Below the pieces are notes generated by a model, which was not told the origin of the DNA, searched no databases, and saw only the letters and a program-made list of their open reading frames with translations. A stretch of DNA of 41,037 nt from a virus, in the IMG/VR virus record IMGVR_UViG_3300035118_000135, positions 1 through 41,037 of that record; one strand, written 5' to 3'. A program made the translations under genes and the position numbers. This document shows positions 1 to 41,037 of this stretch, in pieces. Positions within the stretch are counted from its first letter, which is position 1. Each line of letters starts with the position of its first letter.

Positions 1-37
1 CGTCTCGCCGGCGAAATCCGAAACTTTTCGACTCCCC
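1..37. repeat. Terminal direct repeat marking the circular join
   Basis: These 37 bases recur at 41001-41037 with one difference (C at 32, G at 41032). A contig whose ends repeat is normally a circular molecule cut at an arbitrary point, or one with a repeated physical end. Joining the ends puts the HNH gene (100-501) and the ParB-like/terminase block in one minus-strand run. The repeat contains a small palindrome (CGAAA-CT-TTTCG, 19-30). About 190 bases around the join, from 40948 through the end to 99, hold no gene; between HNH and terminase genes this is where HK97-like phages usually carry cos. Confidence 0.85.
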
Positions 38-99
38 CCTGGCCCCCCGCTGGCGTCGTGCGCACTGAGCGTACGAAGCGCGTGGCTGAACCGTCGGCC

Positions 100-501
100 T
101 CACAGGTGGTTAGTCTCCTTCGACGTCTTGACGGCGTGGCAGTGGACGCAGAGGCCCTGCCAGTTCGACTGATCCCAGTAGAGGCGGGGGATGCCACGGT
201 GTGGAACCACGTGGTCCAGAATATTAGCGAAGGCCTGCCGGCAAATTGCACACACGGGGTGGTGCAGCAGGTAGTAGCGGCGGGCTTTGCGGAAGCGTGC
301 AGAGGAGCGGGACAGAGTGACGCCGGGAGCTGGAGCGGCCTGCGCCCGCTGCTGGTGCATCTGCTGATGCGCGAGACAGTAGCCGTTGGTGCGTGCGTAG
401 CCACCGCACAGCGGGAAGTGGCATTCGCGCAGCGGTCCGGTTGGCATGGCGTTACCATAGGCATCGCGGGTGGTGCTCGTAGAGGCGGGTGGCGGTACCA
501 T
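100..501 (-). CDS. HNH endonuclease
   Basis: A 133-aa protein. The C-terminal half is a typical phage HNH nuclease: CAIC (84-87), DH (96-97), an N in SNWQGLC (113), CVHCH (118-122) and the closing KTSKE. The two CxxC pairs should hold structural zinc, and the DH/N/H set forms the metal-dependent nuclease site. The N-terminal part has another Cys/His cluster (CHFPLC...CLAH). In HK97-like phages a small HNH protein beside the terminase genes works with terminase in cos cleavage. Across the circular join this gene lies directly upstream of the packaging genes, so I infer that role. An alternative ATG at 447 would avoid the overlap with the preceding gene; neither start has a strong ribosome site. 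Confidence 0.88.
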   Translation of the reverse strand: MVPPPASTSTTRDAYGNAMPTGPLRECHFPLCGGYARTNGYCLAHQQMHQQRAQAAPAPGVTLSRSSARFRKARRYYLLHHPVCAICRQAFANILDHVVPHRGIPRLYWDQSNWQGLCVHCHAVKTSKETNHL

Positions 502-736
502 CCATCCGCACCGAGCGGTAGAAGCGCACGCCCATGTTGTGCCCCTCGGGCGTGCCGATACGCTGGCCGTGAGTCTCCGCGCTGCGCTCCAGCATTACCT
601 CGCGTACCTTGCCGCCTGCGGGCGTGGCCTTGGCGGTGCCGGTGGCAACCATACTCTCCGCCAGGGCACCAGGGAGGAAGCGAATGTGAGAACCGGTAAA
701 GCCTACCAGGGCGACCTTGGCGGCAAAGGATCTCAC
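452..736 (-). CDS. Small phage protein, unknown function
   Basis: A 94-aa product starting at GTG 736. The GTG directly follows the TAA of the upstream gene (737), and a purine-rich stretch (GGAAGGGAAGG) lies inside that gene's end, so the two look translationally coupled. There is no recognised domain. The N-terminus is mildly hydrophobic (KVALVGFTGSHIRFLPG) and the C-terminus is rich in Arg and aromatics. It is the second gene of the predicted late transcript, between the late leader and the HNH gene. Gene status rests on coupling and position. Confidence 0.6.
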   Translation of the reverse strand: MRSFAAKVALVGFTGSHIRFLPGALAESMVATGTAKATPAGGKVREVMLERSAETHGQRIGTPEGHNMGVRFYRSVRMDGTATRLYEHHPRCLW

Positions 737-928
737 TTACCTTCCCTTCCCATCTTGCGAACGGCTTCCCAGAATGCCGCCGCTGCCTCGTCCATAGTAA
801 ACGCGGGGTTGATCTCTACGCGGCCCGTCGAAGTAGACGGTCACCAGCGGATCTCCCTCGGGGGTATAGAACCGCAGCTTGCTGGGTGGAGTGAAGCTTC
901 TGATGGCAAGAGGTTCGTCGGCAGACAT
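737..928 (-). CDS. Small phage protein, first gene after the late leader
   Basis: A 63-aa ORF from ATG 928. It has an ordinary globular composition (a strand-rich core, SKLRFYTPEGDPLVTVYFDG) and a basic, Gly-rich tail. It starts 33 nt after hairpin repeat C (961-1005) and about 90 nt after the predicted late promoter, so it would be the first gene of the late transcript. No good ribosome site precedes the ATG. Function unknown. Confidence 0.6.
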   Translation of the reverse strand: MSADEPLAIRSFTPPSKLRFYTPEGDPLVTVYFDGPRRDQPRVYYGRGSGGILGSRSQDGKGR

Positions 929-960
929 GAGAAGACACGGCGGCGCCGTACCTGCGTGGC

Positions 961-1005
961 GGGATGCTATCGCTTTTGGGTTAAGGCCTGTCCCACACGG
1001 CCTGG
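961..1005 (-). repeat. Hairpin-plus-tail repeat, copy C (late leader)
   Basis: A 45-bp element that aligns without gaps to 18222-18266 (copy A) and 18271-18315 (copy B). Bases 961-975 are identical to the first 15 bases of copy B. It contains an inverted repeat AGGCC (984-988) / GGCCT (999-1003) with a 10-nt loop. Read on the minus strand, the direction of the late genes, it is a hairpin followed by a conserved tail (AGCGATAGCATCCC). It lies about 10-55 nt downstream of the predicted late transcription start. The role is inferred: an RNA antitermination or regulatory signal, or a REP-like repeat. Confidence 0.6.
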
Positions 1006-1022
1006 AAAGGGTACTGGTATGG

Positions 1023-1052
1023 ATCGTACTCGAAAGGACGGCAGTTGCGCAA
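1023..1052 (-). promoter_or_regulatory. Candidate late promoter
   Basis: On the minus strand, TTGCGC (1052-1047) is separated by 18 nt from TACGAT (1028-1023); the same -10 hexamer occurs in the promoter at 19188-19215. The predicted start is near 1016, just upstream of hairpin repeat C and genes 928, 736 and 501, and then across the join to the terminase genes. The -35 is weak. It is the best minus-strand candidate I see in the 317-bp gap 929-1245. Confidence 0.4.
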
Positions 1053-1137
1053 GCGTTGCCCCGACTTCTCGTTCACTGAACCAGAGCGGCGCCGCATCGG
1101 CCAAGGCCCCTCCCCCCGCTTTTTTCTCAGGCCGGAG

Positions 1138-1172
1138 ACAAAAAAATCAGGCAGGGGTGCCCCCTTTTTTAC
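1138..1172. terminator. Weak bidirectional terminator-like hairpin
   Basis: A short stem GGCA-gggg-TGCC (1151-1162) is flanked by a run of A on its left and a run of T on its right, so it has a U-tract in both directions. The 4-bp stem is weak. It lies between the opposing gene at 1246-1629 and the late promoter, and could stop leftward read-through from the 8-1.7 kb operon. Confidence 0.3.
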
Positions 1173-1245
1173 CCAAAAGAGAGCGTCGTCGCGTAACTGC
1201 AACGGGCCGTGAGTTACCATAGCCGCGAAAGGAAGTACCCAACCA

Positions 1246-1629
1246 ATGCAAAGCCAACTCGCACTGATTACGGCCCTCTCCGGTTCCGGTGAGCGGCCCG
1301 ACAACGAACTGCCGGGAGGCCGTCCTCCGCATGTCGGCGGGGGACCGATCGTTCTGCCGCCGCGCCCTCCTGGCTGGCCCCCGGTACCCGACAACACCCT
1401 ACCCTCGGGCGGCGCACACCCGAGCAACCCGATCTTCCTTCCGGCAGGGCCGGATAACACGCTGCCCGTGCCGCCCGGAACGATCTGGCCCCCGCTCAAC
1501 CCCGGTGACGGCGTCTCCGGTTCCGGTCTGTTGCTGGTCGTAGTAATCGGCGCTGACGGCGTCCAGAAAACCAAATGGATCTCCGTGGAAGTCCCGGTTA
1601 TCTGGCCGCCAACGGCAGAGCCGAAGTAA
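1246..1629 (+). CDS. Pro/Gly-rich repeat protein (PDNxLP repeats)
   Basis: A 127-aa protein on the strand opposite its neighbours. After a short N-terminus (MQSQLALITALSGSGE) it consists of Pro/Gly-rich sequence with the motif PDN(E/T)LP three times (about residues 19, 48 and 73). It closes with a strand-rich end (LLLVVVIGADGVQKTKWISVEVPVIWPP). AAAGGAAG upstream of ATG 1246 is a good ribosome site, and a terminator follows the stop codon directly. Similar small repeat proteins occur in other phages, but no function is established to my knowledge. Its placement as a lone plus-strand gene between two minus operons suggests separate, perhaps lysogenic, expression. Confidence 0.75.
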   Translation: MQSQLALITALSGSGERPDNELPGGRPPHVGGGPIVLPPRPPGWPPVPDNTLPSGGAHPSNPIFLPAGPDNTLPVPPGTIWPPLNPGDGVSGSGLLLVVVIGADGVQKTKWISVEVPVIWPPTAEPK

Positions 1630-1659
1630 AAAAAAACGCCCCCGACGAAGAGGGCGTTT
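1628..1659 (-). terminator. Strong intrinsic terminator (bidirectional)
   Basis: The inverted repeat AAACGCCC (1634-1641) / GGGCGTTT (1652-1659) has a 10-nt loop. On the minus strand the stem is followed by nine T (1636-1628), a classic Rho-independent terminator that ends the leftward operon whose last gene is 1703-1999. On the plus strand it directly follows the stop of 1246-1629 with a shorter T tract, so it probably serves both. Confidence 0.85.
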
Positions 1660-1702
1660 CTGTATAACGTGACAAAACAAACGTACTGTTATTCTAGCGT
1701 AT

Positions 1703-1999
1703 TCACCCGGCGATATACACATCTACGATCTTCGCGTGCTGCTCTTCGGCCTCCCTCCAGGTACAACAGCGATACTGATCCGCACTTTCAGCATCTAGAA
1801 ATACCATCGTCTCAAACAGCAGCGGCGGACCGTTCCCGAAGAACCGATGGTCAGTTCCAAGAAAGACTGTTGAGACCAGCCCGCCTGGAACCTCGGTTTG
1901 GGCAACGATGCGATCCGCATTATGAAACCACGCGGCCCACTTCAGCAGATCAGGTTCCGGCACCGGGGTTTGTCCAACCAGGATGTAGTTCTGGCACAC
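1703..1999 (-). CDS. Conserved phage protein, unknown function
   Basis: A 98-aa protein starting at GTG 1999, preceded by GAGG at a 9-nt spacing. It matches from memory a family of small phage/prophage proteins with the pattern YxLxGxxPVP-D-L-KWAxWF--ADR-VA-T-V---VSTVFLGxDH-F--GPPLLFETMVF and a C-terminal TWxEAExxH. That family is common in early regions of temperate phages and has no assigned function that I know. It is the last gene before the terminator at 1628-1659. Confidence 0.82.
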   Translation of the reverse strand: MCQNYILVGQTPVPEPDLLKWAAWFHNADRIVAQTEVPGGLVSTVFLGTDHRFFGNGPPLLFETMVFLDAESADQYRCCTWREAEEQHAKIVDVYIAG

Positions 2000-2010
2000 G
2001 TCATTATTCC

Positions 2011-2286
2011 TCAGTTGTAGGTCTTCCTGGTGAAGTCGGGCGGCTTTGGCCGCAGGTCTTCAATAACGCCTTCAAGAAGCGGGTGCAGCGGATCGAGGCC
2101 CGAACGCTCCGCTTCAGTCATAACGCGGAGACGGCCGTCGTCATCAGCAAATATCAGCAGTGCTGTGACTGCCGACGATCTGCATAGCGCTTTGCTGACG
2201 TACAAGACGGATCGCACCGGGGGCGGAATCGAAACCACGAGCACGGGACCGCTGACGGAGCGGTCGTAGCGGGGAGGGCCGCTCAT
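2011..2286 (-). CDS. Small early protein, unknown function
   Basis: A 91-aa product from ATG 2286, which overlaps the stop of the upstream gene (ATGA). A hydrophobic stretch (VSGPVLVVSIPPPVRSVLYV) is followed by a polar C-terminus ending LLEGVIEDLRPKPPDFTRKTYN. No domain is recognised. Coupling and position in the unidirectional operon support it as real. Confidence 0.65.
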   Translation of the reverse strand: MSGPPRYDRSVSGPVLVVSIPPPVRSVLYVSKALCRSSAVTALLIFADDDGRLRVMTEAERSGLDPLHPLLEGVIEDLRPKPPDFTRKTYN

Positions 2287-2510
2287 GCGACCCTCCCCAG
2301 TTTCTCCACGCACAACCGGCACAGCTTGCCGGTCTTGGGCCATGCGCAGAACTCCTTTCGGGGATAGTTGAAGTCCTGCCGCCCGCAGATGGACCAGGGG
2401 TCTTCACCGACAATCACGTGCCAGCGCTGGTTCTTGCCGCCGTAGTTCAGCCGCGCCCAGCGCAGGAGGAGATGGGCAGCACTTGGCCTTGGCGTAGCGG
2501 CGGCCGCCAC
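2283..2510 (-). CDS. Small zinc-knuckle protein
   Basis: A 75-aa protein from GTG 2510, with GGAGGG about 10 nt upstream inside the end of the preceding small gene. Cysteines lie in the C-terminal half (SICGRQ, EFCAWP, LCRLC), and the CxxC plus two further Cys suggest a small zinc-binding fold. Trp/Tyr-rich segments (QRWHVIVGEDPWSICG) look globular. Function unknown. It is one of many Cys-rich mini-proteins in this phage. Confidence 0.65.
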   Translation of the reverse strand: MAAAATPRPSAAHLLLRWARLNYGGKNQRWHVIVGEDPWSICGRQDFNYPRKEFCAWPKTGKLCRLCVEKLGRVA

Positions 2511-2511
2511 G

Positions 2512-2658
2512 TTACTGCTGCCCTCCTGGCATGTCGCGGTGTTCCGCTGGAAGGAAAGTGCCCAACAGTAGGCGCACCGGGTAACGTGGCCGTGGTCTCG
2601 ATGGGCCTACTTGTGTACTGGCTATCGGTTTTCCAGGTCGCGGTCGTTTATCCTCCAC
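2512..2658 (-). CDS. Putative small Pro/Arg-rich ORF
   Basis: A 48-codon ORF starting at GTG 2658, 9 nt after GGAGG; an ATG at 2667 is adjacent but too close to the ribosome site. The product is rich in Pro and Arg with no domain. Support is limited to spacing: the next gene starts at GTG 2510, just after this stop, with its ribosome site inside this ORF. Confidence 0.4.
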   Translation of the reverse strand: MEDKRPRPGKPIASTQVGPSRPRPRYPVRLLLGTFLPAEHRDMPGGQQ

Positions 2659-2723
2659 ACCAGCCATCCTCCCTTTACGTTCTACAGCACAGCCAATTTT
2701 GCCGCACTGCCGCAAAGACGGCT

Positions 2724-2752
2724 GTTGACCCTAGGTTAACAGTTGACCCTAG
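2724..2752. repeat. Tandem GTTGACCCTAG repeat
   Basis: The 11-bp sequence GTTGACCCTAG occurs at 2724-2734 and 2742-2752 (18-nt step), with a related GTTAAC at 2735-2740 between them. The repeats lie in a 142-bp gap (2659-2800) of the leftward operon that is otherwise featureless. They could be protein-binding half-sites on one face of the helix. No promoter is clear here. Confidence 0.5.
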
Positions 2753-2800
2753 ATCCGTCAGGCGATTCCGCACTCCGTGGTCTTCCGCCTGCCCTTTACG

Positions 2801-2944
2801 CTAACGCGACGGGTCGGCCCTGTACGTTTGAAGTCGCAATTGAGAGTGGCTCCCGTCACAGCGTCCAGGAGTCTTAGACAATTCGGGGCAGGGCGTAGCA
2901 ACCTTCAACTTCCCACTGACGATCCGCGCGATGCGCCGCTTCAT
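2801..2944 (-). CDS. Small basic protein (47 aa)
   Basis: A short ORF with strong start signals: its ATG (2944) overlaps the upstream stop as ATGA, and GAGGAG lies 8 nt upstream. It ends at TAG 2801. The product is basic (begins MKRRIARIVSGKLKVATPCP) with two cysteines and no domain. Coding status rests on coupling and the ribosome site. Confidence 0.55.
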   Translation of the reverse strand: MKRRIARIVSGKLKVATPCPELSKTPGRCDGSHSQLRLQTYRADPSR

Positions 2945-3168
2945 AACCACGACTCCTCAACTGCCGGGTCATCCTCGGGTTCACGCCCGAAGCGTATCTT
3001 GCCGGTCGGTACAACCATGCGGGCATCCTCCAGGGTTGGAGCAACGCACAGCGGCAAATTATCGTCGATCAGGCGCAGGTCGCGAATCTCCCAACGGCGC
3101 ACCACGTAGCTGTGCGGAAACTCGAGCGAAGGGCGGTAGATGGCGTAGAGAATGTAATCAGTAGGCAT
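2941..3168 (-). CDS. Small early protein, unknown function
   Basis: A 75-aa acidic protein from ATG 3168, overlapping the 3' end of the membrane-protein gene by 11 nt. It begins with an aromatic-rich segment (MPTDYILYAIYRPSLEF). No family is recognised. It belongs to the tightly packed leftward operon. Confidence 0.65.
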   Translation of the reverse strand: MPTDYILYAIYRPSLEFPHSYVVRRWEIRDLRLIDDNLPLCVAPTLEDARMVVPTGKIRFGREPEDDPAVEESWL

Positions 3169-3349
3169 CAGGTTTGCCTGCCCTGTCTCTCCGCTGTCGG
3201 AAATATTCTTCCCACTTCACATAAGCGACGAAAGCGAGCATCACCACGGTCGTAATGCCATAGATATCGACACCCCGCCGCTGAAAGACGATATATCCCG
3301 TTAGTGCTGCTAAAAGCGTATGGTAAACCGCGAGAATCCGTTCTCTCAT
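3158..3349 (-). CDS. Small two-helix membrane protein
   Basis: A 63-aa protein from ATG 3349 (ATGA overlap with the upstream stop). Two hydrophobic segments are visible: about residues 5-24 (ILAVYHTLLAALTGYIVFQ) and 29-50 (IYGITTVVMLAFVAYVKW), with a basic C-terminus (RQRRDRAGK). Size and topology fit a small holin or a superinfection-type membrane protein, but nothing here proves either. No endolysin lies beside it. Confidence 0.65.
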   Translation of the reverse strand: MRERILAVYHTLLAALTGYIVFQRRGVDIYGITTVVMLAFVAYVKWEEYFRQRRDRAGKPDAY

Positions 3350-3627
3350 AACGCCTCGATCTCGTAACGGCCACCACCGAATATATCGGTCCACGGCCCC
3401 CAAGCCAGGGAGGGCGCGTCGTATGGCAAGCGATCACGGGTAGCGAATAGCATGACGCCGTAAGACGGGTGGAAGGCCAGGGGATCATCGAACAGGGGGA
3501 ACTGTGGATTGTGGTCGAAGCCTACGGCAATTGAGCGTTGGTTGCCGGAAATAATAGCGACGGTGGCAAAAGCGGACAACGCCGGCTTGCCCTGCGGATA
3601 GATGCAGACCCGATCCCCTTGCTTCAT
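3346..3627 (-). CDS. Conserved small phage protein, unknown function
   Basis: A 93-aa protein from ATG 3627. It starts with a small-barrel-like segment (MKQGDRVCIYPQGKPALSAFATVAIISG) and continues with an aromatic-rich half. The stop overlaps the start of the membrane-protein gene. Ribosome-site evidence is poor: an AAGGAG lies 23 nt upstream. Function unknown. Confidence 0.65.
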   Translation of the reverse strand: MKQGDRVCIYPQGKPALSAFATVAIISGNQRSIAVGFDHNPQFPLFDDPLAFHPSYGVMLFATRDRLPYDAPSLAWGPWTDIFGGGRYEIEAL

Positions 3628-3655
3628 AAACTCAGCACCAGGGGCATGCTCCTTA

Positions 3656-4789
3656 TTACCTCGTCACCCGGTGGACGGTTGGGATGGCCTCGTCATCCGG
3701 CCCCATTGCCACGGCAATAGGTGGAATCCATTTGACGATCACTTCACGCGCAGGCACCGGAGCCTTGCCAACGGCAGCCTTTGGACCCGTCCAATACGAG
3801 TGCCAGTGCGCCCGCCGCATATGCGGTCGCGGGCTTGCATGCGTGCCGCTGGTACCAGGTGAAGCTGCGGCGGTTACTGCGGCAGTTGCTGCGCGTAAAG
3901 TGGCGCCGATACGAAACGCCACCTCCCAAATCTTCGGCTGCTCTGGAACAAACGTGCGTACGCCCTTCCTCGTTTTCTTTGTGTAGTGGTCCTGCCTCAG
4001 GCCGCGAAGCGGGTCGCGCGCTCTGATTTCCGCCGACGCCGAGCAAAGATAAATCGTGAGACTCAGCAACGGTTCCAGCACACGCTTTACTGCTCCCGGC
4101 TGTACGTTTCGCTCGATCTCCTCGGATTTGAACCGCACCTGGATACCTTCAGATGCCGCCCGCCGCTGGATTCTTTCATGCATGGTCGTCAGACATTGGA
4201 GCAGATCACCGCCCACATGCAGCTCCAGAGGAAAGGGAACCAGAGGATCATAATCGGCGGAGATATCGTCAACGGGACCGTAATCCATAGCGATCATCAG
4301 CACCGGCATTCTGGAGCAGTTCACGTGGACGAAGAAGCCGTAAAGCTTGCCGGGCTCACCGGGAACCTTGCCGGTTCCCTCTATGTCTCGGGGCGAAGGA
4401 AATGCCACATAAGCACACAACGTAGGCAACCTGTGCAGGATATCGACGGGGATGTTCCCTTCGATTGGCGTATTCCACAACTCCTCAAGAACGGTCTCAT
4501 CAAAAACGTAAATATCCTTGGCAAGCCGCCAACCCGCTAGCGTAGCCACGTTGGAAGCTTCTATTCTCCGTTCTGGTATCCGCACGTCATCGGGCGTCGA
4601 GGGGGCAATGATCGCTTCGGCCCCCGGCAGAGGCAAATAGCACCATGTCGGCCAATAGTGTTGCTGCGCCACTTTGTCGCGATTCGTGCGCAACAGGTCC
4701 ACCCGTTTCCATAAGCCGGGATGGCGCTGCGTCACTGCGGTCAAATATTTTACCGGTCGCCTGACCTTGTCTTCGATGGATGGGTTCAT
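3656..4789 (-). CDS. AcrVA2-like protein (candidate anti-CRISPR)
   Basis: A 377-aa protein; I chose ATG 4789 (MNPSIEDKVRRPVKYL...) because upstream in-frame sequence is non-coding-like and AAAAGG/GAGG sites precede it. Overall pattern and the C-terminus resemble the AcrVA2-like family: about residues 325-365 read TSGTHASPRPHMRRAHWHSYWTG, a short variable piece, then VKWIPPIAVAM. AcrVA2 of Moraxella phages blocks type V (Cas12a) immunity by lowering Cas12a production during translation; most family members elsewhere are untested. I assign family membership from motif memory and infer a counter-defence role. It follows a strong hairpin (4820-4842) in its leader. Confidence 0.62.
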   Translation of the reverse strand: MNPSIEDKVRRPVKYLTAVTQRHPGLWKRVDLLRTNRDKVAQQHYWPTWCYLPLPGAEAIIAPSTPDDVRIPERRIEASNVATLAGWRLAKDIYVFDETVLEELWNTPIEGNIPVDILHRLPTLCAYVAFPSPRDIEGTGKVPGEPGKLYGFFVHVNCSRMPVLMIAMDYGPVDDISADYDPLVPFPLELHVGGDLLQCLTTMHERIQRRAASEGIQVRFKSEEIERNVQPGAVKRVLEPLLSLTIYLCSASAEIRARDPLRGLRQDHYTKKTRKGVRTFVPEQPKIWEVAFRIGATLRAATAAVTAAASPGTSGTHASPRPHMRRAHWHSYWTGPKAAVGKAPVPAREVIVKWIPPIAVAMGPDDEAIPTVHRVTR

Positions 4790-4819
4790 AGCCTTTTTAC
4801 CTCGGCTCCAACGCGGGGA

Positions 4820-4842
4820 GCACTGCGGAGTTTCCGCAGTGC
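4820..4842. promoter_or_regulatory. Perfect 10-bp hairpin ahead of the AcrVA2-like gene
   Basis: GCACTGCGGA (4820-4829) and TCCGCAGTGC (4833-4842) form a perfect 10-bp stem with a 3-nt loop, in the 80-bp gap between genes 4870-5145 and 3656-4789. No T tract follows on either strand, so it is not a classic terminator. It could be an RNA processing or stabilising hairpin, or a palindromic protein-binding site. Confidence 0.6.
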
Positions 4843-4869
4843 GTCGCGTGTGCTCATCCCGGCCAAAGC

Positions 4870-5145
4870 TCAATACTCCTCTGGTAGCAGAAGCGTAGTC
4901 GAGCTTCGGTCGGCCTCCGTGATGATCCAAATTTTCACGCCCGTCGAGAGATGGTAGGACGACATCAGGCGCGAGCCAATTTTAAGCGCGGCGTCGTTGG
5001 CGCGTTTATCTTCGTCGCATACGTCGCCCCAGTCGCCGGTGAGATGGCGGCGCAGCGCGGTATGGGTTTCGCCGGGGCTGGCTTGGTTGAAGGCCTCTAG
5101 CGCCCCCGGCGTGGCTACGATCTGGCCGCAGGGGAAGCGAATCAT
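4870..5145 (-). CDS. Conserved small phage protein (DWGDxxxxDxxxN family)
   Basis: A 91-aa protein from ATG 5145 (ATGA overlap). It has the features of a widespread uncharacterised phage/plasmid family: TPGALEA, then RHLTGDWGDVCDEDKRANDAAL, then GxRLMSSYxLSTGVKIWIITEADRSSTTLLLPEEY. Family function is unknown to me. Often found near accessory genes; here it sits directly upstream of the AcrVA2-like gene. Confidence 0.8.
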   Translation of the reverse strand: MIRFPCGQIVATPGALEAFNQASPGETHTALRRHLTGDWGDVCDEDKRANDAALKIGSRLMSSYHLSTGVKIWIITEADRSSTTLLLPEEY

Positions 5146-5462
5146 GCGGCACCCCGCCTAGGCATTTCGTGTATGACTTTTTTTGGCGCTACCCTCAGCC
5201 CATAGGCCGTCGGATCGAAATACGCCGTCAGCGGCAACATCGGGTTCTTGCGCTCGATATTGGTGTCGTGGAATTCGCGGTGCGCCCTGCGGCCTTCGTC
5301 GGTAATGTGGAAGCCGCGCCCTGGCTTATACGTGATCCACTTACGGATCAGCATCGAGCGGAACGGACGCTGATCGTATAGCATCGCATCCTCGATCTGC
5401 ATGTAGATGCCGGTGACGAAGAGTTCCAGCATTGGGAACTGGCGGTTGGAAAGTCGCGTCAT
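5142..5462 (-). CDS. Winged-helix-like small protein
   Basis: A 106-aa protein from ATG 5462, with GGAGG 11 nt upstream. The N-terminal half, LSNRQFPMLELFVTGIYM...RPFRSMLIRKWITYKPGRGFHITDEGRRAHREF, has the pattern of a winged helix-turn-helix in which a wing precedes 'ITDEGR'. This suggests DNA binding, perhaps a local regulator. The C-terminus is polar. No gene symbol can be given. Confidence 0.6.
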   Translation of the reverse strand: MTRLSNRQFPMLELFVTGIYMQIEDAMLYDQRPFRSMLIRKWITYKPGRGFHITDEGRRAHREFHDTNIERKNPMLPLTAYFDPTAYGLRVAPKKVIHEMPRRGAA

Positions 5463-5465
5463 GTT

Positions 5466-5894
5466 TTAAGAGGCCTCCGCGAGCTTTACCAGCGGTGTAG
5501 AGGGCTGGCGCTTCCTGGCCTTCATCGCCTTAATCTTACCCGCAGCAAGCGCGGCCAGCCGTTCCTTGCGCTGTTTGAAGCTCATGGTTTCCCATCGCTT
5601 TTTCGCCGACTTGCCGATCTTGGCTCTTTTCTTCTTCGCTTCCGCAACCGCCTTCCGGCGCTTCATCTCGGCGCTGCGTTCCTCGGGATCATCGGGCCAG
5701 CCACTTCTGCCCGGGGCTGCTTTGGAGCCTGCCGGGCGTCCAGCCCCCGCAGGCTCCTGGATCTCACCCAGCTGCGCGCGCAGCGAGTCCAGTTCGGCCT
5801 GCATCAGGGTAATCATGTGTTGCATACCCGGAAGCATCGCCGCAATTCCTATCTGCTGGTAAGTCGTCATACCCTGCCGTTTGTTTTGTTTCAC
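5466..5894 (-). CDS. Lys/Ala-rich coiled-coil protein
   Basis: A 142-aa protein from GTG 5894, with AAGGAG 10 nt upstream; ATG 5870 is an alternative. A short helical N-terminus (MITLMQAELDSLRAQLGEI) is followed by a Gly/Pro linker and a strongly basic region (about 75-130) with the motif KKRWETMSFKQRKERLAALAAGKIKA, seen in small proteins of other phages. Nucleic-acid binding is plausible. It is the first gene after the promoter/operator at 5947-5995. Confidence 0.7.
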   Translation of the reverse strand: MKQNKRQGMTTYQQIGIAAMLPGMQHMITLMQAELDSLRAQLGEIQEPAGAGRPAGSKAAPGRSGWPDDPEERSAEMKRRKAVAEAKKKRAKIGKSAKKRWETMSFKQRKERLAALAAGKIKAMKARKRQPSTPLVKLAEAS

Positions 5895-5946
5895 CTTTTA
5901 AACTCCTTTTTAACTGCAATACTAACTAAGTAGTTTAAGGTTTTTC

Positions 5947-5979
5947 TGCACAATATACCACCACATGATATATCGTGCA
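5947..5979. promoter_or_regulatory. Operator-like inverted repeat over a promoter -10
   Basis: TGCACAATATA (5947-5957) and TATATCGTGCA (5969-5979) form an 11-bp inverted repeat with one mismatch and an 11-bp spacer. It covers the -10 and start region of the promoter at 5967-5995. The symmetry and position fit a repressor site that blocks the promoter of the gene at 5466-5894. Confidence 0.65.
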
Positions 5980-5995
5980 CAATTGACGGTATCAA
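5967..5995 (-). promoter_or_regulatory. Sigma70-like promoter for the 5.9-1.7 kb genes
   Basis: On the minus strand, TTGATA (5995-5990), 17 nt, TATATC (5972-5967). The predicted start is near 5960, about 65 nt before GTG 5894. The 110-bp gap 5895-6004 is AT-rich compared with the flanking genes. It gives the accessory genes, including the AcrVA2-like gene, a promoter separate from the replication genes. Confidence 0.6.
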
Positions 5996-6004
5996 ATATG
6001 ACAA

Positions 6005-6373
6005 TCACCCGACTTTGACCGGGCGGCAAATACATCGCTTCGCTCCGGTGTAGTGGGTGCCGTGCGAATCGACCCTCGGCGACGTGACAATGCGCCAGCC
6101 GGTGCCGAAACAAAGTGTGCACCCGGTGTCCTCGGGCACGTCATTGACCGGGCGGAAACTTTTGAAGGCGTCGTAAATATCCTTCGGGTATGGGCACTCT
6201 TTTTCCTCGCGGCACCAGCGGTTGACAAAATTCTCGGCCGCACGGATATTCGGTGCGGTGAGCATCGCGTCGATCAGGGGCTTCAGGCCACCCTCCCGCT
6301 TCGGGCACCCCTTCATCCGCTCGAAGGAATTGACCAGCAGTTTTGCGCCGGCCTCGTCCAGCGGTGGAATCAC
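6005..6373 (-). CDS. Probable replication accessory protein (loader-like)
   Basis: A 122-aa protein starting at GTG 6373, with GAGG 6 nt upstream and a GTGA overlap with the initiator stop. The N-terminal two-thirds is helical (EAGAKLLVNSFERMKGCPKREGGLKPLIDAMLTAPNIRAAENFVNRW). The C-terminus carries a zinc-like cluster, CTLCFGTGW...RCICR, in a DnaJ-type CxxCxGxG pattern. It sits directly downstream of the initiator, as helicase loaders do in lambdoid phages. The loader role is an inference from position and size only. Confidence 0.6.
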   Translation of the reverse strand: MIPPLDEAGAKLLVNSFERMKGCPKREGGLKPLIDAMLTAPNIRAAENFVNRWCREEKECPYPKDIYDAFKSFRPVNDVPEDTGCTLCFGTGWRIVTSPRVDSHGTHYTGAKRCICRPVKVG

Positions 6374-7242
6374 GCTTCGCCTCTGTGTTCTTTCAACCAC
6401 CTCACGGCTGGCGATTCCGATGCCGCGTCCTTGCGCTGAATCGGCGGGATGCGCCACTCACCGTCGCGCAGCCATCGCCACAGTTGCGGGATGAAACGCT
6501 CGGGCGGCAGGGTGGCCCAGAACTGCCTCCAGAGGCCGTGGTTGCTTCGGATGGTCTGAACGGTCGCGGCGGGGTCCTCGGACGCCTCCATGATCGTCTG
6601 TAGGCCAGCAAGCGCACGCTCAGGAAGCCCGGGCTGCGGGTGCGCGCCGACCAGTTCCCGGTGGAGTTCCAGTACCTCGGGTGCATAAGTTGGGAATAAT
6701 ATTCCGGGTTTATGCGGAGGGTGGCTCACCGGGTGAGCTACCACCCCTTCATCGTGGGGGGTTGTCTTCGTCTTCTCCGCCGCAGGCGGTTGCGCCGCAG
6801 GCGCGGAAGCCGACGACGACGACGCCGGAACCCCCTCGTAACTTGTCGGCGGCGGCGGCGGTGGAACTGTCTTCTTCAGTTCTAAGAGGTTCAGTAAGGA
6901 TGCGGGTGCTTCTGCTGAGACATTTTGGCGCAGCGCGCTGCGACATTTTGGCGCAGCAGACGGCGGTTCTGCTGAGACATTTTGGCGCAGCAGAACTGGT
7001 TTTTCCTCCAGGGTGTAGGTGCACCCGCGCTGGCCTTTGTGCGGAATAAGCCACCCCCGCGAGCACAGTTCACCGACGGCGCGGACGATCGTGCGGCGGC
7101 TGTATCCCAGTTCGAGCGCCAGGGTTTCGTGGCGCGGGTTGCACTGGCCGGTTTTGCGGTTGCGATGCCAGAAGAACGCCTGTAGTACTAGGCGGGCGGC
7201 GTGAGACATCGGTGAAAAAAGAATATCGGCGGTTGGGCACAT
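6370..7242 (-). CDS. Replication initiator (HTH N-terminus, iteron-bearing linker)
   Basis: A 290-aa protein; start ATG 7242 has GAGGA about 8 nt upstream, and upstream in-frame ATGs lack this. Residues about 10-80 form a replication-type helix-turn-helix (SHAARLVLQAFFWHRN, NPRHETLALELGYSRRTIVRAVGELCSRGWL). A low-complexity Pro/Ser/Ala linker follows (about 80-160) and then a helical C-terminal domain ending AVRWLKEHRGEA. The layout matches phage initiators of the lambda O style, and three iteron-like repeats lie inside the linker codons. A nuclease gene is upstream and a loader-like gene downstream. The protein would bind its own internal origin and recruit the host helicase. Confidence 0.72.
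   Translation of the reverse strand: MCPTADILFSPMSHAARLVLQAFFWHRNRKTGQCNPRHETLALELGYSRRTIVRAVGELCSRGWLIPHKGQRGCTYTLEEKPVLLRQNVSAEPPSAAPKCRSALRQNVSAEAPASLLNLLELKKTVPPPPPPTSYEGVPASSSSASAPAAQPPAAEKTKTTPHDEGVVAHPVSHPPHKPGILFPTYAPEVLELHRELVGAHPQPGLPERALAGLQTIMEASEDPAATVQTIRSNHGLWRQFWATLPPERFIPQLWRWLRDGEWRIPPIQRKDAASESPAVRWLKEHRGEA
6911..6996. repeat. Candidate replication origin: three iterons inside the initiator gene
   Basis: The 16-bp sequence GACATTTTGGCGCAGC occurs exactly three times, at 6919-6934, 6942-6957 and 6976-6991. The steps of 23 and 34 nt are not multiples of three, so the middle copy is read in another codon frame (APKCRS against LRQNVSAE twice). That shows DNA-level rather than protein-level conservation. 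Copy 3 is bracketed by a perfect 9-bp inverted repeat, GTTCTGCTG (6966-6974) / CAGCAGAAC (6988-6996). Iterons inside an initiator gene are the arrangement of lambda ori within O. Confidence 0.75.
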
Positions 7243-7279
7243 CGACCTTTTCCTCATATGTGCAAAAAATCCTGACCCC

Positions 7280-7308
7280 TTGCGGCCAGAAATCAAACGG
7301 GTTAATAT
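7280..7308 (+). promoter_or_regulatory. Promoter for the plus-strand small RNA
   Basis: TTGCGG (7280-7285), 17 nt, TAATAT (7303-7308) on the plus strand. The predicted start is near 7315. No plus-strand gene lies downstream; the transcript would run directly into the terminator at 7369-7403. The -35 is only a partial match. Confidence 0.45.
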
Positions 7309-7314
7309 CTAAAC

Positions 7315-7403
7315 CGGGGTCGGGTTATTCGGCACACCGGCTTCCTCATGTTGGAAAAAAGGGAATCGAGGCGCGGGGCTTTGGACACCGCGCCTTTTTT
7401 TTT
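7315..7403 (+). ncRNA. Candidate ~90-nt OOP-like small RNA
   Basis: A predicted plus-strand transcript from about 7315 to the T tract at 7403. It lies in the 160-bp gap between the initiator gene (start 7242) and the VRR-NUC gene (stop 7402), both on the other strand. It ends in a near-perfect intrinsic terminator and has no sizeable ORF of its own. It would be antisense to the initiator mRNA leader. Position and length recall lambda OOP RNA, made opposite to the replication genes; the function is inferred. Confidence 0.5.
7369..7403 (+). terminator. Strong plus-strand intrinsic terminator
   Basis: AGGCGCGG (7369-7376) pairs perfectly with CCGCGCCT (7388-7395) across an 11-nt loop, followed by a run of T to 7403. 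It is oriented for plus-strand transcription although all nearby genes are on the minus strand, which is the main evidence for a small plus-strand RNA here. Confidence 0.85.
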
Positions 7404-7770
7404 AGGGCGACCGTTCGTGGCCGGCGAGCCACGCCGCGAGCGCGTCCACCGTATCCACCACCGCAATAGGAATTCGGAAGGCCCAGTCAATCTCGTGGAT
7501 CTTCGAACGCTGCACGGGATCGAGTTCGGCGCCAGGCCGTTTGACTTCCAGCAGGAAGCCGCGGTGCCGCGCGTGGTGCGCCGAATAGTCAGGCGTCCCC
7601 TTCGGTGCGCCCTTGATGAACCTGCGGCCGTCGAGACTCTTGAAGGTTCCCGAGTGCACACGCTGGACGTAGTAGCCGCGCAGCGCGAGTAGATCGAGAC
7701 AGGCCCGCTCTACGTCGTTTTCACTGAGGCGCGGGGCTGCTGGCGCTGTGAGCCGGAACCGTGGCGGCAA
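7402..7770 (-). CDS. VRR-NUC domain nuclease
   Basis: A 122-aa protein starting at TTG 7770, the only start with a good site (GGAGG, 6 nt upstream). It has the VRR-NUC pattern: acidic N-terminal helix (SENDVERACLDLL, about 16-28), VHSGTF (38-43), the metal-binding GTPD (58-61), ExK in LLEVKRPGAEL (75-77), then Q in DPVQRSK. These are the catalytic residues of the PD-(D/E)xK-type family, which includes branched-DNA nucleases such as FAN1 and phage Holliday-junction-type nucleases. Next to the replication genes it could resolve recombination or replication intermediates. Confidence 0.85.
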   Translation of the reverse strand: MPPRFRLTAPAAPRLSENDVERACLDLLALRGYYVQRVHSGTFKSLDGRRFIKGAPKGTPDYSAHHARHRGFLLEVKRPGAELDPVQRSKIHEIDWAFRIPIAVVDTVDALAAWLAGHERSP

Positions 7771-8095
7771 GCGCTTCCTCCATCAGTGCCTTGAGCCGGA
7801 TGCGGCAGGGCACGCACAGCTTTTTCACAGTGACTTCGTTGTACGGCTCGCGGGTGCGCTTATAGTGCGGGCCGAGTTGCGCACCGCAGTACATGCGGTA
7901 GGGTTCGCCGAACAGCTGCACGTGGCGAGCTATCCCGCGAGCCGTCACGAGCACGAGATCGGCCTTGCCGCAGTAAACGGATGGCAGGATCTCAATCTGC
8001 CGTTTCTCCAGGAACTCGACGCCCCGCTCGATAAGGCAGTACTCGCAGCCGATCAGATGCGCGGGTATTTCACGGCTGCAGCGCCGGCACCTCAT
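7721..8095 (-). CDS. Zinc-ribbon protein, unknown function
   Basis: A 124-aa product from ATG 8095; TTG 8125 would add ten residues. An N-terminal zinc ribbon is visible (CRRCSREIPAHLIGCEYC, two CxxC pairs), and a second Cys set follows (YCGAQLG ... LCVPC). The region between looks globular. It overlaps the VRR-NUC gene by 50 nt and is the first gene of the leftward replication operon. It may bind nucleic acid. Confidence 0.7.
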   Translation of the reverse strand: MRCRRCSREIPAHLIGCEYCLIERGVEFLEKRQIEILPSVYCGKADLVLVTARGIARHVQLFGEPYRMYCGAQLGPHYKRTREPYNEVTVKKLCVPCRIRLKALMEEALAATVPAHSASSPAPQ

Positions 8096-8107
8096 GCGCC
8101 CCCAGGC

Positions 8108-8124
8108 TGTACAAAGCCTGTACA
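8108..8124. promoter_or_regulatory. Paired TGTACA sites, replication-operon side
   Basis: TGTACA at 8108-8113 and 8119-8124, one helical turn apart, within an imperfect 11-bp tandem repeat (GGCTGTACAAA then GCCTGTACAAC). They lie just upstream of ATG 8095 in the 257-bp gap 8096-8352 between divergent genes. A similar pair lies at 8268-8285 on the other side. The layout suggests a regulator acting on both divergent transcripts. Confidence 0.5.
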
Positions 8125-8267
8125 ACGTCTGAATACTATCGCTGCTATCGGTACGATATTTACTAGTGTTTTGCGCCTATCTAGTTGATTCGAGTTGGCT
8201 TCTAAAGTAGACCTTCTAGTTTTTTGCACCGATTTAACCCCTTTATTTTCTTTTTCTTCTGCAACAC

Positions 8268-8285
8268 TGTACAAAAAACATGTAC
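8268..8285. promoter_or_regulatory. Paired TGTAC sites, integration-module side
   Basis: TGTACA (8268-8273) and TGTAC (8281-8285), 13 nt start to start, about 70 bp upstream of the GTG at 8353. They mirror the TGTACA pair at 8108-8124 across the divergent intergenic region. No clear plus-strand promoter hexamers are visible between. Confidence 0.4.
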
Positions 8286-8352
8286 CACGTAGTAGACTTG
8301 TCTCTTGGCGGCACCCACGACGAAGGGAGCCGACCAAACAAGGAATACTACT

Positions 8353-9096
8353 GTGACAAAACAAACGACGAAAATTAAGAAGACGGCCGCGAAGGCCACC
8401 AAGACGCTTGCGGCGGATCTCGCAGCCGGGAAAGAGCTTGCCAAGGATAGCCTGGGCGAACCCGCGATCTCGGCCCACATGGGCAAGCTGAACGTGCTCA
8501 GCCTCGTGGCTGATATTGATGCTGCCAAGAACCGCCCCCCGGTTGTGATCCCCTCGGAGATGGGCGCGAACGAGGCCTTCCCTTTTTCCATCCTCTGCAT
8601 CGCCGCGAAGGATAACACCGTGTCCTACGAGCGGTTCAAAAACGAAAAAGCCCGCAACGCGCGGCTGACCGTCCTGGAGAAGGATAAGAACCTCGCCTCG
8701 GCGCGGGCTGAGAACTGGAAGCCCGCAGCGAAGGCCGTTACCCCCGCCAAGGCCAAGAAGGCGGTTGAGGCCGTGGGCGCCAAGATCGTGAAGGCCAAAA
8801 AGGAAGCGGCGCCGAAGGAACTGAAACTGCGGCTCTACGCCAAGGGCGAGTTTTTCTTCCCCAAGCTGGCTGCCGAGAAGCTGAACGGCGCACCCTACGT
8901 CAAGCTTGAGGCCAAGGGCAAGACGGTTACGCTCACGCCCACCAAGAGCGGCAAGGACGCGACGCAGGTGATGTTCTGCCACGCCGCCCCGGTTCTTCGC
9001 GTCGCCAAGCTGCTGGCCGAGACCGGCTGGAACAAGACGACCCAGGACCTGCCGGCGAAGATGGTGGGCGACGCGATCGTGGTCCACCTTCAGTAA
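8353..9096 (+). CDS. Lys/Ala-rich basic protein of the integration module
   Basis: A 247-aa protein. I chose GTG 8353 (VTKQTTKIKKTAAKATKTL) because AGGA lies 8 nt upstream; the in-frame TTG 8305 has no ribosome site. The N-terminus and centre are rich in Lys-Ala (AKKAVEAVGAKIVKAKKEA), like histone tails. The remainder, including KLRLYAKGEFFFPKLAAEKLNGAPYVKL, looks like a small globular domain. DNA binding is likely, but the family is not recognised. It is followed by a terminator and the integrase. Confidence 0.7.
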   Translation: MTKQTTKIKKTAAKATKTLAADLAAGKELAKDSLGEPAISAHMGKLNVLSLVADIDAAKNRPPVVIPSEMGANEAFPFSILCIAAKDNTVSYERFKNEKARNARLTVLEKDKNLASARAENWKPAAKAVTPAKAKKAVEAVGAKIVKAKKEAAPKELKLRLYAKGEFFFPKLAAEKLNGAPYVKLEAKGKTVTLTPTKSGKDATQVMFCHAAPVLRVAKLLAETGWNKTTQDLPAKMVGDAIVVHLQ

Positions 9097-9103
9097 CTCA
9101 CTT

Positions 9104-9146
9104 CGGGCGGGCGGGGGCTTACGGCCTTCGCCCGTTTTCCTTTTCT
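9104..9146 (+). terminator. Intrinsic terminator after the Lys-rich gene
   Basis: CGGGCG (9104-9109) pairs with CGCCCG (9129-9134) with an inner GGC/GCC pairing, followed by TTTTCCTTTTCT. It lies 8 nt after the stop of 8353-9096 and 11 nt before the integrase ATG, so it may limit read-through into the integrase. Confidence 0.55.
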
Positions 9147-9156
9147 GGAGACTGCT

Positions 9157-10401
9157 ATGACAAAACGAACCCACACGACGAAGACGACGATTTACCGCAG
9201 GCACGCCGAGAAGTGCCCCATTCACGGCCAACCCAACAACGTGACGCAGTGCGAGTGCCCGCTGTGGATCCACGGCAAGGTGCGCGGCAAGTTCATCCGC
9301 CAGTCGCTCGATACGCGCACGCTCTCGACCGCCGAGGCCCGCCAGGATACCCTGGAACGCGGCGGGGACGAGGACCCTACGCCCGGTGGCCCCCGGCTGA
9401 TGGGGAAGCCCGCCCCGAAGGGCAGCGAGACCATAGAGCACGCCGCCAAGGAATTCCTCGAGGCCTCCCAGAAACTCTCCTCCAGTTCGAAGGAACTCTA
9501 TGCCCGCGCCGTGGGCCACTTCAGCGCCTGGGCTGCGCAGCAGGAAATTACCCTGCTCGCCCAGGTGGACTCTTCCCACATCCGCCGCTACTTCGAAAGC
9601 CACGCGGGCTGGAAGCGGACCACCGCGCAGGGCCGCCTGACGCACCTGCGGGTGTGGTTCAACTGGTGCGCGCGCACCAAACGCTGGATCGCCTTCCCGC
9701 CTACAGAAGACCGCAAGCTGAATCAGAACAGTAAGCGGGGCAATTCTCCGGCCTCGTCGCGCCTGCCGTTCACGCCCGCGCAGATCACGCAGATATTCGC
9801 TGCTATCGAACAACTGCCCGAAGCCGAGCGCGATCGCGCCCGCGCCCTGATCTACCTGCTGCTGTATTCGGGCATGCGCATCAGTGACGCCACCTTCTGC
9901 GAGCGCGGCTACCTCACGCCCGACGGCAACCTGGACTACTACGTAATCAAAACCCGCCGCCCGATCTCGCTGCCCCCGGAACTGCAGCCGCCCGCCATAG
10001 AGGCCCTGCAGCGGCTCCCCAAGACGCGGGTGTACTTCTTTCAGCCCGACCGCCCCGGAGACTACCAGGAAGCCCGCCAAGCGCTGCGCGAGGGTGAAGA
10101 GTTTGGTTCGCTGATGCCGGATTACGAAACCCGCATCCGCGAGACGACCGCCATCGTCATGAAGGTCCTGGCGCTGGCCGGGATCGACGGGGCCTGCCAC
10201 AAATTCCGCGACACCTTCGCCATCAACCTGCTGGTCGGGGACGGGGAGAAGGGCGCAGACATTTACACGGTGAGCAAGATGCTCGGCCACAGCGACGTCA
10301 AGATCACCGACCAGCATTACATGAAGCTCGTTCCTGGATACCGCGAACGCATGTCGAAGTCCACGCGGGTATTATCCTATCAGTTCCCCCAGGCAGGTTA
10401 A
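9157..10401 (+). CDS. int: Tyrosine recombinase / phage integrase
   Basis: A 414-aa protein from ATG 9157, with GGAG 7 nt upstream. Catalytic residues are all visible: R241 (SGMRISDA), K265 (VIKTRRPI), H348 and R351 (CHKFRDTF), H378 (LGHSD) and Y388 (DQHYMKL). A SAM-like core-binding domain spans about 94-180. The N-terminus has a Cys/His cluster (KCPIHG...CECPLWIHGK, about 20-41), which I associate with integrases of Acidobacteriota. It catalyses site-specific integration and excision of the phage. No tRNA fragment or obvious attP is readable beside it; the 79-bp gap that follows has a small hairpin (CGCGGC 10438-10443 / GCCGCG 10449-10454). Confidence 0.95.
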   Translation: MTKRTHTTKTTIYRRHAEKCPIHGQPNNVTQCECPLWIHGKVRGKFIRQSLDTRTLSTAEARQDTLERGGDEDPTPGGPRLMGKPAPKGSETIEHAAKEFLEASQKLSSSSKELYARAVGHFSAWAAQQEITLLAQVDSSHIRRYFESHAGWKRTTAQGRLTHLRVWFNWCARTKRWIAFPPTEDRKLNQNSKRGNSPASSRLPFTPAQITQIFAAIEQLPEAERDRARALIYLLLYSGMRISDATFCERGYLTPDGNLDYYVIKTRRPISLPPELQPPAIEALQRLPKTRVYFFQPDRPGDYQEARQALREGEEFGSLMPDYETRIRETTAIVMKVLALAGIDGACHKFRDTFAINLLVGDGEKGADIYTVSKMLGHSDVKITDQHYMKLVPGYRERMSKSTRVLSYQFPQAG

Positions 10402-10480
10402 ACCAGCCGTCCGGGGTATCCCATGCAGCGTAAATCTCGCGGCCTAGTGCCGCGTCAAATCTTGAAAAGGAAATAATAAC

Positions 10481-10933
10481 GTGAGAATCATAAAGAGACT
10501 GTTGATGGTTGCCGTGATCGGGTTCGCCGGCATCGTCGTGCTGTTCGTCCTTCTGGCCGTTGCCATTAAAAGCGTGCCAAAGGAACAGGTGAAGGCCCGG
10601 ATGGAGCAAAACGCTGCCGCCGACGCCCGCGAAAAAGTGGAACGGATCGCTGCCAAGGAAGCCGCGAAATCCGCCCGGGCAGCAAAGGCGGACACTGCCG
10701 CCTTCCTGCGGGCAAGAGACTACATGGAAGCCAGACTCAAGGCCCCCAAAACCGCCGACTTCGCGGGTTACTGGGATTCCACCATCGAGAACCTGGGCGC
10801 GGGCAAGTATCGCGTCACGTCCTACGTGGACTCGCAGAACGGCTTCGGGGCGTTGATTCGAACCCGCTATACCTGTCATCTCCAAACCAATGACGGCGAG
10901 GACTTCCTGGTGACGAAGCTGGTCACCCGGTAA
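10481..10933 (+). CDS. Membrane-anchored protein with YVDSQNGFGA motif
   Basis: A 150-aa protein from GTG 10481, with AAAAGGA upstream. One N-terminal transmembrane helix (about 5-30, LLMVAVIGFAGIVVLFVLLAVAI) is followed by an Ala/Lys-rich helix (35-75). The C-terminal domain carries LKAPKTADFAGY...GKYRVTSYVDSQNGFGALIRTRYTC, a pattern I recall from uncharacterised bacterial proteins. It is probably displayed on one side of the membrane. Lying next to the integrase it may be a lysogenic-conversion or superinfection-exclusion gene; this is inference. It converges with the leftward operon 3 nt away. Confidence 0.75.
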   Translation: MRIIKRLLMVAVIGFAGIVVLFVLLAVAIKSVPKEQVKARMEQNAAADAREKVERIAAKEAAKSARAAKADTAAFLRARDYMEARLKAPKTADFAGYWDSTIENLGAGKYRVTSYVDSQNGFGALIRTRYTCHLQTNDGEDFLVTKLVTR

Positions 10934-10936
10934 ATA

Positions 10937-11191
10937 TCATCCCCGCCCCGTGCGCTCGCGGTACACCCGCCGCGCCACACTTTCAGGGACGCGCAGCGAT
11001 AAGTGAGTTCGCTGGCGTCCCTTTTTCAGTTTGTCCTGGCCGTAGCGGATCACACCCGGCTCATCCCGAAACCACCCCTGTAGCGTAGGCCGCGAGACGT
11101 GCCATGCCTTCGACAGTTCGGCCAGGGTGTAATGCGGCTCCAGGAATTCGGCGCGGCCCTGCATCGTCATCCCCTCGGCAATGGCATTCAT
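10937..11191 (-). CDS. HTH / excisionase-like DNA-binding protein
   Basis: An 84-aa protein from ATG 11191 (ATGA overlap). The helix-turn-helix is visible at about 18-45 (HYTLAELSKAWHVSRPTLQGWFRDEPGVIRYG), followed by a basic tail (KLKKGRQRTHLSLRVPESVARRVYRE). Size and fold fit excisionase/MerR-type winged HTH proteins. As the last gene of the early operon, beside the integration module, it is the best Xis candidate, but it could also be a local regulator. Confidence 0.7.
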   Translation of the reverse strand: MNAIAEGMTMQGRAEFLEPHYTLAELSKAWHVSRPTLQGWFRDEPGVIRYGQDKLKKGRQRTHLSLRVPESVARRVYRERTGRG

Positions 11192-11406
11192 TCGAGCGCC
11201 ATCGTCCCTTCGGGCGTAATCGCAATCTCGATATCGGCGCCGCAGTGCCACTCGACTTGGACGCCGCCGTCGGTCAGCGGTACCACGCTCGGTTCGGCGT
11301 TGATGATCTTCTCGGCCAGCAGGATGGCTTCCTCGGTAGGCGCGAGTGCTCCGTCGTTGTCCCAGTCGTCTTTCAGTGCGCGTAGGTTATCTAATTTGAG
11401 TTGCAT
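11188..11406 (-). CDS. Small conserved protein (WDxDGA...VxPxxDGGVQxEW family)
   Basis: A 72-aa protein from ATG 11406, with GAAAGG 9 nt upstream. It matches a widespread small family with the order WDNDGALAPTEEAI...AEKII...PSVVPLTDGGVQVEWHCG...IEIAITPEG. Family members are found in bacterial and phage genomes; I know of no defined role. Confidence 0.72.
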   Translation of the reverse strand: MQLKLDNLRALKDDWDNDGALAPTEEAILLAEKIINAEPSVVPLTDGGVQVEWHCGADIEIAITPEGTMALE

Positions 11407-11410
11407 GGTC

Positions 11411-12070
11411 TTATGCCTTTCGGGTTCCAGCAATGATGGTCCGCTCGATCTCGGTCAGGTCCCATTGCGCCACGACGGCGTAGAGATCGCCGCCGATAGG
11501 CCGCAGGAGGATCGGGTCCACGGGTGGGGAAACATCCCAGCTTTCTACTTCCCACAGGATGTAGTGCTTGCTGAGATCGCAACCACGCGCCGGCAACACG
11601 TCCGGGGGCACCATCGGCACCATGGCTATACCCGAGGCCGGATCACCGGGCGGCTCTGCGGTGATATTCGGGATGACGAAACTCTTTCCGGCTCCCTCCC
11701 GCCACCGCCAGTTGGACTCGTGGTTACGTTGTGCGGCGAATTGCCACTGCATAGGGGCCCAGGCACCTTTGTGACGCCTGGCGTCGGGATCCCACCATCG
11801 GCTGCTGCGCGACACATCCCAAGCCACCCGCGCCATATCCGCCCGCGCGATGGCAAGCACCGGGCGGCTATCCGAACGCCACCCGCACTCGCGGATCGCG
11901 GCCAGTGGATCAATCAGCGGTGTGCCCTTCGCCAGTTCCTTATAGGCGTCCGCTGCCGCCTGCCACTCCTCTTCCACCTTGACGCTGTGGCGCGCGGCGA
12001 GCGCATCGCGATAGGCGTCCAGCTTTTGCTGCGCCTCTACGGGGTCCATCGTAATCGTTGAAACGTTCAT
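11411..12070 (-). CDS. Unknown early protein
   Basis: A 219-aa protein from ATG 12070, with an excellent ribosome site (AAAGGAG, 7 nt). The N-terminus is helical (DPVEAQQKLDAYRDALAARHSVKVEEEWQAAADAYKELAKG). The middle has many Trp residues (SRWWDPDARRHKGAWAPMQWQFAAQRNHESNWRW), and the C-terminus is strand-rich. No family is recognised. Confidence 0.75.
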   Translation of the reverse strand: MNVSTITMDPVEAQQKLDAYRDALAARHSVKVEEEWQAAADAYKELAKGTPLIDPLAAIRECGWRSDSRPVLAIARADMARVAWDVSRSSRWWDPDARRHKGAWAPMQWQFAAQRNHESNWRWREGAGKSFVIPNITAEPPGDPASGIAMVPMVPPDVLPARGCDLSKHYILWEVESWDVSPPVDPILLRPIGGDLYAVVAQWDLTEIERTIIAGTRKA

Positions 12071-12083
12071 TGCGCTGCTCCTT

Positions 12084-12749
12084 TCACTGCGCGGGCATGT
12101 AAAATTCAAATTCCCGAACCTTCTTCACCAAGTCGTCCACGGCCTCGTCACCGTCCATCTTCGCCAGTTCGATCAGCTTCGGCAGGCCACCGGCCACACT
12201 CTCGTCAACCTCCGCCCGCGTGGCCTTTCGGCCCTCCTTGTAGCAGACAACCTGGAACGGGTTGCCTACGCGGATCAAGAAGCGCCGGTCGGCTGCGCGG
12301 AAGAGACTGAAGTCACGCGTCAGCCACAACAGGGTAACGCCGGGGTTGCGCAGGATCGGTTCACCGGGCGGGTTTACCGTGCCCTCGGGTAAGTTATCGT
12401 CGCGCCGCTCCATGTGCGGGCGCGTCAGGAACGGGCAGTTGAGAACGCTCCATTCCGCGCAGTCGAGATGGCAAGCGGGTTCGCTTGTAGTTCTGGTGAT
12501 CCCGCACATCGGGCCTAAAACGAAAACGATATTGCGGCCCAGTTGCTCACCGCATACCCAACAGCGCCGCTGCTGAACGGCGATGATCCATTTCTTACCG
12601 TCTGCTGTACGGAACTCGGGTTCGCCCTCGGGGCCGTTGGGATAGGCCACGAACCAGGGCACCGGGTAACCGCGATACACCGGAAGGGCTGCTATCCTCG
12701 CCGGCATCTTGGTTAGTTCAGGGCGCAAGCTTTCGGTAGTCGGATTCAT
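12084..12749 (-). CDS. Conserved phage protein with Cys-rich centre
   Basis: A 221-aa protein from ATG 12749 (ATGA overlap). It matches from memory an uncharacterised phage family: MPARIAALPVYRGYPVPWFVAY near the start, then RRCWVCGEQLGRNIVFVLGPMCGI, EPACHLDCAEWSVLNCPFLTRPHMERR, and NPGVTLLWLTR. The CxxC and C-H-C groups suggest zinc binding. It is common in early regions of temperate phages of Proteobacteria and others; the function is not known to me. Confidence 0.8.
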   Translation of the reverse strand: MNPTTESLRPELTKMPARIAALPVYRGYPVPWFVAYPNGPEGEPEFRTADGKKWIIAVQQRRCWVCGEQLGRNIVFVLGPMCGITRTTSEPACHLDCAEWSVLNCPFLTRPHMERRDDNLPEGTVNPPGEPILRNPGVTLLWLTRDFSLFRAADRRFLIRVGNPFQVVCYKEGRKATRAEVDESVAGGLPKLIELAKMDGDEAVDDLVKKVREFEFYMPAQ

Positions 12750-12982
12750 TCGGATGCTCCCGATTTGATCCACGCATCCGCGCAAGCTCCGCAGTATACT
12801 TTGCTGTCCTGCTTCCGTAGTGAGGCAATCATCCGTAGGTAGGACTTGTGGCCGCACTCCAGAACTACGTCATCGCAATAGATATCGCTAGGCTCGCGCG
12901 ATATCACCTGACGGTCGAAGTCGCCCGCTTCAGACTTATTGCGTGCCTTTAAAAGTCGCTGTCGTTCTACTGCTGGTGTCAT
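12746..12982 (-). CDS. Small zinc-binding protein
   Basis: A 78-aa protein from ATG 12982 (ATGA overlap with the upstream stop at 12979). A zinc-ribbon-like cluster is visible: VVLECGHKSYL and VYCGACADAW (Cys, His, CxxC). The N-terminus is basic and polar. Function unknown. Confidence 0.7.
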   Translation of the reverse strand: MTPAVERQRLLKARNKSEAGDFDRQVISREPSDIYCDDVVLECGHKSYLRMIASLRKQDSKVYCGACADAWIKSGASE

Positions 12983-13254
12983 TGTGGTTTCCTCCCAGGT
13001 TGAAGTTGCCCGAAGTCGATCACCTGTACGCCCAGTTCCCGCAGCGCGGCTTCCAGCCTGTCGATCATCTCGCCAAAGTTCGGGTTGTGGTCGTGTTTTA
13101 GGACCCAACACAGAACATTCAGCGTTGCTATGACGTTCTGCGTATCTCTCAGCGTGGGGCAGACGAAGCGCATCATTCGCTCGTCCAGCACGAGGCTCGC
13201 CAGGATATCGTGGGCGCGTTGAAGTTCGTCGGCGGTGCGGAGAGTAGTGGTCAC
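12979..13254 (-). CDS. Unknown early protein
   Basis: A 91-aa protein from GTG 13254 (GTGA overlap). It is predominantly helical (ADELQRAHDILASLVLDERMM...NVIATLNVLCWVLKHDHN) with a hydrophobic core pattern. No family is recognised. Coupling on both sides supports it as a real gene. Confidence 0.7.
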   Translation of the reverse strand: MTTTLRTADELQRAHDILASLVLDERMMRFVCPTLRDTQNVIATLNVLCWVLKHDHNPNFGEMIDRLEAALRELGVQVIDFGQLQPGRKPQ

Positions 13255-13787
13255 GATGCTCCCCGTGCTTTACGCTGGTCATCTCGATACTTACGGTAAA
13301 GATCCCATAGCGGCAGATCGCCGTATAGCGCAACCAGCCGCGAGGCAAACGCATTGCCTGACTTCAGAGCGTGATAGGTCTGGGCATCCGCCGCCATCGA
13401 CTTCTCTAGCAGCATCAGCGCGGCCGCTCTCTCACACTCAAAGGTATCGAGGTACGGAATGTACGTCACATGGCCAGGGCGGTCGTGATAAGTTACCTGC
13501 GGCGGAATGCCTCGGAACTCATCCATGTCGGCAAATTCAATCTGCTTCGACAGGTTGATGGCATCCTCGGGCTTCAGTTCGGTTCGCTTCAACATGCGGC
13601 GGATGATATTGCGCACTTCCGCTTTGGCAAGGTGCGGCGCTAGTTGGTCAATCAACACGGTGGCGCGGGCTTCCACTGCAACGGCGACCAGTTCCCCATC
13701 GGTAGGGCCACCGCGCAGAGCGATGCGGATCTCATCCGCGATGATGCTAGTGAGTTGTCTTCGTAACGATTCCAGGTCTTCGGGCAT
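13251..13787 (-). CDS. Unknown early protein
   Basis: A 178-aa protein from ATG 13787 (AAGGAG, 7-8 nt). It overlaps the ParB-like gene end by 41 nt. The N-terminal half is helical (LESLRRQLTSIIADEIRIAL ... ARATVLIDQLAPHLAKAEVRNIIRRMLKR). The C-terminal half has charged helices ending RKYRDDQRKARG. No family is recognised. Confidence 0.75.
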   Translation of the reverse strand: MPEDLESLRRQLTSIIADEIRIALRGGPTDGELVAVAVEARATVLIDQLAPHLAKAEVRNIIRRMLKRTELKPEDAINLSKQIEFADMDEFRGIPPQVTYHDRPGHVTYIPYLDTFECERAAALMLLEKSMAADAQTYHALKSGNAFASRLVALYGDLPLWDLYRKYRDDQRKARGAS

Positions 13788-14604
13788 TGGGGTGCTCCTT
13801 CTGAATCCGAGATAAACACTTGATGGCGAGGTCCAGGTTATCGGCGAAGTCGAACGCGCTCACCCGCTCCAGGCCCGCCCACGTATCCCGCGCATCTTCA
13901 AAGTATTTGGCGATTCTCTCCACACTCTCTGCTAGGCCGCGATATACGCGGAGATCATAGGCACGCCGCTCGTCGGCTTCCTTGTGCGCCTTGGTCTGGC
14001 GAATCTGTTCCAGAACTTGACGGCGCTCGGCCTTCGGCATGGCCACGATTTGCTTCTGGGCTTTAATGGGCTGCGATGCAATGTCCGCGCCCGCGCTGAT
14101 TGAGATCTCGCCTTTATCGACCGCCGCCTTCAGTTCCGGTGCGCCGCGCATCGTCACCGTCTTGGCCCGCTCAAAACTCTCGGCGCTTTTGAAGCCCGCG
14201 CCCTTGGCGGCGATATCGACGGCGTTGCCCGCCAATAATTGCTCCGCATTTGCGGAGGATTTCGGTCCTGGCTTCCGCTTTCCCAGTTCCACCTCGATGG
14301 CCGCGCCGATGGCAACCCGCTCGGTTACCGTGAAGTCCTTGCGGAATTCGTTCTCCGCATACTCGCCGGCCAGAAGGGATTCCAGGTCGAGCGTGACGCA
14401 GGGGATCTGTTTCCACTTCAGAAGATCTTTGCAGGCATACAGCCGCCGAAAGCCAAAGATCAGATGAAAGAACGGATCAATGCCAATCGGCTGAAGCAGA
14501 CCCATCTCGCCAATATTTGCGGCCAGCCCCTCGATGTCGCCGTAGTCCACACGGTGGCGCATGCCGATCTGAATTTTGTCGGTAGGGACATCGGTGACGT
14601 TCAC
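13747..14604 (-). CDS. ParB-like (ParB/Srx fold) early protein
   Basis: A 285-aa protein from GTG 14604 (GTGA overlap). The N-terminal ParB/Srx-like domain is clear: VPTDKIQIGMRHRVDYGDIEGLAANIGEMGLLQPIGID, LIFGFRRLYACKDLLKWKQIPCVTL. A ParB-type HTH region follows (LGKRKPGPK...DIAAKGAGFKSAESFERAKTV). The C-terminus is helical and charged. ParB-fold proteins bind CTP and DNA in partition systems, but many phage members are regulators or modification-related. No ParA is present, so a partition role is unlikely. It sits in the recombination operon. Confidence 0.8.
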   Translation of the reverse strand: MNVTDVPTDKIQIGMRHRVDYGDIEGLAANIGEMGLLQPIGIDPFFHLIFGFRRLYACKDLLKWKQIPCVTLDLESLLAGEYAENEFRKDFTVTERVAIGAAIEVELGKRKPGPKSSANAEQLLAGNAVDIAAKGAGFKSAESFERAKTVTMRGAPELKAAVDKGEISISAGADIASQPIKAQKQIVAMPKAERRQVLEQIRQTKAHKEADERRAYDLRVYRGLAESVERIAKYFEDARDTWAGLERVSAFDFADNLDLAIKCLSRIQKEHPNARRPGIVTKTTH

Positions 14605-14960
14605 GCTTCAGGCTCCTGGAACCCAAACGACTGTTGCCGTTCCCGTGGCGTCATCGGTTCTTCGCGCACGGTTTCATTACTATCCACGCGGACGATCCGC
14701 TTCAGGCCCGGGCGCGGCGTGTCCATCACGGCGATAATTTCCACCTCTACCGACTCGTACCCGACGGTCAGCTTTTCCTGCGTGTTCCAGACGGTGCGCT
14801 CGGCTGTCTTGATAGCGGCGCCGACGGTGGAGTTATAAGCGGCCTTCTGGTCGCGCAGCATCTTTACTTCACCGACTGCCTGCACGAGATCTTCGTGCAT
14901 GGCCGCGAGTTCGGCTTCATCAAAGTACCGCCGCAGCGATTCATACTGGCGGGCGCTCAT
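14601..14960 (-). CDS. Conserved recombination-operon protein
   Basis: A 119-aa protein from ATG 14960 (ATGA overlap). A helical N-terminus (YFDEAELAAMHEDLVQAVGEVKMLRDQKAAYNSTVGAAIKTAERTVWNTQEKL) probably forms a coiled coil. It is followed by a strand-rich segment YESVEVEIIAVMDTPRPGLKRIVRVDSNETVREEPMT. I recall this combination from small phage proteins encoded next to YqaJ/annealing-protein pairs. The role is unknown. Confidence 0.75.
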   Translation of the reverse strand: MSARQYESLRRYFDEAELAAMHEDLVQAVGEVKMLRDQKAAYNSTVGAAIKTAERTVWNTQEKLTVGYESVEVEIIAVMDTPRPGLKRIVRVDSNETVREEPMTPRERQQSFGFQEPEA

Positions 14961-15154
14961 GCCACCCGCCTTTGTCGCGCGTCCAGCTTCCGCGCCAGAT
15001 CGAAGAGAGCGTCATAGGGAACCGAGAACCATTCTCGAGTCCCCTTCGGGCGGATAGCGATCATGCGTGCGTGGACGGCCACAACTAAAGGCTTGCCGCG
15101 ATCCAGCACCGCAGTTTCCCGAACCACCGGTCGGGCAGTTGTAGCGTTCGTCAT
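14957..15154 (-). CDS. Small early protein, unknown function
   Basis: A 65-aa protein from ATG 15154 (ATGA overlap). It looks like a compact strand-rich domain (KPLVVAVHARMIAIRPKGTREWFSVPYDALFDLARKL) with a basic C-terminus. It is common next to recombination genes in temperate phages as far as I recall; no role is known. Confidence 0.7.
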   Translation of the reverse strand: MTNATTARPVVRETAVLDRGKPLVVAVHARMIAIRPKGTREWFSVPYDALFDLARKLDARQRRVA

Positions 15155-15393
15155 GGCTTCACCTGTTGCTTGCTGAGCTTGTCCAGCACACGCCCCAGCC
15201 CCACTACGGCTAATGCCAGCACCGGCGAATCGCCCACGTTGTTACGCAGGAAAGATATGATTCTCTTTAATGCCTGAACTGGGTCTTCGTCGCGGCCGAC
15301 GTAGAGCGGCGTATCACGCAGCGGTTTTTCAAGCGCATCCATCTGTGCCGCAGCTTCATTGACTCTCCACTCGGCACGTTCCGTGTCCGTCAT
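15151..15393 (-). CDS. Small helical early protein
   Basis: An 80-aa protein. ATG 15393 is chosen because GGAGG lies about 5 nt upstream and the ATG overlaps the upstream stop (ATGA). It is helical throughout (WRVNEAAAQMDALEKPL ... ALKRIISFLRNNV ... LALAVVGLGRVLDKLSKQQ). No family is recognised. Confidence 0.7.
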   Translation of the reverse strand: MTDTERAEWRVNEAAAQMDALEKPLRDTPLYVGRDEDPVQALKRIISFLRNNVGDSPVLALAVVGLGRVLDKLSKQQVKP

Positions 15394-15536
15394 ATTTCCT
15401 CCCTGGCGCCGCAGTCGCGGCATAGCCAGCCCACATATCGCCACATTTCAGCGCCGCCATCGGGTGCAACCACGCCAGTCGGATACTCGCCCTCGATGCC
15501 GGCGAGGTTATCCGAGTCACACACGCTGCACCTCAC
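15390..15536 (-). CDS. 48-aa zinc-ribbon mini-protein
   Basis: A short ORF beginning at GTG 15536 (GTGA overlap with the annealing-protein stop) and ending at TGA 15390, which overlaps the next ATG. It encodes two CxxC pairs: CSVC at residues 3-6 and CRDC near residues 40-43. About 34 residues lie between them, a typical zinc-ribbon spacing. Tight coupling on both sides and the conserved Cys pattern support a real gene. Function unknown. Confidence 0.65.
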   Translation of the reverse strand: MRCSVCDSDNLAGIEGEYPTGVVAPDGGAEMWRYVGWLCRDCGAREEI

Positions 15537-16513
15537 TCCTTCGGTGGCTGCGCCTGGCGTTCGCGAATCTTGTCGGTTAGCGATTTCGCACCCCCTTTGC
15601 CCGCCTCGGCTTTCGGCTCGCCTTCGGCTGGCTCGTTACGCGAGCGCATCACGTCGGCCCAATTGAACTCGCCCTGCTGGAGGCCTGCGTACAGCGGCGC
15701 CAGTTCGCCCAGGTCCTTCGCCGTGAGCGTCTCGACCGGACGGCCCAGGTAGTCCTTCAGCATCGTGGCCGAGATACCGAGGCCAGCAAACTTATCCAGG
15801 ATCTTTTTCTTGGCCGCGTCAGGATCTTTGGCGGTTTCATCCGCAACCGTCTTGTCGATCAGCGCCCGCGCCTCGTCCAGAATGTCGCGCGGCAGTAGCC
15901 GCTGGCCGTTATCGCGCAGCAGTTTCGAACGCTCCGCTCCCATCAGATTTCTGAATTCGTCGCCCGTGGCATCTACCAGATACACGGTGTCGCCGTAGCT
16001 GTTCTCGCGCACGCCGCGCACGCTACGGCCCTTCTTGACTTCACGCCGCTCGATTACCTTGTCCAACATGGCGTCGGTCGAGTAGCCGACGTTGCGCTGG
16101 ACGTCGATCACCTGGACAGTGAGCAAGGCCCGCTGCGCGTCCTCGTAGCCGATCCGCGCCGTGACGTGAACGTTACACCAGTGCTGAAGCGCGGACTCGA
16201 TGAAGCGCACGGAGAAGTTGATGGCGAACGCATCCACCCAGTTGCCCGTGGCATCCTTCTTCCGGCCGACCGGCCTGCGATAGAGCGCGATCTCGGCAAA
16301 GCCGGGTCGCCGGCAGTCCTTCAGGATGCCTTCGCGGAACTGATCGACATCGCGCGGCCACTTGCGGGCGGCGATGATGCGGGCCTCGATCTCGGCTTTC
16401 GCCGCGGCGGCTGCGGCTGTCGGTGCCATGTCGTGGCCGACGCTGATTTCCTCGGCCAGGTCCTGCCGCACCGTGACCGTACTGCCGCTCGGGATAATTT
16501 CTCTTTCGCTCAT
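15533..16513 (-). CDS. Probable single-strand annealing protein
   Basis: A 326-aa protein from ATG 16513 (ATGA overlap; AAGGAG 11 nt upstream). The N-terminus is Ala-rich and helical. The core FAEIALYRRPVGRK...INFSVRFIESALQHWCNV, then YSTDAMLDKVIERREV...RENSYGDTVYLVDATGDEF, matches from memory a phage family found beside YqaJ exonucleases. The C-terminal DEARALIDKTVADETAKDPDAAKKKILDKFAGLGI...YLGRPVETL resembles RecT-type ends. With the exonuclease gene immediately upstream it would form a Red-like recombination pair. The function is inferred from family memory and neighbourhood. Confidence 0.7.
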   Translation of the reverse strand: MSEREIIPSGSTVTVRQDLAEEISVGHDMAPTAAAAAAKAEIEARIIAARKWPRDVDQFREGILKDCRRPGFAEIALYRRPVGRKKDATGNWVDAFAINFSVRFIESALQHWCNVHVTARIGYEDAQRALLTVQVIDVQRNVGYSTDAMLDKVIERREVKKGRSVRGVRENSYGDTVYLVDATGDEFRNLMGAERSKLLRDNGQRLLPRDILDEARALIDKTVADETAKDPDAAKKKILDKFAGLGISATMLKDYLGRPVETLTAKDLGELAPLYAGLQQGEFNWADVMRSRNEPAEGEPKAEAGKGGAKSLTDKIRERQAQPPKE

Positions 16514-16773
16514 TTTGTTTTGGGCTCCTTCTTGAACTGGTTGGACTTCGGGCAAGTGGCGAAGTGGTTTACACCGTCGAGATCATAAGGCGCGGACACG
16601 CCGTTCTTGTGGGTGATCCACACAATATCGCGCAGGCATCCCTTGCACGTGCCGCGCTCCCCGATGTTGGCAACCAGGCGCTTGGCAATGTCGCGGGCAA
16701 TGTCGCGTTCCTTCTGTAGGCTGGCGATCAGTTCGAGCGCGTGCTGGCCCAGAATGTCCTTGGCGGGCGTCAT
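16510..16773 (-). CDS. Small zinc-finger protein between exonuclease and annealing protein
   Basis: An 87-aa protein from ATG 16773, overlapping the exonuclease stop (ATGA). A helical N-terminus (DILGQHALELIASLQKERDIARDIAKRLV) is followed by a zinc-finger-like cluster CKGCLRDIVWITHKNG...HFATCP (C43, C46, H70, C74). It may bind DNA or bridge the two recombination proteins; this is inference. Confidence 0.75.
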   Translation of the reverse strand: MTPAKDILGQHALELIASLQKERDIARDIAKRLVANIGERGTCKGCLRDIVWITHKNGVSAPYDLDGVNHFATCPKSNQFKKEPKTK

Positions 16774-17744
16774 GCTGCGGCCTCCGATTCCAGCGCGTCC
16801 TTCAGCTGGTCGCTGGCCAACCAGACACGCCGCGATCCTTCCTTGGTGCGCGTGTAGAAGTCCGTCAACTTGATCTGCTCCTCGGCATCCGGCACGTAGC
16901 CGTGCAACAGGCCGAGCGCCATGGCCTTCCAGTCGGTAATCTTCTTGTCCTTGGTGTTCCGCCAAGTGAAGACGCCGTCCTGCCAGCGCAGGCCCTCGTG
17001 GTTGCCTACTTCCTGCTTGAGCCGCACCTCGATGCGGTCGCGCGTATCCTGTAGAACCTTCTGCTCGACGCGCACCGTCAGATAGTCGTCCAGGATATCG
17101 GCTTGTTCCGGCGTGGCCTCCACGATATCCCTTGCCCGGTGGCGCGGGTACAGCTGCTGCAAATAGCGGCCTGCGGCCTCGCTGGTATCCAGCGGCGGCA
17201 TCTCGTCGCCGATGATGTAGCGCCGATAAAACTGCTCCATGCATTCGCAGATGACGGTCGCCGCCTCGGGGTCGAAGTGCTGGACGAAGATGTGCGGCGA
17301 CCCCTTGAGCAGCGCGATCACGTTGCATACCTTCAGGCGGGTCGCGGCCATGTACAGCTGCGTCTGGAGTTGCACGCGCAGCGGCATTTCCTCGGCGCAG
17401 TCGCCCCAGTCGCGCACCTGGAATTCATTTACTACCTTGGCTTCGACGACTGCCGGCACCGCGTCATCGAAGGCATCCGGGGTGTAGCGCAGCCACTCCC
17501 ACTCGGGGTGGAAGACGCTCTCGTCCACGAAGCGCACCGGGTGGCCGGTGATCTTCGCGTAGAATTCCACGAGGCCGCGTTCCAGTAGCTTACCGAGCAG
17601 CATCTCGTTGGTCTGCTCGGCATGCCGGATCAGCCCCTTATGCGTTGCCGCCACTTCCCACGGCGTGCGGAAGCCGCAGCCGAGGATGTCACCCGCCTCG
17701 CTCGCCCCCAGGCGCTTCGGATCGAATGTCAGATTTACCGGCAT
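16770..17744 (-). CDS. YqaJ-family exonuclease (lambda Exo-like)
   Basis: A 324-aa protein from ATG 17744. YqaJ/lambda-Exo motifs are in order: GASEAGDILGCG (13-24), GKLLERGLVEFYAKITG (51-67), D90 in TPDAF, E101 and K103 in VVEAKV, and QLQTQLYMA (125-133). These form the PD-(D/E)xK metal site. The C-terminal half is helical. The enzyme would digest the 5' strand of double-stranded ends, leaving single strands for the annealing protein two genes downstream. It is the third gene of the early operon. Confidence 0.9.
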   Translation of the reverse strand: MPVNLTFDPKRLGASEAGDILGCGFRTPWEVAATHKGLIRHAEQTNEMLLGKLLERGLVEFYAKITGHPVRFVDESVFHPEWEWLRYTPDAFDDAVPAVVEAKVVNEFQVRDWGDCAEEMPLRVQLQTQLYMAATRLKVCNVIALLKGSPHIFVQHFDPEAATVICECMEQFYRRYIIGDEMPPLDTSEAAGRYLQQLYPRHRARDIVEATPEQADILDDYLTVRVEQKVLQDTRDRIEVRLKQEVGNHEGLRWQDGVFTWRNTKDKKITDWKAMALGLLHGYVPDAEEQIKLTDFYTRTKEGSRRVWLASDQLKDALESEAAA

Positions 17745-17914
17745 AGCCTTTCATCCTCCAGTTGTTGAATGAGAACCGCGCGGCAGTCCGCGCACACCCA
17801 GTAGTAGTCGAAGAACCGCACGCCCCCCGCTACATGGCAGCAGTCGCACCAGCCTGCTGCGATCTCGCGGGCCACCACGCGCATGCGGAGATAGGGCTGG
17901 CCTGTTGCCGCCAT
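17735..17914 (-). CDS. Zinc-ribbon mini-protein
   Basis: A 59-aa protein from ATG 17914; a GTG directly before it (17917) is an equally possible start, and GAGG lies upstream. Two CxxC pairs are visible (WCDCCHV and VCADCR) about 20 residues apart, an expected zinc ribbon. It overlaps the exonuclease start by 10 nt. Function unknown. Confidence 0.7.
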   Translation of the reverse strand: MAATGQPYLRMRVVAREIAAGWCDCCHVAGGVRFFDYYWVCADCRAVLIQQLEDERLCR

Positions 17915-17955
17915 CACCGTTTGCCTCTTGTAAGGTATGAGTTATGCCGCGCTGC

Positions 17956-18177
17956 TTACTGCGCGGCCATCGCGCCTGCCGCCGATGCGGTGGCGTGCCC
18001 ATCAACGCGGCGTCGGCGCAGTAGACTTTCGTTCACCATCTGAACAACCAGCATGGAGAGAGAAACAGAACCGCCCGCCGTGGTGCTTCTGCGTTTACAC
18101 TCCGAACGCATGGCCTCCCAGACGGGCAGCGGAATCGAAAGACTCATTCGCTTTTGGCGGATTCGTCGAATTGGCAC
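17956..18177 (-). CDS. Ribbon-helix-helix regulator (Arc/CopG-like)
   Basis: A 73-aa protein, first gene of the early operon. The start is GTG 18177: a perfect AGGAGG (18183-18188) lies 5 nt upstream, while upstream in-frame starts have none and run into the hairpin repeats. A strand (RMSLSIPLP) and two helices (VWEAMRSECKRR; SLSMLVVQMVNESLL) fit the ribbon-helix-helix fold, which binds DNA as dimers. It probably regulates early transcription, perhaps its own. Confidence 0.72.
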   Translation of the reverse strand: MPIRRIRQKRMSLSIPLPVWEAMRSECKRRSTTAGGSVSLSMLVVQMVNESLLRRRRVDGHATASAAGAMAAQ

Positions 18178-18221
18178 AAGCGCCTCCTGAACCAGGGAAT
18201 AAGGTTGTATAGGATTTACGC

Positions 18222-18266
18222 GGGATGCCTTCGCTTCTGTGTTACGGTCCTCTCGCAAGACCGAAG
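18222..18266 (-). repeat. Hairpin-plus-tail repeat, copy A (early leader)
   Basis: A 45-bp element equivalent to 18271-18315 and 961-1005. The inverted repeat CGGTC (18245-18249) / GACCG (18259-18263) has a 9-nt loop. Relative to the other copies a stem base pair has changed on both sides (GGTC/GACC here, GGCC/GGCC in B and C), which preserves pairing. It lies in the predicted early mRNA leader, 34 nt before the AGGAGG of the RHH gene. Confidence 0.65.
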
Positions 18267-18270
18267 TTGT

Positions 18271-18315
18271 GGGATGCTATCGCTTCTTTGTTACGGCCCT
18301 TCCCACGGGGCCGAG
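18271..18315 (-). repeat. Hairpin-plus-tail repeat, copy B (early leader)
   Basis: Second tandem copy, 49 nt from copy A. The inverted repeat CGGCCC (18294-18299) / GGGCCG (18308-18313) has an 8-nt loop. Its first 15 bases are identical to copy C. Read on the minus strand it is a hairpin followed by the tail TAACAAAGAAGCGATAGC. Both tandem copies and copy C point along the transcription direction. Confidence 0.65.
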
Positions 18316-18358
18316 ACGCCAGGAAGCCGCGCCCCCCCGGTAAATGCAAGGGCGTCTC
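18313..18358. repeat. 8-bp inverted repeat in the early leader
   Basis: GAGACGCC (18313-18320) and GGCGTCTC (18351-18358) are perfect complements separated by 30 nt. They lie between the predicted early start (about 18406) and hairpin repeat B. In the minus-strand RNA they could pair into a long stem-loop ahead of the two smaller hairpins, or act as an operator. Confidence 0.5.
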
Positions 18359-18412
18359 TCCAGGGCGCGTTACGCCGGCAGGATAGTGTTTCGTTTAAAG
18401 CCGACGTGAAAG

Positions 18413-18440
18413 ATAGTATCACACCAAAAATAAACTGCAA
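18413..18440 (-). promoter_or_regulatory. Candidate early (pL-like) promoter
   Basis: On the minus strand, TTGCAG (18440-18435), 16 nt, TACTAT (18418-18413), with an upstream TGn making an extended -10. The predicted start is near 18406, giving a leader of about 230 nt before GTG 18177. That leader contains the 8-bp inverted repeat and hairpin repeats B and A. It diverges from the xre1 promoter at 18498-18526. Confidence 0.5.
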
Positions 18441-18468
18441 TATTCAAGTCGCAAAAAACATCAAATAC

Positions 18469-18489
18469 TTTTCGTGTTTGGGGCGAAAA
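18469..18489. promoter_or_regulatory. Possible operator between divergent promoters
   Basis: TTTTCG (18469-18474) and CGAAAA (18484-18489) form a 6-bp inverted repeat with a 9-bp spacer. It lies in the 58-bp space between the early promoter and the xre1 promoter, where a repressor would control both. Short arms make this tentative. Confidence 0.35.
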
Positions 18490-18497
18490 CAAACGGT

Positions 18498-18526
18498 TTG
18501 GTGCAGCGCCGCTCTTGCGGTAGTAT
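18498..18526 (+). promoter_or_regulatory. Promoter of xre1 giving a leaderless mRNA
   Basis: TTGGTG (18498-18503), exactly 17 nt, TAGTAT (18521-18526). Transcription should start at about 18533-18534, the position of the ATG pair (18534, 18537). No ribosome site exists before the ATG, consistent with a leaderless message, as for lambda cI from pRM. Confidence 0.55.
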
Positions 18527-18533
18527 GTTCCCC

Positions 18534-18800
18534 ATGATGAAAGCCACCAAACCACCTAGGCCCATCAACGGCGCCGTTGCGTGCCGCGCTTTCGGTAAGG
18601 CCGTACGCGGCTTGCGCGAGGGCGCCGGCATGTCCCAGGAAGAGTTCGCTTTCCAGTGCTGTATCGAGCGGGCCCACATGAATACCATTGAGATGGGCCG
18701 CTGTAACCTGTCGCTCGAAATCATGATGCGGATGCTGCCAGTGCTCGGCGTCACCTTCGGCGAACTGGCGCAGGCAGTAGATCAGTATCTGCTGAGCTAG
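18534..18800 (+). CDS. XRE-family regulator 1 (repressor candidate)
   Basis: An 88-aa protein from ATG 18534 (a second ATG follows at 18537). The helix-turn-helix of the Cro/C1 type covers about 20-80: AFGKAVRGLREGAGMSQEEFAFQCCIERAHMNTIEMGRCNLSLEIMMRMLPVLGVTFGEL. It lacks a cleavable C-terminal domain, so any induction would not be by LexA-like self-cleavage. It faces the paralogous regulator at 18808-19095 tail to tail, and its promoter diverges from the early promoter, the position of a repressor. Which of the pair is the repressor cannot be told from sequence. Confidence 0.85.
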   Translation: MMKATKPPRPINGAVACRAFGKAVRGLREGAGMSQEEFAFQCCIERAHMNTIEMGRCNLSLEIMMRMLPVLGVTFGELAQAVDQYLLS

Positions 18801-18807
18801 CAGAAGG

Positions 18808-19095
18808 TTATGCTGAAGCGGGAGGGCCTTGTTTCTCCCGCTGAACCTGCCGCAGGCAGCGCTCGAACTCCATCGCAAAACCCGTGAAGGATACCTGTAG
18901 GTGCGGCAGCATGCGGAAGATCATCACCAGCGTGGGCGCATGACGGCCTTGCTCCATCCCGTTCATATAGCCCCTGTTAATCCCGGCTTCGAGGGCGAGC
19001 GTCTCCTGTGCGATGCCTACCTGATAACGCAGATTCTGTAGGGCCATCGCGAACGCCCGGCGAATCACCCAATCCTCGGGCACCTTCTGATTCAT
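18808..19095 (-). CDS. XRE-family regulator 2
   Basis: A 95-aa protein from ATG 19095. The XRE helix-turn-helix aligns with regulator 1 over its full length: AFAMALQNLRYQVGIAQETLALEAGINRGYMNGMEQGRHAPTLVMIFRMLPHLQVSFTGF. Shared MNxMExGR and RMLPxLxVxF features point to paralogy or a common origin. The C-terminus is short and polar. The stop lies 7 nt from that of regulator 1 on the other strand. A palindromic site (19121-19141) overlaps its likely promoter, suggesting autoregulation. Confidence 0.83.
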   Translation of the reverse strand: MNQKVPEDWVIRRAFAMALQNLRYQVGIAQETLALEAGINRGYMNGMEQGRHAPTLVMIFRMLPHLQVSFTGFAMEFERCLRQVQREKQGPPASA

Positions 19096-19120
19096 AATGC
19101 CAACGGTGGCAGATTGCGTG

Positions 19121-19141
19121 ATAAATCACCACCTGATTTAT
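19121..19141. promoter_or_regulatory. Palindromic operator upstream of regulator 2
   Basis: ATAAATCA (19121-19128) and TGATTTAT (19134-19141) form a perfect 8-bp inverted repeat with the spacer CCACC, a 21-bp site typical for XRE dimers. A minus-strand -10-like TATAAA (19142-19137) overlaps the right arm. A related half-site, ATATATCA, lies at 19151-19158. The site sits between regulator 2 and the divergent zinc/LuxR gene, so it could control both. Confidence 0.65.
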
Positions 19142-19187
19142 ACACCCCCTATATATCAGAAATAGACGGGCGGTTTTCTTTGGCCGC

Positions 19188-19215
19188 TTGACCGGGCCGC
19201 GCGGGCTGATACGAT
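19188..19215 (+). promoter_or_regulatory. Promoter of the zinc/LuxR-HTH gene
   Basis: TTGACC (19188-19193), 16 nt, TACGAT (19210-19215). The predicted start is about 19222, with GGGGA (19226-19230) upstream of ATG 19240. The -35 is the closest consensus match I found in the window. Confidence 0.55.
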
Positions 19216-19239
19216 AGCGGTCTTTGGGGAAGTAAGGAA

Positions 19240-19629
19240 ATGCGGGAGGCCGTAAGGACCGTGAATTCGCACCCGGCGCCGCTCTGCACCGGTCTGCCAA
19301 AAACCTGCTGCCGCTGCGGCAGGCGCTTTCAGGACTTCAGCGATCGCGGGCTGGCCCGGGTCTGCCCGGAATGCAAGAAGCCAAAAGTAAGGTCGCCACG
19401 ATATTCACCCACGCTGCGCGGCCGCCCGCTCACGGCGCGCGAGAAGCAGGTAGTCGATCTTGTGGCCAATGGCAGGCCAAGCAAGGAGATTGCGCATCAG
19501 CTACGCCTGGGCGAAGGAACGATCAAGGTGGCGATATCAACCATCCTGGCGAAGACGGGTCTGGAGAACCGTACCTGCCTTGCCGTCTGGTGGATCCAGA
19601 CGGGCCGGAATTCTACAGCATCTTATTGA
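19240..19629 (+). CDS. Zinc-knuckle + LuxR-type HTH regulator
   Basis: A 129-aa protein. Residues 23-45 carry CCRCG...CPECK, a likely zinc ribbon. Residues about 64-110 (PLTAREKQVVDLVANGRPSKEIAHQLRLGEGTIKVAISTILAKTGLENR) are a clear GerE/LuxR-type DNA-binding HTH. It has no receiver or autoinducer domain, so its activity is probably set by abundance or by the zinc part. It sits in the immunity region, divergent from regulator 2 and convergent with the end of the late operon (17-nt overlap). It could be a small activator in the lysis/lysogeny circuit. Confidence 0.8.
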   Translation: MREAVRTVNSHPAPLCTGLPKTCCRCGRRFQDFSDRGLARVCPECKKPKVRSPRYSPTLRGRPLTAREKQVVDLVANGRPSKEIAHQLRLGEGTIKVAISTILAKTGLENRTCLAVWWIQTGRNSTASY

Positions 19630-19918
19630 CGACCGTCTCCACCGCGCCCTGGAGAAGGGCGTCGGTGATCAGCGCTTTACCGTCTTCATCGACTCCCGCC
19701 GTCTGCACGGCGCTATCCATGACGGTGGGCGGCGTCAATTGGCCTGCCACCGCGTCGGGTTGCTGAAAGCAGTTTTGCGCCCAGCGCAGGCGTGTGTTGT
19801 GCGCCGGAACCGTGTTCGCCTCAATCGAGATGCTATCGGCGTACTTGAGCGCGGCGACCTTCACGCGCCCGCGGAAGTCCAGGTTCGACATCAGTTTTTC
19901 GCTCTCGGCGTAAGTCAT
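19613..19918 (-). CDS. Small conserved protein at the end of the tail operon
   Basis: A 101-aa protein from ATG 19918, with TAGGAG 9 nt upstream. It matches a family of small phage proteins with the order MTYAESEKLM...FRGRVKVAALKYADSI...PAHNTRLRWAQNCF. They usually lie just after tail-tip or fibre genes; no function is established to my knowledge. It is the last gene of the late operon, and its end overlaps the plus-strand regulator gene. Confidence 0.78.
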   Translation of the reverse strand: MTYAESEKLMSNLDFRGRVKVAALKYADSISIEANTVPAHNTRLRWAQNCFQQPDAVAGQLTPPTVMDSAVQTAGVDEDGKALITDALLQGAVETVVNKML

Positions 19919-19930
19919 TGTCAAAATCTC

Positions 19931-22885
19931 CTAAGTCCACTCCGTCCAAGTCATCAGCGTTGCATTCGGCGAATTCGCCCGGTAGAAGTCACCCGGCATC
20001 ACCCACCCGCCAACAGTTTGATTGATCGTCGTTCCTGACGCCGCGGCGTTCGTCGCCGCGCAGATCAGAAAGCTCGGCGGATTCCCGCCGTCGGCTACGA
20101 ATTGCACGTACGAGCCGCCTTGAATCGTCGCCGTGACGTTCACGAAACGCGGCTTGCCGCTCGTGTTTTGGTAGACGACGTTCAATCCGCGCGAGCCGGT
20201 AGCGTTGCTCACGGCCGTAATGCCGCCGATCGGTAGACCGTTCACCCGGAACACGCCCGAGCAATTCACGTCGCCAGCGACATCGAGCTTGTATCCAGGA
20301 GAGCCGCCGATACCGACGTTGCCGCCAACAGGATTCAGCAAAAGCGCAGTGCCAGCACTGGCTTGGTAAGCCTGAACGACGCCGCGCCATACAGCGCCGT
20401 CCGTATAATAGCCGAGCGACAACGAGTGACCGACCGCGTTGCTCTGCTCCCCAATCATTAATTGGGTTGCCGTTCCAGGCGTTGAGCGATTGGGTCCGAT
20501 TATATGGAGCAGGTCGCGCGGACTCGCCGTCCCGATGCCCACGTTACCCGCCGACGTTGCCCGAAATACCTCTGTGGTTCCAGCAGCACCACCGAAATAA
20601 ATCATATCCGCGCCGTACGGAGAGGACTCGACAGAAAAGCGAAGTTCGCTGCGCTGACTTGCATCCACGAACTTGATCGATGCCGCATCGTGCAGCAGCC
20701 CGTTGCTGTTTTCCAATGTGAGGACCGGGCCAAGAGCACCGGATGCCTGTTGAATGATGTGAAGGATAGATTGCGGATTCGGCAGTCCGATGCCCACGTT
20801 GCCCGCCGCCGTGATACGCATGCGCTCTGCTGCTGTGCCCCCTGCGCCCATTGTGGAAACCTGGAAGTAACCCGCGTAAGAGTTACCCTCACTGCGGCCT
20901 GCCAGATAGGCAAAGGCGAACGGGTTCGCTGCACCGCCGACACCGCCGAGGCCGAGTGAGCCACCCTTGTCTGTTGCCATGGCATCTGTGCTTAGTATGT
21001 TGACTGTTGCCGACTGCGACAGAGTGCGGTTCGGCCCATAGAAGTCTGCAATGCCAGCAGCCAGCGGGGCACCCTGCCCCACCTGGAAGAGTGAGCCTGG
21101 AACATTGGTTCCCACCCCGATGCCCACATTGCCGCCGGGTCCGATCACCAGCCGGGTGCCTGCTCCGGTCTGGTCATAGACCCACCAGCAGCCAGGAAGG
21201 GCTGAAGCTACGCCGCCCGCTGCCACCTGCCAGAAGCTGGTGGCGGTCTTCAGGTTCAGTACCGACACCCCGCCGCTGGCTGCGGTTGTCTCGACCATTG
21301 CGGCTGTAACAGAAGATGACACTACATGTAGCGGAGCCTGGGGCGTGGCAATACCGATGCCGATTTTCCCAACATTGAACAGCGTCTTGCCATTCCCATC
21401 GATATCCGAGGCCCAGGGGGTCTGCGCCCCGCCCGTGGTGATCGGCACGCCATTGATTCGGTAGACGGACCCGGCACCAATATTTACATCGCCCAGCACA
21501 TCCAACTGGTAGACGGGGGCCATACCGACACCGATCTTGTTATAGAAGATGGCATTGCCAGTGCTTCTCTGCAGAGAGAAGACCGCGCCAATGAATCCGC
21601 CCGTATTGTCGTATCGATTCCATTGAAAGTCCGAGCCGACATTTCCAGTCGCTTCTGCGGTGTTGGTCTTGCCCATGTTCCAGCGAATCCCGCTGCCCTG
21701 ATAGAACGACTGGTAAGCACCATTTGAATCATTCGTAATGATGATTGACCCAACCGCATATAGAAAACTATTTGCGATGATGGCCGCCACATTGGTGAGA
21801 TTATGATTGCCACCGTCAATGTCGGTAAGCCATGGCGTCTGTGATCCTGTTGCTGGTGCAGCCCACTTGATGCCGAGGGTCTGCGTAGAATCTGCAGTCA
21901 GTATCTGTCCATCAGTCCCCACGCCAAGACGGGTGACGGCTGCGGCACTGCGTGCCATCAAGTCACCCTTGGTGGTGGTCGGGTCGGTCAGACCACCACC
22001 AGCCCCTGCTGGAATTGCCCAGGTTGCATCTTCACGCAGGTAGCGGGTGGCCCCGGTGGTGGCTCCAGGATCTGGCACAACGCCTGCCGCATGGCTCCCA
22101 CCAGAAGCACCCATCACCGCTGGTGCAGCCCACTTCAGCCCTAGGGCCTGAGAGGAATCTGCAGTCAGGATGGAGTTATTGGCTCCGATGCCGAGTCTGG
22201 TGGCTGGTGCCGCCGTGCCGCGTGCAATGACATCCCCCTTTGTGGTGGTCGGGTCAACAAAACCACCGGGGGGCGCGGCCCAGGTTGCATCCTCCCGCAG
22301 ATAGCGGGTGATGCCTGCAGATGCGCCAGGATCTGGCACTGCGCCGATGGCATGGCTGGCCCCTGATGCCACGAATGGCAATGCGCTCAGAGTCACATCG
22401 GCGCTGAGCGGGCCGCCGCCAGTCATGCCAGCGCCTGCCAGCACCTGCCGGGTGGAGGGCACCGCGCCCGTGGATGCCACGGTGGCCCAACGAAGCCCGG
22501 TGGCCTGGGTATTATCGGCAGTCAGAAGGGTGCCGTTGGCCCCGACGATCAGGCGGGACAGTGTAGTGGCGGTCCTGACGATCAGGTCCCCCTGGGCCTG
22601 CGTAGGATCCGTGATGGTGGTAGAAGCCAGCGACTGCAGATCGATCCACAAGTCATTGATGGCAGTGGATACCGTGTTCTCATGGCTGGCCGTGATCACG
22701 TCGCCGGTCTGCACCGTGGGGGGGATGGGTGGCGTGACCGGGAAGCCCTGCGGAGTGACTTCCGGCCAGAGCACGAAATCAGAGTGCAGCGGTACGCGGC
22801 CTGGGATGGCATTGGGGAAGCTGAACTCAGGCACGGCAAAATTCGCCGGCACCGGAACCACAGAGGGCGGCGGCTTGGGAGTCAT
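19931..22885 (-). CDS. Tail fibre / receptor-binding protein
   Basis: A 984-aa protein. The N-terminus is Pro-rich. About 90-330 holds three repeats of the type TKGDLxARxAAxxTRLGVGxxGxxLTADSxQxxGxKWAxP with LREDATWA segments. The rest is rich in GNVGIGxxxPxxxLHV motifs, which recur in trimeric fibres and adhesins. The C-terminus (about 890-984) is a distinct strand-rich domain and the likely receptor-binding tip. No intramolecular chaperone motif is recognised. Its position after the hub protein fits a side or central fibre. Confidence 0.85.
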   Translation of the reverse strand: MTPKPPPSVVPVPANFAVPEFSFPNAIPGRVPLHSDFVLWPEVTPQGFPVTPPIPPTVQTGDVITASHENTVSTAINDLWIDLQSLASTTITDPTQAQGDLIVRTATTLSRLIVGANGTLLTADNTQATGLRWATVASTGAVPSTRQVLAGAGMTGGGPLSADVTLSALPFVASGASHAIGAVPDPGASAGITRYLREDATWAAPPGGFVDPTTTKGDVIARGTAAPATRLGIGANNSILTADSSQALGLKWAAPAVMGASGGSHAAGVVPDPGATTGATRYLREDATWAIPAGAGGGLTDPTTTKGDLMARSAAAVTRLGVGTDGQILTADSTQTLGIKWAAPATGSQTPWLTDIDGGNHNLTNVAAIIANSFLYAVGSIIITNDSNGAYQSFYQGSGIRWNMGKTNTAEATGNVGSDFQWNRYDNTGGFIGAVFSLQRSTGNAIFYNKIGVGMAPVYQLDVLGDVNIGAGSVYRINGVPITTGGAQTPWASDIDGNGKTLFNVGKIGIGIATPQAPLHVVSSSVTAAMVETTAASGGVSVLNLKTATSFWQVAAGGVASALPGCWWVYDQTGAGTRLVIGPGGNVGIGVGTNVPGSLFQVGQGAPLAAGIADFYGPNRTLSQSATVNILSTDAMATDKGGSLGLGGVGGAANPFAFAYLAGRSEGNSYAGYFQVSTMGAGGTAAERMRITAAGNVGIGLPNPQSILHIIQQASGALGPVLTLENSNGLLHDAASIKFVDASQRSELRFSVESSPYGADMIYFGGAAGTTEVFRATSAGNVGIGTASPRDLLHIIGPNRSTPGTATQLMIGEQSNAVGHSLSLGYYTDGAVWRGVVQAYQASAGTALLLNPVGGNVGIGGSPGYKLDVAGDVNCSGVFRVNGLPIGGITAVSNATGSRGLNVVYQNTSGKPRFVNVTATIQGGSYVQFVADGGNPPSFLICAATNAAASGTTINQTVGGWVMPGDFYRANSPNATLMTWTEWT

Positions 22886-22887
22886 AG

Positions 22888-23118
22888 TTACCTCATAACT
22901 TCAGTAGTGGGGGCTGGCTGCACGCGCACCAGTTCCCTGCCATTCTCATGCACCTGCCAGCTGCCCTTCAGCCCCTGCTGGCGGATAAAGAGCACCAGTG
23001 CGCCCTGGAACTGCGCCTCGATCAGCCGCATCTGGCTTCTGAGATCTGAGAGGAGCTGGATGGCTGCATCATCCAAAGGGAACATATCGTTTTCGGGTTG
23101 ACCGTTTTCGTTAGACAT
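22888..23118 (-). CDS. Small protein between hub and fibre
   Basis: A 76-aa protein from ATG 23118, overlapping the hub gene by 8 nt. It has an acidic N-terminus and a helical middle (DDAAIQLLSDLRSQMRLIEAQFQGALVLFIRQQGL) with a short strand-rich end. It is probably a tail-tip component or connector; the function is inferred from position. Confidence 0.7.
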   Translation of the reverse strand: MSNENGQPENDMFPLDDAAIQLLSDLRSQMRLIEAQFQGALVLFIRQQGLKGSWQVHENGRELVRVQPAPTTEVMR

Positions 23119-25678
23119 AGCCTGTAATTAAACCTCCTGAAACGTTGATTGCGTGGCCTGCGGGAACCTGCCCGTTGAAGCCTGGATTACTGCCCACCTG
23201 GAAGCCTGCCGCCCTGATGGTGCCTGTGTAGCCATCAATCAGGATGGCAAGAGAGTGGCTGGAGTTGTAGAAGATACCTTGCAGGTTGCTGGCGTTCGAA
23301 GGGTCACGCACGATGCCGCCGAGCAGGGTGCCGCCGTTATAGATCAAAAAGCCGCGCGAGATAAAGCTGGATAGGTCGCCGCCGGGGCCGCTCACCTTAA
23401 CCGCCAGCGATGAGTAGGTGGTGTCGAAGGTGGACGGGCTGGTGAAGATCTGGAAGCCGCTGGCACTGATGCTCACGTCGGCATTGCGCAGAAACAGGCT
23501 GCCGGCCGCATTGGTGAACATGCTGGCATTGGAATAGCTGGTGCCACCCGCGCCGAATAGCTGGAACCAGCCGCCATAGGATGAGGTCCCCACTTCCCCC
23601 AGGTAGCCCATCTGTGCAACCACGCTGCCGGAACCGTTGAACACACGGATGCGCCCCGGCATATTGCTGCCGCCGCCCACGTCCAGGGAAAACCCGGTGA
23701 ACTTATCCGAACCGATGGTGCCCTGGGTGATCTTGACGCCCGAGATGCTGCCGATCTGGCTGTCCCCGATCAGGCCGATAGTGATAGTCGCGGCATTGAT
23801 GCTGCCGATCTGGGTGGACTGAATACTTCCTGTGATCTGGCTCGCATTGATAGTTGTAATCTGGGACGCGCTTACCTGCCCCTGAATGCTGCTCGCGTTT
23901 ACGGTGCTAATCTGGGATGCCGTAAGTTGGCCGCTGATGCTGGATGCGTTGACGCTGCCGATCTGGCCTGCCGAAATCTGCCCGGTAATCTGGCCTGCGG
24001 TGATGCTCTGGATCTGCGCGGCCACGATGAGGCCAATGATCTGGTTGGCGCTGATAGCCCCGATATGGTAGAAGCGCATGGAGCCGGACACCGAGTCATC
24101 CTGCGTCCAGCTTGTGCCCGCAGCATTCATCTTGTAGAAGTGCCCATCGGGGATGTAATAGAACCAGGAGTTCGGCGGGTTGTTATCGTTGGGCAGTCCT
24201 GTCGGCGTGCTGCTCATCATTGGGATGGGCTGGAGGGCAGCGGCATACTTGGCAAGGTCATCCACGATCTGGTTGCCCAGTTGGCTGGTGACGATGACGC
24301 CCTGGATGCTCACTGCATTGACGCTGCCGATCTGGCCTGCTGTGATGACTCCCTGGATAGTTTCTGCACTTACGCTAGAGATCTGGCCCGCGCTCAGGGT
24401 GCCGACGATGGCCCCGGCACTGACACTGCCGATCTGGCCTGCCTGGATCTGGCCGACGATGGTGTTCGCATTAACGCTGCCGATTACTGCCGCGCTCAGC
24501 CCTGGCGGCATCTTGATATTCGCGTCGGTGATGCTGCCGGGGGCTGCATTGGCTGTCGGCGTGGTGGTGGACTTCCAGCGGGTGCGCTGGTCGATCAGCC
24601 GCAGGAGAGTCTCGAGGTCGGGCTGGGATGCGCCGAACTGGGCATCATACTGCACGTCGCTCTTGCTCACCCACTGCATGGTCAGGGAGCGGATAATGTA
24701 CCAGCCGCTGATGCCCAGGGCATCCTCGGTGATGTTTACCTGCTGGCCCACCTGCAGGCCATCCTTGGCCCAGATGGTGAAGTTGCCAGACTCCACCGGG
24801 TAGGCATACCGCAGCACCACGCTCTTGGCCCTGAGCGAGGCATCCCAGGAAGTCGTGATCTGATCGTCCACCACCGAGTACGCGTACTCGCCGTACTTAC
24901 CGACGGACACAGGGTCAGAGTAACTGGCCTCGATGAAGACGCCGCTCGCCGGGTCGGTGGCTCCCCTGACATAGCAGCGGTTCACCGGGTTATTGAAGTC
25001 CTGCTTGTAGCTGGTCACCTTTACCGGGAAGCTGGTGACGTCATCGTGGGAAGTGGAAAGTGCGAACGGCGCCACCGGGGCATTGGACGCCAGCCGGTAA
25101 TGCAGCACCGCGTTGAAGTCCACGTTCCATTCGGCACCCGCGAGCGCGGCCATATCGTCCAGCACTTGCCGGGTGGTTTTCCCCTTCCAGTCGTATGCCT
25201 GCACGGTAGGCACCACGGTGGCTATGTCAGTTGCGGAGTCGATGCGCGTGCAGAAGTGGCCCACCAGCCCCTGGATGATGGCGGCATCACTCGCCGGCAG
25301 GGTGAGCGTGTACCCGCCCCAGCACACCGAGCGATCCAGCCAGGACGCATAGTCGTTCAGGTCGCAGGCGTAAAAGACTTCGGCGCCGATCACGTCAGTC
25401 TGCGTCAGCGTTAAGCTGAAGATCTGGCCTTCGAACAGCTTGGTCGTGCCGTCGCGCCCATCCAGGATGGTGCACAGGTAAAGCTCGCCGATGCCGATGC
25501 TGTAGAAGTCCTGGCCATAGTGCGCGTAGTCGTAGCGCGAGATCCGGTTCAGGGTGCGGCCCATGACCGTGATAGATGCAGTAGTGATACGCCGCGATGA
25601 GTCGTAGCTGATGCGCGTAGCCGCCAGCAGGCAGCTGGCCGTCACATCTTCACCGTTCAGCTTGATGATGGCATTCAA
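23111..25678 (-). CDS. Tail hub/tip protein with 17-residue repeats
   Basis: An 855-aa protein from ATG 25678 (ATGA overlap with the tape measure). Residues 1-370 look like a baseplate hub (RISYDSSRRITTASITVMGR..., DDMAALAGAEWNVDFNAVLHY). Then come two blocks of a 17-residue repeat (consensus xAxxIxGxIxAGQIGSV): about four copies around 395-470 and about seven around 540-650. Between them is a small domain (NPPNSWFYYIPDGHFYKM). The C-terminus is glycine-rich and strand-rich. The repeats probably fold as a trimeric beta-helix or shaft leading to the tip. Confidence 0.82.
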   Translation of the reverse strand: MNAIIKLNGEDVTASCLLAATRISYDSSRRITTASITVMGRTLNRISRYDYAHYGQDFYSIGIGELYLCTILDGRDGTTKLFEGQIFSLTLTQTDVIGAEVFYACDLNDYASWLDRSVCWGGYTLTLPASDAAIIQGLVGHFCTRIDSATDIATVVPTVQAYDWKGKTTRQVLDDMAALAGAEWNVDFNAVLHYRLASNAPVAPFALSTSHDDVTSFPVKVTSYKQDFNNPVNRCYVRGATDPASGVFIEASYSDPVSVGKYGEYAYSVVDDQITTSWDASLRAKSVVLRYAYPVESGNFTIWAKDGLQVGQQVNITEDALGISGWYIIRSLTMQWVSKSDVQYDAQFGASQPDLETLLRLIDQRTRWKSTTTPTANAAPGSITDANIKMPPGLSAAVIGSVNANTIVGQIQAGQIGSVSAGAIVGTLSAGQISSVSAETIQGVITAGQIGSVNAVSIQGVIVTSQLGNQIVDDLAKYAAALQPIPMMSSTPTGLPNDNNPPNSWFYYIPDGHFYKMNAAGTSWTQDDSVSGSMRFYHIGAISANQIIGLIVAAQIQSITAGQITGQISAGQIGSVNASSISGQLTASQISTVNASSIQGQVSASQITTINASQITGSIQSTQIGSINAATITIGLIGDSQIGSISGVKITQGTIGSDKFTGFSLDVGGGSNMPGRIRVFNGSGSVVAQMGYLGEVGTSSYGGWFQLFGAGGTSYSNASMFTNAAGSLFLRNADVSISASGFQIFTSPSTFDTTYSSLAVKVSGPGGDLSSFISRGFLIYNGGTLLGGIVRDPSNASNLQGIFYNSSHSLAILIDGYTGTIRAAGFQVGSNPGFNGQVPAGHAINVSGGLITGYV

Positions 25679-28600
25679 GAGGTCTGCACCAGTTGCCTTG
25701 CAAGGTTGGCTGCGATCTGGTCGCCCAGCTTTCGCGCGGCCTCTACGGTGGTGACGCCCGTCGCGGTCACGTTGACGTTGAGCGACTCCAGGCCTTTTCT
25801 GGTCACGTCTACCAACTCACCCGTCAGGTCCCTGACGTTTTCCATCACACCCTTGGTATCGGCGATATACGGCGCGGTCCCTTCCACAGCCTGCTGAATC
25901 CCCTGCATGGCTGCCAGGGCCGGGTTGCTCCAGTCCTTGAACAGGTCCCGCAGGTTCTCTGTGGCCTTGGTGTTCGCGCCCCAGGCAATCTCTTCGTCAA
26001 TCTTAAACAGCACGCCGAGGATGCCGCCGTCGGCCCGTTCCCCGACGTACATCATGGTGTAGCGGGTATTGTGCTCGATAGCATTGAGAGTGGTTTCCAT
26101 CTTGGCCTGCTGGAAGTTACTGATAACTCCGCTTACTGCAGACACCACGCCGCCGACTGCTCCCACGATGCCTGTGACGCTGGAACCGATTGCCTTGGTG
26201 GCCGCACCAGCAGCTGAACCGCCCGCGCCGCTAACACCGGGGATGGCTTGCCCTACCGTACCCATCGTGCTTCCCGAAGTCGCCAGCCCGCCCGGTGCGC
26301 CGCCGCCAAACAGGCCACCGATCTTACTACCGATGTTGCTCAGGGCCGTGCTGATGCCGCCGAGGCCGTCGCCACTGAGTAGGTTCTTGATAGTAGTCGC
26401 CATGAAGTCTTCGATGGATTTTTTCAGCGGGGCCAGGAACAAGTCGAGTGCATCCTTCGCCAGTCCCTGCCAGAGCTTCGTCATAATGTCCTTGAAGCTG
26501 CCGTCACCGGTAATCAGCAGATCTTCCATCGCGGTAAAGGTATCGTCGAAGTCCTTCTTTACGTCCTTCTCAAAGGCCTTCCAGGCTTCCCGCTGCGTGT
26601 CGTGGTGCTTGCCTAGTTCCTTCTCTAGGTCCTCCATGCGCTGTTTCTGGCTGGCAGACATGTCGATGCCCATCTGGTCGTAGTCCTTGAGCATCTGCAA
26701 TTCTGCGGCGTGTGCCTGTCGCACCAGCGCGGGGTTGCCGTTATTCTCATCGTTGGACAGGCTGATTGCGGTCTGCCACCGCTCCCTGTCCTTGGCAATG
26801 ATCTTATCGATGTCGTCAGCAGTGTTCAGCCCCATCTGGTGGTAGGCATCGGTGGTGCTGGTCGCCATCGCGCCGATCTGGGTGGTGGTGTCCTTCAGGT
26901 CCTGCTGCAACTGGGCGAGCTTGGCCGAGTGATCGCCGTCAGTGCGAATGAGTAATTCGATCTGGGCTTTCAGGTCCGCCTGCTTCGTCATCAGCTGGTC
27001 GTACGCGCTCATCATGGTTCCGGCGGCGGTAACCTGATTCACCAGTTCGGTAGTGTGCTCAGCAGTCTTCTGCGCCGCGGCGGTGGAAGTAATATTCAAC
27101 TGCTTGAGCGCAGCTTCGGCAACAGCCACCGAGCCGCCGATAGCGCCGAACTGGGTGACGACCTTCACGCCCGCAAGCTGGAGTGCATCGAAAGCCTTGG
27201 TAGTGTCCTGGATCGGCGGAATCACCGCCATGAACTTGTCGTACAGCGTCTGGTGGGCGGCCGCCATCAGCGCGGCCTCTTCGCGGTTTTTCGCCACGGT
27301 CTGAATCAGCGCCTGCTGCTTGCTGTTCAGGATGGCCGCTTCCGCCCACAGAATAGCCGTCTTATCTCGCAGAGCAATGAACTTATCGGTAAGTGTGGAG
27401 GCCTGGGTGCCAAGGCCACCCGTGGCGTTTGCCGTATCGTCCACCTTGGGCTTCAGCTTTTCGTGCACCTCCACATGCTTGGTAAGTTCGGTGGTGACAT
27501 CCGCAGCGGCCTTCTGCACCACCCCGAAGGTGGCAGCCAGCTTGCCCCATACTGATGTGAGGTTGGAAGAGATAAAGCCCCAGACCTCCTGAAATTTTGC
27601 CTTGATTGGCTCCCAGAATGCCAGCAGGTAGGTGGCGATTGCATCGAAGATGGAAAGGCCCGCCTTGATCTCGCCCCAGGCGACGGTAAGCACCAGCTTG
27701 ATAGCCTTCCAGATCACATCCCAGGCACCCTTGATGGTGTCCCAGATCACGGAATAAACCGCTACGTAGGTATCGAAGACAGCCTTGCCGGCAGCCGTAA
27801 TACTGTCCCAGATAATCCCCAGTGCCGCCTTGATCTCACCCCAAGTAACGCCCCAAATCTTCTCAATTTCATCCCAGGCGTGCGTGAGGATATCGCTGAT
27901 GGCCCCCCAGTGCTCGCCGATCCAGACACCGACGCCCACCAGGGCGGCGACCAGGACAGCAATGGCCGCGACTGGCGCCAGGAAGCTGGTGCCGAGGGCT
28001 TCCAGCGCAATGCCGATGATGGCGATGGCCCCGCCGATAGCCGCAATTGCGGTAGCGGCCGCACCGAAGGCAATGGCAGCATCCTTCACCGGGGTGGGCA
28101 GGCCCTTCCACCATTCGCCTAGTTTCTCCACCAGCTGAGCGACTTCTTTCAGCGCCGGCGCAGCGACTTCGTTCAGGGCCTTCTTAATGTCGTCGCCCAC
28201 GTTCCGCATGGCGGCTTCGGTGGCGGTATCCAGGCCCTTCATGGCCCCGCGCCATGTGTCGGCCCACCCTGCGGCCTTGTCTTTGTTCTCGTCCATCGCC
28301 TTGGTAAGCGATTCGAATAACTGCTGGGAACTGATCACGCCGCTCTTCACCTTGGCCTGGGCGTCGGGGATGTTCGTGCCCATTTCCTGGGCCAGCATCT
28401 GCCATGCCGGGATGCCTTCATTCACCAGTTGCTTCATCACCCGCATAGGTTCCGCGCCCTGGCCTAGCTTGCTCATGGCGTCGGCAATGCCAGTGACCTG
28501 TGCTCCAGTCAGCTTTAGCGCGGTGCCGGTCTCCACGATAGCCGACAGGGTTTCCTGGGTCTGATCCAGGCTCTGCCCCAACATGACCATGCGCTTGGCA

Positions 28601-28953
28601 CTTTCGGCCAGTTCAGGAAAGGCAAAGGGCGAGGTAGCCGACAATTCGTGGATGTGCTCCAGGAACTCTTCCACATTCTGGGTATCGCCCTTCAGGTTGA
28701 CCATAGCGGTCTTGAGCCTGCCCATATCATCAGAGGCCTCGATACAGGCCTCGGCGAAATGCTTGATACCCTCGGCCAGGCCAAGTTCCGCGAGGCCCTT
28801 ACCGAGTTCCTTCACGCTCTCGCCCACCATACCCAGGGAACCTTCAATCGCGGCAGCGGACGCCGCCGTGGAACCCTCCACCTCCTTCATGCCGGTGAGC
28901 CATTGCTTGGAATCCAGCAGCAGACGCGCAATCATGTCCCCGAGATCGGCCAT
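25675..28953 (-). CDS. Tape measure protein
   Basis: A 1092-aa protein, the longest gene in the window, just downstream of the tail assembly chaperone. The N-terminal part has a typical tape-measure start (FAEACIEASDDMGRLKTAMVNLKGD...PFAFPELAESAKRMVMLGQSLDQT). Hydrophobic segments follow at about 285-350 (AAIAFGAAATAIAAIGGAIAIIGIALEAL...VAAIAVLVAALVGVGVWIG). It continues with Trp-rich repeats, long helices and a C-terminal Gly-rich region. It sets tail length; at the usual 0.15 nm per residue the tail would be about 160 nm. Confidence 0.93.
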   Translation of the reverse strand: MADLGDMIARLLLDSKQWLTGMKEVEGSTAASAAAIEGSLGMVGESVKELGKGLAELGLAEGIKHFAEACIEASDDMGRLKTAMVNLKGDTQNVEEFLEHIHELSATSPFAFPELAESAKRMVMLGQSLDQTQETLSAIVETGTALKLTGAQVTGIADAMSKLGQGAEPMRVMKQLVNEGIPAWQMLAQEMGTNIPDAQAKVKSGVISSQQLFESLTKAMDENKDKAAGWADTWRGAMKGLDTATEAAMRNVGDDIKKALNEVAAPALKEVAQLVEKLGEWWKGLPTPVKDAAIAFGAAATAIAAIGGAIAIIGIALEALGTSFLAPVAAIAVLVAALVGVGVWIGEHWGAISDILTHAWDEIEKIWGVTWGEIKAALGIIWDSITAAGKAVFDTYVAVYSVIWDTIKGAWDVIWKAIKLVLTVAWGEIKAGLSIFDAIATYLLAFWEPIKAKFQEVWGFISSNLTSVWGKLAATFGVVQKAAADVTTELTKHVEVHEKLKPKVDDTANATGGLGTQASTLTDKFIALRDKTAILWAEAAILNSKQQALIQTVAKNREEAALMAAAHQTLYDKFMAVIPPIQDTTKAFDALQLAGVKVVTQFGAIGGSVAVAEAALKQLNITSTAAAQKTAEHTTELVNQVTAAGTMMSAYDQLMTKQADLKAQIELLIRTDGDHSAKLAQLQQDLKDTTTQIGAMATSTTDAYHQMGLNTADDIDKIIAKDRERWQTAISLSNDENNGNPALVRQAHAAELQMLKDYDQMGIDMSASQKQRMEDLEKELGKHHDTQREAWKAFEKDVKKDFDDTFTAMEDLLITGDGSFKDIMTKLWQGLAKDALDLFLAPLKKSIEDFMATTIKNLLSGDGLGGISTALSNIGSKIGGLFGGGAPGGLATSGSTMGTVGQAIPGVSGAGGSAAGAATKAIGSSVTGIVGAVGGVVSAVSGVISNFQQAKMETTLNAIEHNTRYTMMYVGERADGGILGVLFKIDEEIAWGANTKATENLRDLFKDWSNPALAAMQGIQQAVEGTAPYIADTKGVMENVRDLTGELVDVTRKGLESLNVNVTATGVTTVEAARKLGDQIAANLARQLVQTS

Positions 28954-28957
28954 AACT

Positions 28958-29682
28958 TTACCCGGTCCTTCTCATTCGGTTGGCATACATATCGAACCGT
29001 TCAATGACGTTATCGTTCGTGCCCGGCGGGCGCGACGAGGGCGGCCGCTCGCCGGGTTGGGCATATCGCATAGGCGCAACGGATACCGGCGCAGTGGCGG
29101 CCCCGCGCCGCGCATTGTGGCGGAACTGGAAGAAGTCCAGGTCACGGCGGGGAGAATTCTGGGAACGGTTGACCGCATAAGTTACCCAGGCTGGCAGGGC
29201 GGCGCAGTATTCCTGGAATTCCTGCGCGGCCGCATACCGCTCGCGCAGCGCGGCTAATTCTTCAAGGTTGAGATCCCAGAACTGATGGTCAGAGAGGCCG
29301 AGGTCGTATCGCCCGAAGGCCCACTGAGCGGTCCAATTCCATTCGGCTTGTCGGGCGTGGGTGCGTTTGGGGAGTCACCCGCTTCGCGCCCGCTGATGGC
29401 CTGACCGATCACCGGGGCCAGCATGGCAATCGAGGTGGCGTCAAAGGTATCTTCCACCCAGTCCAGCGTCACCTCCGGGTGGTTAGCCCTGAGGCCCTGG
29501 TAGACCACCAGGGCAAACTTCTCAGGGTCGTGCAGGGCAGCCAGGATACTTTCGGGGCCGCGCATGATGGAAATATTGTGATCCTGCTCCAGGGTCTTCA
29601 GCACACGCAGACTGAGCCGCATGCGGTAGATCTTATCGCCCACCTGGAACTCGGCGGCGTTGCCGGGATGAATCTGCCGCAT
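28958..29682 (-). CDS. Tail assembly chaperone, -1 frameshift product (G/T-like fusion)
   Basis: Predicted 241-aa fusion: the first 106 residues of the 29254-29682 gene, then 135 residues in the -1 frame to TAA 28958. The -1 frame has no start codon of its own but reads as a clean protein, including WNWTAQWAFGRYDLGLSDHQFWDL and RRDLDFFQFRHN, and it ends 4 nt before the tape measure ATG. The slippery heptamer C CCA AAC lies in frame at 29371-29365 (codons 105-106). Seven nt further on, CGCCCGA (29357-29351) can pair with TCGGGCG (29316-29310). This matches the lambda gpG/gpGT arrangement, in which the fusion helps load the tail protein onto the tape measure. Confidence 0.85.
29254..29682 (-). 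CDS. Tail assembly chaperone, unshifted product (G-like)
   Basis: A 142-aa protein from ATG 29682, 4 nt after the major tail protein stop. The N-terminal domain (FQVGDKIYRMRLSLRVLKTLEQDHNISIMRG...LVVYQGLRANHPEVTLDWVEDTF) is typical of tail chaperones. After residue 106 the frame continues as a low-complexity tail to TAG 29254, while the -1 frame takes over the conserved part. It is made in excess over the frameshift product and dissociates from the finished tail. Confidence 0.85.
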   Translation of the reverse strand: MRQIHPGNAAEFQVGDKIYRMRLSLRVLKTLEQDHNISIMRGPESILAALHDPEKFALVVYQGLRANHPEVTLDWVEDTFDATSIAMLAPVIGQAISGREAGDSPNAPTPDKPNGIGPLSGPSGDTTSASLTISSGISTLKN

Positions 29683-29686
29683 TCGG

Positions 29687-30454
29687 TTAGACCCCCGCAG
29701 CCTGAATAACCGTGAAGGACTGGTCTCCGATGGTGATGTGCCCGGTCCTGGCAGGGGTGGGGGCCACGCTGGCCGCGACGGCATAAGTCACCGTGCCGTC
29801 GCCCGTCGTAGGCGTGAGCGGGGAAGTGATACTCAGCCAGCTTGGGGCATCGGAGTGGGCCAGCCAGGGTGTGGTGCTGGAGGAAGTCACCGTGATGGTC
29901 TTGCTGGGCGCACCTGCTGCTGTCTCGGTGAGATCGTTTACAGGGGCCAGGGTCACTGCCGCCACCACATCGGTGGGCACACTGGTGATGCGTATCGTGG
30001 CCTGACGGGTGCAGATGCCCTGCACGGGGTAAGTCTCGCCAAGCTGCTTGACGAATCCGCGGAACTTGCGGGTGCGCTTATTCGGGTCCGTGTTCACCAG
30101 TTGGAAGCTGGTGACTGCCCTGTTCTGAAAGAGGTTTTCCAGGCCATAGGGGCTGAACAGGCTGTGCGTCGGGTCACTTGGGTTGAAGTAGCACGGGAAA
30201 GCCAGATCGCCGTCGTCAATCAGCGTCGGCATGAAGGTCTTATGCGGGCTGCCGGTCGAGTGGGAAGTGGTCTCCACCTCGGCCACGTTGGTATTCGGGC
30301 CGGTAATATCACCGACGCCAGCGATGGTGGTGTAGGCTTCCGGGGACGCGGTGCTCAGGACCTGAATCAACGTACCGAATGCCGCGATGGCCGGATCGGC
30401 GCTCGGGGTCGTAGGTACCGTGGATGGCGGTATAGCTTGCAGCTGTGGGCTCAT
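29687..30454 (-). CDS. Major tail protein with C-terminal BACON/Ig-like domain
   Basis: A 255-aa protein from ATG 30454 (ATGA overlap). Residues 1-170 form the tail-tube protein. Residues about 180-255 look like a BACON-type beta-sandwich: ITVTSSSTTPWLAHSDAPSWLSITSPLTPTTGDGTVTYAVAASVAPTPARTGHITIGDQSFTVIQ. Such add-on domains decorate the outer tail tube and may bind glycans or surfaces. Its place between the tail-completion gene and the chaperone is the standard one. Confidence 0.85.
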   Translation of the reverse strand: MSPQLQAIPPSTVPTTPSADPAIAAFGTLIQVLSTASPEAYTTIAGVGDITGPNTNVAEVETTSHSTGSPHKTFMPTLIDDGDLAFPCYFNPSDPTHSLFSPYGLENLFQNRAVTSFQLVNTDPNKRTRKFRGFVKQLGETYPVQGICTRQATIRITSVPTDVVAAVTLAPVNDLTETAAGAPSKTITVTSSSTTPWLAHSDAPSWLSITSPLTPTTGDGTVTYAVAASVAPTPARTGHITIGDQSFTVIQAAGV

Positions 30455-30915
30455 GACAATTTACTCCGTAAGGTTTCGGGTTGGTTGCGTGGGTTGAGGG
30501 TTACAGCGCCGAAGTCATCCAGCACCGTGAAGAGAACGCGGAAAGCGGTCACCACCTGTACGATTTCGGGTGTGGCTTCGAAAGCGGAAGTCTGGACGCG
30601 GAAGAAGATCGCGCCGAAGCGCAGGCCCATGTAGTCGCCGCGCAGCCCGTCCAGCTGCCGGCGCAGCTCGTCGGCAATGCCGAGGGCGCGCGACTGCGAC
30701 GGGTCGAAGATGGATACCTGATACTCGCGGTCTAGCAAATCAAGCGGCCCGGTCTGTGAGTGCATCGGCGACGGCCCCACCTGAAAGAAAACGATGTAGG
30801 GTGTCTTCATCTGCTCGGCTGGCTTCTGCGGGGCACGCATCACGAAGACGCGAGTGGCCGCCACATCAGTGGCGATCAGCAGTTGCCGCAGCACGTCTTC
30901 GATGATGACCGTCAT
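30451..30915 (-). CDS. Tail completion / terminator protein (DUF3168-like)
   Basis: A 154-aa protein from ATG 30915. The pattern IIEDVLRQLLIATDVAATRVFVMRAPQKPAEQMKTPYIVFFQVG...LDREYQVSIFDPSQSRALGIADELRRQLDGLRG...FFRVQTSAFEATPEIVQVVTAFRVLF matches siphovirus tail-terminator proteins. These cap the tail tube and join it to the head. It lies between the gp10-like and major tail genes, the expected order. Confidence 0.82.
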   Translation of the reverse strand: MTVIIEDVLRQLLIATDVAATRVFVMRAPQKPAEQMKTPYIVFFQVGPSPMHSQTGPLDLLDREYQVSIFDPSQSRALGIADELRRQLDGLRGDYMGLRFGAIFFRVQTSAFEATPEIVQVVTAFRVLFTVLDDFGAVTLNPRNQPETLRSKLS

Positions 30916-31359
30916 TTACCCCGCGTCCGGCGCGTGCCACGCATTGGCCGCCGCCACTTCGTCGATCAGGCTTTTGAGATCGCCTGCCATCATGTCAGTG
31001 AACAGCGGGCGGGTTGCCAGCACAGCGGGCCGCAGGAAGGGCTGCGCCGAGGCGCGGACCGTACCGTACTCTACCCAGTCCGCGTAGCGCACGCCGCGCA
31101 CGCCAACCACCGCGCCGATGCGGGCCTTCAGCGGGGCGGCGAAGATGCCCGCCTTGAGCTTGCCGGTGACCACGGGGACCATATCCCGCGCCTCGTCCGC
31201 GATCACGTTACAGGGCTTCATGGCGATATCTTTCAGCCGTTCGGTGTAGGCCGCAGCACCGTCACCGTCGAGTGTTTTGCCAATCTCCTTGATGGTTTTG
31301 ATCAGAGCGGGCACGCCCTCCAGCTTCATCCCCTTAGTGGAAGTGCTAATGGTCCTCAT
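30916..31359 (-). CDS. HK97 gp10-like head-tail/tail component
   Basis: A 147-aa protein from ATG 31359 (ATGA overlap). It has the gp10 family pattern: GVPALIKTIKEIGKTL, AAAYTERLKDIAMKPCNVIADEARDMVPVVTGKLKAGIFA, VGVRGVRYADWVEYGTVRASAQPFLRPAV. Family members act at the neck or in tail completion. Confidence 0.85.
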   Translation of the reverse strand: MRTISTSTKGMKLEGVPALIKTIKEIGKTLDGDGAAAYTERLKDIAMKPCNVIADEARDMVPVVTGKLKAGIFAAPLKARIGAVVGVRGVRYADWVEYGTVRASAQPFLRPAVLATRPLFTDMMAGDLKSLIDEVAAANAWHAPDAG

Positions 31360-31814
31360 GGGTGTACCGTGATAATCACCTGACCCCAGGACTCCCCGCC
31401 CGTGAGCGTGGCGCGGATCGTGGCGTTGGTAGCCTGCGCAATCGTGGCGGGCGCGGTATAGAGGCCCGCAGTATCCAGCGTGCCGGGGCCGCTGGTAAGA
31501 GTCCAGGTAAAGGCGGCGGAAGCCACGGCGGAGCCATCCGGGTTGGTAGCAATAGCGGTGAACTGCTGCGTGCCGCTCGGGCCCAGGCTTACCGCCGCAG
31601 GGGTGATGGTTGTCATTACCCCCTTGGTAAAGAATTGGAAGGTGAACGAATCACCGTCCGACTCCGTAGCCGAGAGACTCTCGCTAATGCCCGCGCCGGA
31701 TTGCGCGGCCGTGCAGTTCACACTGGGCAGCGAATTGGCCGCCATGTAAGCTTCCATCGCGTCGAAGATCGCCTTGATCAGTGGGTCTAAGGTTTCACGC
31801 GGACTCGGTGTCAT
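31356..31814 (-). CDS. Ig-like domain protein in the neck region
   Basis: A 152-aa protein from ATG 31814 (ATGA overlap). Residues 1-55 are helical and polar. Residues about 75-150 form a bacterial Ig-like (Big) domain: TITPAAVSLGPSGTQQFTAIATNPDGSAVASAAFTWTLTSGPGTLDTAGLYTAPATI. It is inserted between the head-tail adaptor and gp10-like genes, suggesting a decoration or neck protein. The Ig-like fold is clear; the structural role is inferred. Confidence 0.72.
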   Translation of the reverse strand: MTPSPRETLDPLIKAIFDAMEAYMAANSLPSVNCTAAQSGAGISESLSATESDGDSFTFQFFTKGVMTTITPAAVSLGPSGTQQFTAIATNPDGSAVASAAFTWTLTSGPGTLDTAGLYTAPATIAQATNATIRATLTGGESWGQVIITVHP

Positions 31815-32149
31815 TCCACCTCCAAACAATTCAGTTGCCACTGTACGTGCCGCCGCAGGATATCCAGCATGCCCTTGATCTGGTAGACCACGGGGCCATC
31901 CTGGATGCGCCACCGCGCGTCGATATCGGCGCGGTAGCGGATCTGAATGGTGGTGGTCACTACTTCCTGAGTGCGGCCGCCCGTATCCGTCTCGACGCCC
32001 ACGCTCGGCATCACCGCAGCCCAGACCTGGGCAACTACTTCCCAGTCGGAAATCTCATCCTGGTAGACGTCTTTATAGATCGGCTTCAACAGCGTGACCA
32101 GCCGGTCCAGCTTACCTGCGTCGAGTTCCGGCGTCGTGATGCTCGGCAT
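31811..32149 (-). CDS. Head-tail adaptor
   Basis: A 112-aa protein from ATG 32149 (overlaps the capsid protein 2 stop by 1 nt). The pattern LDRLVTLLKPIYKDVYQDEISDWEVVAQVWAAVMPS...TTTIQIRYRADIDARWRIQDGPVVYQIKGMLD is that of SPP1 gp16 / HK97 gp7-type head-tail joining proteins. It connects the portal-bound adaptor to the tail. Confidence 0.85.
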   Translation of the reverse strand: MPSITTPELDAGKLDRLVTLLKPIYKDVYQDEISDWEVVAQVWAAVMPSVGVETDTGGRTQEVVTTTIQIRYRADIDARWRIQDGPVVYQIKGMLDILRRHVQWQLNCLEVE

Positions 32150-33075
32150 TACGGCATGGTGAAGGTGCCCTTGGCAAAGGCCGCAGGCTGATAGATGGCG
32201 GAGGCCAGCCGCTCCTCGGCGCGGACCGTCACCAGATTGCGCACGAAGTCGTCCTCGTTCTGATCGGCCACTTCCAGCGCGGCGTCGTCGCGGTCGAAGA
32301 TCTGGCTATAGGGGTCGAACTGCCCGACCAGATAGTTGCCGCTCGCCATAGCCTTGCTGAGCACGACGGGAATTCCCCACAGGCTGAGCGGGTTGGTAAT
32401 CAGCCCCGGCGCGCCGATCAGGTAGCCGCCCCCGGTGGACTTAATCTGCAGCGCCGCGCCCCAGTCGCCGGGGTTGAGCACGATGCCCGTGGCGATATAC
32501 CCCCGCGTGTACAATGCGCCGATACCCGCCGCCACGTTATCCAGCAGGGCCACGCCGCCGCTGCCCGCCACGCTCGTTACCGCGATGGCAACCAGCATGA
32601 ATCCCTGCAGGTTCGGAGCAACGCCGTTGCCGTTGAGCAGCTGCTTTTCCTCGGCCTCGGCCAGCCCGTACATCATCCGCGCGTCGATCCAGCTTTGAAA
32701 CATGCTGAAGTCTTCCCAGTACTGCGCGGGCATCTTGAGATACGCGGGCACGGTGACGACAGGCTGTAGCTGGATGTCATAGGTGAGATCGGCAGCGGGC
32801 TTCAGTCCGCCTGCGGCGGTTGGCACGATAGGACTCGATGTGAAGGAAGTCTCCCGCGCGTAGAGAATACCGGAACCAACCGTCGTCCCTGGCGCGATCA
32901 GGGAACGCAGCCGATAGGGGATCGTCGGGCCCGGGGCAACGGCGGGGACCGTCTCGGCAGTCGAAGGATAGACGAGAATCGGCCCCGCCTTACGTTCCAG
33001 GCTGAGCGAAAAGCGCCGGCGCTCGGGGTGTTCCAACAGCGCGTTGGTGATCTGCGCTCCGGGTGAGAGTTTCAT
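32149..33075 (-). CDS. Second HK97-fold capsid protein
   Basis: A 308-aa protein from ATG 33075 (GGAGG, 5 nt). The HK97 capsid core aligns with capsid protein 1 in its C-terminal half: (T)(G/A)xVLNPxxW, (L/V)WG(L/I)PV(V/I), LxGxFxxxxxxFDRxxxxxE, and the near-identical QNEDDFVRNLVT(L/V)RAEER(L/V)A...P(A/K)AFAKG. It lacks the N-terminal delta (scaffold-like) domain. It could be a minor capsid or vertex protein, or a decayed or specialised duplicate. The first 30 residues (TNALLEHPERRRFSLSLERKAGP) are basic. Confidence 0.82.
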   Translation of the reverse strand: MKLSPGAQITNALLEHPERRRFSLSLERKAGPILVYPSTAETVPAVAPGPTIPYRLRSLIAPGTTVGSGILYARETSFTSSPIVPTAAGGLKPAADLTYDIQLQPVVTVPAYLKMPAQYWEDFSMFQSWIDARMMYGLAEAEEKQLLNGNGVAPNLQGFMLVAIAVTSVAGSGGVALLDNVAAGIGALYTRGYIATGIVLNPGDWGAALQIKSTGGGYLIGAPGLITNPLSLWGIPVVLSKAMASGNYLVGQFDPYSQIFDRDDAALEVADQNEDDFVRNLVTVRAEERLASAIYQPAAFAKGTFTMP

Positions 33076-33088
33076 ACGGTCCTCCAAT

Positions 33089-33598
33089 TTACGTGTAGGT
33101 AGGGTAGTCGCGCTCCAGGCCGAGCAGCGCCTGGAACCCGGCGGGGATCGAACCCCACTTGCCCTCGATCATCTGCTCACGGTTGCGGTACCACAGCGCG
33201 ATCAGAAACAAGAGCGCCTGCTTGATGTTCTCGCCCACCGTCGCGTCGATCTGATAGCGCAGGAAGTTTTCGGCGTGCAGCCGCGCCGCCATCTCGAGCT
33301 GCATCAGGTAGGTATCCTCGGCGGTCTGGGCGGGTTCGATGTGGACATGCATCTTGATCTCGTCCACCGTCAGCACCGGATCGCGGCTGGAGGCCGATGG
33401 CGAAGGCGTCACAGGCGGGGCAACCACACTACCCAGATCGAAGCCGCCAGGACCAGCGCCCAGCACGGTGCCGAGGTTGCGCACGAAGTTGTCCTGGTCT
33501 TCCAGCGCGGCCGGTGGACCGCCCGCATCCTTCAGCTGCTGCGTCGGGATACGCACATGCGGCAGTACGGGCGGCAGGATAGGCGGCTGGTCGCTCAT
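33089..33598 (-). CDS. gp6-like head-tail connector with extended Pro-rich N-terminus
   Basis: A 169-aa protein from ATG 33598, overlapping the upstream stop (ATGA). Residues about 80-169 are a gp6-like connector: VDEIKMHVHIEPAQTAEDTYLMQLEMAARLHAENFLRYQIDATVGENIKQALLFLIALWYRNREQM...PAGFQALLGLERDYPTY. The first 80 residues are a Pro/Ser-rich extension that includes DQDNFVRNLGT, resembling the FVRNL segment of both capsid proteins. The connector forms a ring under the portal. Confidence 0.8.
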   Translation of the reverse strand: MSDQPPILPPVLPHVRIPTQQLKDAGGPPAALEDQDNFVRNLGTVLGAGPGGFDLGSVVAPPVTPSPSASSRDPVLTVDEIKMHVHIEPAQTAEDTYLMQLEMAARLHAENFLRYQIDATVGENIKQALLFLIALWYRNREQMIEGKWGSIPAGFQALLGLERDYPTYT

Positions 33599-33732
33599 AC
33601 GATCAGGAGTGAAAGCACCCACAGCGCGAGACCTGCGCCGTTGAGGTTGATGCGCGACTGTACCCCGATGGCCTGCAGCACGAAGCACAGAAACGCCAGG
33701 ATCAACAAAATGCCGTGCAGAGTTACGGTCAC
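33595..33732 (-). CDS. 45-aa single-helix membrane protein
   Basis: A mini-gene from GTG 33732 with AAGGAGG 4 nt upstream; it overlaps the previous stop (GTGA) and the next start (ATGA). The product is mostly hydrophobic: a first segment HGILLILAFLCFVLQAIGV, a short polar turn, then GLALWVLSLLIV. Small membrane proteins of this pattern lie next to capsid genes in other phages as I recall. The function is unknown; it could be a holin-like or lysogeny membrane peptide. Confidence 0.72.
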   Translation of the reverse strand: MTVTLHGILLILAFLCFVLQAIGVQSRINLNGAGLALWVLSLLIV

Positions 33733-33893
33733 ACCGCCTCCTTACGCTCGACAGGCCCAACGGGCGGGCGCTCTTTAGCAACGCCCGCCCGCACGAGTTC
33801 ATCGGCTACCCGTTCCCCGACGACAGCAACCTCCCCCTTGCGACGCCGTCTGCCGTCGGTGCCCGTATAGTCCTTGATGAACTGAATCGTCAT
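33729..33893 (-). CDS. 54-aa basic protein after capsid protein 1
   Basis: A mini-gene from ATG 33893 (ATGA overlap with capsid protein 1) ending at TGA 33729. The product starts TIQFIKDYTGTDGRRRRKGEVAVVGERVADELVRAGVAKE and matches a type of very small phage protein usually found beside capsid or connector genes. The function is unknown to me, perhaps a head fibre or connector accessory. Confidence 0.72.
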   Translation of the reverse strand: MTIQFIKDYTGTDGRRRRKGEVAVVGERVADELVRAGVAKERPPVGPVERKEAV

Positions 33894-35218
33894 TTGCCCT
33901 TCCGCACCGGTTCGCTTTCAAGCCCCACTGCGGGAGTAACGAACGGACCCTTGGCGAAGGCCTTGGGGACGAACACCGCAAAGGCAACGCGCTCCTCGGC
34001 GCGCAGCGTGACTAAGTTACGCACGAAGTCGTCCTCGTTCTGGAAGGCCATTTCCACGTTGACCGTCTCGCGGTCGAACAACGCCGCATTACCGGGGAAG
34101 GCACCGCACAGGTAGTCGTTCAACGTCATGGCGGGCGTGGTAATCACCGGCAGGCCCCACACGCGGGGTGGTCCTTCGCTCAGCGGCGAGGTCGGGAGCA
34201 GGTATTGGCCGAAGGTCGTCTTCAGACTTTCGATGTGAAACCAGTTAGTCGGGTTCAGGACGAAAGCAGTCGGGAAATAAAACTGGTTCTCGATGTATGT
34301 CTCGGCCGCATTCAACTGGTCGAGCATAGTATCGGTCGTCGGCGCTGGCCCCGGATAGTAGACTGCAGCTGCCGTGGCCTGGGGCATAATTCCCCACAGG
34401 TGGCCCGCCGCGTTGCTGCCGAACAGGATCTCGGCGTCTTCTTTGAGAAGCACGAAGAGAGCAAGGCGGTTTTCGATGGTAGCGATGATGAAGGACACGT
34501 CCGACACCATCTGCCGCGACACCTTCACGTAGTGCGCGATAGTGCGCACCACTGCGGTGTTATCGGTATAGGTCACCCCTGACTGGGCTTTCTTGTCGCC
34601 TTCCAGGATCTGGTAGTCAGCGGCGTTCGTCCAGCTTTCCGTCACGTACTCGACCGCGTTGGTGCCGTCAAGCGGAATTACGTCTACCAGATCACGCATG
34701 GTGAGCGGTGCGTACTGCTGCGAGATCAGGCCCACGCGACGGGGGAAGATCGGATACGCGCCCACGGGCGGGGTGATCGTGGTGGCGCCGCCCTCGGCGA
34801 TGGTCGTTACCGCCTTGCGGGCCAGGATATCTTTGATGCGCGTTTTGGTGAGACCCGCCTGGACCTGAAAGCGGCCGCTCCACTGGCAGTTCTTGAACTG
34901 CTCGCTCTCCACGAACTTGGTGCCGACGCTTTTAATCAGCGAACCGTCATCGCCTGCGCCGGGTGGCCGCGAGCCGCGCTCACCGATCAGCTTTACCTTA
35001 GTTTCCAGTTCGTCGCAGCGTTTGTTGGTCGCTGCAATTACCGCGTCTGTTTTGGTATTGAGTTCGGTTTCCACCTTGGTAACTTTACTGCGGGCCTCGG
35101 GGTCCACAAAGCCATCCGTCTTGGCCTGCACCAGCGCGGCGTCGAAATCCTTTTTCCACTCCACCCGCAACTGGCGAATCAGTTCCAGGTCTTCTTTATC
35201 CGGGGTTGTCGTTGCCAT
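33890..35218 (-). CDS. Major capsid protein 1 (HK97 fold with delta domain)
   Basis: A 442-aa protein from ATG 35218. Residues 1-95 form a helical, charged delta domain (EDLELIRQLRVEWKKDFDAALVQAKTDG...) that acts as scaffold and is removed by the protease. The remainder is the HK97 core: RIKDILARKAVTT, TTITPPVGAYPIFPRRVGLISQQ, YVTESWTN, AHYVKVSRQMVSD, TAFVLNPTNWFHIESLK, RVWGLPVITTPAM, and the closing FVRNLVTLRAEERVAFAVFVPKAFAKG. Its gene follows the protease, the standard order. Confidence 0.93.
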   Translation of the reverse strand: MATTTPDKEDLELIRQLRVEWKKDFDAALVQAKTDGFVDPEARSKVTKVETELNTKTDAVIAATNKRCDELETKVKLIGERGSRPPGAGDDGSLIKSVGTKFVESEQFKNCQWSGRFQVQAGLTKTRIKDILARKAVTTIAEGGATTITPPVGAYPIFPRRVGLISQQYAPLTMRDLVDVIPLDGTNAVEYVTESWTNAADYQILEGDKKAQSGVTYTDNTAVVRTIAHYVKVSRQMVSDVSFIIATIENRLALFVLLKEDAEILFGSNAAGHLWGIMPQATAAAVYYPGPAPTTDTMLDQLNAAETYIENQFYFPTAFVLNPTNWFHIESLKTTFGQYLLPTSPLSEGPPRVWGLPVITTPAMTLNDYLCGAFPGNAALFDRETVNVEMAFQNEDDFVRNLVTLRAEERVAFAVFVPKAFAKGPFVTPAVGLESEPVRKGK

Positions 35219-35851
35219 TTAGGCTGCTCCCTGTTCGGCGGCGAGTGCCGCCAGTAAGCGCCGCGTGCGCGGCGAAGAGGCGTCGTCGAGCATCCCACCC
35301 GAAGACTGGTTGTAGTCGGTGAACAGGCGCATGATACGCCGAGCATCCGACTTCGAGAAGCACTCTACTTCCCGCAGGTACTTCTCTAAATCGCGGAAGG
35401 TTTTCACGTCGGCCACGAAGGCCTTCGGCTGCGCCGGGAACGGCGTAATAGAGACTTCCCACAAGTCGATCTCTTTCAGCGTGCGGATGTTGCCGTCCCA
35501 GTCCCAGTCCTTCGCCATGAATCCGATACTCATACCCACACGGAAGTCGAGCGCCGAGGCCTTCTGCAACAGCGCGTAGGTGTTTTTGGCGACGGAGTTA
35601 TCCAGCGCCAGTTCGCCCTGGAGCGTGAGGCCTTTGCCGTCCTCGGCTAACCCGGTGGAGAAGCCGATCCAGTCCTCGTGGTTGTAGAGAATCGGTACCT
35701 TGGCCTTGCGATCCTTGATCGACTGCGCGAAGGCCCCTGGCAGAATCTGGTCGCCCGTCAGATCCACGTTATAGGTTGAGGCGTAACCGGAGAACTGGCC
35801 GGTGTTCCCTTCCGCTTTGAGTTCAATCAGCGCACACGCTTTGCGTTCCAT
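35219..35851 (-). CDS. HK97-family prohead protease
   Basis: A 210-aa protein; ATG 35851 is chosen because GGGAG lies upstream and the preceding in-frame sequence overlaps portal codons. The S78-type serine protease is clear: FSGYASTYNVDLTGDQILPGAF, His58 in LYNHED, Ser108 in FRVGMSIGF, and the acidic segment KEIDLWEVSITPFPA. It processes capsid protein delta domains during head maturation. The C-terminus is helical and charged. Confidence 0.92.
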   Translation of the reverse strand: MERKACALIELKAEGNTGQFSGYASTYNVDLTGDQILPGAFAQSIKDRKAKVPILYNHEDWIGFSTGLAEDGKGLTLQGELALDNSVAKNTYALLQKASALDFRVGMSIGFMAKDWDWDGNIRTLKEIDLWEVSITPFPAQPKAFVADVKTFRDLEKYLREVECFSKSDARRIMRLFTDYNQSSGGMLDDASSPRTRRLLAALAAEQGAA

Positions 35852-35856
35852 AACCT

Positions 35857-37101
35857 TCAAGCTCCCTGCTGCGGCACCGGCACGAGCGGCTCGCCGCCGT
35901 CTGCCGGGGCCATGTTCATCGGCACCATGTATTCGTCGCCGCCGTCGATGCGGACCAAATCCTCCAGATCGCGGATATCGTTCGCGCTCAACCAGCCCCA
36001 CTGCCGCGCCGTGGCGTAGCTCAGGTAGCGGGTGCGGATATCGCTGCGCTCGAAACCGTTGAGGTTCATCTTGTAGCTATAGGGAAATTCGAGCAGCGCC
36101 TTGGTGATCGACTGCTCCAGGCTCACCACGTAGGGGTTGATGGTATAGCGAACGAACTCAATCGACTGCTGTTCCACGCTTGCGTAGGTGGGCTTGTCCA
36201 TCGCGCCGATCAGGTGCGGCGGCACGCCGAAGATACGCGCGATCTGCTCGACGGAAAATTTCTTTTCCTCGATATAGTTCAGCTGGCTGAGCGGGATGGC
36301 AAGCGGCGTGTACTTCATGCCGTCTTCGAGAATACAGATCTGTCCCGCGTTGCCCGGCCCGCCGTGGGTTTCGCGCCACGACTGGCGGATGCGCTTGACC
36401 TGTTCTTCCTTCAGCGCAGTCGGATACTCCAGCACGCCGCTCGGTTGCCCGCCATTCTGATAGATCGAGTAGGCATAGGCTGTGGTCGCGGCTTCGAAGT
36501 CCAGCGTCATGCGGTGGTAGTCGAGCACCGGCAAGCCGACGTAGCCGTCCAGCGTGAACAGCCGGAAGTGAATCAACTCCTCGCCCGAGAAGTGATGCGT
36601 CTTGCCGGTCAGGTCGCTATAGAAATAGTCAAGCGTGCCGTCGGCCTTGAGCAGGATCTGAACGCGCGAGGCATTCAGCGGCCAAAGGCCCATGACTTCG
36701 CCGGCCACGCGGTCGATCCAGGTGAAGGCATTGCCCCACAAAAGCAGGCTCATCATGGTGGGCTGCATCCACTGCGAACTCGTCATCATCGGGTTGGGCG
36801 ACTGGCAAAGCACGCGGTAGAGCGGCGAGTTGACGGCCTTTACCTTGCCCACCGTAGTCTGTTGCAGGACGCTGGTGGGCAGCGAGGCAATTGAATTGGC
36901 GATCAGGCGGCAGCATGCCCAGACCGCCGCGGATTGCAGCGCGGTATTGGCCGTGGGGTTGGTAAGCCCCGCACCGGGCAGGGTGTTAATCATGCCGCCG
37001 TCAGTCCGGTTACCGATCCGCGTCACGCTCCCAACGGTGCGCGAGACGGCCTGCGTGATGGCCTTCCAGGCTCGCGCCGCAGCAGTGTTCAGATTGCCCA
37101 T
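35857..37101 (-). CDS. Portal protein
   Basis: A 414-aa protein from ATG 37101, overlapping the terminase end by 13 nt. HK97-type portal motifs are present: AVWACCRLIANSIASLPTSVLQQ, HxLLxxPNPxMTSSQWMQ-like PNPMMTSSQW, LLLWGNAFTWIDR, ELIHFRLFTLDGYVGLPVL, and IARIFGVPPHLIGAMDKPTYASVEQQSIEFVRYTINPYVVSLEQSI. The dodecameric portal sits at the DNA-entry vertex and docks the terminase. Confidence 0.93.
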   Translation of the reverse strand: MGNLNTAAARAWKAITQAVSRTVGSVTRIGNRTDGGMINTLPGAGLTNPTANTALQSAAVWACCRLIANSIASLPTSVLQQTTVGKVKAVNSPLYRVLCQSPNPMMTSSQWMQPTMMSLLLWGNAFTWIDRVAGEVMGLWPLNASRVQILLKADGTLDYFYSDLTGKTHHFSGEELIHFRLFTLDGYVGLPVLDYHRMTLDFEAATTAYAYSIYQNGGQPSGVLEYPTALKEEQVKRIRQSWRETHGGPGNAGQICILEDGMKYTPLAIPLSQLNYIEEKKFSVEQIARIFGVPPHLIGAMDKPTYASVEQQSIEFVRYTINPYVVSLEQSITKALLEFPYSYKMNLNGFERSDIRTRYLSYATARQWGWLSANDIRDLEDLVRIDGGDEYMVPMNMAPADGGEPLVPVPQQGA

Positions 37102-38795
37102 AAGCCTCGGTTCTCGTAGTCGGGCTTCTCGCCCGGCTGCTGTTTCATCCAGCGGTTTAGACACATCAGCAGGCAGACCACGCCATCAATTTTTTTCTCG
37201 TCGCCATCCTTGGTCGGCTTCATCAGATCGCCCGACTTTTCCACCTTCACGTTGGAGAACATCCAGGAGAGAATCGGGTTGGCGTCGTGGCGGATCTTCT
37301 TCGACAGGACGAGGCCTTCGAGCTCCACCATCGCCGGGTGCATGTTCGGCGCGGTCTGGCGGACCTCAACAGGCTTGGGCAGGCCCGCCTTTTCAATATT
37401 CACCAGCAGTGGACCCGCGTCGAACGGATCGAGCGCAATCTCGCGGACGCCGAAGCGCGTGCACAGATCGGCCAACGCGTTGAGGATGTAGTCGAAGTCG
37501 GTGACATTCCCCGGCGTGGTGGTGAGTCGGCCCATGGTTTCCCAGGCCTGATAGTGAGCGTTCTCGGCGCGGCTGACGGTCTCCTCTGGCAGGTAGTAGA
37601 AGCCGAAGACGACCCAGTGCGGCCGCGCCTCCGTAGGCGGGAAAGCAACCACCAGCGCCGCCATATCACTGCGCAGCGCAAGGTCGATGCCGAGGTAACA
37701 GGCCTCGCCGGCGAAGTCTTCGATGTCGAGCGCCCCGTCGCCGCACTTGTCCCAGGCACCGGCAGGCAGCCACATCATCGCCGCGTTGATCCACACATTC
37801 AAGTGCTTCGTCAGAAACGAGGCCTGCTCGCTCGGCATCTGCATGGCGCGTTTGGCGTCCAGCTTCAACCCTTCCGGGCGCACGCTCACGCCGTAGTTGG
37901 GGTTGGCCTTCGTCCAGGTGGTCTCGGCCCACGGATCGTCGCCGTCATCGGTGGTGTAGATGATGCCGAAGTAGGCGTCGTCCTCGGCCCGCTTGCTGAG
38001 GATATCGATCACATAGTTGTGCTGGTCGTAGCACACGCTGGCGCGGTTTAGGCCCGCCGTAGTGATGGCCCAGATGAGCGGCTGGATACGCGAGCCCGTA
38101 GCCGTTGCGAGCACGTCCCACAGGCCGCGCGTGGGGTGGGCGTGCAACTCGTCGATCAGCGCCCCGTGAAGATTCAGCCCGTCCAGGTTCGAGTGCTCCG
38201 CGCTCAAGGCCTCGAACTTGGACTGCGTCTCCATCTGCACGATGGTGTGCGCCAGGACTTCCACGCTGAAGCGGGCGCGGAAGCCCACCTCCTTGCGTGC
38301 CATCCACTGCGCGTCGGTGAATAAAAGTTTGGCCTGGTTCTGCGTGTTGGCCGCGCTGACGATATGCCCGCCGTGCTCGCCGTCGCAGGCCAGCAGATAA
38401 AGCCCGATGGCGCTGGTCAGGGTACTCTTGGCGTTCTTCCTGGGTACTTCGATATAGGCTACGCGGAAACGCCGCGCCCCGGTGGATCTGGCCTTCCAGC
38501 CAAAGACGCACATCACGATAAAGCACTGCCAACCTTCGAGCGTGATCCGCATCTGCTGTTTCGCCCAGTGCCCGTGGATGTGCGGAAAGAGTTGGACTAC
38601 TTCGAGCACGCGCTCGGCGGCCTTCTGGTCGAAGTAGAAGGGCGAGTCCTTCGCCTGCCAGCGGTCCAGGTCTTCTAGATGCCGCTGGCAGGCGAGGCGC
38701 ACCCAGGTACAGGCCAGCACGCTGCCCTTTACGACGGCCTGGGCGTACTCCGTCCCCCGCGCCACGTTGGGGCACGTTTTAGCGAGGGTTGGCAT
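37089..38795 (-). CDS. terL: Terminase large subunit
   Basis: A 568-aa protein from ATG 38795. The ATPase has Walker A VPRKNAKST (117-125) and Walker B ALIDE (212-216), with AANTQNQA between. The nuclease domain begins LGIDLALRSDMAAL, with further acidic sites in IALDPFDA and KKIDGVV. It belongs to the HK97/P27-partner Terminase_1 type. It powers packaging and cuts DNA together with the small subunit, and probably the HNH protein. Confidence 0.95.
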   Translation of the reverse strand: MPTLAKTCPNVARGTEYAQAVVKGSVLACTWVRLACQRHLEDLDRWQAKDSPFYFDQKAAERVLEVVQLFPHIHGHWAKQQMRITLEGWQCFIVMCVFGWKARSTGARRFRVAYIEVPRKNAKSTLTSAIGLYLLACDGEHGGHIVSAANTQNQAKLLFTDAQWMARKEVGFRARFSVEVLAHTIVQMETQSKFEALSAEHSNLDGLNLHGALIDELHAHPTRGLWDVLATATGSRIQPLIWAITTAGLNRASVCYDQHNYVIDILSKRAEDDAYFGIIYTTDDGDDPWAETTWTKANPNYGVSVRPEGLKLDAKRAMQMPSEQASFLTKHLNVWINAAMMWLPAGAWDKCGDGALDIEDFAGEACYLGIDLALRSDMAALVVAFPPTEARPHWVVFGFYYLPEETVSRAENAHYQAWETMGRLTTTPGNVTDFDYILNALADLCTRFGVREIALDPFDAGPLLVNIEKAGLPKPVEVRQTAPNMHPAMVELEGLVLSKKIRHDANPILSWMFSNVKVEKSGDLMKPTKDGDEKKIDGVVCLLMCLNRWMKQQPGEKPDYENRGLWAI

Positions 38796-38801
38796 GTGAG
38801 T

Positions 38802-39266
38802 TTATCCGGCGTCGGCGATCTCGCCCCATCCGCCTGCCGTACTGGGCACGCCGTCACCGATGGCGATCCGCGTGCGGCTTGCCGGCGAGAATCCCAGGTG
38901 GTCCACGGCCCGCAGCATGATGAAGGCTTGCTTGTTCACGATGGGCAGCCAGGGCGACTGGACCGGGATATCGCTCTTCGGCGGCTTGACCAGCATGCCG
39001 TGCAGCCGCACCTGGGCTATCGCCTTGCGGTGCAGGACGTGCGACGTCACCCAGGTTTCGAGCACCGCGGAGTCGATCTTTTTTAACAGCCCCTTGGGCG
39101 CGTTCTCGATGGCGTAGTTCCACACCTCGCGCAGTTCCTCGTCGAAATGTGCGGGCGGTTCCTTCAGATCACCGACGGGCTTCGGCTCGTTCTTGTTCAG
39201 TTTGCGGTGTCCTGGGTTTCCGCGCACGACCTTCAGGACAGTCGGCACGGGCGGGCGTCCCGTCAT
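38802..39266 (-). CDS. terS: Terminase small subunit (P27 family)
   Basis: A 154-aa protein from ATG 39266 (ATGA overlap; AGGTG upstream). It starts with the P27-family signature GRPPVPTVLKVVRGNPGHRKLNKNEPKP, then helices (HFDEELREVWNYAIENAPKGLLKKIDSAVLETWVTSHVLHRKAIAQV), and ends with the family's DHLGFSPASRTRI motif. It recognises packaging sites for the large subunit encoded just downstream. Confidence 0.93.
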   Translation of the reverse strand: MTGRPPVPTVLKVVRGNPGHRKLNKNEPKPVGDLKEPPAHFDEELREVWNYAIENAPKGLLKKIDSAVLETWVTSHVLHRKAIAQVRLHGMLVKPPKSDIPVQSPWLPIVNKQAFIMLRAVDHLGFSPASRTRIAIGDGVPSTAGGWGEIADAG

Positions 39267-40144
39267 ACGCTCACCTGTTGTGCGGCGTACCACTGCCGCA
39301 GACTTTCACTCTTGATGCCCTTCACCTGCTGCAAGGCCAGCGCATGCTTGGCGGGATCGGCGGGCGGGGCGTCAGCTCTGAGTTTCAGCGGCGTATTAAA
39401 CCGCCCCCAGGCGTCCTTGATGACGTGCTGCGCACGGTGGAATCTGCGGTGCGTTTCCACGACGCCGGGCCACATGCGCTCGAGCGACCGCGCCATCTTC
39501 AATCGCCCGTTGTCCTGGTAGAGTTCGGCCGTGTTACCGCCCTTCATCTTCATCGTGGGAACCTTGTGGATCAGAAACGCATTCGTCAGCACCGTACACC
39601 AGCTGCCCGAGAGCACCTGGAGACAGAGGTCGGTGTCTTCGTTATAGCGTCCGCGCCAGCGGTAGGGGAGATCGTTGCGGATAAGCAGGCAGGAGTAAAC
39701 GTGGCAGTTGACGACGAACGGGGGGATGTTGCGGCCAGCGGGCGCGAACATGTGATAGTTTAGCCCGCCGATGGCGATATTCTCATAGCGATCCACGAAG
39801 TCTTCGACGGCGGCCAGGGCGGGGCCGGAATTGCACACGATCCGTTTGCCCTGATAGCGGAACTCGACGTCGTATATGTTGTCGTCAATGATCCAGTGCC
39901 GCTCGCAGCCGCGCGCCCTGGAATCCTCCCACACCCAGTTGCGGGCGGGGATGGAACCGAGGCCGAGGTTACTGAAGGGTAAGATACGCAGCACGTCGCC
40001 GCCGAAGGCATGAGCGTACTTCGCTTCCTCCTGCGGCTCGATGACGAGCGAGAAGGGCGTATCGTCGCGCACCAGGAACTTGGCCGTCAGGCAGTTATCA
40101 GCGCGGCCCTTGCTAATGACGTAGATGGGGTAGCGCGGGCTCAT
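39263..40144 (-). CDS. Glycosyltransferase of the TET-associated (TAGT/GREB1-like) type
   Basis: A 293-aa protein from ATG 40144 (ATGA overlap). The start YPIYVISKGRADNCLTAKFL and the following VIEPQEEAKYAHAFG, WVWEDSRARGCERHWIIDDNIYDVEF (DDN at 87-89, the GT-A metal site) match the TET-associated glycosyltransferase family. It closes with a nucleotide-sugar fold pattern (YNEDTDLCLQVLSGSWCTVLTNAFLIHKVPTM). Family members were proposed to glycosylate hydroxymethyl-bases made by TET/JBP oxygenases. No such oxygenase, or base-synthesis enzyme, is recognisable in this genome. It lies between a ParB-like gene and the terminase small subunit. Confidence 0.7.
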   Translation of the reverse strand: MSPRYPIYVISKGRADNCLTAKFLVRDDTPFSLVIEPQEEAKYAHAFGGDVLRILPFSNLGLGSIPARNWVWEDSRARGCERHWIIDDNIYDVEFRYQGKRIVCNSGPALAAVEDFVDRYENIAIGGLNYHMFAPAGRNIPPFVVNCHVYSCLLIRNDLPYRWRGRYNEDTDLCLQVLSGSWCTVLTNAFLIHKVPTMKMKGGNTAELYQDNGRLKMARSLERMWPGVVETHRRFHRAQHVIKDAWGRFNTPLKLRADAPPADPAKHALALQQVKGIKSESLRQWYAAQQVSV

Positions 40145-40947
40145 TGGGTCGAGGTGGGCGGCGCTTGGCCTTCACCAGCCGGTATCCGGTGGTTACTGCC
40201 GCCCGCAGGCATCCTGGTTTGTTCTGCCGAATCGAAACGCAAGGCCGAGGTATCTTCCTGTTCGCGGTACGGCCACCATGTAACCCAGGTCGCCGCTTCC
40301 CGCTTGAGAATCCGCAGCCCGAACTGATCGGCGAAGGCTATGCGGTCGGCCTGCGTCCGGAAACTTACGATCAGCTTGAGAGGCAATGCGCCGTTAGCGA
40401 ATTCCGGCATTCCTGCCTCGGCCCACTGCGCGGCCTGATCCGCGTCCGTACCGCCCGGTGGGGCCGTGACGTAGAGCAGGTTCGCCAGCATCATCTCGTC
40501 GTAGCCCGTGCCCACAAGCTCCCCGAGGTCCTTTACTTCCTTGAGCAGTTCGGTGAAGAGGCGGTCGTCTACTTCGGCGAGGTGGCCGATCTCGTTGTCG
40601 CCGGTGAGCAGCTTCAATGCCTGGACGGAATCCGGTGAGATCATCAGGCGGTAGACGCAGGCCTCGGCACGCCCCATCTGGCGCAGCGCCTTGACGACGC
40701 CGTGGCCCGCCAGGATGGTGTAATCCTCGGCCACGACGATGTTGCGGTAGACGCCATGCTCCTCGATGGAGCGGATGATATGGAGCAGCTGGTCGGGCGG
40801 GTGCTGGCGGTAGTTCCGGGGATGGGGCTTTAGGAGCCCCAGGGCTACAGTCTCCAGGGGGATGGTGGTGTAAGAGGGGGCAAGGCCTTCGGGTGGCTCT
40901 GGCAGGCTCCCTAGCGTAGCATCCGCCTGTTTAAGAGCAGTAGGCAA
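40141..40947 (-). CDS. ParB-like protein of the packaging operon
   Basis: A 268-aa protein. TTG 40947 is chosen because GGGAGG lies 6 nt upstream; an upstream TTG (40983) has no site. The ParB/Srx domain covers about 25-110: IPLETVALGLLKPHPRNYRQHPPDQLLHIIRSIEEHGVYRNIVVAEDYTILAGHGVVKALRQMGRAEACVY. The C-terminus (LPLKLIVSFRTQADRIAFADQFGL) resembles the ends of ParB-domain proteins linked to DNA methylases. Next to a DNA-modification glycosyltransferase and terminase, a role in modification or packaging is more likely than partition. Confidence 0.82.
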   Translation of the reverse strand: MPTALKQADATLGSLPEPPEGLAPSYTTIPLETVALGLLKPHPRNYRQHPPDQLLHIIRSIEEHGVYRNIVVAEDYTILAGHGVVKALRQMGRAEACVYRLMISPDSVQALKLLTGDNEIGHLAEVDDRLFTELLKEVKDLGELVGTGYDEMMLANLLYVTAPPGGTDADQAAQWAEAGMPEFANGALPLKLIVSFRTQADRIAFADQFGLRILKREAATWVTWWPYREQEDTSALRFDSAEQTRMPAGGSNHRIPAGEGQAPPTSTQ

Positions 40948-41000
40948 GGCTATCCTCCCCCCAAAATGCTTTCGCGCGTACAAAAATCAGACCGTCCGCG

Positions 41001-41037
41001 CGTCTCGCCGGCGAAATCCGAAACTTTTCGAGTCCCC
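41001..41037. repeat. Second copy of the terminal direct repeat
   Basis: Right-hand copy of bases 1-37, with one mismatch at 41032. It supports circular closure at about 41,000 bp. The mismatch may be a population variant or an assembly error at the contig end. Confidence 0.85.

Follow-up and report, generated by a model that had tools for sequence, protein, structure and literature searches.

A covarying leader RNA of about 45 nt at the head of phage late operons, with tandem copies in one early leader

Genome layout and the three copies

The window, meaning the whole stretch of 41,037 nt analysed here (IMG/VR record IMGVR_UViG_3300035118_000135), carries a 37-bp repeat, 97% identical, at its two ends and is a circular genome, probably that of a temperate siphophage. 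The minus strand carries, from ~39300 downward, the genes for terminase, portal, protease and head proteins. The late genes, on the same strand, begin at 928 and run through an HNH endonuclease gene and across the origin to the terminase (37089-38795), giving an operon of roughly 20 kb. The minus-strand early operon encodes a RecE-like exonuclease and a replication O-like protein and is divergent from a repressor-like gene. The product of its first gene, small and basic, looks by eye like a ribbon-helix-helix protein. Near the start of the late operon lies a gene whose product, named first90, has no match in PHROGs or, at E 0.01, in 50,697 named phage records.

An element of about 45 nt occurs three times (Table 1). 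The earlier note on this DNA had placed the copies at 961-1005, 18222-18266 and 18271-18315, all facing the same way and with a stem at a matching offset, and they are present as described, with 5 bp at the same place in each. They do not align without gaps, as had been stated: the loop of copy B is one base shorter. Because the window is circular and the late genes start at 928, copy A is the late leader and the early leader contains the tandem copies C and B, the reverse of the earlier assignment of B and A to the early operon and C to the late one. The compensatory stem change GGTC/GACC that had been attributed to copy A is real but belongs to copy B, where U-A replaces the C-G of A and C; both of these read GGCC/GGCC. 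A second compensatory change affects the outer pair, which is A-U in copy A and C-G in B and C. Copy B also has AGGCAT in place of TAGCAT.

Table 1. Positions of the element copies and neighbouring features in the window
Feature	Position	Strand	Evidence or remark
HNH endonuclease, late operon	100-501	-	Pfam PF01844, exactly at cut-off; conserved
first90 protein, near late-operon start, kept in clade	452-736	-	Found in relatives
First late-operon ORF, 63 aa	737-928	-	ORF list; Pfam, 0 matches
CGTGTC motif, 19 nt past S2 of copy A	934-939	-	CGTGYS in late leaders
Copy A, late leader	959-1003	-	Covariance model R2, 74.5 bits; homologues in 19 other leaders; pair counts
Copy A, S1 (5'/3')	1003-999/988-984	-	
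Copy A, L1	998-997	-	
Copy A, S2 (5'/3')	996-991/964-959	-	
Copy A, L2	990-989	-	
Copy A, L3	983-965	-	
Candidate late promoter, TTGCGC-N18-TACGAT	-35 1052-1047; -10 1028-1023	-	Read from sequence
Intrinsic terminator, upstream of late promoter	1632-1661	-	Terminator prediction
First early gene	17956-18177	-	GTG start after AGGAGG; Pfam, 0 matches
Copy B, early leader, tandem to C, more degenerate	18220-18263	-	R1, 60.7 bits, not independent because R1 was built from the three copies
Copy B, S1 (CGGTC/GACCG)	18263-18259/18249-18245	-	S2 has one mismatch
Copy C, early leader	18269-18313	-	R2, 60.1 bits
Copy C, S1	18313-18309/18298-18294	-	
Copy C, S2 (GUGGGA/UCCCAC)	18306-18301/18274-18269	-	
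HTH repressor-like gene, divergent	18474-18800	+	Profile/family matches

Ungapped identity over 45 nt is 35 for A-C, 31 for B-C and 26 for A-B, and the next best place in the genome matches copy A at 25/45. The A-C likeness stands far above background; that of A-B alone is barely above it. When the window record was searched with 900-1060, copy C was found at E 3e-6. In same-species contigs, copy B scores 52.8 bits with R2. Folded one at a time, the three copies do no better than shuffled sequences. The three copies left chance open and single sequences gave no folding signal, so a covariance model was taken to relatives.

The element in related phages

Relatives were gathered by a terminase scan of viral contigs (scan 1, best 80 of 595 relatives) and by a second scan independent of the element patterns (scan 2, best 80 of 556). 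R1 matches four loci (L011, L013, L063 and L014) at 23-50 bits, each ahead of late genes, and gives nothing below E 0.4 on 74 further loci. A pattern of loop plus tail returned 22 stretches, of which 20 were judged real (two being the window's own species) and two chance. R2 found five strong elements in 78 loci of scan 2 and one more in the whole record G032. A looser tail pattern returned 90 stretches. Among the 80 that were read, 16 are elements, including one new locus (L255) and one that is record G032 (L282); the remaining 64 are chance by reading, seven of them with some stem of 5-6 bp under a loose rule. Exact element patterns retrieved the same species and one chance coding match (L007), and exact early-gene peptides retrieved same-species contigs only. 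L112, L120 and L121 were rejected as chance matches, the last scoring 24.4 bits with R2, as was L015, a fifth and weak match of R1, which by reading sits in an apparent methyltransferase gene (DPPY codons).

Altogether 20 late leaders, 19 besides the window, carry the element, counts that are not independent since the leaders share descent. The first90 gene lies downstream in 19 of the 20; in the twentieth (L102) the contig ends 520 nt past the element. All seven distinct terminase-found records that have first90 and room upstream of it carry the element (L011, L013, L014, L063, L157, L161 and G032), and among the records searched for first90 none was seen with the gene but without the element. 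One contig (L159) starts 8 nt before first90 and is therefore uninformative. No convincing element was seen in terminase relatives of ~52% identity or less, a group in which many contigs may not cover the late leader. The covariance-model search of related phages that the earlier note had proposed places the element ahead of the first late gene, with a stem that covaries.

R2 was also run on 21 whole records, some of them fragments. In 19 of them it finds a single strong match, and the two window-species contigs have two; weaker matches are all at or below 10.2 bits. The early leaders of G003 and G004, placed by synteny, have good promoter-like sequences by eye and no element. Given single copies elsewhere and these bare early leaders, it is the late copy that is widespread; the early pair was seen only in the window species.

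A 'degenerate tail' that had been proposed at 8130-8142 falls inside an ORF (8092-10317) and is absent from the R1 and R2 matches in the window at E up to 10. That ORF, an early one of 741 aa, is without a match in PHROGs, in Pfam or, by tblastn, in G003 and G004.

Structure of the element

The 5-bp stem S1 is kept by compensatory changes. Three of its five pairs show changes on both sides, and its covariation score was reached by 0/500 shuffles. In 20 distinct rows aligned to R2, 96.8% of 220 cells are paired; this alignment (A6) is fitted to S1 and thus favours it. Two sequences are missing from it, copy B, which runs into the flank of C, and L119, which is identical to L013 over the element. 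Slid versions of S1 are 55% paired or less. A plain MAFFT alignment of 15 rows (A5, the one behind R2) gives the same picture of S1; it omits L102, L105 and L108, whose 3' arm was displaced by MAFFT, and the near-duplicates L114, L107, L119 and L014. Direct parsing of 22 rows finds S1 paired in 107/110 cells and a probable second helix, S2, in 127/132, and the 10 rows found without a DNA pattern give 49/50 and 57/60. Given this covariation, the element is an RNA structure. A structured leader RNA heading both long operons, as the earlier note had suggested, is well supported, since the element covaries and is conserved in related phages. The hairpin was seen there, although its probable pairing of loop with tail was missed.

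S2 is predicted from complementarity, over 6 bp, between the loop and a strongly conserved tail. The loop reads GNGGGA and the tail UCCCNC in most rows, with A-U for G-C in L014 and L104, U-A in copy C, and C-G or U-G elsewhere. In L063 and L255 the loop has lost a G and a tail C has become U, which amounts to one bulge or two broken S2 pairs. When S2 partners were shuffled among distinct rows, the observed pairing was reached in 0.3%. The covariation score of S2 was reached in 1/500 shuffles, its count of pairs changed on both sides in 81/500, and a +2 slide of S2 likewise yields two cells with both-sided changes. The search patterns prescribe a large part of the tail and some loop bases. S2 is itself partly fixed in this way (GGGA, ATCC), so that mainly its first pairs are unbiased. 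RNAalifold, which cannot draw pseudoknots, proposes a 3-bp pairing within the tail as a competitor of S2. Both sides of this pairing have changed once (L255), and two rows, copy C and L230, break it. Support for S2 taken alone is moderate.

Loop and tail probably form an H-type pseudoknot with S1. It would consist of S1 (5 bp), L1 (2 nt in all 21 parsed rows), S2 (6 bp), L2 (1-4 nt) and L3, which is 18-21 nt long and would carry AAGCRAUAGCA. TAGCAT is present in 20/22 rows, being lost in L063 and copy B, and in 8/10 rows found without a pattern.

Promoters, terminators and downstream sequence

The predicted late start of the window lies near 1016, just downstream of a candidate promoter whose -10 a script scored at 7/12 (shuffle 0.09, not significant alone). 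The same script predicts a sigma70-like promoter in 18/20 late leaders, at 6-22 nt before the stem, which would put the beginning of the stem ~1-17 nt downstream of the predicted start. Of the 19 leaders that could be tested, 9 have a promoter better than shuffles at P<0.05, uncorrected. For L110 and L255 a promoter was read by eye further upstream, at ~27 and ~57 nt. The script placed no promoter directly before copy C or B. The late promoter is seemingly constitutive. An alternative promoter within the element itself (GGGACA...TAGCAT) was rejected, its spacer varying by count from 18 to 22 nt.

Upstream of the window's late promoter, a near-palindrome (TCTGGTTCAGTGAACGAGA, minus strand, 1067-1085) is a possible operator. 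An operator common to the early and late promoter regions was not found, shared sequence never exceeding 10 nt. Further upstream lies a small proline-rich ORF in inverted orientation (1246-1629, plus strand). In L011, L013 and others, genes that resemble it by eye are the first to follow the element.

A short motif, CGTGYS, follows the element. It occurs within 45 nt after S2 in 17/22 leaders, where shuffles lead one to expect 0.9. These are 17 of the 20 late leaders, and in 15 of the 20 the motif stands 18-22 nt after S2; it is absent after both early copies. Reading it as a GTG start codon was rejected, because in L114 and L113 the GTG and the gene that follows are in different frames. The open frame directly after the element varies between phages, as does its distance, and the early copies of the window precede a gene unrelated to the late one. 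Taken with the 19/20 association with first90, these observations tie the element to the head of the late operon rather than to one gene.

An intrinsic terminator lies within 100 nt upstream in 6/19 leaders. Downstream, scanning 57-1200 nt turned up a weak terminator candidate in one of 19 leaders (L110). Across the window there are 23 intrinsic terminator candidates by raw count: the minus strand, which is the transcribed one, has 10 and the plus strand 13. Of the minus-strand candidates, eight are inside operons, ranging from -10.0 to -18.9 kcal/mol, and one of these eight (40987) is early in the late operon. The window shows no sense-strand excess of intrinsic terminators, and so no demand for antitermination follows from their number.

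Comparison with known systems

Searched against Rfam, the window matches 0 families at the gathering threshold, and in 18 element-bearing loci examined up to E 1, the two sub-threshold matches (E 0.42 and 0.96) both fall outside the element. A literature search that left subscription papers mostly beyond its reach found no description of the element. On sequence evidence, it appears to be a structured phage RNA family for which no published description was found.

The closest likeness is to HK022 put. PMC9378689 describes putL as situated directly after PL, with a 5-bp stem at its 5' side whose minor groove takes up a third RNA strand, with an internal -10-like NANNAT, and as acting at a pause located 21 nt beyond stem II; the paper also mentions ten aligned putRNA sequences. 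By analogy, each of these features may have a counterpart here, among them a short 5' stem, a candidate third strand (L3) and an internal NANNAT. Its late copies stand just behind promoter-like sequence, as putL does, and early copy C appears by eye to lie ~90 nt from its promoter, putR also being further off. The element differs in being ~45 nt with one stem and a probable pseudoknot, whereas put is ~70 nt with two stem-loops; by eye, a second hairpin can be drawn downstream in some leaders, not all. It also occurs mainly in late leaders, put in early ones. R2 finds no put homologue in the HK022 genome, the best match (13.5 bits, E 0.045) being antisense within the endolysin gene, and the element is for that reason not filed as a member of put.

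Other systems share single features with the element. As in lambda nut/N, a hairpin stands in the leaders of long phage operons, but the order boxA-boxB was not seen by eye in the element leaders. No N-like protein was matched among the window proteins scanned, a subset of ORFs in which small Arg-rich proteins are easily missed. Lambda qut/Q likewise has a late promoter with a -10-like sequence downstream; the element differs in being a covarying RNA downstream of the start, and a Q family match is absent among the scanned proteins. The GC-NNTA-GC core in most element rows recalls the RfaH ops site, yet the central G4, G5, T6, A7 and G8 are not all kept, G5 being A in 22/22 rows. EAR, canT, conAn2 and LoaP/dfn are leader RNAs for processive antitermination (PMC11658703 and PMC12691694). 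The element is also a leader RNA; these systems are known from Gram-positive hosts, and the comparison was made through Rfam, in which no family matched the element.

A proposed role and its alternatives

The preferred reading, given a probability of about 0.5, is that the element, as nascent RNA, acts in cis to modify RNA polymerase, as HK022 put does, yet is unrelated to put. In this reading the late transcript carries the ~45-nt RNA close to its 5' end, and in the window phage the early leader carries it too. When S2 clears the exit channel, the polymerase would be ~20 nt further on, at CGTGYS; judged from the usual footprint, this spacing would match the stretch of RNA that polymerase covers. 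The folded RNA would then engage RNA polymerase and confer resistance to pausing and termination. As a result the late operon of ~20 kb, and in the window phage also the early operon, would be read to the end. That a protein-free pseudoknot antiterminator unrelated to put replaced a Q-type late antiterminator in a clade of uncultivated phages, and was copied into the early leader of one of them so that a single RNA would serve both long operons, is a more specific proposal that must be called tentative and rather doubtful.

An action after transcription, in which an element at the 5' end protects late mRNA, controls translation or senses a ligand while polymerase is untouched, is unlikely. Pseudoknots at 5' ends can act in this way, and two observations suit such a role: the element begins very near the predicted start in the 18 late leaders described above, and intrinsic terminators show no sense-strand excess. 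However, the varying next ORF and its varying distance make a gene-specific translation switch unlikely, the steady spacing of CGTGYS suggests a step during transcription, and no recognisable promoter stands close before copies C and B. It is quite unlikely that the RNA alone is inert and serves as the landing site of a phage or host RNA-binding protein (N/nut-like or LoaP-like) that modifies polymerase. Such a site would account for the conserved AAGCRAUAGCA and loop, which resemble a recognition surface, and LoaP needs a leader hairpin (PMC12691694). A 106-aa early protein (5142-5462), a candidate late regulator and by eye possibly a winged helix, occurs in 7/14 element-bearing records at 64-74% identity and in 0/4 terminase relatives without a detected element. 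Yet it is undetected in the other seven element-bearing records, some of them ~36-42 kb long, and matches to the N, Q and NusG families are absent among the window proteins scanned, which is weak evidence from a subset of ORFs.

A signal read as DNA is improbable. Here an ops-like non-template hairpin (GC-GATA-GC) or a -10-like sigma pause would recruit a NusG paralogue or Q-like factor, the RNA hairpin being an accessory to the pause. By count, AGCGATAGCAT agrees with E. coli ops GGCGGTAGCGT at 8/11 positions and keeps the C3:G8 pair, and TAGCAT fits NANNAT. A linear DNA site would nonetheless leave the covariation of the stem unexplained. The substitution G5A in ops abolishes RfaH recruitment (PMC5995543), and the A at this position in every row, fixed by the pattern in pattern-found rows, is joined in L230 and L255 by a change of G4 to A. 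By eye, the late leaders have no conserved spacer sequence between -35 and -10 of the Q-site kind. Q sites have conserved sequence there. A REP-like host repeat, which the earlier note had raised as its alternative, a packaging site or chance resemblance can scarcely be credited. The element lies within a few hundred bases of a contig end in some records (upstream in G019 and G004, downstream in G010) and is followed by late genes that include terminase. Against this, the 19 other whole-scanned records have one strong copy each, mostly beside promoter-like sequence, and 84,980 species genomes gave 0 matches to a stricter exact pattern and one to a looser pattern, scans that diverged copies would escape; the sole match lies within a 244-aa coding frame and was judged chance. 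The early copies of the window phage and the covariation likewise argue against this group of readings.

Among phages, antitermination by RNA alone is known chiefly from put, which occurs in a few lambdoid phages. If modification of polymerase in cis by the nascent element is true, a second, unrelated compact RNA is spread across a clade and linked to late promoters, and the RNA-only solution arose more than once. The element would then also offer a module of ~45 nt for structural work and a marker of late promoters in uncultivated phages. Should it instead be a stability or translation element, it would still be a structured phage RNA family.

Further observations on the window

Two further repeats were noted. 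The sequence CGTTTGTTTTGTCAC is common, by eye, to ~1668-1682, near the early-side end, and to 8361-8375 in the 8 kb region, both on the minus strand. The proteins of 32149-33087 and 33890-35218 both match one major head protein family (phrog_10), and a 75-nt repeat, 81% identical, lies between the two genes.
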